Below are positions 1-64,000 of a stretch of DNA of 64,000 bases, in pieces. Made by a program: the position numbers and the translations under genes. Numbering within the stretch: the stretch's first letter is position 1; each line of letters opens with the position of its first letter. The stretch spans positions 43,358,527 through 43,422,526 of the forward strand of contig OX485808.1 of the NCBI GenBank assembly GCA_950295325.1, written 5' to 3'. Under the pieces are notes generated by a model. The model was not told the origin of the DNA and did no database searches. It saw only the letters and a program-made list of their open reading frames with translations. The DNA is from Polytrichum commune (Eukaryota > Streptophyta > Polytrichopsida > Polytrichales > Polytrichaceae).

Positions 1-1560
1 TGAAAGAAAGACTTGAGGCATCATGCCACTACATTCTCAAACAATGCTTGAAACTTAACTCTAATGAAGTAATATAGGGGGCATCCCAACACAAAGTATG
101 CCTCAATATCAAGTACATTTTATAAGTAAAAGTGGCATAATAGGGGATAGTCCACCATCATCCAGTTCCAATGGCAAGTCTATGATTCGAGGTGCCATAA
201 GCAACAATGATCTTGCATTGTGGTGGTGTCAATGGTTGCTTCAAGTACAATTCACATTCGTATTTGAGAATATCCTTGAGGTGGATGTAATCTACTTTCT
301 TCCTTGAGAGATGGAGACAGTTGCACTCTTTAGCAAGAAAAGCCTTCTTGAGATCATTGAATGTGATTTATGATGGTGTAGGGTCGTCATAGGTTTCCCA
401 ATGAGATAGAACCCATGGTTATTTCCACATGGTTGTCAATTTGTTCCAAGTGTCAAATCCTTGTTTCACAAGGTGACGGGAAAGTAGGGCTCCTTGGGTG
501 ACTAACCAAGAGGAAGATAGATGGGCAAGCCATTGTTGAAAACCCATAGTTAGCTTAAGAGCATACAATTCCTTGCAGAATTTGTCAAATTCGCCAACAA
601 AATATGATAGTTTGTCGAAGAATGCACTTTGACATAAGACATCATATGTATCTTCATGCCCCTCTCACAATCCTTCCAATGAGAGTTTTCCAAGTCACCT
701 ACCAAAGTCTCGGTGCCATATGTGAAAATTGGAAGCACCAAAGCCTTAAATAGATGGCATTTAAGTTCCCAATACGTGACTCCAACTATTGCTTCTTTCC
801 TTAGGTGGCCATCAAGGTTTTGTACTTGCAATTCGTCATCTTTTACTTGAAGGCTCAAAGTGACCATGTGAATGGAAATCAATCCCAAGGTAGTAATATA
901 TCATGGGTTATGTCAATTTGGTCTTTGCTTGGGTAAAATGCCTCTTGGATTAATTTCCTTTTGTTGTAGCCAAAGACCACATTATGGTCTTAAATAAATT
1001 GACATCAAGCCTAGAGGAATTGCAAAACTCACATAGCTTGTTTTTAAGTCTTTGTAAGCATGGTCTTGGTTTTGAGTGCATAACAACGTTGTCAACAAAA
1101 AGAAGAATGACATCCACTATGTTAAACAAACACGAAGAATCCCAGTCGATCTTGTCTAATTATGTTTGAAGTTCACCAATGTATAAGCCAAATAGTGTGG
1201 GGGAGAGGGGATATCCTTGCTAAATACCAATGTCAAACATTACTTCACCATGTATGTCATTGCTAATTTGTACTTTTGCATAAACTATAGTATACATGGT
1301 TTTTACAATTTGTTGTAAAGGAATGGATATGCCTAATCTTTAGAGGCATTCCCAAAGTTTGTCACGTAGAACCATGTCAAAAGCCTTTTTTGAAATCAAC
1401 AAAATAAGAATAACATCAACCTGCAAATATTTTTTTCTTAATTAAAGTATGTACTAATGTAAGAATGTGGTCCAAAGTAGATCTACATTCCTTGAAAATT
1501 GTTTGTCATCTTACTTTGACCCCTTTCATTCGGGCCATCATCTAATCATTTTCCCTAAAC
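1..1560 (-). mobile_element. LINE (non-LTR retrotransposon) fragment, 3' half of ORF2, decayed
   Basis: Read on the minus strand, this stretch gives broken frames that follow the order of a plant LINE ORF2 C-terminus. Near 1200 there is an RT-like block (DIG...GYPLSPTLFGLYIGEL). Near 1100 is the position of the catalytic FADD box, here degraded (FVDNVVMHSK). Next comes a thumb region (FTYGTE, 550-888), then a region near 350-520 matching the other LINE pieces in this window (LSHWET, KEWN-like). The frames are interrupted by stops and shifts, so the copy is dead. It runs off the left edge. The same protein order recurs at 14440-14790 on the plus strand and 19985-20935 on the minus strand. The assignment rests on motif order and mutual similarity; no 3' tail or target duplication was found. 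Confidence 0.75.
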
Positions 1561-1670
1561 AAAGCAGAGAGATTGCCAAATATTGTGCCTAGCATGCAAT
1601 TCCCCATGGATCTTCTCACGCCAAATTTATAGATCAATTTTGTAATTTTGTAATCCATGAGGCTACATTT

Positions 1671-1800
1671 GATTGGAATATGACGAGGATTGTAGATCAG
1701 AATAAAGACTGTAAAGACGTGTTACAATGTGATTGGAATATGACAAGGATTGTAGATTAGAATAAAGACTATAAAGACATGTGTTACAATGAGATTGGAT
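1671..1800. repeat. 60 bp direct tandem repeat, about two copies
   Basis: A unit starting gattggaatatgac at 1671 is repeated at 1731 with few differences, and a third partial start (gattgg) lies near 1793. No coding or structural role is visible. Confidence 0.75.
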
Positions 1801-4440
1801 TATGTACTTATAATAAAGAACAACCTTCTATGTTTAGCCAATATCAGAGTAGGGAGGGTCTACTTGATCACATAGATAGAGAACATTCATTTAGACCTCT
1901 TATAAGTTTTGCATTTTAACACCAATTCTAAAACTTGAAATGACCTTCTACCCAATGCGCCCATGATTTGTATTTGCTAATCACCCTAACCCCATCAACA
2001 ATTTGTAATTGAAAATGAATGGGCAAACAATGTGATTGAGACACACACCAAGCTTTCATGGGATTAGAATACCTTGCAGAATTGAGGGTTGTTCTACATA
2101 TGACCAAGGGATGTGAGAAAAAATGATTAAGGAATTCTCTTGATCGTGGTCGAATCATGCTTTGAAGACCATGGCCAAGAGAAATCCATGTTGCCTTTTA
2201 AAAGCCTTGGTCATGGGACATAGTGTGAAGTGGATTTGGACTGCGACATAGTGTTTGTTAAGAAAATAAAAGATAAATTTTTTATTTGAAATAATTATTT
2301 GTTAAAATATGGAATTTACTTAAAACTTGTTTTCTAAATTTAAATTTATGATCACCTTATTTTCCCTTTAGAAAACCTATTTGGAATTCCTTGCTGCAAA
2401 ATCTGGGTGGCCACCAAACATTATGCATTTCTAGACATGTAGGATTCCACATCACTTTCTCATCCATTTTCTAACATGGTCACCAATTGGTCAATTCTAT
2501 TTTTAGTGGCTTTGTGACCACCGTTATCAATGAGAGATTTTAAAAAGCGGTGGTCATGGTCACTAGTGTAAACATGCCCTCAAGAAACTCAACCAATTCA
2601 TGGAAATTTGATCCATAACATCACTTTATTTTCTATGCCAAATATGCACAAATTGTGGTGATTTTGGTTTAGTGGCCAATCTAATTAAAGGTTGACAACT
2701 ATTATTCGGTTTTGTATTTTTATTAGGTACCTATATTTGAGTTTTATGTGGTGTGGTGTGGTGTGGCTCCAAGAATGGATGCCAAAAAGCCACATTTGTG
2801 AAAGAGATAGAACTATGTGCTCAAAATATGATAACTATTCTAGACTCAATAATCGATATAATTAGGAGGGACCTATATGACCATTTCATGAAAACGAGAA
2901 TCTTCACTTTGATAATGAATGAGATATTCATGCGAACTCCAAAATTATGACGAATGTGGCTTTCATCTTGATTTGGATTTGCTAACCATCTCGTACTAAG
3001 TTAATTTCAGAATGATAGTATGTTTCATATCCTATGAGAAGCTTGCTAGTTGGAGGAACTAATTGTTTAAGACCCATCTACCCTAAAGTTTGTGCGTATG
3101 TGCCTCCCATGGGCTAAGCACACTTATTATCCCAATTAGTGTGTGACACTATTTGGAGTTATCAATGCAATAACGTCTCATTCAAGAGTTCAAGTTTTAC
3201 TAACAAAAGTTCAATAGGTTGTTCGGACATTATAGAAGATAATTGATGCTGCTTGGTAAAATGCTACATTCTCATTACATAGTTATAGCATTTGTGTAAC
3301 ACCAAATAATAACACACATAATTTGGGATAATCAATGTAGTTTATCAATAAAGTCCAGGCATGCCTAGTGGGCGTGGAGCCAATTTGTTTTTGCATATTC
3401 TAGTTAGATATCTAATTGACATGTGAGAATAAGGACCATAGTCTAGGAGATTCAAAAAGGGCATGATATGGAGAATGTGATATGAACTTTTGGACAAAAT
3501 AAGCGAATTTTTGAATTTTGTTGAAGTTTAGGCTTAGAAAGGAGGTTAGAATGTTGAAAGCAAGAGGAAATAGGTGATTAGTGACTAACAAGTGGAAGTA
3601 AGGAAGAAATGAATTTTTCCTATTCACTAACAATATATTAGGAAGGTGAAGTCGTCTGGGTAGGACCATAGTCATGTGATCACTTGAAACAAACTCATGA
3701 GATATGACTATGGACAGGCACATTGATTGGAGATATATATTTTTTTTATATAGAGCATAGACAAGACGAGAAGTGTGTGTGTAATTCTCCTCTCGGGAAG
3801 AGAGTGATTTTTTCTTCCTTCAATAGCAATTGAGTTCTATATATAGTAGTAGTAGATTCCTAGGCGTGAAACCCAAACAATGTAAAAGTGCTTTCTCCAT
3901 AATATCAAAGTAAAACACACATTTCCCTGATACCTCCTTGTGTGGAATTCCATCTGGTTGGCAATGTTCTTATTCTTGAAGGCCAATTAAAGATAAGTCC
4001 GATGGTGTTGTGCATGAAATCAGTAAAAATTCTACATCGAAGAGAATGTAGACAACACACCTTGCTCGTGAAGAGTGGAGTTCTCTCATTGTTATTCGTA
4101 TCAGTTCATCCTAGAAGGGTGTGAATCCTGGTAATCCTTACACGTCACAAGAGACAGAATCGGAGCTGAACATACTCCATATTCCTAGTTGGTGGGGATG
4201 AGAATTTGTAATGGGAAGAATTGTTTTGTGCAATCTTCTTTTGATAATTTCCTCATTCGTTTCACTAAACCTGTCTATCCTGTGAAAGGATTAGGCCTAC
4301 ATGTGGCACACAATCGTCGTCAACTTATCAAGGCATTAATCTAGGCGACATGGAGAGTGGGAGTGGTAATCTGGACAACTCCGAAGTGTAGTGATTTCTA
4401 CGAAGAGAGTGGGGTGCACCGTGAAATTATGTATGAAGAA
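1800..4440. other. Non-coding interval with dispersed-repeat pieces
   Basis: No gene is supported; the ORFs here are short and show no family signature. 2730-2930 is a plus-oriented copy of the dispersed repeat also found at 11530-11700 and 56040-56220 (start gtggctccaagaa). The sequence gtgtaaacatgccc near 2573-2586 looks like a right terminus of a Harbinger-like MITE (compare 59517). The rest is AT-rich and featureless. Confidence 0.5.
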
Positions 4441-4776
4441 ACCTTCCTGAACATGAGAATCGGATGTTAGAATTGCAGTCGTGAATGAATCTCCCCGGAA
4501 CTACCATTCAAATGCTCTTTTGGAAGCGCGCGTTCAATACCAAAGTTCGGTGTAGCGACCATAGTCTTCAATGGCGACGAGGAGTCGGAGAAGACGAAGG
4601 GCTTGGACGCGGGAGGCGAACCGTGTTGGCGGAGAAGATGGGGAAATATCCCATATCGATTGCCAGGAGGCCCAAGAGTCAGTATAAAATGGCAAGGAGC
4701 CAGGCTTGTTTTAGACAACTTGATACTCACTTGGGACTAAAGACTATGACTTGCACTACAATATGGGCCTCGATAC
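4441..4776 (+). other. GC-richer segment with unrecognised open frame
   Basis: An open frame at 4485-4805 encodes an Arg-rich peptide of about 106 residues, which would end inside the adjacent MITE. Base composition is richer in G and C than the surroundings. A second frame of the same strand is also open for about 60 codons. No family was recognised. It may be the remnant of a gene or retroelement that was interrupted when the MITE at 4780 inserted. The sequence resumes after the MITE at 5888. Confidence 0.2.
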
Positions 4777-4779
4777 TTA

Positions 4780-5884
4780 GGGGCGGTTTACACTATGGAC
4801 CATGAAGTTGTCCCAATTGAGCCCTATTTTACGTGGGACGACTTCCATGGTCCGAGTTACTAAAATATTAGTTTTCATGGTTCATGGGCCCTTCACTAGG
4901 TGTGGACCATGAAGAATGACCATGCACCAAAAAGTGGAGGTGCTGTTTTTTTTAATACATGCCCAAAAAGGACAATTTTGAAAAAAATTAAGTTTGATCA
5001 TTCCTTGTCTTCTCTTGGGCTTCACTTGTCTTCACTTCTTGTTAAATGTGTCGAAGATGTGGCTTGCAAATCTTCTCACAACAATTTTTTTTAAATAAAA
5101 TAAAATGAGCAATTTAATTTGTACATGCTCAATGTAACTTACATGTGATATGTACCTTGTGTTGTCACTACACTAAATAGGATATTTAGTGTTTGATTAT
5201 ATTTAATGTTGTTACCACCCTACCTTGCTCAACACTAATTTTCAATTCTTTGATAATTAATGTTAGAAGATTTCCCATTGCACTTCTTTTGACTACCCTG
5301 ATCTACAATCACTAAACCACTACAGATTTTTGTTTTTTGTTTTGCAACTGCATTTTGTAAGAATATTGGGGTGTGTAATATACCGTTGGAAAGGTATTTT
5401 CAAGACCTTTCCAACGGTATATTACAAGCCCCAAAATTCCAAACATTGCATTTGATAGACCAACAAAACAAATCTGCACTTGAATTCTTGAGTTCTAGAT
5501 GTCCCGCGTTGTTTGGTGAAACACGTGTGAGCCGGTTTAAGGGGTAGGGCAAGGTAGTACTAGTATGTCTCATGGGCTATGGTATAATTAAGGCGCTTAA
5601 AAGGTAGATTCATTAAAATTTTATTGAAATGGTATTTCTCTAACATGGGCCCTTGCCTTTTCCTAACAGACCACCTCTTGCCTCTCTCAACGCAAAACCC
5701 GTTGGACCATGTCAGTGCATTTATTAGGCCTTAAAAATTATATTTTGGGGACCTCGACCTCCATGGTCCCTCTGCCATTTTTTCCTTAGTGTAAACCGAA
5801 GTTGTCCCGGGAGAACTTCAACAACCAATCAGCTGCCTTGCAGAGCCCTGGTCCAACTTCATGGTCCATAGTGTAAACCGCCCC
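4780..5884. mobile_element. Complete Harbinger-like (Tourist-type) MITE, 1105 bp
   Basis: The two ends are inverted copies of one another and identical over the first 31 bp, each starting GGGGCGGTTTACAC. The element is flanked by the trinucleotide TTA on both sides (4777-4779 and 5885-5887). GG-rich termini plus a TTA/TAA target duplication are characteristic of the PIF/Harbinger superfamily. No transposase ORF lies inside, so it is non-autonomous. Its interior holds a long hairpin at 5361-5439 and, near 5167, a terminus-like stretch (CACTAAATAG) related to the TA-flanked MITE at 58102. Confidence 0.85.
5361..5439. repeat. Long hairpin, 35 nt arms with 9 nt loop
   Basis: The arms at 5361-5395 and 5405-5439 are inverted copies with only three mismatches; the inner 22 nt pair perfectly (core ACCGTTGGAAAGGT). 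It lies in the middle of the Harbinger-like MITE and is not part of that element's termini, so it may be a second, nested inverted-repeat insertion. Confidence 0.85.
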
Positions 5885-5887
5885 TTA

Positions 5888-8660
5888 GGGACTAGTCATT
5901 GGGGATTGAGTATTGAGACTATGGCCGACTCTCACTAGACTATGGACTATCATTATATTTGTTAATCAAAGACTTTGGAAAGTCTCAAAATAAATGCAAA
6001 TGGTTAAATATCTAGTTCAATTTCTTATTGTGATGACATGTATTTGTGCCAAATTGGTTAATGCCGCTTATGTAAATTGCTTTTTAAGTCACATTGAATA
6101 TATTTTGTGTTTTTCTAGTTCTTTATTTGAAAACTACGTCCTTAAATAATCTCAAAATCATGAAAAAATCTCCAATTACCCAATATAGTGATAGAGACTA
6201 TGGACTAAAACAAGGTGCCCCTAGCCTTGGGATTATGAGATTATGGTTTACGCATAAGACTATTGTTGAGCCGTGATTCCCTACATTGCAAAATCATAAT
6301 AAGAGAGATGTCACTGCTTTATGAGAAGTTTGAAGCTGAAGAGGCCATGGTCTATCTAGAGTGGTGTTGTCTTGTTGGTTTATTGTGTTTGTTGGAAGAG
6401 TTGGTAGGTGAATGGACAACCAAGAAAGAAAGTTGGTTGTACACTGGTTGTGATATGCTAAGCAGATGGTGGCATGACAAGAAAGACCCAAGTCACAAAG
6501 TGGAGATGGCTACGTATCTAGGAACTCATGCCTAATTCTTGAATAAATAAAACCAAATGTTTTCGTACTAATGTTGTGGGTGGTTGAGTTTCATTTTCCT
6601 TGAATGGGAAACTAAAACATTTGAAGCTAATGATTTAGAACTTGGAAAATGAGATGCATATTTATGAAGTTAAACTATTGAGTTAAGAAGAAGAAATACT
6701 ATTCTATGTCTAAGAATTAATAAGGGTAGACCTAAGAAGAAATTCATGGTCTTCTAACCTTGATGGTGTGTTGGACTATAGTGATGTTTGGAACATGTAT
6801 GGAAGTTGGAGTTGTAACTTAACAAAGGACTTTAATCTGATAGTAAACTCATACATAATAAAGGATTAATCAATGAAATATTGTTCTCTTTGAGGGGTAA
6901 TTATACTGCCATGTCAAGTTACATTACGATTGATGAATTTATCTGAGGCAATTGACTACACCAATGTGCCATTGACTTCGGGAAAGAAATTATCATTTAG
7001 AATGGATTACTTTATACAAGACTATTGTCAATGGTTGTGCCTATGCTTGCGCACCTCACAAGGTTTGAGTCGAATGAACTTGTTGCTAGACTATTGATTG
7101 GGTGAATAAAGTGATGTATGTGACAATCACAAATGCATGTATTGCAATCGAGAGATTGTCCACAACCTTTTGTTTGAATATATAAATGAATGAATTGTCA
7201 ACCAAAATCTTGAACAACTTGAAATAAACTTATGTTTGACCTAATTAAACTTATTTGAGAGACGTAGATGATATGAAAATCACATTTTTAGTCCTCCCTG
7301 AGTGTTTCCCTGGGTTTTTGTCATATCCAAAATCTAAACTACATTAGACCATCCCAATTGGGCCCCTCATAAAAGCGAGGGAAACAAGAACCAATCTATG
7401 GGATAGTGTGAGGGAAAAATGGTTAGGGTATTTGTCATCACCTTTCTCACTCTTAGAGTGGGCCTTGGCCCACCTAGGGCCCTACCTAGAGTGCCTAGAA
7501 CATGCACGATCATGAACCAATCCATGATCATGCACCAACACAAAAATTAAATCAAAAAAATTCATGCTGGAAAAAATATTTAAAAAAAATGCAATGAAAA
7601 TTCTAGCAAAAATTTGTTCTTCATATTTGAAGAAAAACCTTGCCCACAAATCCCGTATTAAGTGCACCTCACCTTAACTAGCCACTCGAGCCCGTGGTCA
7701 AGTCCTAAGCATGTTACCTTAGATCAAAATGAAGAACCATCAAGCTCATACTATAGTTGGCTCATTTCATTGGTTGTGTTCATCAAGAGTGTATATGCTA
7801 AATATGCCATCAAGATTAGACACCATGAATAATGTCCAAGATCTTAAATGTATTTACAATATCTCCATAGCTATTGTAATTAAAATGTTTCTATATCTTG
7901 TTTGCAGCTACATTAAATAGGCTCTCAGACACCAAAATTCATACATAGAACTCTTGACATCGTAGCCTAGGTAACTATCTTACACATGATGAACATCTGA
8001 GTTTCACAAATCATGCAAGTCAATAAGTTGATACAAATACAACAACACTTCAACTTATCCCATGCCCACACTAGGGGCACAAACTGCTCCTAGGTAGTAA
8101 GAGGGGTCCCTCTTGATAGGGAAAGTTAATCTTTTATAAGAATTTACTTCTACCAGCGAGGAATTTTCATCTACAACACTATATTCGTTAAAATGAAACT
8201 TTCTCTTGTCTCAAATTAATATATGGACCACAAGAACATGATGTTGCCCAAAACTATATTGTCAACAATCTCAAATATATTATCAGTCCTAGTATCCCAA
8301 AAACAATCGTTGGCCGACATAAGCACATTGGGTAGAGCACTTGAAACCACTTCGCCAAAAGAAATCATATATAATGATTTTTATTATTAGCATGGCCAAT
8401 AATATATATACACTACGAGCTACATAGCATCATGTAATAAATGAAATTTTATTCAACTGTACAATTTAGTCCCCCACATGATAATAGAATAAAGTTCACA
8501 TTTGTTGGCAAATATTCTATATGGATATTCATCCAACCCTGAATAATATAGCGTTTCTAAGTTCAACCCAAACTCTACACCAATTTTGAAGATCACATAT
8601 GACTAATATGTATCTACTAGTTACATATGAAACTATTATCATGATAACACAATTCTCCCA
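5888..8660. other. Non-coding AT-rich interval
   Basis: No gene, RNA or complete mobile element could be supported. Open frames are short (at most about 90 codons, at 6263-6535) and show no recognisable domain, splice-joined continuation or codon pattern. Several stretches (around 7300-7400) read like old repeat remains. Confidence 0.5.
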
Positions 8661-8662
8661 AC

Positions 8663-9194
8663 GTCTCATTCAACGTGGTTTGCTTCTTGTGCGATCCGAG
8701 CAATGTTGTCTTTAGCAAAAGTTATGCACTTTTGAGGGATGGACACTGATCCATTATGATTTTTCAGTGGTTTCCATGCTATGAATATGGAATATGTATC
8801 TATCCAAGATGGATCGTGCTCAAAATCCACCCTCCACCAAAAGTTAGGGTTTGTATCCCAGCCCGTGTAATGCCGAATCACATCTTCATTCCGTGCCGTT
8901 GGTCGGTAGTACTCCACTTCAATTTGTCGAAAATGAGGGCTAGAAGTTGCAAAATTTGGTTTCGACAAAGCTCTTGCCACCCACACTTGCTTTGCAATGT
9001 CTCATCTCCAGGACGCAAAATGAGCATATAGCCTTCATGACAATCCACTGCAATGCGGAAAGATGGTGGGGGACGGTTACTAGCAGGCCCGACGTAATGG
9101 TCGTCCACATCAAACTCCTCACAAACCTCTCCATTTCCCAAAAGACTAGCCTCCGTAGCTTGTACATCGACTCATGTTTGTGGCCAAAATCCAT
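8663..9194 (-). pseudogene. Broken ORF fragment of an unrecognised protein
   Basis: On the minus strand one frame (about 9180 to 8985) reads ...GNGEVCEEFDVDDHYVGP...DCHEGYMLILRPGDETLQS. The conceptual protein then continues after a one-base shift near 8985 as VWVARALSKPNF...RQIEVEYYRP...WDTNPNFWWRVD...WIDT...IARI and ends with TGA near 8663. The two halves together look like a single globular domain rich in Trp and aromatic residues. The composition is clearly protein-like, unlike neighbouring random frames. I do not recognise the family with confidence; a transposon-encoded or host BAH-like barrel domain are guesses only. The frameshift and missing start mark it as a pseudogene or TE relic. 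Confidence 0.45.
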
Positions 9195-12100
9195 GCTTCA
9201 AAGTAAGGGGGTATCTTGGTGGAGGTTTGCCAAGGCGGCACGAACATGTGTCCAATATTGTGGTATATTGAACAATTAATTGTCTAAAATTTGTTTAAAA
9301 TTTGATAAAATTCCATAATATTAAATTTTTCATACAAATTTTTGTAATGGTGCCCTCAAGTTTTTAATGAATTCAAGGGATATGAAAAAAAATTCCAACT
9401 TCAAAATATTTAAGGTCATGAAATCTATGTTCAAAACCAAATTTAGTCATTACCTTTTGAATAATACTTCAAATGATAAGTTTTGAAGATCTCATCTTGA
9501 TAGTCTATATTTTAGTACTTAACACAACAATAGAGGGCGCCATGAAAAAAGAAAATCCAATCTTAATAACACTTTGCTATTACTTTTAAGCATTTGACCA
9601 AAACAATCATGATTTTAGTATACCAGAGCATTTTTTTTTTATACTTGACCATGCTTGCTCCATGTGTTTGGTGACAAACTTGGAAAATTGGTCAGCGTCA
9701 TTCCTATCTAGAGTGTATACAACATTTGTAGGTTTGTAACTCATAATTATGGTGGATTTAGTGCAATCTTTGTCAATCCATTTGCTATTTGTGTGATCTA
9801 ACTTAAACTTATATTGACCATGATATATTCTATAATATTACAACTTAACTTCTATTTGGGGATTGCTAGGATTTTGCCTCCTTGATTCTTTTGTCTAGGC
9901 CAGGAGGTCAACCGATTGTCTTAGAACGCCAAAGTGCTTACCATTGTGCCTCCGCAAGGCCTGCACCCTATCCACTCACCATGAACCCTCGTTCTACTCC
10001 ATTTAGGATCCTAATAGAGTTTCCACTTAATCCAAAATTTGTAGAACTTCCTCTTTTCCTTTTTGTTGCGCATTTACTAGTAAATGATAGCCTGGTCGTG
10101 CTCCTTTGAACAAAATGCACCCCACAATCTCAGCCTATACATAATAAATTAGATCCGCCTAAAGATCTTGCTGGGAGACAATTTTAATGGTTGTTGAATT
10201 GAATGTTGTGTTTAATTCTTACCTATCTATTTTCGGATAGGAAGATATTACCATTGAGTTGCAAAAGAAGTGTGGACTTGTGAATGGAATGTCTACCAAT
10301 TAGGAGTTGACATGTACCTCTAAAAGAGTGGCCAACGGGGGCAAATGCTCATGCTTCTATCATGCTGTAGTGCACTACCAACGCTTTAGCAACTACCCAA
10401 GCTTAGAGAATTGACATAGATGTGCATAAACATGAGGAGCTAACAAATGCATGTACCTTGCTCACCAAGATGCATAACACTGAGTTTCTCATCATCCGCG
10501 CAACTATGGACTTTACATGCTTGTAGTGTTTGCGGAGATCCATACATAAATAAACCAATTGAGGTGGTTTATATCTGGATACATGACCTAGCTCCCAGGA
10601 TACCTGATCAACTTTAAAATTTTGACCAAGGCTCGCATTGGAAGAAAACCTAAAAGAACTCCACATGAATAGAAATTCGTTGAAATAGCATTTGGTTGAG
10701 GACCCAGTCACATATGGCTTCACACTAAACTTGAGGCCCAGTGACCACACTACATGATTTTGGAAGTATCTTGGGACAACCTTTGAGCACTTCTTTTGAG
10801 CTCTCACAATAATATGGTCATGCTCTTGGCTCATTTGTGAAGTGGCCCTTAGTTAAGAAGTCCACATCCTAGGTCCACAATGCGGATAGAAGATAAATAA
10901 GATAAATCGTCTCTGGTGCATGATACAAGGAACCAGTAGCTGGCTCGCCCGGGTTGGTTGTATTTTGGTTTCCTTTGCAATTGATTTTCTCAATATGTGC
11001 CCCCCAAAAAAGATACAAGGAACCAGTAGAATCAAAATTCCTATGGGAAAAAACCGAAAATAAAAATAAATAAATAAAATTTATTTATTTGAGCGGTCGC
11101 AACACAGAGAATGCAGTTGGAGGAAAAGGAAGGAAGAAGAAAGATCCAGAATCCAAGTGGCCTCAGATTCGCCAAATAAGTTATTTGGCATCATATCGTA
11201 ACCCTCATATCATATCATAGCCTCAGATTCGCCAAATAAGTTATTTGGCATCATATGTGAAAGATATTGGCTCCTAAATTCAGCTCCTAAATTCGGCTCC
11301 TGCATTTGGGCAACACATGAAACCACCTCCCAAAACAAGCAACGCCAACCTATCAAAAAATCCTACATGCTTGGAGTATGAATTTTTTACATGTTATTTT
11401 GGCCACATGATAGTGCATAACATTATTTAGATCCATAACAATGTTTTGTGGTACTGACAATATTCCACATAGTATTCCCGGATATTCCCCACATTCAAAC
11501 TAGTGTTATTTCAATTAGACACGTATATTTGTCAAATGACGTGTGGTTAGGTGTGGATCCAAGAACATACAACATAATCACATATGTCTAAGTGAAGTTG
11601 GACTACAACCTCAAGTTGTATTAAACACTCTAGTATATTCAATAATCAACACAACTGGAAGGACATATGTTCGGGGCAATCACACCCCCTTACGTTTCAT
11701 AACCACGTGCGATAATGTGGTATTTAATGAGGGGATATTTATGCACCTCTCAATAACCCCCCCCCCCCTAATTTGTAGATAAAAAGCTACTTTCATGTAT
11801 TTTTTGCACCCTGTATTTATATGTAATTATTTAGAGAGGCTAATTTTTGGCACACTAGATTTTTTTTATAAATCATACAAGTACCAAATAGTGGACATAA
11901 TACTATAGCATTGCGAAACTAACCATATGAGCAACAAACATTCCATGCCATTCAAATTCTCGTTCATTTGGTTTTAATTAATAATACCAATCCTAAATCA
12001 TTCAAAAGTACCATTCAAAACACAACCAATAGCACTTGGATACTAGTTAAAGGGTTACCAATAAACATGAATATAACAAAATATACAAGTTGAAATAGAC

Positions 12101-14439
12101 AAGATGTAAACATAGATAAAATAAAATAAGAAATACAATCAATTGTGACAAGACATGAAAATTTTGCACAACTACCTAGTACTCCAAAAATACAAGGTTG
12201 CATTCAAATATAAGAAAGCTAAATACAAAAAATTTAAAAACATTTACATTAATTGTGTTGACAAACACATTCAAGTATAGTCCCATTCAAACCTTGTAAC
12301 AAACATTTACAATGTGAAGGGTTACGATACAACTCCCTAGGCGCACTCTTAGATCAACTAAGGATTCTCCATCCTCCGCCTTCATAGTTCCAATGCACTT
12401 TGGAGATGCTCCTTCATCAATGTGTGTATACCCCTTGGTCTACTTTATTCCCATGCCAAACTATAATCCTAAATAAAAACCTTGCAAGATCATACCCAAA
12501 ACCCCAAAAATAATACGTAATCACAATACCAACAAAGAAGAAATGAACCATGAAAGCTAAACCCTAAATTACACACGGAAAACATTGCAAAGGAAGTGGC
12601 CACTCTACGCTATCAATGCATGAAAAAAACCCTAGAACATGCTTAGGAAAAAATGTGAGCTTGACGATTGAGGATTGAGGTTGTGACAAAACCAAATCCA
12701 ATTGCAAGAAGTAGTTGAGGGTGATGATGGAGGCTATTAGGTTCTAAACATCCAACGAGGTCCCACATATTCAGCGTTGTTGCAAAACCCAACGGCCGTT
12801 GAGGAGCGCCAACACATTCATTCCCAAAAAACATCCCACGACATTTTCCTCCATACTAACACGCTTGATTCAAATTGGGACAGAAACTACACATTTCTTC
12901 ATCCAAGTAGTCAAACCCATAATTACTCTACTGATCCTACTACACACTTTTGGGGGGGATACTATGTCTATGACCTTGTTTTTTTTCTATTGATTACTAA
13001 AATGGAGGAAATATCTACCACCATACTTTAATATAATCATGTAGGGTATATATTTCCAATGCTATGGTAAATCTACAAAAATATAAATTTTACCCTTAAC
13101 GAATTAAATTGACCCTGTTTTTTTTATCTCACATGGTTTTCTAGAATTCCGATAGTCACCTCCCTGAGGACATATGCAATCATTCACAGAAGTAATACAC
13201 ATGCACTTCCAATAACTTTCATAACTACATCAAACAAATCTTATTTTTGTTGTTGGTTTGTCATACATTTGTTGCTACTGCAACAAAAAAATGTAAGACG
13301 TAAATGTGATGAATAAGAAAAACTAAACGAACGACACCCACGTACCTTACTTAAACAACCTTTGACTCTTCCTTCCTTTCTTTCCTTCCCGAAAAAGAAG
13401 AGAATGAGAAGTTCGTATGGGGGAGATAACATCCAAAGGAAAAGCCGTTTAACTTGTTTAAAAAGACTCCCATTTGGAGCTTTACCATGTACTCTCTACC
13501 AACCAAAATTGAAGGGTCTTGACTCTTCTGCCTGTCTACATGTACTAGCATCATGCGCTAGACTTGCAATATGGTAAGATACATGGATGAAAAATTTGCT
13601 CTCTTAGCTCGGTGGTTCTCACTTGAAGCCAACGAATATCATCCATGGCATGTGCAATAATTATGCTCGATGTAAACATTGGTCGCAAGAAAGCTATTAA
13701 AAGAAAAAATTATTTCAATTTTCATGCCACTAAACCTTTGGTCCATTATTTAGTCCAATATCTCATCATCGTCGTCATCATCATGTGAGCTTTGGAAAGG
13801 TAGACTAATTGTTCTACTCATCATGATGGAAGATGCATGCATTGCCCCTTTGACATGAAGCCATGGTTTACCATGATTAGAGGTTTGGGTCCGTGGAACT
13901 ATGAGTGGCCCGAAACAATGGACGGAGAAGTTTCGGTGACTCACATGGTTCAATGTCCTAAGGGAAAGAGGTATAAAGAACATGTCATAATTATATTGGT
14001 AATTGAGGGTGAAGGACACTCGAAGGGGCTCTATATGATAAATAATGTTGATGCAATGCAATGAGATGTAGCGATTCACATCATGTGAAAGATTCAATGA
14101 ATGAATGATGGCATCGTAAGTTTCAGGAAACTTTGTGATTTATCATTAATCTCGGTGTTGATCATCATCATACACTATAATTATAACCTATTGATCTTGT
14201 TGTCCATTCAAAACATGCATGATTCGCATATTGATGTGTTACATTTTGGAGCCTAACCAACGATCACCGATTCACTTACTTGGGCACTGGCAGTTTCAGA
14301 ATGCTGAGTGTGAAAATAAGCTATACTCACGCCAATTTTCAAAGTAGTTTCTTTATTGTTTGTTTTTTATAATTCTATTATTTGATTTGGAAAGCTTCTC
14401 ATAGAATTATATGTTTTTAAGCTAACTACAGCACATATC
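9195..14439. other. Non-coding interval with repeat fragments
   Basis: No gene is supported. 10640-10852 resembles the right half of the ~500 bp MITE family seen at 33030 and 24114 and ends gtgaagtggccc followed by TTA. 11161-11261 holds a short tandem repeat. 11530-11700 is a copy of the dispersed repeat also at 2730 and 56040. Poly-C runs (11759-11769) and AT-rich filler make up the rest. The frame at 10403-10834 lies inside the MITE-like repeat and is not a gene. Confidence 0.45.
11161..11261. repeat. Direct repeat of ~41 bp with internal palindrome, period 60
   Basis: The sequence beginning cctcagattcgccaaataag occurs at 11161 and again at 11221, nearly unchanged. Each copy contains the perfect palindrome gccaaataa/ttatttggc. 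The stretch between the copies is rich in tcatatca. No function is evident. Confidence 0.8.
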
Positions 14440-14790
14440 GACAACATGTGGAGGTCTATCTTAATGGGAAACTCATGACAACCCAACCAAATGTAAATTT
14501 CATTTGATGAATCAAGAAGGTTTTTCTTGCTAAAGAGTGGAACACTTTCCATCTCTCAAGGAAGAAACTAGATTACCTCCACCTCAATGATTTTTTCAAA
14601 CACGACTATGAATTAACAGTGATTGAAGCAATCATTGGAACTGTGACCACAATGCAAGAGCATTGCTGCTTATTGCACCTCGAATCATAGACTTGGCATT
14701 GAAGTTGGAAGGTGGTCGAATGTCCCTATCTCCATAAATAATAGATAATGCCATGTTTGCTCTTATAATGCAGCTGCAAATGAGGCACCA
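14440..14790 (+). mobile_element. LINE fragment (ORF2 C-terminal region), decayed
   Basis: In the plus direction this matches the same part of the LINE seen on the minus strand at 1-520 and 19985-20480: a degraded SHWETHDNPT block near 14465, then KEWN...LSRKKLDYLHL near 14530-14585, then a His/Cys-type C-terminal region. Stops and shifts break the frame. Only about 350 bp is recognisable, so it is a short relic in the opposite orientation to the other two. Confidence 0.65.
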
Positions 14791-15896
14791 TAATATTAAG
14801 TAACAAGCCCGGAATGATCTTCTCAAAAGAGCATCAACCCGGTGTGCGCCGGTTTGATGCTCTAATGAGAGCAAAGGAGGGGCTACCTTTGAGTTTTTCT
14901 TCATCTATTTTTTTAATCTATTTGGGTAGTTACTTGCACTACTAAGAATTATGTATGTGAGTTTCTAGAACAAAACTAATGCCAAGTGGCGGTAAAGGTT
15001 CTAATCCATCCTAAACATCTCTAATAGTTGTAAAGCAACAGAGAAGTTGGTGGAGTCAAAAGGTAGTCGTACTTTTTGGAAAAGTCTTCCCAAACCGGCA
15101 TTGGAAACCTCTACGATGCCTTTTTGAACCTACTATTTTTCATCGCTTCCCCATTCATTCACCCTTGCTTTGCAAACTTTTCTCTTTTTGTTGAGGTAAT
15201 ATTGTGAGTACTCAAAGGGTACCTCACTAGCATTGGTACTTGATGTCATGACACTTTCTGTTGGAATGTCCCTTATATAACCCCATGTACTCGATGTCAT
15301 CATTTGAGAATGTAGTGTTAGGCAACCTCGAGTCTTTCTTTCAATTGGACCAACAAGTTGGCGTTAGTCTCTATCTCATTAAGGCTAACGCACTTAGCTA
15401 CCGCACTTAGCCACTTCTAGGGAATTAGCTGAACCTTTGAAAGCATCTTGATGTACTTTCAATCTTTTGGCTTTTGGCATTTTGGCTTCACAGACTTTAG
15501 AATCAATTTCATTTCATTGTGGGTAGAAACACAATCGGCTCCACATTCTGAAGCAACGTAAGCTTTACATTGAGACAGTCTGAACAGTAATTTTCAAAGT
15601 AGTCTTATAATGGCGGGCAAAAAGTTTAATCACAATTGGCTCCACTTTTTGAAGCAACATATGCTTTGCTAGCCTATCAATTTCATTTCATTGTACCACC
15701 TATCAATTAATTAGCATTTTCTGAACAATGCTCTTGATGTTGAATACCAATTTTTTCAACACAATCCTAAAACAAAAGGCGTATAATGCCTGGAAAACCT
15801 TCTGCGCATTGGCCTACACCTGAGTAATGTTATGTAGAGTGCTGAGTGGGGTGCGTATCCTTTCTCAGAAACAATGAATGCTAGCCGTAGTAACAT
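14791..15896. other. Non-coding interval
   Basis: No gene is supported. Phrases such as aatttcatttcattgt and ttttcaaagtag recur within the interval (15505-15700), suggesting local duplication or old repeats, but no boundaries could be set. Confidence 0.4.
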
Positions 15897-15904
15897 CCTG
15901 ACGG

Positions 15905-16125
15905 CAATGAACAGGGCGAACCGGCTCCAGATGAACCGCTTGAGTTCGAGAAATAACCAGTTGAAATTCAACACTTCAGGAAAACAACCCATTATTTCAA
16001 GAAGAATTTATTGAATATACCACAATCTGGTATAGAAAAACGAAAAGATGTCAACTTGTAACCGGTTGGACATGGAAAGACTAGCATATTCACTGATTAT
16101 GCCCCAAAAATCTCCCCAAACACTG
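15905..16125 (+). mobile_element. hAT-type MITE, copy A
   Basis: A 221 bp element starting CAATGAACAGGG and ending CACTG, with imperfect inverted ends shared by six other copies in this window. The interior carries the family landmark taaccggttgga. The flanking 8 bp, cctgacgg (15897-15904) and cctcatgg (16126-16133), match at 6 of 8 positions, consistent with an aged hAT target-site duplication. No coding capacity. Confidence 0.8.
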
Positions 16126-16133
16126 CCTCATGG

Positions 16134-18652
16134 GAACGGAAACGAGGTGTGTTTAAACCTCTCTTTTGACTTTGATTGCAAACACGATGATGCAGCTGTG
16201 GCATACAATCATGAGTTATCGAGTCCTTGAATGCGAAAATAAGTTAACCCAACTTCAAGCATCATTCTGGAATCTGGTTACTAAGATTTGCTGTCACACT
16301 GGCAAAGTTTCCATCCCACTGGACCGCACTGCCTGCCGCTGCTGCTGCTGTTGCATCTGCATCTGCATGCAGTCTCAAACGGCACAGGATGAAGTGATTT
16401 ATTAAAGTGACAAACCAGGAACCTCCAGGAATTATGATTCCCGTCTTTGAATGTGCGCATAAGTTGAAACGGTGTGCAGCTGGAGTGGTACAGCCAAGTG
16501 TCCGACTCCAACATCGAAACTTCTAAAAACAAAACGAGCAAGAAATTGTATTTGAGTTTGTTTACTTTAAATCAGTGCGTGTGGGGGAAACACCATGAGT
16601 GCAACTTGGCAGAAATCTACTAGTTCGTGTCTGCTCCATCAATACGAGGGTGGCACTAAGTTAACGCTTTCTCATGATTCGAATGTGCCACTTGCAGAGC
16701 GTATTTACGACGCCCAACTTTCCCATCTACCTCTTGAAAATATCTTGTAGGGCCGCATCGGTGAACAAAAAATTGTCGACTGTCTTGGACTCACCCGCAG
16801 CTGGTAACATAGAATCTTTCCTACCAATTCTTGCTCAAAGTAACGAGAGCCGGTATTCAACAAACACTTTTCTTTCTGCACCTACTTCTCCAACAGTAAC
16901 CGTGCCTCACACGCTCGGTTTTCCTTCTTCTTGTTTGCTATGAATTTGCATATCCGGAATATTTCCGGATACATTCAATCTGAATGTGGGGAATGTTCTA
17001 TGGAAAGATGTCAATCCCACAAAATATTGTTGTGGATCTGAATGATGTTATGTGTGCTTGGAATTGAGAGGCTTGATATTTTTGTGGAACTGCAAATGTA
17101 GCTATGGAATTTAGAAACACGCCCCGTAATATTTTTGGGTTTTTTTCTCTAGGAGGTGTTATGATTTACCAAAGGCAAAGTGTTTGAGACATTAAGTGAC
17201 CATATTGGTCCCCCCCCCCCTTTTGCTTGCTCGTTGAGTGACCATATGATGGTTGCCCTCTAGATCGTGTTGTGGACCCAACTGGCCTATAAGTAGATTA
17301 CGTAGCCCAACTGTGAAGGCAATCATGCCTACCCATTAATGGTTGCTATCTCGTCCTAGCCTTGATTGGGCATATTTGACTTAACTAACCAAATTAGGGT
17401 TGCTCAATGTTGTGGAGGTGTTGTGCACAAAATGCGAGGGCAAAACCGTCATGGGAAGCGCTCACTTCTCATCCTAAATCGGGTAGTTTGGAATCTTATA
17501 ACTTAGCTCAACATCACTATTCCTTGAATGACTACTAGGGACCTCATAAGACCCATGAAAAAGTGACCAAATAAGGTACAATCATGTCACGTTATGAAAC
17601 ACACGATTAGTGCGAGGGTGATTATTTATTTATTGAACCAAATAGAATCGATTCCAACACATGGTTGTAGCCAGGTTCCTCACAATTTTCAAAGCGCGTA
17701 TGAACATCCACTTAGACAAGGATATGACTTTTGGACAATTGACTCGCGTCATTTAAAACTCTACGTCACTTAAAACTTGTCCTATGTCAAAAAAAACTTT
17801 CTAAATATGTAACCAAAGTTGAAGATTTGCATTCTTATTTCACCATTGCCCAAGACTTATATGCTAGTAGTGATCCTAATCATTGTCAAAGTGAAGATTA
17901 AATGGGTTATCTTTTCTAGGTTATCAAAAAATCATGTAGGTCCCCCCCCTCCCCAGGTCCTCATTATAATGACTATTCTATTTCAAACACGTTGTCCGAT
18001 CGCTTTTCAATGTTCACATGCCTTTTTGATGTCCGTTTTCTGATTCACAACCAACCACACAACTCATATATAGAGATGTCCATTTAATATCAGACATTGA
18101 ATCAAGAACATCTACCTTATCAACACAGAGAAACTGACTGCAACAAATGTGTCAAATCTTTTACCCATGTCTCTACGTGAAAGATTTGGTAACGATTAGG
18201 TTGCTTATTTGTGTCGATGGATAATTGGAATGCTCCCGAAAATTGGTTGCAGAGCCCAGGCCGACCTGGATATGATTCACCCAAGTCAATTTCCGTTAAT
18301 TAAGCTGCACCATAATTGTGGCAGTTATCAACTGTAATTTGTCAACAAGAATTCATGAAGGATCAAATTCTGTACCCAATAAACATAATTCAAGAGTGCC
18401 AGGCCTTCCTGGGACGCGTGGACAGAATGGTTTGACAAGAGGTGATGAGCTTGATGAGCGCACTTCCTCCATTATTACTTAAGTTACAAATTATGACGGG
18501 ATCCTGTAACACGCATTATGTACTTATCACATTTAAGGATCTTATTAATCCATACATGTCTACTTAGCATTGAATAGCAACTTCCTTCTTCATCACACAC
18601 TGTCCGGTCAGAACCGCCTGCTCAGATACAGTCTCTGAAAACAACTTGCTGC
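16134..18652. other. Non-coding interval, one unverified open frame and a dispersed repeat
   Basis: 16674-16943 is open for 89 codons on the plus strand with a Ser/Thr/Pro-rich end (SAPTSPTVTVPHT), but it has no recognisable domain or partner exon and is not called as a gene. A CTG-rich stretch lies at 16333-16370. 17590-18100 is a minus-oriented copy of the dispersed repeat also found in introns 1 and 10 of the ABCG gene. The remainder is featureless. Confidence 0.4.
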
Positions 18653-18660
18653 ATCCACAT

Positions 18661-18897
18661 CAGTGTCCGGGGAGATTTTGGGCAAAATTGGTCAAGATCC
18701 AAGGGTTTTTGAGTCCAATCACTTACGTGTCATTATCTTTCAGACTATTCCTTTATCAATTTGAGGTACAGCCCATAGATTTTTCTAAAGTGATCGCCAT
18801 CGGCGATTTGCCTAAAGTCTTGAACTCGAACCAGTCATTTCTCAAACTCAAGCAGCCCATTTGTACGTAACTAGTGGTCAGATCTCCCTGGACTACA
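18661..18897 (-). mobile_element. hAT-type MITE, copy F
   Basis: A reverse-orientation copy of the family: it starts CAGTGTCCGGGGAG and carries the reverse complement of the shared interior (ctcgaaccagtcatttctc). Flanking octamers atccacat (18653-18660) and atctacat (18898-18905) match at 7 of 8. It sits only about 120 bp from copy B in opposite orientation. Confidence 0.78.
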
Positions 18898-19015
18898 ATC
18901 TACATCAGCCCATTTTATTAAATTTTGGAAATGAGCTGAGATAAATACTACAGTAAAGAGCTGTTCCGGAGAATGGGTGAGTGTGCAAAAGCGTGGTTGA
19001 GGTTGAGGACACCAC

Positions 19016-19302
19016 CAATGATCAGGGAGAACCGGCAGTTAGTTACAAATGAACCGGTTGAAGTTCGAGAAATAACCGGGTGAAGTTCAAGATTGTAGTG
19101 AAAGAGCAAGCAGAGAAAAAAAGCCAAAATCACCGGTCGAAGTTCAAGATTGTAGGAAAATTACCGATCATTTCTGAGGAATTTATAGAATAAAACCCCA
19201 ATTTAATGAAGGAAAATCGGAGGATGTGTCAACATGTAACCGGTTGGACTTGCAAACACTAGGATCTCAACCGATTATGCCCAAATTTCACCCCGATCAC
19301 TG
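19016..19302 (+). mobile_element. hAT-type MITE, copy B, perfect 8 bp target duplication
   Basis: This copy starts CAATGATCAGGGAGA and ends CACTG. The identical octamer gacaccac flanks both ends (19008-19015 and 19303-19310). This is the clearest proof that the family inserts with 8 bp duplications, as hAT elements do. At 287 bp it is longer than its relatives because an internal stretch ending gaagttcaagattgtag is duplicated. Confidence 0.88.
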
Positions 19303-19310
19303 GACACCAC

Positions 19311-19984
19311 CTGATGATTGCCAAAGGTTAGATGTAACCGTCTCATGATCCTACCATCCGCAATCTAAATTTGGCAGAAAGAGTTTTGAGATAATGAATT
19401 GGGAGCAACTCTACTATATCCGTCCATTCAAGCAGAAAAACTTTGACGATGGGTGATGAATATGTGAGTGTATGGGTTGCATCAAATGGACTTCAGGAAA
19501 CCTCTACTTCACCCCATATTTATGAAAAGACACTAGATTGTCATGACAACCAATTACTAGGCCTTTGCAGCTAGATCCACCTCTAAGTTTTTGAAAAGAA
19601 GGCAGAATGTGTAGATAATCTTACCTTGGCAATCTCCAAATTGACAAACTCCAAACTTGGAACTCAGCTGTTGATCTCTAACTCACATCCAATTTTCAGA
19701 GTCCCTTCCAATTTTCGTCATTGCTGAAACCTGGTCAATGGATTATTCTATATGTGGGGATTCAAGACATTAAGTTACTGTGATCAAGGCCCAATTGACA
19801 AGTTGCCTACCAACATATATGGTAGACAAACCCATTTCCAATATCCTCCCAATCTTAATAAATGTACTCTCCTGTAGTTGTCATTTTTTAATGTGATGGA
19901 AAACGATGTGAAGAATCATATATGTGAAATGGAATGAAATTGATTTTAAAGTTTGGGATGCCGAAAGGTTAGTGGGAGTAAAAG
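19311..19984. other. Non-coding interval
   Basis: Nothing recognisable; short frames only, no repeats with definable ends. Confidence 0.4.
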
Positions 19985-20935
19985 TACATCAAGATGGGTT
20001 CAAACCAACTAATTCTTTAGAGTGGCAAAATGCAATAGTCTCCGTGAGATAGAGGCTACAGTCAACTTTATGGTCCAATGGAAAGAAAGTTTTGAGGCTC
20101 CTTAGAACCCCATTTTCATATAGTGATGAAAACTTATCTCTAATGGGGTTATACATGGGACATTCCAACACAAAGTGTGCCTCATTGTCAACTGCATTAT
20201 GGAAGCAAAAGTTGCATAATAGTCTAGTATCTCTAGAAATAGGGACAGTCAATTGTTGTCCAGTTTCAATGGCAAGTCTTTGGTTTGAGGTGTGATAGGC
20301 ATCAATGATCTTGCATTGTGGTGGTGTCAATATTTGCTTCAAGTACAACCCACATTTGTAGTTGAGAAAATCATTGAGGTGGATGTAATCTAGTTTCTTC
20401 CTTGAGAGATGAAAAGAGTTCCACTCTATAGCAAGAGAAGCTTCCTTGATATCATCATATGCTATATTCGATGTAGTTGCGTTGTCGTGGGTTTCCCAAT
20501 GAGATAGCCCCCAATGATGTCTTCCACATGGTTGTTGATTTGTGTCATGTGTTGAAATCCTTGTTCGGCCTGGTGTTGGGATAGTGGGGTTGCTTTACTA
20601 ACTAGCCAAGAGGGGGATAAGTGGGCAAGCCATTGCTGAAAGCCCACAGTGAGCTTGAGAGTGTACAATCCTACGGGTTTCTCCAAATTCGACCGGCAAA
20701 ATATGATAGGTAGTCAAAGAATGCACTTTGACGTGATACATCATATGCATCTTCATGCCCTTCTTAAAAACCTTCCAATGAGGGTGTTTCAAGTCGCCTC
20801 CCCAAATTTCAGTGCCATATGTGAAACTTGGAAACACCGAAACCTTGAAGAGATGGGATTTGAGTTCCCAGCATGTGACTCTAGCTACTGCTTCTTTCCT
20901 TAAAATGCTCATCAAAGCTTTCATTTAGTCTTCAC
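19985..20935 (-). mobile_element. LINE fragment (RT thumb to C-terminal zinc region), decayed
   Basis: Minus-strand frames in sequence give a thumb-like region (LRKEAVARVTCWELKSHLFK...FTYGTEIWGGD, 20598-20924), then a linker (GFQQWLAHLSPSWLVSKAT, 20462-20686). The C-terminal block (19989-20348) has LCNFCFHNAVDNEAHFVLECP, the Cys/His arrangement typical of plant LINE ORF2 C-termini (zf-RVT). It ends ELVGLNPS and a stop near 19989. Frameshifts separate the three parts, so it is inactive. It is the best preserved of the three LINE pieces. Confidence 0.8.
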
Positions 20936-22885
20936 ATTCGGTGTGAAGATAAAAGTAAGTTAAAAGGGACACGGATTTGGATTCCTTTCAAAAAACCACC
21001 GATTATATTGAAGTTTTCATCTCCTGGTTATCAAGAATAAGTCGACCTATGTTTTGAATATGACTTGGAAAAGAATCTTGCCTTTAAAAATTTATGGTGA
21101 AAACAAAGCATGACTTTTTTGGTTAAATTTTCGAGTACGAATGGTCCTGTGGAATTTTCGAGTACCCTTGAAAAAAAACAGTGCAGTATCATACTTCTAC
21201 TGCACTATTGCGAAATTGCTGACTGGTAATGAGAACGGATCTGTACGTTACTTGGTACAGTTCACTGCCTGGGTGTGTCATTATCTGACTCTATGGAACC
21301 TTTTGAAATGAATATTTAATCAGTCATTTAAGTCCAATTAAACCGCGTATAAACATGTATATTTCTGGAGCAACTCAACCACTTTGAATGATTTTGTCGC
21401 TGCGCATTTGGATATTACGAAAGCACGATCATGTTGACCAATATGAGATTGACTACATTTCTCCCTCTTTAGTATGACACGTTTGGGAAACACAAAAAAA
21501 GTCATATTATTGAGGTGTCGTCTTCTCATTAATATGACAAATGGCGTAAAAGTTGTTGTATTATTGAGGGAATACAAAAACATAAGTAATATGAGCTTAA
21601 AATACATATACATATATACAACAAGTTTGAGCAATATAGATGGTATGAAATAATATTTTATAACTTCAAATAGATACAAATATTCTCAAGAACTCTTGAA
21701 ATAGGAGTCCAAAGATTTTTGGTGTTGCCTACCCAAGTTAGCAATTGTCATCTTATCTTAATTCTCTACTAACTTTTGAAAACTAATACTTTCATTAACA
21801 CCAAAATATAAAGAGTCCTCTAATAAGAAAACTAGACAACAATGATGCACAGTTAGCATCACTAAGCTTTATTGTAGGTCAAGCAACATCATCCATATCT
21901 ACTGAATCTAGATCAACATTAAGATCAAAGTCTTGTGCAGAATTGGTTCCCAAAGCAGCATCCACCAACTCAACAATATTCAATTCTAGCTCAGTAATCT
22001 TTTCCCCTTCAATCAACAAGTGTGTCTCGATTGACATCTCATCTAGGCAAGAGGCCACTCTAACCCTAAACCATGTCCATTCTACACTAAACCCTAATTC
22101 ACATTAAGTTCCCAATGATAAGTGAAGTTCCCAAGTAATTCCCAAGTGAAAATGGATGCATCTTAGATGTGCATAACATCGATGAAAAGAATTTCAACAT
22201 TAACGACCTCTTTCGTATGACAAAACGGAGATTCTAAATGTCACATTATCGAGTGTCGTAGTCGTATTAAAGAGGGAGTTTTTAACTAAAAAGTTTGGTC
22301 TCGCAAAAATGTGTCATAATATCAGGGTGTCGTATAAAGGAGTGTCGTATTAACAAGGTTAGACACTATACCTGTAACGTACCAACTGATCCTGGATTCC
22401 AAATTGCACACTGCTTCTTAATTATGTGTTCTATTATGACGAAGCCTGACCTAACTTAAAGGTAAGTTGGTGGAACTGCCAGAGAATATACATACATACT
22501 TATCTATATTACCATACGGTAATTATGTCACAGAACTGCAACATCCAGATAATATGCAGGTGTCATAATAAGACTATCAAGTGTCAAAATAAGGCATAAT
22601 AAGGCATAATAACACATATTACAAGAATATTCATACAATAAGGTTTTTGAACTTCTATAATTATAATATTCTAAAACTCATGCATACCGGATTTCCTTAT
22701 TAGATATTCTTATTATCCATTGCATGCGGGAAACACAGAGTTCAACTGTGTTAAATAAGATATCATCCGATTCATCCTCTTGAGTTCTTTGCAACTGAAT
22801 TCGTTGAGAGAACAAGTGTTAAGGTTTGTGAAAGAAAAACAAAAACAAATTGCTCCATCTTATGCATGTTGGTGTGCTGGCCGGG
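20936..22885. other. Non-coding interval; candidate DNA transposon remnant at ~21415-22380
   Basis: The two sides of this region carry related sequence in opposite orientation. On the left is ctccctctttagtatgaca (around 21461-21480); on the right is cgtattaaagaggga (around 22261-22277). Both sides also carry further ...atattattgagg / gtcgtattaa-type subterminal motifs. This pattern suggests a non-autonomous DNA element of about 0.95 kb, but exact ends and target duplication were not found. The open frame at 21338-21679 lies inside it and is not a gene. Confidence 0.4.
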
Positions 22886-23360
22886 GAGTAAGGGGCTACA
22901 AGTAACTTGTAAATACATATTGGTATGAAAAGAAGAACATCGGTAAGTAACAACTAGGTAATTAGATTAATTGAGGTATTTGATTGATGCAAGAAGGGCT
23001 TTGCGAATTCTTATAAAGATGAGGGTACTTGAGGGTCAACTTTACCATTACAACCCTCCGGACTCCAATTTGTGTGGCGAATGATGAGCTGGATTAAGTG
23101 GAGCATACCTTATCATAATTAGAATGACACTATTGCCAATGTGATATTAGTCCAAACCTTGATCAATAATTTATTGTTTGCACACCCATGATGCGTATTA
23201 TTAACTTAGATTTAGGAGTTGGCACCCTAGACCTTGAGAAGATTTAAAAACATGAAGTGATAATATGGGAGTAAGGGGTCTAGAAGTAAGTTATAGGTAC
23301 ATACTGATATAAAAGAAGAACACAGTCAAGTAACAACTAGAGCTAGATAAACATCTAAAT

Positions 23361-23720
23361 GTACACTATAACCTCCCTAATATTATGCTTGTGGCAACCA
23401 AAGTGCACGTGATATTAAGGAGGTCTTTAATGTTAACATGAATGTGTAATAATAGAAAAATCATGTAGTGTATGACATTATGGAATAAAAAATCAACATT
23501 ACAATAATGACAATAATTACAATGATGACAACGTGATGGTGCGAGTGTGTGGCTTGAATTCTGTAGTGGTTTATTGAAATGTCAAAACCCATGATATACG
23601 CGAAATAAACGTGACAACAAGGAGATATATTAAAACCGAGAACATCCCGTTCCTTGGGGTTTGGGGATATAAGAGAAGGAGTGACATTAAGGAAGGTGAT
23701 ATTATTAAGGTGAGGGTGTA
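23361..23720. mobile_element. Candidate MITE inserted in the middle repeat copy
   Basis: This ~360 bp stretch is absent from the first and third copies of the surrounding repeat. Its ends are loosely inverted: tacactataacctccctaa on the left, and on the right the reverse complement of atacaccctcaccttaa. The sequence type resembles the subterminal motifs at 21415-22380. Ends are approximate. Confidence 0.45.
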
Positions 23721-24113
23721 TGTGATTGCTGCAACAAGGGCTCAGTTTACAGGTTCTCATAATGATGAGGGAAAGTGGGTCAGCTTTGCCATTACCCTCC
23801 GGACTCCAGTTTGTCTGGCAAGTGATGACCAGGGTTCAATGGAGGATCATAACTTACCATGATAAATTTTGCATGCACTATTGCCAATGCTTGCAATTCA
23901 AGCAGCTTGCATGCAATACTCACAGCAACTCTAAACTGTATTTGGTGGGCTCAATATAACATGTTACAACTAGTGCAAGTTGGTGCATGATCAAGCTGCC
24001 AAGAGGTCAATTTCTTCGGAGCGAATTAGGTCCACACCTTGGTAATTATTTGCATGCTCATCCTTGCGTACTTTTGTTTTGGATTCGCCACCCGGGCCTA
24101 GAGAAGACTGAGA

Positions 24114-24582
24114 GCCACTTCACACACAAGACTGAGGGCCCATGACCATTGAACTCCAAGCATTCTCATAGGCAAAAAAGGCGGAGCCGGTCCAAGTTCG
24201 CTTCACATTGCACTTGAGGGACTAATGGAGTAAGTGAATGCAAGATGGATGTAAAGTCTACGTGGATTCTTACATGACATCAAACGGATCAAGTTTTATG
24301 TTCACTTGGACTATTTTGAAAAAACACCTTTTGGGGTAAGTTTAACACAAAACCGGGAGACCATGACACTCTAAAATCTCACAACCGTTGATTTATTATA
24401 TTTGATCATGTGTGAAGACCCCGCATGAAAAGAAATTCATTGAAATAGCATTTGGTTGAGGGCCCCATCACATATGAGTTCACACTACACTTAATTTGGG
24501 AAGTGTCTTGGGACGGCCTTTGGCCGCTTCTTTTAGGCTCTCACAATTTCATGGTCGCTCTTGGTTCGTGTGTGAAGTGGCC
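24114..24582. mobile_element. Harbinger-like MITE, ~470 bp (GCCACTTCACACAC family)
   Basis: The left end is gccacttcacacacaag and the right end is its near inverse, cgtgtgtgaagtggc. The interior matches the copy at 33030-33527 in opposite orientation (shared stretches aggccgtccc/gggacggcct and tcctcac/gtgtgaagacc). No ORF with a recognisable domain. A clean target duplication is not visible in this copy. Confidence 0.65.
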
Positions 24583-25015
24583 TCGAGAAACATGGCATAA
24601 ATACATACATACAGGTATAAAAGAACAAAATTTGTTGAGTAGCAGCTAGCTAGGGAAGTAACTGTATGTATCTGATTGATGCAACAAAAGGGCTCAGTCT
24701 GCAGGTGCTCATAAAGATGAGGGAAGTGGGCCAGCTTTACCATTACAACCCCCCGGACTCCAGTTTGTGTGGCGAGTGATGACCAGGGTTAAGTGAAGGA
24801 TCGTAACTTATCATCATAACTTTCCTTTTGCATGACACTATTGCCAATGCCATGCTGGGTCTCGCCGAGTCAAGCTCGCATGCGGTACTTTAAAACTTAC
24901 AGCAGCTCTGAACTGTAGTTGGTGGGCTTATTACATCTTACAAATTAGACTTGCAAGCTGATGCATGCTCAAGCTGCTGCTACCTGCCGATCAAGAGATA
25001 AGTTTGTTTGCAGCA

Positions 25016-26811
25016 TCATAATTTACTTGGCGGTGATGGGGTAATGGTGAATGTGATGGGGTAGTGATGCGGCAGCCTTTTGCGATAGACTTGTGGATGA
25101 ATATGAGTAGGTGCTGCTCGTTAGCTGGGCTCTTGTTATAAGGCGATGAGGCAGGAGGTGCTTGCAGGGGGGGGATCCATACAGCACCAATATTCCTGGT
25201 GAGTGTAGGGAGCTCCAGCCTCCTGAGGTTCTTTGATTGATTTCAACTTCCTTCGGAGCCGCCGCACTCATCATATCAGTGCAGGCCTGCAGGAGGCCTG
25301 GCAATGACAGTAAGTTGAAGTAGTGTTGCTGCTGCTGCAGCTTTAATCAGGTTAGACTCACCAGCCTTCGGAACACGTTCACACAATAGTCCCCCCGCTG
25401 AAGAACCAAGCTGCTGCTGCTGCTGCTTCGCAGTTTGACAAGATTTGCTTCGAAGGAGTTTTGTCTCTCTAGGAACCTGCAGCCTCCGGCCTCCGAGTAG
25501 ACGTTGCGGCAGCGGAGGCTAGGATTTCACTGACTTGGACTTCATCATTCTGACCTGTGAAGGAGGAATTAATCAGGTGTAGTGTGGGCTGAGGCAGGAG
25601 CTCCTGCAACTAATGGTTGGCGACAATCATCACAGCTTGGAGCAGGTATGTATACTGATGCAGTAGCTGCTGCGTTTCCTCTACATTGAGGGTTTGGCAT
25701 TGAACATTCTTCTTCCAGGCTGCGCTTGTCCCTAGTCCCGAGGCCTCTGTCCATAAGTAGAGTGTGGAGCTGAATCCACAGAGGGGAAGTTAGAATGAGA
25801 ATCTACAGAGTAGAATGCAATTCAGAATGAGTCAAAGTACTAAGTTGGAACTCTTCCAGCTCATTGCATCGCCGTCTTTGGTATTGTTTCTAGAGTCAAG
25901 ACAACTTCATATTCAGTTGACAGCACTACTACATGCACATTACTGTCTCAAGCTTCATAAAGAGAGTAGTACATATATATGCATGCGACTAGGAATGGAG
26001 GGCAGTTTGATGGAAGCATCAAATGCCATGGAGGAGAATATTAGAGTGCAATTTGTAACAGAGAGTTTGTGAAGGCTTTCCGTCTTATAAGATAGGCACA
26101 TGTTTATTATAATGGGATGAGAATCACCAGTAGAGGTTTGTCACTTGAGTATGCTCGGCCTTCATTACTAAAAAGGAGGACCCGGAGGTTTGTTCCGGCA
26201 ATTGACATAGACAGGAAACAATCTCATAAAGCTTAATATCAATGTTGTAACAGAGGTTGCATTAACCTCGTAGTCAAACATTCACTGTCACCTGATCAAT
26301 CAACTGGCAACCAACCCATTTCTGGTGGGTTATTCTTAAACATGAAACATGTGATGAGCAATGCCATGCTCTACTCCTCACAAAGGGTAGCTTAGACCCC
26401 TGGCCCTGACCCGGATCCATGGGAACTCCAAGGTAGGTTAAGCTGCGTAAGGCCGGAATAGTTCTCTGGCTCACCTACCACCTATGGTCCACCCAATCTT
26501 AGTAGGGTGTCTGGGTGAACAAAATATTTTCATCCAAACATGTGGGAACCTAGGGGCTTGCCCTTGAGGGAGATAGGTGCCGGCTAGAGTGTCCATGTCC
26601 GTTCAGGGTGTGCACCTTTGAAAGAAGGTAATGCTCTTCAAGAGACCTCCTATTTTCATAATTCCCATTTCGGGATTCCATATTTACTTAGACCAATTTG
26701 AAAATGAAGCAACACCATAATAATTCACACCCGTGGCAACATTGGAGTTCTTTCTTTCTTTCTTTCTTTCATTTTTGCCATGCTCTGTCCCTCACACTTG
26801 ACATTTGTGCA
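25016..26811 (+). promoter_or_regulatory. Putative 5' flank / 5' UTR region of the ABCG gene
   Basis: This is the interval between the last upstream repeat and the coding start. 25020-25760 is richer in G and C and in CTG/CAG triplets than the rest; no protein domain is seen in any frame. A tgtgcacag acceptor-like site at 26808-26816 suggests that the exon carrying the ATG begins just upstream of 26859, with a 5' UTR intron before it. A (TTTC)n tract lies at 26747-26770. No TATA box or transcription start could be fixed. Confidence 0.3.
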
Positions 26812-26858
26812 CAGGTCTGGATGCTGGCCTGCAGTACTGACAGGGTTATCTTTCCAGC

Positions 26859-29800
26859 ATGGTGAGTGTTCGGGAGGACGGGAATGAGCAGGCCGGCCAG
26901 ACTCCAGAGGTGCAGGCCTCATGGAAGGTTAACAGCATGACAGAGGCAGAGATGAGTCCGCAGGCAGCTCAACTCCGAGGGGGCATTGAAGAAGCTGGTC
27001 CAAGAAGTAAATTTGACCACATCTCTGCAACGTTGACGTGGAAGGATTTGTCTGTCACTGTGTCCAATCTCAAAGGGAAGCGACGCACAGTGCTGTTCAA
27101 TGCAAGTGGGTATGCAGAGGCTGGCAAGCTTATGGCCATCATGGGCCCTTCTGGTTCCGGCAAATCCACGCTCCTTGACGCACTCGCAGGTAGGGAACTG
27201 TGCTCATGCACATGCATGCACCAGAAGCCAATTGGATATTTGATTGATGCATTACACCGAGTAGACAGAGGCCCAGGTCCTAATGTGAGATGAGGATGTT
27301 TTCAATGGCTGCACTAAAGAAGGTGTCTGTTATTTCGACATTTTTAACTCTGCACCATATGGAACACACAATTAGTGCGAGATAATTAGCAAAGTCAAAT
27401 CGTGCCCATATCCATTTGATTCATTATTTTTGGAGCTCATATGAATATCTTATTCATTTCAAAGTGAAGATTATCTCGCTCATTAAGTGGTCATATAGGT
27501 CCCCCCAATCCTGTTGACTAGTGAGCCTAGAATGGTTAGCATATTTTGAGCACATAGTCCAATCTCTTAAACACATGTCTTTTGATGTCTGCTCTTAGAT
27601 CCACACCTAACCACATATCACTCAAATATAGATGTCCCGATTATATCTATTTTGGAATTAGGCACATCTATCTCACATAACTCTGCAGGACTAGAAGCCA
27701 TTTGATTGAGAAGGCAAACACATTAAGACCGAGCAGATATAGCCCTGGGATTTAATCTGAGATGTGGATGTTTTTGGATGTGGGCAATAGAGTCGAGACG
27801 GGGAATAAAATATTTAGCAAAAATGTTTTTGGCGTGAGAGGCTCAAGGGATACATGTGCTACTACTGAATCAAGAGACCCAAGAGACATGTAAATTTACA
27901 TCTCTTTCTGTAGCAGATCTCTGCATTAACTCACAATTGATCCACTGAGGCTTTTGTTACCAAAAATGCTTGAATCTCCTTTGTCCAGGTCGATGGGCAC
28001 GCAATGCAACACATACGGGTGAGATCCTCCTCAACGGACGCAAGCAGCAAATGTCCTATGGCACTGCAGTAAATCCTGCACTCTTCTCCTACAATTACCA
28101 GCTTAATTGTCAAATTTTCAAGAAAAATTGAAGTGGGTATTGACGTTGCTACAAGTTTGCGAAAACTTGGATCAGTCACCTTACTGAACTCGAATTGGAT
28201 GTGCAGGCATACGTTACTCAGGACGATATACTAATTGGAACCTTGACTGTGCGCGAAACAATCCAGTACTCTGCACAGCTGCAGCTCCCAAGATCAATGT
28301 CACGGGCTGAGAAGCTCACCATTGCTGAACAAACAATTGCAGAAATGGGGCTCCGGATGTGCTCCGACACAAAAGTTGGCAACTGGCATCTAAAAGGGCT
28401 CAGTGGGGGTGAGAGGCGGCGACTTAGCATAGCCGTTGAAATTTTAACCAGGCCGCGCCTGATGTATCTTGATGAGCCCACCAGCGGCCTTGACAGGTTG
28501 AGCAAATTAATTTCTTGAAATTTGTGCATTTGACTTTATAACTTGATTCTAATGGGAACTGGATTTAACTGCTCCAGTGACATGTGCATTTAGTCAAGGA
28601 TGGGGGTTACTTTAAGGAAGTAAGTAAACTCCACAATGTGGAGTTGCAAACCCAAGATTGGTAAGAATGAGAGGGGATTAAGACAATATCCTGAAGTTGT
28701 GCAGCTCTGTCCTCGATCTTCCGGTCCCTGTTAAGGAACCTTATAATGTGGATTGAGAGGGGAGAAAGACAATATCCTGAAGTTGTGCAGCTCTGTCCTC
28801 GATCTTCCAGTCCCTGTTAAAAAACCTTGTATTGTGGAATTCGATAAATAGGAATGACTGCAGTAGGTGTCCCAGCTTTGTTGATCGGTGTTCATTTTTG
28901 TGGTTTTGCAGTGCTGCAGCATATTTTGTGACATCCAAGCTCAGAAACCTGGCCAGAGATGGTAGGACAATTGTAGCATCCATCCACCAGCCCAGCAGTG
29001 AGGTATTCAACTGCTTCGACACACTCTTCTTGTTATCAGAAGGGCGGACCATCTACTTCGGACCGGCATCTGAGGCTACCACCGTATGTCCACTGAACCA
29101 CATTCATACATATATATATATATATAAGGAGCTACAATTCAAATAATCTACTTCAACCCCTCTTTACTTTGTAGAACAAATATGTTAATTTCTTGAAAAT
29201 TGAGTTTCTATGTCCACGGATGTTGCAGTATTTTGCAGCTGCTGGATTCCCTTGCCCAGCTCTTCGAAACCCATCTGACCACTTCCTCCGTGCAATCAAC
29301 CCGGAATTTGATGATAAGGAGCTTGACACATCCCTCATCCAGGTCGGCTATGATTTTCACCCCTTGCTGCCCTCCTTTTATCTGTGGCTACCTTATCTGT
29401 GGATGGACGTTGTCCCTCATCTCTGAATGGAGTTGAATCAACTTGACTAGAGATACGGAAAAGGACATTGACATACCTTGCCATGGCGTGAGCATGCTCT
29501 CAGGATATGGAAAAAGGAGGCGCTCTGGAAGGTCTGACGACTGTGGAGATTGTGAAGATACTCGTCGACACATATGTGTGTTCGGATGCTGCGTATAGTG
29601 CTGCTGTTTCAATCCAACAACTGTCTTCAACTGTGAGTCCCATATTTGCAAATATAAAGCCTTCATTGTCTGTCCTCTGCACAACTTAGGAACTACGCAC
29701 AAGGATCAGGATGCTTACAAGAACCAATGGACATGCTTGATGCCTCCAAGGCGGTTCTAAGATATTCTTCTCAATTCAATGTGTCCTCAGGGCGGACAGC

Positions 29801-31764
29801 TGTTGGACCAAAGCGGAAGCCTTGCAAGTTTCTGGGACCAAACAAGTGCGTTGACACGCAGGTCTTTCCGAAACATGTACAGAGACCTAGGTTACTACTG
29901 GCTCCGCTTGATCATTTACATAGCTCTTGGCATCAGCATTGGTACTGTGTTCCAAAATGTTGGCACCTCATGGAACTCCATCAGAGTAAGTAGGGTGCTC
30001 TACCTATGAACTCCACTGCCCACTACATGATTCGTATCTATTTTCATTGCTACAGAGTGCAACCACTCTGGCAAAATGCAAGACAATTCCTCTCAATGTG
30101 GTGGACAAGTCAATCACACTCTGAAAGAACTGCCTAATCTTTTCGTGAATTCCATCACAATATGTCTCACCTATACACTGCTGGTGCAATGCCTGAAGTT
30201 CTGAAGATTGTGTTACGGTGCATTGGCAGTCGAGAGCCGGCAGCATGACATTCATGACGGGATTCCTCACATTCATGTCGATAGGTGGCTTTCCATCTTT
30301 TGTAGAAGACCTGAAGGTAATATGACCTCTCCTTGTCAATTACCTCATCAAGAACTCGTAGAAAGCAGCTGCTAAACGCACAATTGATACCCCGTCATTT
30401 CTTATCATGTCTTTCTTATCGGTTGCAGGTGTTTAGCCGTGAGAGATTGAACGGCCATTATGGTGTGGCGGCGTTTGTCATGGCGAACTCGCTCTCTTCA
30501 GCGCCTTTCTTGTTTTTCATCTCCCTACCGACCTCACTCGTTGTTTACTACCTTGTGGGGCTGCATCCGGGCTTTGTTCATTTTGCCTACTTCCAAATCT
30601 GCCTCTTTGCAAGTATGTGGGTCGTGGAGAGCGTGATGATGGCCATAGCTGCCCTTGTGAGCCCCAACTACCTGCTCGGCATCATTATCGGCGCTTCAGT
30701 CCAGGTGCGCTCGTTGTCACGGAACTCTCATCTCGTATTCATGCCAAATTTCTCTAACGATCCGCTTCCTGCAATGTTGCAACATGAGTCGTGATTTGTA
30801 AGTACTCAATTTCAACTTGTGCAGGCTGTGTACTTCCTGTGCTCCGGCTTCGCAAGACTGCCTTCAGACTACCCAAAGTTCATGTGGAAGTACCCCATGT
30901 TCTATGTCAGCTTCCACACCTACTTCTTGCAGGTACATTCGCTCACCTGTTCCTTGAGCTACGATCAATCTTGGCAAGTATTTAAAACTTGCTGTATTTA
31001 CAAATAAAAGATTGATGAATCACTCGTGAGCAGGTCCTAAACGGAAAATTTTAGCTATGAACCTTCTTCTCGTAGGCGGATGATACAAACATGAAATTAG
31101 TGCAAGGTGATTAGCAAATCCAAATCGTGACGTAGCCATTTTCCTCATACTTTTTGGAGCAAGTGAATATTATTTTTATCATAGAACGGTCGTATAGATC
31201 CCTCCCCAATTACGTTGACTACTGAACCTGGGCTGGTTAGCATATTTTGAGCACGTAGTCCATCTCTTTTTTTTAAATGCATTTTTAGTGTCCATTCTTG
31301 GATCCACACATGACCAAACACCAATCAATTTAAAGGCGTCTGATTAAGATAAGTAACCGATTTAGGCCCGCTTACTACTTACCTTACCGAAATGTTGGTG
31401 GTTGCAGGGAATGGCTGAGAACGACTTCGAGGGCCTAACGTTCGAGAACTACATCAAGTCGTGGCCTCGCATCACAGGGGAGGATGTGCTGAGGAATGTT
31501 CTGCAGGTGACGACGAGCCGGAGCAAGTGGTGGAACCTCGCCATCCTGTTCCTCATGGTGTTCGCCTACCGCGTCATCTTCTTCGCCACCATCAAATTCG
31601 CGGAGTACATGCAACCCTGGATAAACGGCGTACTCCTGCCCCTGCTCAGACCCGACACCAAAACAGCTTTGCAGCATGCCAGCTACATCGCCCCTGTCTC
31701 CTCCACGCCCCTCCACAACCTCGCCACACCGCAAAGGCCGCTCATCAAGCGACCCCATTCTTAG
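26859..31764 (+). CDS. ABCG half-transporter (WBC type), 11 coding exons, 712 aa
   Basis: Exons: 26859-27189, 27989-28068, 28207-28496, 28912-29083, 29229-29342, 29504-29632, 29791-29985, 30230-30316, 30429-30704, 30825-30932, 31408-31764. All joins keep frame. The order is nucleotide-binding domain then membrane domain, the reverse topology of ABCG proteins. Visible motifs: Walker A GPSGSGKS (residues 96-103), signature LSGGE (202-206), Walker [13 protein letters not shown] (222-233), H-loop SIHQP (257-261). Hydrophobic segments lie near 405-426, 441-456, 482-510, 517-542, 547-568 and 635-660. [10 protein letters not shown] and [13 protein letters not shown] are typical of the plant ABCG11/12/15 clade, whose members export cuticular lipids at the plasma membrane as homo- or heterodimers; the substrate here is inferred. 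Length is normal for the family. The chosen ATG is the first in frame after a probable 5' UTR acceptor. Intron 1 and intron 10 carry copies of one repeat, and intron 3 an 86 bp duplication. Confidence 0.93.
27350..27680 (-). repeat. Dispersed repeat copy inside ABCG intron 1
   Basis: It shares ordered blocks with 31080-31365 (intron 10) and 17590-18100: attagtgcgag..., gtcatataggtcccccc, ggttagcatattttgagcac, and gatccacacctaaccacat. The reverse complement matches plus-oriented copies at 2730, 11530 and 56040. No coding capacity or clear terminal repeats. Confidence 0.65.
28669..28840. repeat. 86 bp direct duplication in ABCG intron 3
   Basis: The block starting agacaatatcctgaag occurs at 28681 and 28767, almost identical through gtccctgttaa. 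The high identity implies a recent duplication. It lies entirely within the intron. Confidence 0.85.
31080..31365 (-). repeat. Dispersed repeat copy inside ABCG intron 10
   Basis: Second intronic copy of the family in intron 1: attagtgcaaggtgattagca, gtcgtatagatccctcccc, ggttagcatattttgagcac and tggatccacacatgacc occur in the same order and orientation. Confidence 0.65.
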
Positions 31765-31846
31765 AACTTACACACTGCAATTACCTCCTTGTAACCTCAA
31801 TCTATTTATTGTGTACCATTTTATATTTCTTCTTCGAGATTTAGCT

Positions 31847-32790
31847 AGCGCATCAAGAGCTGCTGCTGCATGAAGAGACATGCAAACAGCAAGATGATCG
31901 ACTAGATGCCCGAGACAATAAAACTTACCTTCCTCTCATCTGCTCTTTAACTTCTCAAATCCCGGCTACATGTAACTCGACACAACCTTGAAACCCTAAA
32001 CTAGGCATACCTCCTTCCGAGATTCTTTCTTCAGCTGCACAATCCAAAAATATGCAATGGTAACTCATCAAACAACCTCACTTGTACAACTCACAGAATA
32101 CAAAAATCTCTCCGTGACTGAATCCAATTTGTACCAGTACACACCACAACCTCCTCGTAAGCTGAATATATTGCATACAAATTTTGTGGACAGTTTTTTT
32201 GCCCTTCCAGAATCAGCGCATCAAGAGTGCTGTTGCATGAAGAGACACGCAAACATTTCGAGTAGAAAGCCCGAGACAATAAACTTGCCTTCCTCTCATC
32301 TGCTCTTCAACTTCTCAATTCCCAGCTACTTGTAACTCGACACAAGTTCGAAACCCTAAACTAGGCACACCTTCCAAGATTCTTTCTTCAGCAGTACAAT
32401 CGAAATTATGCAATGGTAACTCAACAAACAACCACATCATACAACTTACAGAACACAACATCTCGCCGTGACTGAATCCAATTTGTACCATTACACATCA
32501 CAACCTCCTTGCAAGCTGAATATACTGCATCCAAATTTTGTAGAATTTGTTTTTGCTCTTCCAGAATCAGCGCATCAAGAGTGCTGTCCCATAAAGAGAC
32601 ACGCAAACATGATCGAGTAGAAGCGCGAGTCAATAAATTTCCCTTCCTGTCATCTGCTTTCAACTTCTTCGTACCCTGCTACCCGTAACTTGACACAATT
32701 GAAGACATGCAATGGTAAGTCATCAAACAATCTCATTCATAGAACTTCCAGGATGCAATCTTTCCGTGACTGAACCCAATTTGCATCATT
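31847..32790 (+). repeat. ~360 bp tandem repeat, three copies, starting in the ABCG 3' UTR
   Basis: Units start with agcgcatcaagag at 31847, 32215 and 32569 (periods 368 and 354). Each then has gaagagacaygcaaac, gagncaataaa, ctcatctgct, gtaactcgacaca, and gactgaatccaatttgtacca; the third decays near 32790. The first unit begins 83 bp after the ABCG stop codon, so it includes the likely 3' UTR. Each unit carries its own AATAAA-type signal. Confidence 0.85.
31917..31922 (+). terminator. Likely polyadenylation signal AATAAA of the ABCG gene
   Basis: First AATAAA downstream of the stop codon (about 150 bp). Equivalent aataaa hexamers occur in the second and third tandem units near 32278 and 32631, so alternative 3' ends are possible. 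Confidence 0.5.
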
Positions 32791-33029
32791 CCTTTGAGCA
32801 CAAGTGATCAATCTGCGGCTAGCCTGTAGAAGGCGTACAAGGATTAGAGCATCAAGTGCTGGAAGAATAGACATCTCTCACTTTGAGCATGACCACTTCA
32901 CACTTGCTTGAACTATTTTGAGCTTGAAGATTGGTCAAACTCTCCATAGTTTGCCCTTTGGATGAAAGCTTGCCAACTCTAATAAGTATCGAACTCCTGA
33001 AAATTGCAAGTTCGAGCTCTCAACTTGAT
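32791..33029. other. Non-coding, related to 54280-54440
   Basis: Sequence such as aactattttgagcttgaagattg and ggatgaaagcttg recurs at 54290-54400 in diverged form, so this is a dispersed repeat of unknown type. Confidence 0.4.
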
Positions 33030-33527
33030 AGCCACTTCACACACGAGCCAAGAGCCGTGACCATGAAATTGTGAGAGCCCAAAAGAAAGTGTCCAAAGGC
33101 CGTCCCAACACACCTCCAAACTCATGTAGTGCGGTCACGGATCCTCAAGTGTACTATGATTCCATATGTACCGGGCCCTCAATTGAATGCTATTTCAATG
33201 CATTTTCTATTCATGTGGGTCCTCACACATGATAAAATAGAATTAATCAACAGTTGTGAGCATTCGGAGTGCCATGGTCTCCTCGTTTTGTGTTAGGCCT
33301 ACATCCAAGAGGTGGTTTTTGAAAATAATCCAAGTGACCATGAAACATGATCCATTGGATACCATGTAAGAATCCATGTAGACTTTACATCTATCTTACA
33401 TTCACATACTCAGTTGGTCCCTCAAGCGAAGTGTGAAGCGAACGTGGACCGGCTCCACCTTTTCCACCAATGAGAGTGCTTGAAGTGTAATGGTCACAGG
33501 CTCTCGGTCTCGTGTGTGAAGTGGCCC
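33030..33527. mobile_element. Harbinger-like MITE, ~500 bp (GCCACTTCACACAC family)
   Basis: The left end gccacttcacacacgag is the inverse of the right end ctcgtgtgtgaagtggc; similarity extends about 35 bp inward (agagccgtgacca / tggtcacaggctct). The right end is followed by cc then TTA, as in the partial copy ending at 10852. The left outermost bases are decayed. No transposase. Confidence 0.75.
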
Positions 33528-34129
33528 TTAAAGGGCCTTAGATCGGGGTGTAGTGATTTACATGGAGATATAAAATCATAAAATTTTAAAACATAGATAA
33601 CAATAAAATGGGATATCTCATGACCTTCACCTTTATTTTATGCTAAGGGTGAGTTTTCATGTAGACCGCTTGTCCACTAGATTCTAGAAAATAATGGATT
33701 AGAGGTGTTCGCATGTACTTAAGCACAAGCCATCATCCAACCACATTTTGGCAACCTACTAGAATGTGGAGGGTTGTGGACACGGACCGCTAGACTTCCA
33801 TGTGTCCACTAAAGAATCTTTAACTTACAAGTGCCTCTCACCAAAGGTTTTGAAGACCAGTTTTAGAAGGAGGAGGTTGGTAGGTGGGCCTGGATTTGAG
33901 AAGATGGGAGTAGCTAGTTGGCACATATGAACCCTAAACCCACCATATTCCCTCTACATTTGGGCAGGTTTGTCCTTATTAACACAAGAATCTAGTGAGT
34001 GAGCGGCCTACATGGAAACTCACCCAAAGACTACCTATTTGGGTTTTCTTGTCCCAAAATCAGGGTGACCATCATAAAATGTCTATTTTTGGACGTGTAG
34101 GATTTCATTTCAATTTCTCATCCATTTTC
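33528..34129. other. Non-coding interval
   Basis: No gene or bounded element. The stretch near 34060-34130 (tttggacgtgtaggattt...ctcatccattttctaac) resembles 2430-2475, indicating another old dispersed repeat. Confidence 0.4.
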
Positions 34130-35060
34130 TAACCCCAAGGGATGGACTCTTCGTTGGAAACCTAAATGACGTGTGTGGGTCACTATGAAATTAACCCCCC
34201 TATACATGAGAAGTTTATAAAGAAAAACAGATGTGTACGTACTAACGGTATGCTAAAAAATGGAATCATGTATTCATACTAAGCTTTTCAATTATATTTG
34301 ATAAATGCCTTCACTACATATACAAACTATACATCATGAATTAAATAATCCTACATTACATGTAAAGCCCACTTTCACTTTCCAAAGAGAAAGTCATTGA
34401 ATGTTTTTCATCTGTAGCAAGTAACTCAATGATTGTATCAAACAAACAAAGATAAGAACACAATAACTTAGCCACAATCTAGAAAGCAAAACTATAGGAA
34501 GCCCATGAGAGAGCTCCAAGAGCCTCTAGTTTGTGAAAACCTAACAAGAAGACACATCGTAGTCATTGAGGACTATGACCATATGAAAACAATTGATGAA
34601 ATTATGAAGTGAATGAAACCAACACATCTAGTGTTAATTTTTTCCTCTAAACCTTAGGGCCCCCTTTTGTACATCTATCTTTATTGCATAAAATTTAATA
34701 GCCTTTTTAGATGCACACACTAGATAAAAGCAATACCAGTAATACCTCACCGAGGTTTAAAAAGAGAGAAATTACAAAAAGACCGGTCACGGTCACCCAT
34801 CCGGGGAGAGGCCAACGGTAATTGACTAACATCCTAAATTGCTGGAGAAAATCTGAATGAACAGAGAAAAACGGGGGCGCGGGGCCCCTGGGTCGCGGCC
34901 AGGCGAGGCGGGAGCCACAGGTGGCAAAGATAAAAACAATACCTCTCCCTTATGTATACTATGCATGCTAATGCCTCAAATAATACCCCTTCTTACATTC
35001 ACGTGAGTTTGTATGTGGTATGAAGAGTCCACCCCCCAAGTTTCTAAGATGGTGCATCTT
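34130..35060 (+). repeat. ~0.7-0.9 kb dispersed element, copy I
   Basis: It matches, in order, 57004-57185 and then 58850-59400: gacgtgtgtgggtcacta..., actcatgtattyatactaagc, cacaataacttagccacaatct, gcccatgag, ctctcccttatgta, aatgcctcaaataata. It lacks obvious terminal inverted repeats or coding capacity, so it may be a non-autonomous LTR-type element or a solo LTR. It is itself interrupted by a 191 bp GC-rich insertion (34738-34928). Confidence 0.65.
34738..34928. mobile_element. 191 bp GC-rich insertion with 15 bp target duplication
   Basis: Flanked by gataaaagcaatacc (34723-34737) and gataaaaacaatacc (34929-34943), which differ at one base. The paralogous copy II shows the uninterrupted site near 59300-59315. 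The insert contains cacggtcacccatccgggg and a very GC-rich block (gggggcgcggggcccc) unlike anything near it. Variable-length duplications near 15 bp are usual for LINE-mobilised SINEs, but no poly-A tail or convincing pol III boxes were seen. Confidence 0.7.
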
Positions 35061-35242
35061 ATTTTTTGGATGGCCTTGTATAAAGTGAGGTGGGACCACC
35101 ACTCATTTCTCAACCAATGAGGGAATTTAGAAAGGCGGTGGCCATGGTTTGAATGTCATCACAAGTGTAAATAGGCTTTGATATGTGCAATTAGGTTGCC
35201 ATGCGCTAATTTTTCAACATTCAACACTAATTTCTCACATTA

Positions 35243-35309
<67 letters not shown>

Positions 35310-36480
35310 CTTGATCAAGGCCATGATATTAAACACTTTGTGATTATAAACTTTCACATTAGTCAATTAAAATTTGTTTTCTTTACAAATAGATGACAAT
35401 GCAATAAAGAGATCCTACATATACATACATGGAAAAGGGTCATACTTTCCATACCAAATATGTAACAAGGATGTAGATGAAAGGTGCAAAGTAACCATGA
35501 TTACAACTGTGAATTACGTTTGTAACTCATGGTAAAAAATAGGGTTTGGAAAAACTTACCATAGGTAAGAACTCCAATATAAACCCCTAACCCTAAAAGA
35601 AGCTTCCTTTTCTTACCATTCATGCAAGCGTAAGGTGAGGTGACTTTGTGCATACTCACTAGAATAGTTGATACGTTTAGAAAGTGAGAGAAACTAGGAT
35701 GAATCACCAAGAGGAGTATTCTACTTGGAGTAACCTAGTCATGGCCAAGGATCAGGTTTGAACACCCATATGTTATTTTGCGATGAGTGCTATAATTTGA
35801 AATACTGCAATGTATTTGATGTTATTTACATGTGTGCGACATGGTTATTTATATATTTACTATAGTTGCAATATGGATAAACAAGGTTATAAGTTTTGTG
35901 ATCTAGTTTTGACCCAGGGCAATTTGCATGGGTAAAAAGGCAACCTAATCGCAAAAACGATCTAATTGCACATATTAGTGTGCACTAAAATGATAATTAG
36001 CGTGACCCACGTTACTTATCATTGGGCCCCATATTGTCTTGCTATCATTGGGTGGCAGTTAGGAAGAGTGTCACATGACACATGGTGCAATATGACAAGT
36101 GTGAGGCCAAACCACCCACCCTTATGCGTCCTAGTCCGGGTGAGGGAATGGGGCTCACATTCATGTTTGAATAACTCCCTCTTCCCAACGTCATAAAAAT
36201 CCATCACATCTTCCATCAACTTTGGCACACCGATTTATTCCATGGCGAGGATACAAGCGTTGAAGAACGCTATTCTCTAATGTCACCCCCGTACTACATC
36301 CCATCGTAAAACCCACACATCTAATGAGTATTCAATACCACCACCTAGTATGACGTGGTTTGCCTACTTACGCATCCACTAATTACTTAGGCTAACCCCA
36401 ATTGCTACTCCTAACTAACTAGCCTACATTGGGTCACTACCAATTGGATGCCACTACCATCCCCCCTTACTAGTAGCAAC
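35061..36480. other. Non-coding interval with (TC)n tract
   Basis: No gene supported. 35247-35306 is a 60 bp uninterrupted (TC)n microsatellite. The sequence near 35090-35180 (gtgggaccaccactcatttctc...cacaagtgtaaatagg) looks like a MITE terminus related to 2520-2586. Confidence 0.5.
35247..35306. repeat. (TC)30 microsatellite
   Basis: Perfect dinucleotide tract of 60 bp. Confidence 0.98.
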
Positions 36481-36483
36481 TAG

Positions 36484-36935
36484 TGGCAGCTGGTCTAAGT
36501 TGCCTTAGCCTTGCTGCCTCAGTTCCTTCACAGCTGAGTTTAACTGCCTTAACCCTGCCGGATCATGTCCTTCGCAGCTGAGTCGAACTGCCTAACCTTG
36601 CTGAAATCAGTCCCTTCGCAGTTGAGTCGAACTGCCTTAACCTTGCTGCCTCAGTCCCTTCGCAGCTGAGTCTAACTGCCTTAACCTTGCTGAAATCAGG
36701 TCCTTCGCAGCTGAGTCGAACTACCTTAACCCTGTTGAATCAGTCCTTTGCAGCTGAGTCGAACTGCCTAACCTTGCTGAAATTAGTTCCTTCGCAGCTG
36801 AGCCGAACTGCCTAACCTTGCTGAAATCAGTCCTTCGCAACTAAGTCTAACTACCTAACCCTGCCGAATCAGGTCCTTCGCAGCTGAGTCTAACTACCTA
36901 ACCTTGCTGCCGCATCCGGTCCCCTAGCAGCTGGT
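36484..36935. repeat. 44 bp minisatellite, about ten copies
   Basis: The word gcagctgagt or a close variant recurs near 36486, 36530, 36574, 36618, 36663, 36708, 36750, 36794, 36837, 36880 and 36927, giving a period of 42-47 bp. Each unit reads roughly gcagctgagtcgaactgcc + ttaaccttgctgaaatcag + tcccttc. The period is not a multiple of three and the unit-to-unit variation includes indels, so it is not protein-coding. A GA-rich stretch (36938-36990) follows. Confidence 0.9.
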
Positions 36936-36989
36936 CCGAGAGAGAGAGAGGAGAGGAGAGTGTGAGGGAGAGGAGAGAGACACCCAAAG

Positions 36990-37914
36990 CCACACACCCC
37001 TTAAACCTTACCCAACCAAAAATAAATCAAGCCTATCCACTAAACCCTCAACCCCTAAAGCAACAAGGGAAGGCCTCAATTCAAACAATTACACCCAAGG
37101 CCCTTCCCCTTTCTTAACACACACACTCTTAACTTAATTCAACCAACCCACTAATGCCGCTAAGCTTCTAATTAACCACACAAAATAAGCCTGAGGCCTA
37201 AAACCTAACTCCACACCAAGCCTCACTCTTTTTAATACTTTTTGTTGTTTCAATAATGATGTCAAATGCAACTTTGAGTAAATCCTGAGCATAAAATAAA
37301 TATGAGCAACCATTTTGGGCTCATAACAAGTCACAAAGACCATTCTTATTAACATGACACACCAATGTTACTGCCAAACTAAACTGGATATTTAGTGTAG
37401 TGTCAATGCATCAAATGAATCACACGACATCGATACGAATGCATTCCATGCACTAGAAGGCACCGGTATAACACCTAAGCATATAAGAGGCCCAAATAGG
37501 GCATGCACAAACAAACAAATAGCATATTTTTAGCTATATACTTTCATTTTTAGCTAATGATGTCAAAGGTGACCCTATCTAGAAACCAATTTATTCTTCA
37601 AGTGCACTATATGAATAAGTTAAACACTTTGATGCTTTTGAACATTTAACTTCAACTACACAACATGAGTGCCCTTGGATGCAAACACATACATTGTATT
37701 TTGATCATCTTGAATGTCTAGTGTGAGCATATTCTTATTTTCTCCTTGGCATAAGACAATAAACATAATAAGGTCTCAAACACATAAATATATACAATAT
37801 GATTTATGAACTTGGTGAAGTATGCCTAAATTGTGTATTGAGACCCCACATCCTTTAAGGGATAACTTGTCTTTTGTCTCATCTTATCATTCCTCATTTA
37901 AATTGACATGAGTT
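36990..37914. other. Non-coding interval
   Basis: No gene supported. ggatatttagtgtag near 37389-37403 is a likely right terminus of the TA-flanked MITE family seen intact at 58102-58445. Confidence 0.4.
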
Positions 37915-38140
37915 CAAGTTCTAGGGAGATTTTTAGACATAATCGATCGAGATCCTAGTGTTTCCACATCCAACCAGCTACATGTTTACATCTTTCAATC
38001 TTTCTTTATTAAATTGGGGTATTTTATCTACATTCCTCTAAATTGATGAGTAATTTTCCTAAAGTCTCGAACTTGAATCGGTTATTTCTCAAATTCAACT
38101 AGTTCATCTTTAACTAGCGGTCGGTTCTCCTCATTCATTG
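37915..38140 (-). mobile_element. hAT-type MITE, copy G
   Basis: Reverse-orientation copy with the shared interior (aattggggtattttatctac, gaatcggttatttctcaa). It starts CAAGTTCTAGGGAGA and ends TTCATTG. Flanking octamers catgagtt (37907-37914) and gatgagtg (38141-38148) match at 6 of 8. 226 bp. Confidence 0.75.
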
Positions 38141-38148
38141 GATGAGTG

Positions 38149-39001
38149 CACCAAAATTATGGACATTTTGTGGACCCTAGCACTAATGTGTATAGAGGTT
38201 TGATAACAAAGTACACTAAACTAGCTATGATATTTAGTGTCATATGGTATTTAATGTCACTATGGTAACTTTTCATATGACACTTCTTATGAATAAATGA
38301 ACAAATATTGTCATGGATGATGGACAAGTTCATCCATTGGCCAAAATTCTACCTTCTCTTGTCAACAACTTGTGATGAAATATTGTCATGGATGATTGTA
38401 ATTTGGATGAAAATTCACTTGGTAAGTGATCGTAATTGCAACACTGTGAATCTATAATCCCCCAAAAAAATTTACAAGGAATGACAAATAATGTTGGGTT
38501 AACATTTAGTGTTGGTGACACTACACTGCGGTTTACAATTAGTATTGAGCAAGACAATTAGAATTGGTGACATTAAATATCATATTTGGTGTAGTTATTA
38601 TACAAGGTCATGCTACAAATGAAGAACAACATGTGTGCACAATTGTTTGCATTTTTTGATCAATTTGACTTTCTTATTTGCATTCTAGAAGCTTGAAACT
38701 ATCATCCCTTTCTACTTACTACACTTATATATGGATTGTTGATCATTTGGATAGAGTTTATGTTGCATTTGAGATGGTTTGCAACTCTTGATTCAAAATT
38801 GTGGAAAACGAATGGGAGTAAGAAGTTAGATGCGCATCTTCGGTGAAAAGAAAAGAGACAAAGCAAAAACATATATAAAATTTTTGACATGATTATTTCT
38901 TTTTGTACGCATGACACTAATATTGTTAAGGTTGGTGGTTGGTGTTGAGATTAAGATTAAGATTGAGATTTTTGGTGGAGCGTCCTTTAGGGTTCGGATG
39001 G
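38149..39001. other. Non-coding interval with TA-MITE-like termini
   Basis: tacactaaactag and gatatttagtgtcat (38209-38258), and acactacactg (38518) with atatttggtgtagt (38582-38595), resemble termini of the CACTAAATA family. Boundaries of individual elements are unclear. No coding signal. Confidence 0.4.
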
Positions 39002-39009
39002 GTCTGAGC

Positions 39010-39214
39010 CAATGAATGGGGAGAACTGCTAGTTGTAGATGAACCAGTTGAAGTTCAAGACTTCATGAAATAAAACTACTTATCATTTTAGAAGAATCTA
39101 TAGAATATACTTCAAATTAATACAAAAGAACAGAAAGAGCACAACATGTAACCGGTTGGACTCGAAAACACTAGGATTTTGACTGATTATGCCCAAAAAA
39201 TTCCCCGGACACTG
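39010..39214 (+). mobile_element. hAT-type MITE, copy C
   Basis: Starts CAATGAATGGGGAGA, ends ttccccggacactg, 205 bp. Flanking octamers gtctgagc (39002-39009) and gtctaagc (39215-39222) match at 7 of 8. Contains the family landmark catgtaaccggttgga. Confidence 0.82.
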
Positions 39215-39222
39215 GTCTAAGC

Positions 39223-40080
39223 ATTGATATTTGCAATCAAACCATAAATAAAAATTTATAAAATATATTGATTTGTTCAAACATTTTGATTTTGATTTCA
39301 ATGTTGTTTCTTATGGTTCATACGTTACTATAATATGTTTTAAGCATATTTAAATGTTGACATGCCTTTGTTTATGTCGGTACATTACTTATATAAACTT
39401 AGGTTTCTATACTTTTGGTGGCACCCAAGCTTATTCATATTAAATACACTAGGGTTTGAGGGCCCTTGATCTATGATATACACAAATTATGTGATTGGTT
39501 GAGAAGTTGGAGATGGTTCAAGTTCACTTTACATTAAACCTTGAAGGCCAAAAGGGACCATAGGAATTAGAATAGATGAAAAATCTACACATTGTCCTAC
39601 ATGGCAAGAGGTGGCTATTGTTTCATGATCTATTGAATATTACGTTAAACCCATCTAAAAGAGTTGGGTCTAACACAAAACTACTAATTGCGAATATGAA
39701 TTAAATTATCACTAGCTTCTAGAAATATTATACTACCAAGGTGGGTCCCGAACCCGAACATATGTTGTCGTTTTTCTCAATGTGGTCCGCTTTCACATTG
39801 CTCGAAACTTGAGGGCCCATTGGTTGAAAATTTGGATTTCTACTTCCCACGGTACAGCCTTTGGATGATTTTTTTAGGGCCCTCAGATTTTCACGGTCAC
39901 GGCTCTTGGTCTGTGTGTAAAGCGGCCCTAAGTACATTCGAGAGTGAAGAGTTGCGCAGAGAGGAGTGTTGGAAATCTGAAGAATCGGAATTACTTATGT
40001 GTAATGTGCAGACACTTACACTTGAGCTTTTATGCTTTGCAAGTGTCTATGATACATTGAGGAATCGAATTGAGGCATAA
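39223..40080. other. Upstream flank of HRQ1 with a diverged MITE
   Basis: The stretch around 39460-39933 ends cacggctcttggtctgtgtgtaaagcggccc followed by TAA. It appears to be a decayed copy of the GCCACTTCACACAC MITE family; its left end is uncertain. It lies about 170 bp before the start-codon repeat array, so it may be within the HRQ1 promoter. No TATA box could be identified. Confidence 0.4.
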
Positions 40081-40103
40081 TTGATTCAAGAGAGGGATAG
40101 GGC

Positions 40104-40480
40104 ATGGTGGAAACAGAGGAGAAGGAGAAGGAGAAGGTGAAGAATTGAATTAAATTGAGACATAATAAAATTATGAGAGGGACAGGCCATGGTGGACTCA
40201 GCAGAGGAGAAGGAGAAGGTCAAGAATTGAACCGAGGCATTATTGAATGAAGAGAAGAATAGGGCATGGTGGACTCAGTAGAGGAGCAGGAGAAGAATTG
40301 AATTGAGGCATTATTGAATGAAGAGAGGGATAGGGCATGGTGGACTTAGCAGAGGAGAAGGAGAAAAATCGAATAAGGCATAATTGAATGAAGAGAGGGA
40401 TAGGGCATGGTGGATTCAGCAGAGAAGGAGAAGGTGAAGAATTAAATTGAGGCATAATTGAATCAAGAGAGGGAAAGGGC
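40104..40480 (+). promoter_or_regulatory. uORF array: five tandem copies of the HRQ1 start region
   Basis: ATG codons lie at 40104, 40189, 40266, 40337 and 40407, before the true start at 40481 (spacings 85, 77, 71, 70, 74). Each begins with ATGGTGGA in a G(-3)/G(+4) context, like the main start. The peptides run 40104-40148 ([14 protein letters not shown]), 40189-40230 ([13 protein letters not shown]), 40266-40301 (MVDSVEEQEKN), 40337-40387 (MVDLAEEKEKNRIRHN) and 40407-40445 (MVDSAEKEKVKN). The main protein starts [14 protein letters not shown], so the uORFs are copies of its own first codons. All stop before 40481 and none overlaps another. If the transcript starts upstream they would be expected to lower translation of HRQ1; this is inferred. 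Confidence 0.75.
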
Positions 40481-43400
40481 ATGGTGGACTCAGCAGAGGA
40501 GAAGGAGAAGGAGAAGGTGGAAGTGAATGTGCGGGCGCTGGATGGCCAGCAAGTGCATGTGAAAGTGCCATCGCACTTGTCTGTTGCAGATCTCAAACTT
40601 CATTTACAACACCTCCAGTGGCCTGCACCTGGCATCACACAATTCCATCTCTTCCTCCAGGTAAGTGAGTATGAGTGCACAAAACAAACTCCTGCCCCTC
40701 TCCAACGACGGGTGAGGGTTTGCTGCTCTAAGGGTTTTGCTGTCCAGGGTTTAGGGTTTAAGGGTAAAGCATATATGGGGACTTATAATAGCTGTGGTCT
40801 GAGCCATTGTTGAGCAAAAGTGAAGAAAGTGTTTCAGGTTTTATGTTTGTTGGATTGGATCGACTTTGTCAGTGTAGCCAGCCATAGACCAATCGCAGCT
40901 TCAGGTTGTTTAGTAATGCCCATCAGGAAGAGATTATGCCCTCCAAACCGCTGTTCTTAGGGTGGGTCACACATTCAAGCACATTCACCTCTCTCAGAAA
41001 ATGTCATGATCTAACAGACATTTACAAAGTTCGAAATGGTGTGCATAATCCTTTCTTGATGGAAATTACGTTAGAACAGATCATGGCCATTTGGGTGGAC
41101 CCAACATTACATTATTTAGTACGTAAGAATGCTTCTGTAAAGTTTTCGTTGACGTTGAGTTTTAAAATGGGTTGCTCTTATGGCAGGGAGCCAAACTCGA
41201 TGGTAAGGCTTTAGTTGCCCCAATCTCCTGCAATGGAGGGTTCTTGGTTCTGGTCCCCTTCGCCAAGAAGAACCAGAAGAGCCTTGAGAGGGTACCGAAT
41301 AGGGATGTGTGTAGGGTGGAGCCGGAGGTTGTTCCTTCACAGGTTCCATATAAAACTTGGTTGAATACGCATAATCTGATGCATTCGGCTGCTGGAGATG
41401 CTTGCAAGGATGGGGGCAATGGCCATTCCACAAATCCGCCTAAGGGCAACCTGCCTCCCACGAGTGTCTCAGAAGATCTTTGGCATGCCATTGCTGCAGA
41501 CTTAGCTTCTTTCCACATGCCTGCTGTGGAGGACACAATTTTGTTGAGTGGTGGTGAGTATCATTTCATTTTTGATATTCATTTGTCATAAGTTAGCTGA
41601 TGGGAGGACAACTATGCTGTGTCTATCTTCAGTGAACTTGGGACTTTCTCTATCAACTGTAATTTTCAATTGGAATTGCACAATTGTCTAGTTATTTGCA
41701 GAGGTAACCTTAACCCTTCAGCGTCTACGAGGCCCACTCTGGCCCTCTCCGTGCACAAGAATGTGTTTTTGAGCTACTTACTTTCATTTCTAGCCAATTG
41801 TGTCAAATGTAACCCTATCTAAAATTTGCTCATTCTACTAGTGCACTTTTCAAATTGGTTGAATACCTCAATGTTATTGAAATCTTTGGGATTAAAATAT
41901 ACAATCCAGATGCCCTTGGATGCAAATGCATACTTAGTATTTTGATCATCAATGTCACATGTGAGTGCATTTCTAGTTTCTTCTTGACATAAGATAATGC
42001 ATCAAATAAAGTTTCAAACTCATAAGTATTAAAAAAACATGATTTTATAGTAATGGCGAAGCTCGGAGATAGAGCCCCTACGTCCTTGTGGTTATAAATT
42101 GAACCCCTACTTCCTTCCTTTAAGGGTTAAGTTCGCTCAATCGATTGGGATGTGATTAAGCAGATGAAAGGGACCTGGATCAGCATGGAAAGGATGGAGG
42201 TCTGTCGCAGCCAGAGAGCCTTCAAGAAAAAGACTCGGTGGGAAAGTTGAAGGCAAAGAGGAAAAGGGGGAATGTTGCAGGTCCTTTGCCACCTGCCATA
42301 GAGGAACTGAGGAGGGTGTTCACTGCACTCAATACTGTGTATGGGTTTCTTCAGAGACAACATATGCAGCCAACATGGGTAAATGTGAAAGAAGCATTGC
42401 AGCAGCTCTGCTTTCAGGAGGGCAAAATGCAGACATGTGTTCAAGCTGTCAAACATTTAGCAGCCCTTTGCCCTAAGGCAAGTTACCCTTCTCACGAAGT
42501 GCACATCACTTCACTTTGTTCGAGTGGCCTATTCTGGGCGTTTCTTGGTGTTTAGAGCCTTTCATTAATCATGATTACATTGGGGTGTAATTTCTCCTTG
42601 ATTCATTAAACCTGAAGTTGTATCCCGGGTATGGAAGTGATACATGAGTAAATCCAATTCTAGTCACATTGATGTCCCTTGATAGTTATCTGGTCAAACA
42701 AAGTTGGGTATGTCTTGAGGTATGAGGATGACAACACATGTTTACCAAAGTGGATTGAGATTATTTATATTTCTATCAAAAAAGGTTGCATACACCATCT
42801 TTATAAAAACTGATGTTTATAACTTGTATTGCAATTATGTGGCCCGTATATAACTCTGAGGCACTGGAAGAATCTAGATAGACTGGAAAGTATTGGAGGA
42901 CTTACGCTTGTTGTGGGGAATTAATTGGATTACTTTGTCTGAATCAGCTCCTAGTGCTGAGTAATATGTCAGAGGAGGGTCAAAATATTTCATTCAGCAT
43001 CGATATGTTTGATCCTTCAAAGGCTGATAACTCAGATCCAAAACAGCAGCAAAGTCTTCCTGTTCATCAACTGCAAGAGATTGGGGCTGGAGATCTCTTG
43101 CCTAGTGCAGGTACTCTTTACTCCATTCATAATTTGTTTCCATATCCATCATTGAAACATTTTGAATAAACCACTAGAAGCTAAGAATTGAGACATGTAC
43201 ATAATTTTTGAGCCTGGGTTGACACTTGGCTGGACAGATGGGAGGCGTATTACAGATAAGCAAATGCGTAATGCTATTGACAGGCGCCAAAAGGCTTTTG
43301 ATACGTTACTGTCCTGTATTTTGAAGCAGCTTCAGGTGCCACATTAGCTCCCCAAGCCCTCCACTTTTCTACCTCTGTAGACTCCTTTTTGTTTCTCTTC

Positions 43401-46400
43401 TTACTTCTTGCGCTCTACTGAGATTAGGCATGTACAGATGCATATGGCATGGTACTAACCCATGTTTTAACCTTGCCTTCATGTCCTGGTAGTATCCTGC
43501 ATTTAAAAAATTATAATAGCGCACTTAAGTACACAGGCCTGGTGCAAAGTTACCCAAAGTACTACCGTGTATGGGGCCCCAACTTTTTATGACAGATGTG
43601 TGCCATACTGCAATTTAGGGCACCATTGGTTTTGTTTATAGGCCTTGCCTCTTACCTGCTATTGGTTTTTATGACTGAGTCTTCTTGTTAGCACCTGAAT
43701 ACAGTTTAGACTCTTGGGTAGGTTTCTGTATAGCACTTACCAGGATTCAAGTTGATTATTGTCTTCACTACCCAGAGGATTGAAGAGCTTATAGTGATTG
43801 CTACACATTCTTGAAGTTGATGGTTATAAACCTCTTGGTGGACCCCACAAACTTATGACAGCCTTCCTTCTTATATTGTTGCAGCTTTTATGGCAATTTT
43901 GGTCTGAAATGTTCATGGTAATCTTCCTTATGTGCTTTCTCTTAGTCATCTACCAGGCCAAGCTTGAAAAATTGGACTTGAGCAAGTTGAGCATAGAGGA
44001 AGTGCTTTCCACTGCTAAGGAAATGGCACCAGAGGACATTGGAGATGTATCAAAGCCTGGTTTACCCTCTGCCTTGCCCAGACCACCCCGCCACCACAAG
44101 AAACTCACACGCTGCATTGTAAGTCTGATGAGAAATTTGAGCTTCAAGTTTCTGTGTAGGTGACAAATTGCACTCCAATGTATAGAAATATGTATGTAGG
44201 CTCACACACTTCTCTTGGGCAACACTAGAAACTTAAAAGAACACACTTCAGTATTATGTTTCATACCGTATTAGGTTTGTCAGTTTGATTTCATTATATG
44301 GAGACAGTCTCTCTGTTTGTGTGTGTCAATTTCAGATAGAGGGGCTAGACCTGGCTATTAAAGATTTAGTGGTGCATGGCAAGCACAGGACATTGTGGAC
44401 ATGGGGGCTCTGGAGATGCTGCAGCACTTGCAGGATAAGCTTGGTTCACTTGGACAGGTTCCTGCACTTAGAGCTTTAGGTTGTCTCATTGCTGATAGCT
44501 CCTTCATTCTTTAAGCACAATTATCCGAAGTGCTTCATGTTGGTATTGTTTTTTTTTTCATTCAGTGGCATCCTTCTTATATGGCATAAAGGCTTATCAA
44601 TGGACATAATGTTGAATTGAGTGCTGTAATGCATGGTTTTTTCAGGGTGTAGTATGTACTGGACTGCATCAGGTATTGCTCATCAAATAGTCCTTTTGGG
44701 ATACGTTCCAAGTGATTCACTGTTTCATTGTTTTATTGGTACATACAGATTGTTCACTGTGAGCACTTGAAGGCACGAGCTGCCTCATATGGAGAGCTGG
44801 ACTTTAAGTTGTCTCCATTTACTCAAGGAGCATTGGAGCGATTGGGTATCTCAAAACTTTACACACATCAGGTGAGCAAATAACAACACAAAAATCCTTA
44901 TTGTGAAGGGCGGTTTCAGCAATGCATGGATAGCACTCTGGTGATCAACTATGATTTTATTGTTTCCCTGGACTACAGGCTCATGGAGTGAATGCAGTAA
45001 TGAATGGGAAGAGTATTGTGGTGGCCACGTCAACTGCAAGTGGAAAGTCCTTGTGCTACAACGTTCCTGTCTTGGAGGAGCTTTCAAAGAGTCCCAATGC
45101 TTGTGCTCTTTACTTGTTTCCTACAAAGGTACTTTTCAATCTAAGATCCTTAGGAATTTGTACTGATGTTATCAGAACGTCAGGAACAAGTAACTTTGGT
45201 AGGTTTGCGGTCTATGTGCAATGACCATGTTCAAGAAGTAAATGGCATTTATTGGGAGGAATCGTCAGTGTGAAAGTCATAACCTGTGCATCTCCAAGGT
45301 AATCTCCTAAATTTGTTCTATATCACTATCTTTACTCTTTTATAAAGGTTGGTTTTTTGTATGGATATCCAGGCCTTGGCCCAAGATCAACTGCGAGCTT
45401 TACATGAGTTCTCTGGACAAGAAGGTTCCAAAATAGGCATGGGTGTATATGATGGTGACACCAATCAGGACTTACGTCTCATGTTACGGGATTCTGCTCG
45501 TTTGGTATGACTTTCAATATGAGCATTGTCCTATCCATAATTGCTAATATTCCTTACTAGGTTCTCTGTTTCAGTTGATGGCAATTCTAGATGCCATGGG
45601 AATTTTTGTGGTCATCTAGTTGCTATATTACTTGATCAATCAATGAAGCTGTAATTTAATGTATTCTTTTAGGAGTTCTTTTATTTTATTTTTCTGCAAG
45701 TGTCGAAAACCCAAGGTTTGAAGTTGATGCAATATCTTGGGCATGTCATTTTGCAGCTCATAACCAATCCAGACATGTTACATGTTTCCATCATGCCATC
45801 TCACCGTCAATTTACACGTTTCCTCACCAATCTCAAGTAACCCTGTCTATGCCTCCCTCTTCCACGATACTCTTCAATCCACTTCACATAGTTTATATCT
45901 GCTGTGTGGATCATTCATTGCACTATATATCCTTTTGTAGCCCATGAACCTCCAACAAGTATTTCTTATTTATTTATGAAGGGTTCAAGTCCTCCAGGGA
46001 GCTTCTGGCAAAACTGATGTACTACGTTGCTTTGCAAGGTTTTGATATGTTGAAGTTTTTTCAGGTTTGTGGTTGTAGATGAGGCACATGCATACCGTGG
46101 GGTATTTGGCTGTCACACGGCTCTCATTTTAAGACGTTTACGTCGCCTTTGCAACCATGGTAAGGTCTTGAACTTGTGAATTAGCAGGTTTCAAACATTT
46201 GTTTGTTGGGCTAGAATCAGTGTGGATTTGGGAACAATGGTGGATGTAAGTGGAGACTTACTTTCATGCGTCACTTGATGACATCAGTATTCATTGAAAG
46301 GATGACCTCTTCAAGTTCGTTATTTCAATCAACATCAATCTCGTGATGTGTATTTACCCTCCTAGGTAGGCCATGTATGGGAAGAAAACATAGGCAAATT

Positions 46401-49400
46401 TCATATACAAAAATGGAATCTAGGTTCACAATAAATGGAAAAATCAAGTGAATACAAACTGAAAAAAGGATTATCAAAACATGTGATGTCTTGTGATTGG
46501 TGCACATCAAGCATGGTTAAATTTGATCAATGTTAGTAGCTTAATAAACAAACCTTTCAAACAGGCTATTGTTGTATCAGTAAAGTTCATGTAAAGTGCA
46601 AGTTTATAAAGATGACTTCTCTTTATTTGTTTGCAGTGTATGGAGCTAAACCCACATTTATTGTGTGTAGTGCCACTGTGGCCAATCCTCGGGAGCACAC
46701 TATGGTGATGCCTCTATACTATCGCTATCTGACTTCTTTTTAACTTGCATTAGATTGCTCACTTTTACATGCAATTAGTGGTGCAGTTCTATTTTGTGTT
46801 GTTCTCATAAACCAGCATGACTAAGCTAAACGAATCCTCATTCTTCTTTATACTCCTAGCAGGAACTGGTGGGGCTGCGAGAGGTGGAGGTCATCCTTGA
46901 AGACGGAAGTCCACATGGACAAAAAACATTTGTATTTTGGAACCCACCTATTATTTTCACACCAGTAAGCTCTACTACTTTTTCAGATTAAATAGGAATG
47001 ATTACATGTTCTCTTTGAAGGCACACCTCAAGTTGCAGTGCAGTGTTATCCTTTTGAGATTGTGAATTTGTGGAGTGAAAATATAAGTTGGGTTAGTCAT
47101 ACTCTTGACGATTGTGTAGATCTGCTTTTAATCTAAGGTTCATGATTGTGCAGACCAAAAGTGGTAGGAAGAACAAAAGGCACAAGCCATCTGCGAAGGT
47201 GGATCAAGGAGTCACTCCACAAATACAAATGAGGCGTGCCAGGTATATTGCCATTCTGTCTCAAAGCTGCTACATAGCCAAATTGTGTTGGAAAATTCAA
47301 CCCATGTTGACCTATGCTTTCTGTCAATTCTGTCATCTCCATAGATCTAATGGTAGGTTGCTGAAACAAGTACTGCACTAACCATATATTCTTTATGGAT
47401 GTTTTGAGTTAGCAGCCCAATAGTGGAGGTGTCGTCATTGCTAGCAGAGATGGTCCAACATGGTCTTCGGTGTATTGCATTTTGCAACACTCGCAAGTTA
47501 GTTGAACTTGTCCACAACTACACGTAAATCTTCTACTCTTTCTCTTATTCTATTCACTAACCATAATGAACAGGAGATATTTGGCTGTATGTTGCCAGTT
47601 AATCCTCACTGGGGTAGTCACTTTGTTTTCCTGTTCCCTTTTACTGTTTGTCTTTGCTAGTTTTTATATAATGCTTTGAGCTCAATCTTCCTTCAGGTCA
47701 ATATAAGTACTAACCTGACAAGCATACTACATTACATTGCACAGTTTGATATTTACAGTTTTGCAATGCAAATTTACATTTTTAATCTCATGTCTGATTT
47801 TCTGCCACAGACGTGAGATTCTGAAGGAGACAGCTCCAACATTGGCTGACTCTATAAGAGCGTATAGAGCTGGATACACTGCCCAAGTATGTTTTGTTTC
47901 CATGTTCTTAATAATTATTCACCTCAATGTTATGTATTAGCCAGAGATATTGGGGAAAGCCATCGCACTGAATCTGCTCTTCTACAATCTCGATGATATT
48001 TCCTTGACTTCCTTCTCTTTCATAATTGTTAAGTGTCAGCACTTTGATGTTGATCAAGGGGCATGGGTGTACAATGAAACAGTCTCGGAGAGAAATTGAG
48101 AAGGATTTGTTCGGAGGCAGGTTGCGAGGTGTAGCTGCCACCAATGCATTGGAGCTGGGTGTTGATATTGGTAGTTTGGATGCTACAATCCATCTAGGCT
48201 TTCCTGGATCTGTGGCTAGGTACCCATTTATTTAATTTACAACCCACATCTTGAAAGCAAATTTGTTATCAGAGCTGATCTATGTTGATGCTTTGCTGTA
48301 TTTGATAGGCTACAGTTATCAGGCATGTCATTTTGAGAAGAACCACGATATTAGAGTCATCCTCTAACTCAACATGACTTTTGGTTGGGAGTTGGTTGTT
48401 TTGCATACAATATCTTCCATGTTTGGTAGTTTGCGGTGTATTCTTGGAGGTAGTGTGGAGGATTGAATGTAAAACATTTTATATACCTGTTCATTGAGAG
48501 TGAAACTCATTTTGGTATGCCAAGAGGTGCTAAATTGAGTTTGGTCCTCAATGAACCACAATAGGTTGCTCTTCATTCAATTTTAAACTCTACCTACGAA
48601 CATGCACCACAAGTGGAAATAAATCTTGATAGGACTATTATTGTATGCAAATCAACCAATAGGAAATCATAGGGAACCAACTCCTGACGGAAAGTCGCTT
48701 TTAGTTAAAGAAAAACTCTATTATGTCATGTCTTCTTGTAGGCAGTGTATAATTTATATATATGCAAGTTAATGAAATGTGCCACAGCTTGTGGCAGCAG
48801 TCAGGCCGCGCAGGGAGGAGGGAGAAGCCTTCACTTTCTGTTTATGTGGCCTTTGGTGGTCCATTGGACCAACACTTCATGAAGTCACCTCATAAATTGT
48901 TCATGAAACCAATTGAGAATGCACAAGTTGATGCTAGTAATCAGCAGGTGAATAAACTTCTGCGTTATTTACTCAAGAAGCTTCCATTTGTCACCTGAAC
49001 TTTCATATCTCTATGCACCTAAGAGTTAGTGTTTTGTGCTCTCTTTCTCATCAATTGAATATATGATTATCCGTCCCTCACCCGAAATGTAATTTAAATC
49101 CTTTAACTCTTGTAATTTAACTCTTGTAAAGGATTTAAATGTAATTTAATGACAAGAGTTAAAGGATTACTGGATGCTCTGCTTGGAATCTATGACCTCT
49201 GACTTTAATTAAATGCAGGGATTTACAAAATTTGGTGTTCATTTCAGCATGTTGTAGTGGAAGTGGAAGTTAGCTTGTACTTGTGGAAGTTTAGACCTTG
49301 TTACCTTGAATCAGTGTAACCTTATTCACAACACCTTTGAATTTCAGTCACATGTTCCATGGGGACATAAATGATTTTTAAGGACATATGTTGAAACCTA

Positions 49401-52400
49401 ATGGATGATTATTTAGTTTGATGATTAATATTTTTGATTTTTTGTACAATGACAAACTCTTCACTAGTTTGTGGCAACATTGAGCCATCTCAAGAGTTGG
49501 TAACGTCAATATATATATATATATCTTGAATAAATTTCTACATGTGTAATGTTCTGCTGTTGACAATGATCTTTACATATGGCATGACTACTACCGACAT
49601 TGTCTTCATATGATCTTTGAATTGCTTTATTCTAATTTTCTCACTCTTTCCTGCTGCCCAAATTCCTATCAGCATTAAGCTTGACCTATCAATTAGACTT
49701 CACTGCTCTCATTCTCAAATAGTACATACAGAAAGTCAGTAACAGAAATTCTTGTTATTGTTCTTTGCTCACTGTACTATGTGACTGGCAGGTACTAGAG
49801 CAGCATTTGATGTGTGCAGCTGTTGAGTATCCCCTCCATGTTGAACACGATGAAATGTTCTTAGGTTCTGGATTGCAGTCAGCCATAGACAAACTTGTAA
49901 AAGAGGGAATGTTGGGACGGCATCCAACCAATGGTCCACCAGACAAGTCATGGCACTACATAGGCCAGGAGGTGCAATCTATTTATGAACACTACTTTAC
50001 TTTCACTTTCGTTTCATCAGAATAACACTAGAACAACCATGTTGATATTTGCGTTTGTGGGACCCCAGAAATCGCCATCACAGGGAGTGAGCATCAGGGC
50101 TATTTCACCCGACAAGTACACTGTCATTAATCAAGCAACCAATGAAGTGATTGAAGAGGTGGAGGAAAGCAAGGCATTCTTTGAGGTACTCCATTATCAT
50201 TTGGGAAACTATATTCCGAGTTACTTATGTGTGTTCTTATAAGTTGTCTGCCTAACCACCAACACACTTGTTTTTTCAAAGGTTGGCTCCGAGTGACCTT
50301 TAAATTTTTACAACTGGTCCTTTGCCTGTTACGGGACTCAGTTCTTTCATACATCTTTCACAAAATTCCAGAAGGAGCACAGGTGCACCCTACTGTATTG
50401 TACATGTATATTGCTTAACCTTGGTTGCTTAGTGCATTATTATCCTGGAGCAGTTGCTAGCTTCATTTCTGTAACATCATAGCAAATGTTTGCATGTCTT
50501 TGTGCAGGTGTATGAAGGTGCTGTCTACATGCATCAGGGTAAGACATTCTTATGCAGGACATTAGACTTAGCTGCAAAAGTGGCTTTGTGCCAAGAGGCT
50601 GACCTCAAGTATTATACCAAGACTCGAGACTACACAGATGTCCATGTCCTCGGGGGTGAGCTGGTAAGCATTTCTTTGCATAGCCATGTATGTACTTCAG
50701 TATTTAAGTTTCTTATATAAGAATGGACACTAAAGTCTTGCCATATACCACTCAAACACAGGTGTTCAATTAAGAAGAGTGACCACATATGGCCTACACA
50801 CCTTAAAGATTCTCATATTAGTTTTTGGTTCTTTTTCCTCCCTCTTGGGTGCTTTGTTTAGGCATATCCAGCCAAGGTGATCGAAACAAAATATCCAACA
50901 ACAACAGCCCAGGCCAGCCCATGCAAAATCACCACAAAGTGGATTGGATTTCGGCGGATTTGGCAAGGGACTAATGAGACCTTTGATTCAGTTGATCTCT
51001 TTCTGCCAGAAGTGTCATATGAATCACAGGTGTGTGAGCTTCCATGCACATGTGGAACCCCCTCTTTTGTCTGTAAATGTCAGTAATGCCAGCTATTCAG
51101 TAAGTACAGCAGGTCTGAGATTGTTATTCTCTAATGTGGGTTTTTTTGTTAATGACAGGCAGCTTGGATTCGAGTGCCCCATTTAATAAGAAGTGACTTG
51201 GAGGCAGAGTCGCTCTCGTTACGTGAAGGCATCCATGCTGCCTCTCATGCACTGCTCAACATCATGCCCTTGTAGGTTCTATGGCAGTTCTTCCAAATTT
51301 TAAAACCATCGCATCATGCACATATTGACAGGGCAAGTCACTGGAAAATATCATTAGAATGCACTTTCTTGAGATTTTGGATTTCTTAAGCAACCTATGG
51401 ACAACTATATGAAAGAGGGTCCTGTGTCTGTTGATATCATTGGATTTAAGTCACTATCTGGTGCTTCACAGGTACATAATGTGCAATCCTCAAGACTTGG
51501 GGTGTGACTGTGTCAATCCACACGACACCCGCTACTACCCTGAAAGGCTTCTTGTGTATGATAGGCATCCTGGGGGCATTGGTATTTCTGTTCAGGTTTG
51601 GCCTTGACTATGGCTGGAACTGTTGCTTTTCCGCTTATCATTTTGCATGTTTTTGATTTTTAATCCATTATTTACCATATTGTTGGGTTTCTACATTTCT
51701 ACACAAGACCAAAATTGTGTGATAGGTTCTAAGCCATAGTTCATTACAGATCATTGTGTCCATCAAATTACTCTGTGATGCTGACTTTACTCTCAGTTCA
51801 TGACCAGTATATGGCTTTCCCACTGGTCTTACCCATTAGGAAGTAGACGTCATCATATTTTATTTCTTGTGTTCTTTTTGTGAGTAATGAAGTGGTGATT
51901 TTCTTTCTTATGTGCTATGTAGGCACGCCCTATGTTCTCTGAGCTTCTACAAGCAGCTCTAGAGCTCTTAGTAGCCTGTGAATGCAGTACCAATATTGGT
52001 TGCCCAAACTGTGTCCAGGTGAATCTCAGATACTCCACATTTTTAGCACATTAATTTGTCTAAGTGTATCATCTTTCTGTTATTGATCTTAGAAGCTCAC
52101 AATGGCAAAGTAAGTTTAGTTTTTCAATCTGAAACCATATCTAAATTTGGTTAAACTTGGTACATCTGCAAGTGAAGGTACTAAGGCTGGAATTATCCAC
52201 TGGGCTTGTCGGATGGGGCTGTGAACCATGAAGGAAAGACTCTAAATGGGGAACAACTATATTAACTCATTCTTTTGTGTTTTATGTTGATGTAGTTGTT
52301 GGCATGCAGCGAGTACAATGAAGTGATCAACAAGCGTGCTGCAATCATCATTCTGCAGGTCATAATACTCATTTTCTCTTGTAGAAGTCATTTCTGAATC

Positions 52401-52702
52401 ATTTACATTTGGTCTTACTTAGCTTGTCAAAGATTAAGGATCAAGTTGTAATGTAACCAATTCTGGATTGCTGTCCATCAGCTGCCCAGGAAATCTACTT
52501 CGACATGGATACCTGGATACTGACACCTGTACATAATTTGCAGCTATTCTGATCATGGGAAATATCAAGAGAATTAAATGCAATGACATGTGTTTTATGA
52601 TTGCAGGGGGTTATCAATGCAGAAAACATGTACCGAGAGGGCACATTGGATGCTCCACAGCCTAAAGATGGGTTTTTAAAGCCGTTTTCTCAAGCTGATT
52701 GA
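40481..52702 (+). CDS. HRQ1: HRQ1-type RecQ4-like DNA helicase with ubiquitin-like N-terminus, 29 exons, 1271 aa
   Basis: Exons: 40481-40660, 41187-41553, 42164-42477, 42948-43110, 43238-43335, 43957-44118, 44389-44457, 44646-44672, 44749-44871, 44979-45128, 45373-45504, 45757-45836, 46065-46159, 46637-46704, 46863-46964, 47154-47242, 47413-47523, 47811-47886, 48083-48219, 48788-48947, 49792-49971, 50069-50185, 50508-50663, 50862-51029, 51159-51271, 51472-51595, 51923-52018, 52296-52358, 52607-52702. The sum is divisible by three. Residues 12-95 are ubiquitin-like ([15 protein letters not shown]...GFLVLVPF). Motif I is STASGKS (about 519-525), motif II DEAH (627-630), motif III SAT, motif [11 protein letters not shown] (851-859). 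A cysteine cluster CxCx5Cx2C (1206-1217) lies in the DUF1998/MZB-type C-terminus. By family it unwinds DNA and acts in interstrand crosslink repair in the nucleus. It looks intact and slightly longer than I recall for Arabidopsis. Intron 3 is GC-AG; exon 8 is only 27 nt. Confidence 0.93.
42478..42947 (+). other. GC-AG intron (HRQ1 intron 3)
   Basis: The exon ends CCT AAG and the intron begins gcaagt, the standard sequence of the rare GC-AG class. The acceptor is gaatcag before 42948. Reading through CCTAAG|CTCCTA keeps the frame, and no GT donor nearby does so with equal quality. Confidence 0.75.
49089..49170. repeat. Compound inverted repeat in HRQ1 intron 20
   Basis: Left gtaatttaaatcctttaac + tcttgt; right acaagagttaaaggattac, with a second overlapping pair (atttaaatccttt / aaaggatttaaat) inside. 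It can form alternative stem-loops in the pre-mRNA. It looks like successive inverted duplications of one AT-rich word. Confidence 0.75.
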
Positions 52703-53330
52703 GCATGTTCGTGTTTTCTGGATTCTAGAGATTTGTGGTCAGGATTCTCAGGGGATCTTGATGGTTCATCATTCTTCTAATCCATCTAAATGGATTGAAA
52801 CCATTTTAGTTTGATAAGAAACAGACCTCAAGTACTGTCTTAGCAGCCCGAAACTCTCTTGAAAATGAGCTTTGTGTTCATCAAGTGGCATAGTAGGCTC
52901 CAATTTTCTAATTTAGTGCCTTGGTGACATATATCCAGGTGTGAGGGTGAGTTGACAAATAGTGGTTGTGGATTTGCTAGCAATTGAAATGATTTCAGTT
53001 TCACGCACACAAAACCAATCTGGGTGTATTATCTTCAGTTGACTAAATGAGAGGAAAAATCCATATCATACCAGTTTACATCCAGTTTCAATTATATCAG
53101 TAGTCCTGTATTGATGTTGCGTGTATTTATCATCTTGTGATTGCTCAATATTTTGAAGCCACTATTTCATCTTGGATAAATTGAGGGTTTGTGTAGCACA
53201 TGTTATTTGTCCTCCATGGCATGCACAGTACAGTGAGTATCACTATAGACAGGTCTGATAGTCCAAGCACACAATTGAGGGTTATTTCCACCAAAGGCCA
53301 ATTGAAGTTCCCTTTACATTACATTGTCTA
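52703..53330 (+). other. HRQ1 3' flank, likely 3' UTR
   Basis: No further coding exon follows the TGA. No canonical AATAAA occurs in the first few hundred bases, so the poly(A) site cannot be placed. No repeats with definable ends. Confidence 0.4.
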
Positions 53331-54020
53331 TGGTACTTAGTCACCTACTATTTGAAAGTACACAATGCTATAACTCACTATAGATTTTACTTCATACCAA
53401 CTAAGATTACATAGGTTGTATTAACATTATACACCATAAGTGACTCACATTCTTAGCAAAATGTTATAGCAGTGTAATTACAAATGATAAGTGACACTAA
53501 ATATCATAAATGGTACACTGTTTATGGTATTTAGTGTCACAAGTGTAATAGTGTCACTTACCCTATTTTGAGGCATATCTTAAGTTACATTGATGATTAA
53601 CAACTTCACCATAAGTGTCACCCCATGACACTTGACATTCAAGTGCGCTTACTAATATCTTGGCGTGAGTATGTTCAATAGTGTTATGAGGTGCATACCT
53701 ATGTTACACAACGGTCTACAAGTTGACTAAAGTGTACACAAATGATACTTGCCATGAGTATGTTGAAGAATATCTTCCTTTGGCATACAAAAATGTAAAC
53801 ACATGCCACTTGCCATTAGTACGCTCAAAAAGCCCTTCTCCTTGCAAACTAAAACACATGACTATCATTTAAAGTATTCCAATGTGCTACTCTAAATGTC
53901 ATAATGTTAATATGTTTTCACTTATAGAAGTTACTAATGTTGACGAATGGACTTTGAGACCTCTAAGCATCTATTTTAGGCCCTTTGCAAATAGTGTACA
54001 TGACAATAAATACCATAAAC
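53331..54020. repeat. Region rich in agtgtcac/gtgacact motifs with a hairpin
   Basis: Direct and inverted copies of gtgacact and its complement occur repeatedly (for example 53444, 53491, 53532, 53548, 53615, 53627). The hairpin at 53491-53540 pairs gtgacactaaatatcataaa with its inverse across a loop of about 10 nt (one mismatch in 20). Clustered subterminal motifs of this kind are typical of non-autonomous DNA transposons, but termini were not found. Confidence 0.5.
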
Positions 54021-55467
<1,447 letters not shown>

Positions 55468-55687
55468 ACGTGAATCATTCAAACCTCGCCGTTACCGACA
55501 AATCAAGTTTGGGATTAGCAACAATGATTAAGTATTGAATGTTGACCTACTAATCATCCTCCAACCTCATCGGAGCGCCGCACACACACATGTACACACA
55601 CACCCAACCTCGGAGACCTCGGTCTTTGTTGTAACTTAACTTGTTTTAGAGGCTTCACGTCACTGGATCCCAAATGACGCACAAAAC

Positions 55688-55909
55688 CAGTGATTGGGGA
55701 GAACCGGCTGCCACCTGAGTTTGAGGAATAACTGGTTAATGTTCACCATCAAGACTTCAAGAAAATCGCCGATCGTTTTAGAGGAATCTATAGCATATAC
55801 CCCAACCTAGTAAAGAATAACTGGGTGATGTCAACATGTAACCGGTTGGACTTGGAAAACACTAGGATCTCGACCGATTATGAATCCCCAAAAACCTCCC
55901 CAAATATTG
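55688..55909 (+). mobile_element. hAT-type MITE, copy D
   Basis: Starts CAGTGATTGGGGAGA; interior contains catgtaaccggttgga. Flanking octamers cacaaaac (55680-55687) and ttcaaaac (55910-55917) match at 6 of 8. 222 bp. Confidence 0.8.
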
Positions 55910-55917
55910 TTCAAAAC

Positions 55918-57003
55918 CCTGCACTTATTCAGTTATTGTTGAGTGATTGAACACTTATATTTGAGTCACCATATGCCAAGGCCTAAAGGTATGTGGGTGT
56001 TATTCGGTTACTTTTCTTAATCAGACACTTATGATTGATTCGGTGTAAGATGCAGTGAGGATCAAAGAACGAACATCATAAAGACATCATGTGTTTAAAA
56101 GAGATTGGACTACGCTTTCAAGTCTTATTAAGTAGTATACACTCAATAATGAACACAATCGGGAGGACTTATATGTTTAGTACAGAAACCAACAAACATG
56201 CATCTCCGATAACCACAACTGAATCATGGGAGGTCCCATTTTTCAATCCGGTTTTTGTTGATGCTTCATCATGGATTTACTAATGAAACACAAGTTTTAT
56301 TGTGGAAAACTAATCGGCAAAAGTTGAAGATCATGAAAAACAAATTGAATAACACCCACATACCTTGGATCCAAAAATGAATACCAAATTATGCGTGTGT
56401 TTGAAGGTGATTGCACTATGTGCTCTCAGACATGTTATCCATTGTACAATCAATAGCTGCCCTAGTCAACCACAATTGTTTGTTTGGTTGGTTGGTTGGT
56501 TGTTTTTATTTATTTTTTATTTTAATTCTTTGTTTCCGGGTTTGTTTTGGAAGGGGAGGGGGGCTAAGTTTATGTGACCAGTTGTTGAGGGAGGAAGAGA
56601 ATTTTCACTTGGGCCCTTTACAACTTTTGCATCTCAACTCCGATGGAATTGGAACTTGAAGTGGCAATTTTCGTCATTTACATTTACTACATTGATTATC
56701 CCAATTAGTGCATGTTACTATTCGTAGGTACGCAGTGCAATGATGTCTTACTCAAGAGTTCAATTGTTACTAGCGAAGGACATTATACACCATAAACGAC
56801 TTTGCTTGGTAAAATATTACATTCTCATTAATTGGTTACAACATTGCAAAACGACAAATAGCAACATGCACTAATTGGGATGATTAGTGTAGCTTTCTGA
56901 GACTTTGTGTGCTCACATCCCAACTATGAAATTATGGGGTAGAGTTGGAAAATTGGAGACACAACTTGCTTGTAAAGGTTTGACATGCCTTATGCAAGTA
57001 CTT
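55918..57003. other. Non-coding interval with dispersed repeat copy
   Basis: 56040-56220 is a plus-oriented copy of the family found reversed in the ABCG introns (ggatcaaagaacgaac..., gagattggactac). 56484-56502 is a short (GGTT)n run. No gene. Confidence 0.45.
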
Positions 57004-57641
57004 GCTTAATGGTATGCCTATATCCAAAGGATGGTCTCTTCATTGGAAACTATAATGACGTGTGTGGGTCACTAAGAAATTAAACCCCCTATATTAGAAG
57101 AAGCTTACAAAGGAAAAGAAAGAATGTATACACAGTAACAACATACTAGAAAATGAACTCATGTATTTATACTAAGCAATTCCGTGTAATGTACCTAGTG
57201 ATGGCCCACACTAGACATGAGCTCGGTGACTAAATCATTCAAAGAAGAATTGAAATCGAAAAATACGACGGATTTTTCATTTTACATTAATGACTATCAA
57301 TGATACTCTAATTCTCTTCTTGAGAATAAAGCCCATGTAAAGACATTCTAAAAGCAGTCCAATGTTGTTATTCTTGATGTTGCTTGTGGTAGGTTTAGTT
57401 AGTGACGTGACAACTTTATTCCTCCATGCCAACGCAATTGCTTTATTATCGGCCATCCTTGCAAATATTTATTCAAGATGATACGTCCACAAACCTATAG
57501 GGGGGTCAAGTTTTTATTACGTTGGATGGATGAGACATGCACTCATATGCAATAATTCCCTCTCTCCTACTTACAAAAGGATAAGGGATCTGTCGTCCCA
57601 CAAAGTATCTTCCCTACCTCCTACCCTCCTTTTTGTTGCTC

Positions 57642-57668
57642 TTAGGTTAGGTTAGGTTAGGTTAGGTT
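57642..57668. repeat. Short (TTAGG)n tract
   Basis: Four to five tandem ttagg units in an otherwise unremarkable stretch; too short and of the wrong sequence for a plant telomere (TTTAGGG). Confidence 0.8.
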
Positions 57669-58075
57669 TGTGTCAATTGGATTGCTAAGCATCAACGCAT
57701 TATTATTGTTAGCTAGGGTAAGCTCCACATCTCAAGACACCATCTACAACTTTCGCCATTTATCCAGTCACTCTAATTCTCCATATGCCATTTTGTTTGC
57801 ATCTTCAACAAGGTTAAGCTTATTAAGCTCTAGATCTCAAGTAGGTGTACATTGAAGTATATTCAATCTCCACCACAATAATTTATAGTTTACAGGAGAA
57901 GCTCCAGATCTCAAGACATCATCTACAACTTTTGCCAATTTCACACTCGCATTTCTCCACATGTCATTAAGTAAGTTTGCATGATAATATGTAGGGTTTT
58001 GCATGTTAAGCTCCAAATCTCAAGTATAAATAGGTGTTTTAAATGTCCACTACAACAATTTGTAGTTTGTGGGGT

Positions 58076-58646
58076 CAATGAACAGGGAGAACCGACTGCT
58101 ACACTAAATAGTCCCATTAATGTTGGCCACAAAATCTTTCTACAGCCAACACTAATTTTCATAATGAGAATTGATGTGGGCCACATTAATTTTCAACTCA
58201 CACTAAATGTCTAGTAGAAAATTACCGTGGGCCACATAAATTATTTTTCTAAAAATTGATGTGGGTGATTAATTTATTTTGTGCGACTTTTGTTCTATAA
58301 CTAATATTCAAAGTGTTTGTCGAAAGTCTTGATGAAGACTTGGGAGGGAAGACCCAACGTCTTAGACTCATGTTAATTCCACCTTGAATAGAAAATTAGT
58401 GTAGCCCACTCTAAATTCCACCCACACTAATAAGACTATATAGTGTAGTTACAAATAAATCGGTTGAGTTTAAGAAATAACTTGTTGAAGTTCAAGACTT
58501 CAAGAAGATTACCCATCATTTTAGAGGAATATGTGGAATATACCTCAATTATACATAGAAAAACGAAAGATTGCAACATGTAACCGGTCAGACTTAGAAA
58601 GAGTAGGGTTTTAACTGATTATGCCAAAAAATCTACCCGGACATTG
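58076..58646 (+). mobile_element. hAT-type MITE, copy E, interrupted by a second MITE
   Basis: Starts CAATGAACAGGGAGA and ends ggacattg. Flanking octamers tgtggggt (58068-58075) and tgcagggt (58647-58654) match at 6 of 8. After the first 23 bp, the sequence is broken by a 344 bp insertion, then resumes at 58448 with ttacaaataaatcggttga, matching copy B. Without the insert the element is about 227 bp, the family norm. Confidence 0.82.
58102..58445. mobile_element. TA-flanked MITE nested in hAT MITE copy E, 344 bp
   Basis: Ends CACTAAATAGT and ACTATATAGTG are inverted copies with one mismatch. The dinucleotide TA lies on both sides, and the uninterrupted relatives of copy E suggest a TA (or TAG) target. 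This fits a mariner/Stowaway-like insertion; the CACTA-like ends would alternatively suggest a CACTA element, but a clean 3 bp duplication is not seen. Related termini occur near 5167, 37389 and 38209. Confidence 0.7.
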
Positions 58647-59400
58647 TGCAGGGTTTAACAGGGTGTCTCAAGTATAATAACTTAGTCAAAATCCTCCACA
58701 TGCATCAAATTGGATGGTAACAAATCAATTCGCATATTTCAAGTTTAGTAACTTTGTCAATCTTAAGTTCGCTACTACATAGGAGGGGTGGAGTTTTTTT
58801 TCCATAGCCATAAGCGTCTCCTGGCCGTAGACAAAAAGCACCGTCCCTTCATGTTTAATAGATAAATGTCTCCATTATATATACAAAATGTACATCTCGA
58901 ATTAAATAAGCATTTGTTAATATAAAACCCGCTTTCACTTTTAATGAGAAAGTCAGTGAACATGTTTTCATCCATAGTATGTCATTCAACGATTGGATTA
59001 AGCAAACAAAAACAAGAGCACAATAACTTAGCCACAATCTAGAGAGCAAAACTCAAGGGAGCCCATGAGTGCTCCAAGAACCTCCGGTTTGTAAAAACCT
59101 AGTGCCCAAATGCAAACCCCAACAAGAATGAACAAGGTAGTCATTGAGGACTATTACCATGTACAACAATGGATGAAAATGTGAATTGTATGAAACTAAC
59201 AGATCTATCGTCAATTTTTTTCTCTTAACCCTAGGGCCCTCTTTTGTAGATTTACCTTTACTTCAACATTCTTAAAATCCTTTTAAACTGTACAAAGTAG
59301 AGAAAAATAATACCTCTCCCTTATGTATGCTATGTACACTAATGCCTCAAATAATATCTCGTCTTACACTCATGTTAGTTCATACATGGTATAAAGTGTC

Positions 59401-60559
59401 CAATCTTCGGGACATGTATTTGAGGGGTAAATGGCAAGGCTTGGATCTAGGAGCCAACATCAAAACCATACTTGTTCAAAAGAGATTGAACTATGTGCTC
59501 AAAACATGATATTAGGGCATGTTTACACTAAAGGCATTAGGCCATAGCTCTTAAATGACCATGGTAACCTGCTTTTTGGATGAGAGCATAGAGAAGTGCA
59601 TGGACTATGTAGCCCAAAGTCTTTTGGAGGTCACAATCCCTTAGTGTTAACTCAAATAGAATTTAAAAAAATACCTCACAATATTTGAATTAGATTATAA
59701 GAATGCATCATGGAGGAGAAAAGAAAGCAAGTGTTGGTAGCTTTGTTTATGTGTTGGTGTTTGTATATGTAAATTCAACAAGTTTTGAGCATTTGATATT
59801 TATTTATAGGGTGAAAATTAGGAAAAATAGTTTTGTTTACAACACAATAGAAAATTGTTGCATATTAAAAAATTACCATGTGGTAAAAATATTGCACAGT
59901 GTTTACACGTGAAACAGTCTTCTACAATAGCTCCAATTGTCACAATATGAATTAAACATGAATTGTATTAGAATATGTACCTTTAATAAGTTGTCATGCG
60001 TTGTCCACCAGGGCCCACCGCACATTCTGCCTGGCCTACCTTCAAGAGCCGTCCCATAAACATCCCTACAATCCTGGCCAACATAATCCATACTTACCAC
60101 ATGGGGTTCCATATAGAAATTTCACCTACTAAAATTATTATTTATAGTCCAAAATTCCCCTCATGAAAACTAAAGCAAGGGCATGTGACACTCTCAATCA
60201 ATGAGAATTCAACAAGAGCCATGGCTTAATGGCTTTTGTACAAATAGGCCCCTAGGTCACATTCTAGATCCAACAATAGTTAACAAAAATTAGGGTTTGT
60301 GCAAAACTCCCTCACTATCAATTCTTCAAAATTGGGGTTATTCAACCAAGGGTAGTAACCAACATTCCCCTAGAAAATGGGGTGCAATAAAAAGGGGGGG
60401 GGGTTACATTAGATGCTTCAAAGTAATATTTGTAAAAGCATTAGAGCATTTTAGAATATTGAAATTTTAGTTTGAAATAAGACTAGGGATTTTTTAAAAA
60501 TATCCATCAAATATGTTAAATAGCCCTTAAAAATGTGATTTGCCTCATACTCCCTTTGA
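59401..60559. other. Non-coding interval with a small MITE candidate
   Basis: 59517-59647 begins TTA + gggcatgtttacact and ends with cccttagtgttaac, weakly inverted, so it may be a ~130 bp Harbinger-like MITE. A poly-G run lies at 60391-60402. No gene supported. Confidence 0.4.
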
Positions 60560-63500
60560 GAACACACCTCTATCAAATGATTCATATCTTTATAAGGGCA
60601 TGATTATCTTCATCTGATAATGGAAAATATATCGTGCAAAAGAAGCTAACTATGGAATATATGATAGCATGTTTGATGCACGAGATGTCCATGAGAAAGG
60701 AGAAGGACTTCAAAGGTAATGATGTCGTATGGTGTTGCATCAAGACAAAGGGGGCAATCTATCTTCATATAAAGACACCAAGACATGCTACTATTATGAC
60801 AAACCGGGCACATTGTACGTTTTTGTTACATGACAAAGAATAAGAATAAAAATAAATGCAAATAATGCAACGAATGATGATGATTATACATTTGCAATGC
60901 AATATGTAGCACATTTCAAGATCATGTGTAAGTAGATCATGGATTTGGTAGCATCAAAGCACATGACTTTCCATAGGGCGTCAATTAACATATATAAGGT
61001 AATTACTCTGCGCAATATTTGTTTGAATGATGATAGCGTTGTGAAAGAAATCAGAATAAAATTCATTGTTATTGATTTATCATTGAAAGACAAAATAAAA
61101 AGAATTTGTATACACATGTCCAAGTTGAAAGAAAATTTTCTCCCGGTAAACAAATTTTATTATGCGGTTTGAAGGTACAATTCAACCCATATCAATATAT
61201 TGTGAGAGCTTCTAATGGTGAAGTTATTGCACTAGTGCCACGTAAAGGCAACTTGTTCCAAATGAATTGGACCAAAGTATAGAGAGTGAATGTGGCCAAC
61301 TTGGTACACTCATCAACAAATGATGGTGCACTTGAGCTTAGACATTGTCGGCTTAGGCATTTGAATGTGAAGAATAGTTATGTACTTCATAACATGGTGA
61401 GTGGTCTGAACTTTGGTAGAAGAAAATTGTCCTACATTTTGTTGGTTGTGAAACATGCATTGAGGGTAAATAACATAAGGCAATATTTCCCAATAATGAG
61501 GGAAAACAAAAAACTTAGCCTTTGGAGATAGTACATTCGGACGTGTATGGCCTCATAAAGACCACATCTATGGGTGGTGCAAGGAATTTTATCACCTTCA
61601 TTGATGACTTTTCAAGAAATGTATGTGTATACATGTTAAAGTCCAAAGAAGATTGCTTGGAGAAATTTAAAGAGTTCAAGGCACTTGTAGAAAAATACGA
61701 TTGGACCATAACATGAAGGCATTTCGATCGGACAATAATGTTCATTTCCAAGCAATTCAAATAGTGTTTTAAAAAACATGGCATTGAGAAGCAAATACCC
61801 GTCCTATATAGGCCTCAACAAATTGGAGTGGTAGAGCATGCAAATTGTATCATCCTAGAGATAAAAAAGAGCATGCTTCATGCTCAAAACTTTAACAAAT
61901 CATTTTGGACAAAAGCGGTGGTAAATGCAGTTTATATATGTAAGTGATGTCCAACATAAGTCTTGCCCTTCATTACACCCAAAGAAATATGGAGTAGGAG
62001 GACGTCTTGTATGTATGCGTGTTGTTGGATGCATGCATATGCAATGGCGTCTAATGAAAATAGGAGTAAGTTTGATACAAAAAAACTCCAAATGTTTGTT
62101 CTTTGAATATTGCGAAGACACCAAAGTGTATAGACTCATGTGCATGCAAACCAAAAACATTAGTAAAGATGTTGTATTCATGAAGGATAGTATGAGTATT
62201 GGGAATGACTTGGAGAAGTGTCCAAGTGGAAGAAATGAAGCCTCTGCATTAATTGTGGTGGACAAATTAATCCAAATAGCATTTGGTTGATGAGGGTGAA
62301 AACATTGAGGATTGTGAGGAGCAAGTAAAAGGTAACCATGTTACAAATCAAGATGTAAGAGAAAGGTCAATAAGAAAATGATGTTAATGTGAAGAGACTC
62401 GGTAGAGAACCAAGATACTCCATAAGGAAGCATTGACCATTTAGACTCAGAGTGGTAGAAGAACCACATCTTGCCTCAATATGGTGTAGAATGGACCAAT
62501 GTGGCATCTCTTGATGATCATTTGAGCTTTTGTGCAACCATACAATTCAAATATGCAAGCAAGTGGGAGGCCACAATGCAAGAAGAATACCACACACTCA
62601 TGCTCAATGGAACATATGAATTAACTATCATTCCAAAGGATCACAAGAGTCTAGGATGCAAATGATGTTCCTCAACAAGACGGATGTATTGGGCCAAATT
62701 GTTAGGTGCAAGGCAATGTTAGTAACAAGGGAATATTCTCAAGTTTCCGTTGTAGACTTCAATGAAACCCTTGCCTCCATGTTGTCAAGTTCATCACCAT
62801 TACATGTATAGTTGCAACTGGAGAAATCATGGATCGGGAGATCCACCAAATGGATGTAAAAGTATCATCTTTTAATGGAGAGTTGGAGGTGGAGATTTGA
62901 ATGGATCAACCCATGGGATTTGTACAAGACAAGAAGGAACATCTTGTGAGCAAACTTAAGAAAATATTGTATAGGTTCAAACGATCACCAAGGGCGTGGT
63001 ACCACCGAATCGACTTGTTCTTCATCATTAAGGACTTTTCTAGAAGCCTAGCATACCATTCATTGTACGTTAAACTAATGGATGAGTATTTGTTGGTGGT
63101 AGTCCTCTATGTTGGAGACTTGATCACTTTAGCAAATTGTCTTATTAAGTTGAAATGGCTCAAGTTGAGCTTGATAAAGAATTTGGAATGAATAATCTTG
63201 GAAAGTTGCACAACTGTTTCGGAGTAGAATTTGAGATAAACAAGGAAGCATGCACCATCACCATGGGCCAAATGAGGTACATGGAGGAGGTCCTCAAACA
63301 TTTCAACATTGAAGAATGCAAACTGGTTGGAACCTCATTCGATGTAAACTCCAAGTTGTTAAAACTTTTAGATCATGAATTTGGAAATGTGCAAGGAGAA
63401 ATGAAAGGCATTTCATGCAATGTGGGGGTAGAAATGTTCAAGTATGCAATAGTAGGTACATATGTTGAACTTACATTTGTAGTAAGTAGAGTGAGCAATT

Positions 63501-64000
63501 CATGACTAAAGTTGGTCCACCACAATGGATGGCCATAAAATGCATCATAAGGTATTTGAAGGGCACTTTGGATTTCAAATTATGTCTCGGAGGCAAGGAT
63601 CTTACATTGAACATATTTTGTAATGCCAATTGGGAGGGAGATGCAAATAACTAGAGATCCACCACAAAATATGTGATTCTGTTGGTGTTGGAATTATTTG
63701 GTGGAAATACAAGAAACAACCAACCATTGCATTATTTATAAGGAAGGCATAATACATGTTCACTAGCCATTACACAAAAGGCACAACTTTTGGCAGATGC
63801 GGGATTGTACAAAAAGAATAAATGTCCATCATGTGTGACAATCAAGGATGTATAGTGTTTGTAAAGAAATCGACATGCCATTTTCGCACCAAACACATCG
63901 ATGTACAACATCACTTCATTCGAGAGAAATTGGGGGGAAAAAATATAAAAACATGCTTGAAGTATTGTCCAACAGGAGATATGATGGCGGATGTGCTTGC
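60560..64000 (+). mobile_element. Ty1/Copia LTR retrotransposon, decayed, runs off right edge
   Basis: Domains appear in Copia order on the plus strand, broken by many stops and shifts: gag end with a damaged CCHC knuckle (60634-60870); protease region with SKHMTF after the position of the catalytic DSGA, here DLVA (60939-61172); pre-integrase HRxxRLRHLN (61330-61370); integrase core with EIVHSDVYG, FITFIDDFSR and KAFRSDN (61515-61740); reverse transcriptase from WEATMQEEYHTLM to LYVGDLI (62471-63130); RNase H with MCDNQGC and RTKHIDVQHHFIRE (63550-63960). Integrase before RT defines Copia. No 5' LTR, primer binding site or full gag is visible, so it is 5'-truncated within the window. It is inactive. 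Confidence 0.9.
62471..63500 (+). pseudogene. Copia reverse transcriptase remnant
   Basis: The best preserved part of the element. It runs SKWEATMQEEYHTLMLNGTYEL (start of RT), then IHQMDVK (62850), MDQPMGFVQDKKEHLVSKLKK, RSPRAWYHRID, and the catalytic box reads YVGD instead of YVDD, losing a metal-binding aspartate. It then continues with a frameshift into GVEFEINKEACTITMGQMRYMEEVLKHFN (63215-63310). Several stop codons and shifts separate the pieces. Confidence 0.85.

What the first reader, a model, noticed from the sequence alone, without database searches (positions are those of the whole stretch)
40104..40480. HRQ1 start codon duplicated five times upstream as a self-similar uORF array
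A 70-85 bp unit containing the gene's own translation start has been tandemly copied. The leader therefore offers five ATGs in the same G(-3)/G(+4) context as the main start. Each opens a 10-16 residue uORF whose peptide copies the HRQ1 N-terminus ([10 protein letters not shown] and variants), and each closes before the next ATG. This could be a strong repression or reinitiation device for a DNA-repair helicase. Copy number could vary between individuals and act as a tuning knob. It could also be untranscribed drift, with the cap site below the array.
Basis: partly seen in the sequence, partly recalled or inferred. Interest (0 to 1): 0.75.

Follow-up and report, generated by a model that had tools for sequence, protein, structure and literature searches.

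The report
Gene start copied into upstream minisatellite
In a plant-like genome, the stretch of DNA holding the start signal of a DNA-repair helicase gene (HRQ1) is present in five extra copies just upstream, which would put five decoy start signals before the real one if that stretch is in the messenger RNA; it looks like an old, ordinary tandem repeat with a probable dampening side effect, not a purpose-built switch.

Summary
A degenerate minisatellite (about 40059-40515, six copies, 70-85 bp apart) spans the HRQ1 start. Its five upstream copies carry ATG with G(-3)/G(+4) and open closed uORFs of 14, 13, 11, 16 and 12 codons.

The 'device' reading is weaker. Closure is automatic: each spacer has stops in all three frames. 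Retention of the ATGs (P 0.21) and the peptide changes (5 nonsynonymous, 3 synonymous, p 0.29) do not differ from drift, in low-powered tests. Such arrays are common here: 17 in a 200-kb sample, 3.25% of bases. The unit was found at one place only in the 408-Mb assembly. A scanning model with assumed parameters predicts a constitutive attenuator, not a stress switch, with the first uORF counting most.

Most likely this is neutral minisatellite growth across the start codon that, if transcribed, passively lowers HRQ1 translation. The copied segment reaches only about 45 bp upstream of the ATG and a simple filter found no splice acceptor, so a place inside the leader is likely. Transcription was not testable here.

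The parts
40059..40515 (+). Minisatellite of six copies, 70-85 bp apart, spanning the HRQ1 translation start (limits approximate)
40104..40148 (+). uORF 1, 14 codons, frame +1 to main ORF
40189..40230 (+). uORF 2, 13 codons, frame +2
40266..40301 (+). uORF 3, 11 codons, frame +1
40337..40387 (+). uORF 4, 16 codons, in frame with the main ORF but closed; has CGA where copies 1-3 have TGA and copy 5 has TAA, and runs five codons further
40407..40445 (+). uORF 5, 12 codons, frame +1
40173..40250 (+). Additional uORF (25 codons, A at -3, A at +4) overlapping uORF 2 in another frame
40247..40306 (+). Additional uORF (19 codons, T at -3, A at +4) overlapping uORF 3
40318..40383 (+). Additional uORF (21 codons, T at -3, A at +4) overlapping uORF 4
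40388..40450 (+). Additional uORF (20 codons, T at -3, A at +4) overlapping uORF 5
40481..40660 (+). HRQ1 exon 1 (presumed): main ATG, first ~12 codons shared with the repeat, then a ubiquitin-like region; strong donor at 40661
   Evidence: nearest in-frame stop upstream at 40448
41187..52051 (+). Rest of HRQ1 (many exons; limits approximate, 3' end read by eye and not established): DEAD helicase, Helicase_C, HRQ1 winged helix

Best explanation
A segment running from about 45 bp upstream of the HRQ1 ATG to about codon 12 was tandemly duplicated several times, giving a six-copy minisatellite that has since drifted (shown by sequence). The unit carries leader stops, so each copied start became a short closed uORF with the gene's own start context rather than an N-terminal extension (shown). 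Because the unit does not reach far upstream, the promoter and cap site were probably left outside it and the array grew within the transcribed leader (inferred). There it acts passively: scanning ribosomes mostly initiate at decoys, and HRQ1 is translated only by those that leak past or resume after short uORFs, which lowers output constitutively and independently of the peptides (inferred). No adaptive role is needed.
For: Copies and contexts. The 421-bp array query matches one place in the assembly; a 23-nt unit pattern with up to 3 mismatches gives 6 hits, 5 in the array and 1 elsewhere with 3 mismatches, copy 1 being too diverged to count; the tool warns that its DNA search can miss common or simple sequence. 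Stops in all three frames of each spacer. Leader 40060-40540 folds no better than shuffles, z = +1.49, 97 of 100 at least as stable. No AG in 40091-40480 passed a filter of at least 7 T or 10 C+T in 16 nt upstream (intron 1's own acceptor has 7 T, counted from the letters printed), and donor-like sites in the array score 4.9-5.4 against 12.2 for exon 1's donor in a matrix of my own. Compatible with drift in the five upstream copies: no change at the ATG P = 0.21; none at -3, ATG, +4 P = 0.07; longest unchanged run of 9, P = 0.14; with all six copies the ATG and run tests give 0.18 and 0.12; 5 nonsynonymous to 3 synonymous changes, p = 0.29 (counted by hand, two changes at stop codons left out). 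Background: 17 arrays in 200 kb, 3.25% of bases. RNNATGG is the favoured plant start context, and main ORFs behind uORFs are reached by leaky scanning or reinitiation (PMC11062462, passages); reinitiation after short uORFs needs a minimum intercistronic distance (PMC5972666, passages).
Against: No RNA or ribosome data, so the leader position is inferred. The longest invariant block (CATGGTGGA, 9 columns) does sit on the start codon, P for -3/ATG/+4 is 0.07, and the indels that I see in the uORF codons are all multiples of three (by eye), which hints at constraint; the GA tract has a 3- and 6-nt periodicity of its own. Four more ATGs lie at 39997-40049, so that stretch shows no obvious avoidance of upstream starts (not tested), as might be expected if it is not transcribed.
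Confidence: 0.55

Rival explanations
1. The array is bypassed: the main cap sites lie within or just upstream of the last copy (each copy may have carried its own cap site), so the decoy starts are rarely in the mRNA and have no effect.
For: Five strong-context uATGs should be costly; uORFs are in general selected against in 5' leaders, less strongly in lowly expressed genes (PMC7889888, passages); plants can omit uORFs through alternative transcription starts (PMC11062462, figure legend passage). No TATAWA between 39400 and 40480 helps to place the cap site upstream.
Against: The copied unit reaches only about 45 bp upstream of the ATG, so the ancestral cap site would have to be unusually close to the ATG or have moved later (inference). 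A GGCCCA/ATTGG pair at 39814-39823 would suit an upstream promoter, but these motifs are no commoner near here than elsewhere in the window.
Confidence: 0.3
2. A regulated reinitiation switch of GCN4/ATF4 type: after an early uORF, ribosomes short of initiator complex skip later uORFs and start at HRQ1 under stress.
For: Serial uORFs with about 330 nt between the first stop and the main ATG. In 3 of 12 model sets output does rise with scarcity before falling, most at leak 0.1 and resumption 0.3 (0.028 to 0.045).
Against: All elements are alike and 19-40 nt apart; the other 9 of 12 sets are flat or fall. The parameters are assumed, and the four extra ATGs are left out of the model.
Confidence: 0.04
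3. A purine-rich (R-motif-like) entry array: GA tracts in each copy recruit poly(A)-binding protein and allow internal entry past the uORFs.
For: The array's sense strand is 40% A and 36% G, with GGAGAAGGAGAAGG tracts; R-motifs are purine-rich leader elements that can let TBF1 translation avoid its uORFs (PMC11062462 and PMC9998923, passages).
Against: The tracts encode the EKEK stretch of the HRQ1 N-terminus, so they came along with coding sequence; no binding evidence; the R-motif work quoted is on Arabidopsis immunity.
Confidence: 0.05
4. The uORF peptides themselves are selected (conserved-peptide uORFs).
For: They resemble each other and the HRQ1 N-terminus.
Against: Resemblance follows from duplication; the substitution pattern shows no significant conservation (8 changes only) and the stop position differs in copy 4.
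Confidence: 0.02
5. Assembly artefact.
For: Tandem repeats can be misassembled.
Against: Copies differ at many sites (core identity 74-90%); the array matches one place in an assembly with seven contigs over 40 Mb.
Confidence: 0.01

Closest known systems
Minisatellites in promoters or leaders (copy-number 'tuning knob' repeats)
   Same: Tandem units of tens of bp next to a gene start; could alter expression.
   Different: The unit includes the translation start itself, so it multiplies start codons. In an Aspergillus survey only 4.3% of tested promoter-repeat/expression relationships were significant (PMC3516485, abstract).
Multi-uORF leaders (GCN4, ATF4; plant multi-uORF leaders)
   Same: Several short closed uORFs before the main ORF.
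   Different: Here they are near-copies of one another and of the main start, closely spaced, with no visibly distinct permissive and inhibitory members.
Strong-Kozak short uORFs dependent on DENR-MCT-1
   Same: Short uORFs with strong start context, where reinitiation is reported to be independent of the distance to the main ORF (PMC5972666, passage).
   Different: Described there for Drosophila and humans; dependence on the factor is not testable here.
R-motif leaders such as TBF1
   Same: Purine-rich tracts together with uORFs.
   Different: The tracts here are part of duplicated coding sequence; one also lies inside the main ORF.

Membership tests
HRQ1 helicase | DEAD and Helicase_C core plus HRQ1 winged helix | tested here: met
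   PF00270 108.3 bits (cut-off 26), PF00271 33.3 (23.5), PF22982 WHD_HRQ1 50.1 (27) on hand-joined exon pieces; best solved match YprA helicase 6znp, E 2e-58
HRQ1 helicase | N-terminal ubiquitin-like domain of plant forms (recalled) | tested here: inconclusive
   PF00240 16.5 bits and PF11976 16.3 bits, both under their cut-offs
Minisatellite | Head-to-tail copies of a unit of tens of bp | tested here: met
uORF-containing leader | Upstream ATG ORFs closing before the main start | tested here: met
   nine such ORFs start between 40104 and 40480
uORF-containing leader | Presence in the mature mRNA and ribosome engagement | not testable with these tools
   no RNA-seq, CAGE or ribosome profiling available
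GCN4-type delayed reinitiation | Layout that strongly raises main-ORF output when initiator complex is scarce | tested here: not met
   model only, parameters assumed: of 12 sets, 3 flat, 6 falling, 3 rising at most 1.6-fold before falling
Conserved-peptide uORF | Purifying selection on the peptide | tested here: inconclusive
   5 nonsynonymous to 3 synonymous, p 0.29 against neutral: no sign of it, but 8 changes within one genome; no other species available
R-motif leader | PABP-dependent cap-independent translation | not testable with these tools
   composition only

The most novel reading that the evidence does not exclude
In this minisatellite-rich genome, expansion of arrays across translation starts is a recurrent mutational source of uORFs that come ready-made with the gene's own start context, so HRQ1 would be one of many genes whose translation is damped by copies of its own start, with array length setting the level. 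I saw no second example: among the 17 sampled arrays no ATG opened an ORF running more than 60 codons past its array, against 100 for HRQ1, but the sample was not aimed at genes.
Probability: 0.2. Interest if true: 0.65.

Novelty: new variant of a known kind. Interest (0 to 1): 0.33.

Why it matters
It shows a simple mutational route to strong uORFs: duplicating the start region copies the gene's own start context, and leader stops in the unit turn each copy into a short decoy ORF. If transcribed, it offers a natural series for measuring how repeated near-identical uORFs combine. Five text searches listed no paper whose title or abstract start describes a start-codon-spanning minisatellite that makes self-copy uORFs; two searches listed only 20 of 48 and 20 of 46 papers, and the listed papers were mostly not opened, so this is weak evidence of absence in print.

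Tried and rejected
Splicing out of the array: no AG passed a simple filter and donor-like sites are weak. In-frame N-terminal extension: blocked by TGA at 40448. RNA structure at the starts: weak, no better than shuffles; the G-quadruplex option of ViennaRNA changed none of the energies, although G2-type motifs overlap five of the six ATGs. Rfam over 38000-42000: one sub-threshold hit, 41624-41704. A second HRQ1 gene to compare leaders: the N-terminal query gave 2 matches, both in this gene; the helicase query gave 11, among them a distinct gene on C1 with 61% identity over 41 residues. Comparison with other species: I used no collection holding plant genomes, so not done. Organism: not named; chlL at 472.9 bits (cut-off 345.15) on a 146.6-kb contig, probably the plastid, and seven contigs over 40 Mb point to a photosynthetic eukaryote that is probably not a flowering plant (loss of chlL in flowering plants is recalled). 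A paper search for a matching moss assembly showed no fit among the 12 of 71 listed. A NAC-domain (PF02365) search for land-plant origin and a search for other copies of 39600-40080 did not complete.

Full report
What is there. The sequence at about 40059-40515 is a six-copy tandem repeat with start-to-start spacings of 85, 77, 71, 70 and 74 bp. Each copy is a leader piece of about 40-46 nt ending in GGGC or GGCC, the start codon in ATGGTGGA, a short GA-rich coding piece, and a junction back to the leader piece (lengths). The last copy is the HRQ1 start at 40481 and continues into the gene; the first five are decoys. All six ATGs have G at -3 and G at +4. The five uORFs are 14, 13, 11, 16 and 12 codons long and leave 40, 35, 35, 19 and 35 nt before the next copy's ATG. 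If the whole stretch is transcribed, nine uORFs start between 40104 and the main ATG.

The gene. Exon pieces downstream match DEAD, Helicase_C and the HRQ1 winged helix above Pfam's cut-offs, and the best solved match is the YprA helicase. The N-terminal ubiquitin-like match is below cut-off. The first in-frame stop upstream of 40481 is at 40448, so no upstream in-frame start can extend the protein without splicing. In Arabidopsis HRQ1 acts in DNA crosslink repair (PMC6747210, passages).

Is it more than chance? As an array, yes: six copies in register, and the 421-bp query matches one place in a 407.8-Mb assembly; a relaxed unit pattern finds 6 sites, 5 of them here and one elsewhere with three mismatches. 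Five GnnATGG in 421 nt are reached by 152 of 5,000 shuffles, but the looser RnnATGG count by 1,774, and the - strand has another 420-bp stretch with five GnnATGG. As a kind it is less remarkable: in twenty 10-kb stretches taken at round coordinates of six contigs I found 17 arrays of period at least 20 bp, at least 2.5 copies and score at least 150, covering 6,502 of 200,000 bases. Six of these 17 show at least three closed short RnnATGG ORFs on one strand (counted from the table); three of the six are related arrays of about 230 bp, and I did not ask for one ATG per copy. At that density, starts lying in arrays need not be rare unless selection removes them; I did not count them, and saw no second example.

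Is it maintained by selection? I could only compare copies within one genome. In the 50-column ungapped core (-38 to +12) the five upstream copies have 25 changes from consensus. None hits the ATG, probability 0.21 under random placement; none hits -3, ATG or +4, probability 0.07; the nine-column unchanged block on the start has probability 0.14. With all six copies the first and last are 0.18 and 0.12. In the uORF codons I count, by hand, 5 nonsynonymous and 3 synonymous changes (two changes at stop codons left out) against an expected 76:24, p = 0.29. These tests have little power, treat copies as independent and ignore gene conversion. The indels that I see in the uORF codons are all multiples of three, while leader parts of copies 2-6 differ by 1 and 5 nt, but the GA tract has its own 3- and 6-nt periodicity. 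Closure of the uORFs needs no selection: each spacer has stops in all three frames.

How it would work. The array is purine-rich (40% A, 36% G) and the leader is weakly structured (z = +1.49), so scanning should meet each ATG in turn. If each of five strong starts lets 10-50% of ribosomes pass, leakage alone gives 0.00001 to 0.03. The recursion, with a cap assumed at 40000 and the four extra ATGs left out, adds resumption after short uORFs: at a reacquisition distance of 50 nt and leak 0.1-0.5, output is 0-3% without resumption and 3-63% with resumption of 0.3-0.9. When reacquisition is slowed, output is flat in 3 of 12 sets, falls in 6, and rises at most 1.6-fold before falling in 3, unlike a GCN4-type switch. 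At leak 0.2, resumption 0.6 and 50 nt, 0 to 5 uORFs give 1.00, 0.45, 0.41, 0.31, 0.24, 0.18: the first counts most. All parameters are assumed, so these are predictions of shape, not measurements.

Is it in the mRNA? Not shown. For: the duplicated unit reaches only about 45 bp upstream of the ATG, and leaders are usually longer than that (general knowledge), so the cap site probably lay outside the unit and the array grew between it and the ATG. No AG in the array passed my pyrimidine filter, and donor-like sites score 4.9-5.4 against 12.2 for exon 1's donor. Against: such a leader should be costly, and upstream ATGs are generally selected against (PMC7889888, passages), so a later cap site inside the array may have been favoured. 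No TATAWA lies between 39400 and 40480, and four more ATGs lie at 39997-40049.

Copy-number tuning. Core copies are 74-90% identical, mean corrected distance 0.19, so the array is not freshly expanded; that degenerate arrays are less unstable is general knowledge, not tested. In one survey of promoter repeats, 4.3% of tested relationships with expression were significant (PMC3516485, abstract).

Verdict. I file it as a minisatellite spanning a start codon, a new variant of a known kind, with a probable passive dampening effect that 5' RACE would test.

Noticed in passing
36486-36933: A 44-bp minisatellite of nearly 10 copies about 3.5 kb upstream of HRQ1; I did not link it to a gene.
   Followed up: no
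40240-40596 (- strand): A 118-codon ORF runs antisense across much of the array, probably because the repeat has few stops in that frame.
   Followed up: no
40752: Telobox-like TAGGGTTT in HRQ1 intron 1 (meaning of the motif recalled).
   Followed up: no
26841-30794: Pieces of an ABC transporter gene (ABC_tran and ABC2_membrane matches over cut-off), with an 86-bp two-copy repeat at 28668-28838 between them.
   Followed up: partly
60604-64000: Frames that read like a decayed Copia-type retrotransposon polyprotein; recognised by eye, not searched.
   Followed up: no
L029:4532-5428, L034:1654-2324, L034:6820-7489: Sampled arrays of about 230-bp units share a peptide stretch (QRRQPTHDKELL) that recalls a retroelement reverse transcriptase region (recalled); some tandem arrays here may be built from mobile-element pieces.
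   Followed up: no
L007 (G000:C1:34748746-34748868): A second helicase with 61% identity to HRQ1 over 41 residues around the nucleotide-binding motif.
   Followed up: no
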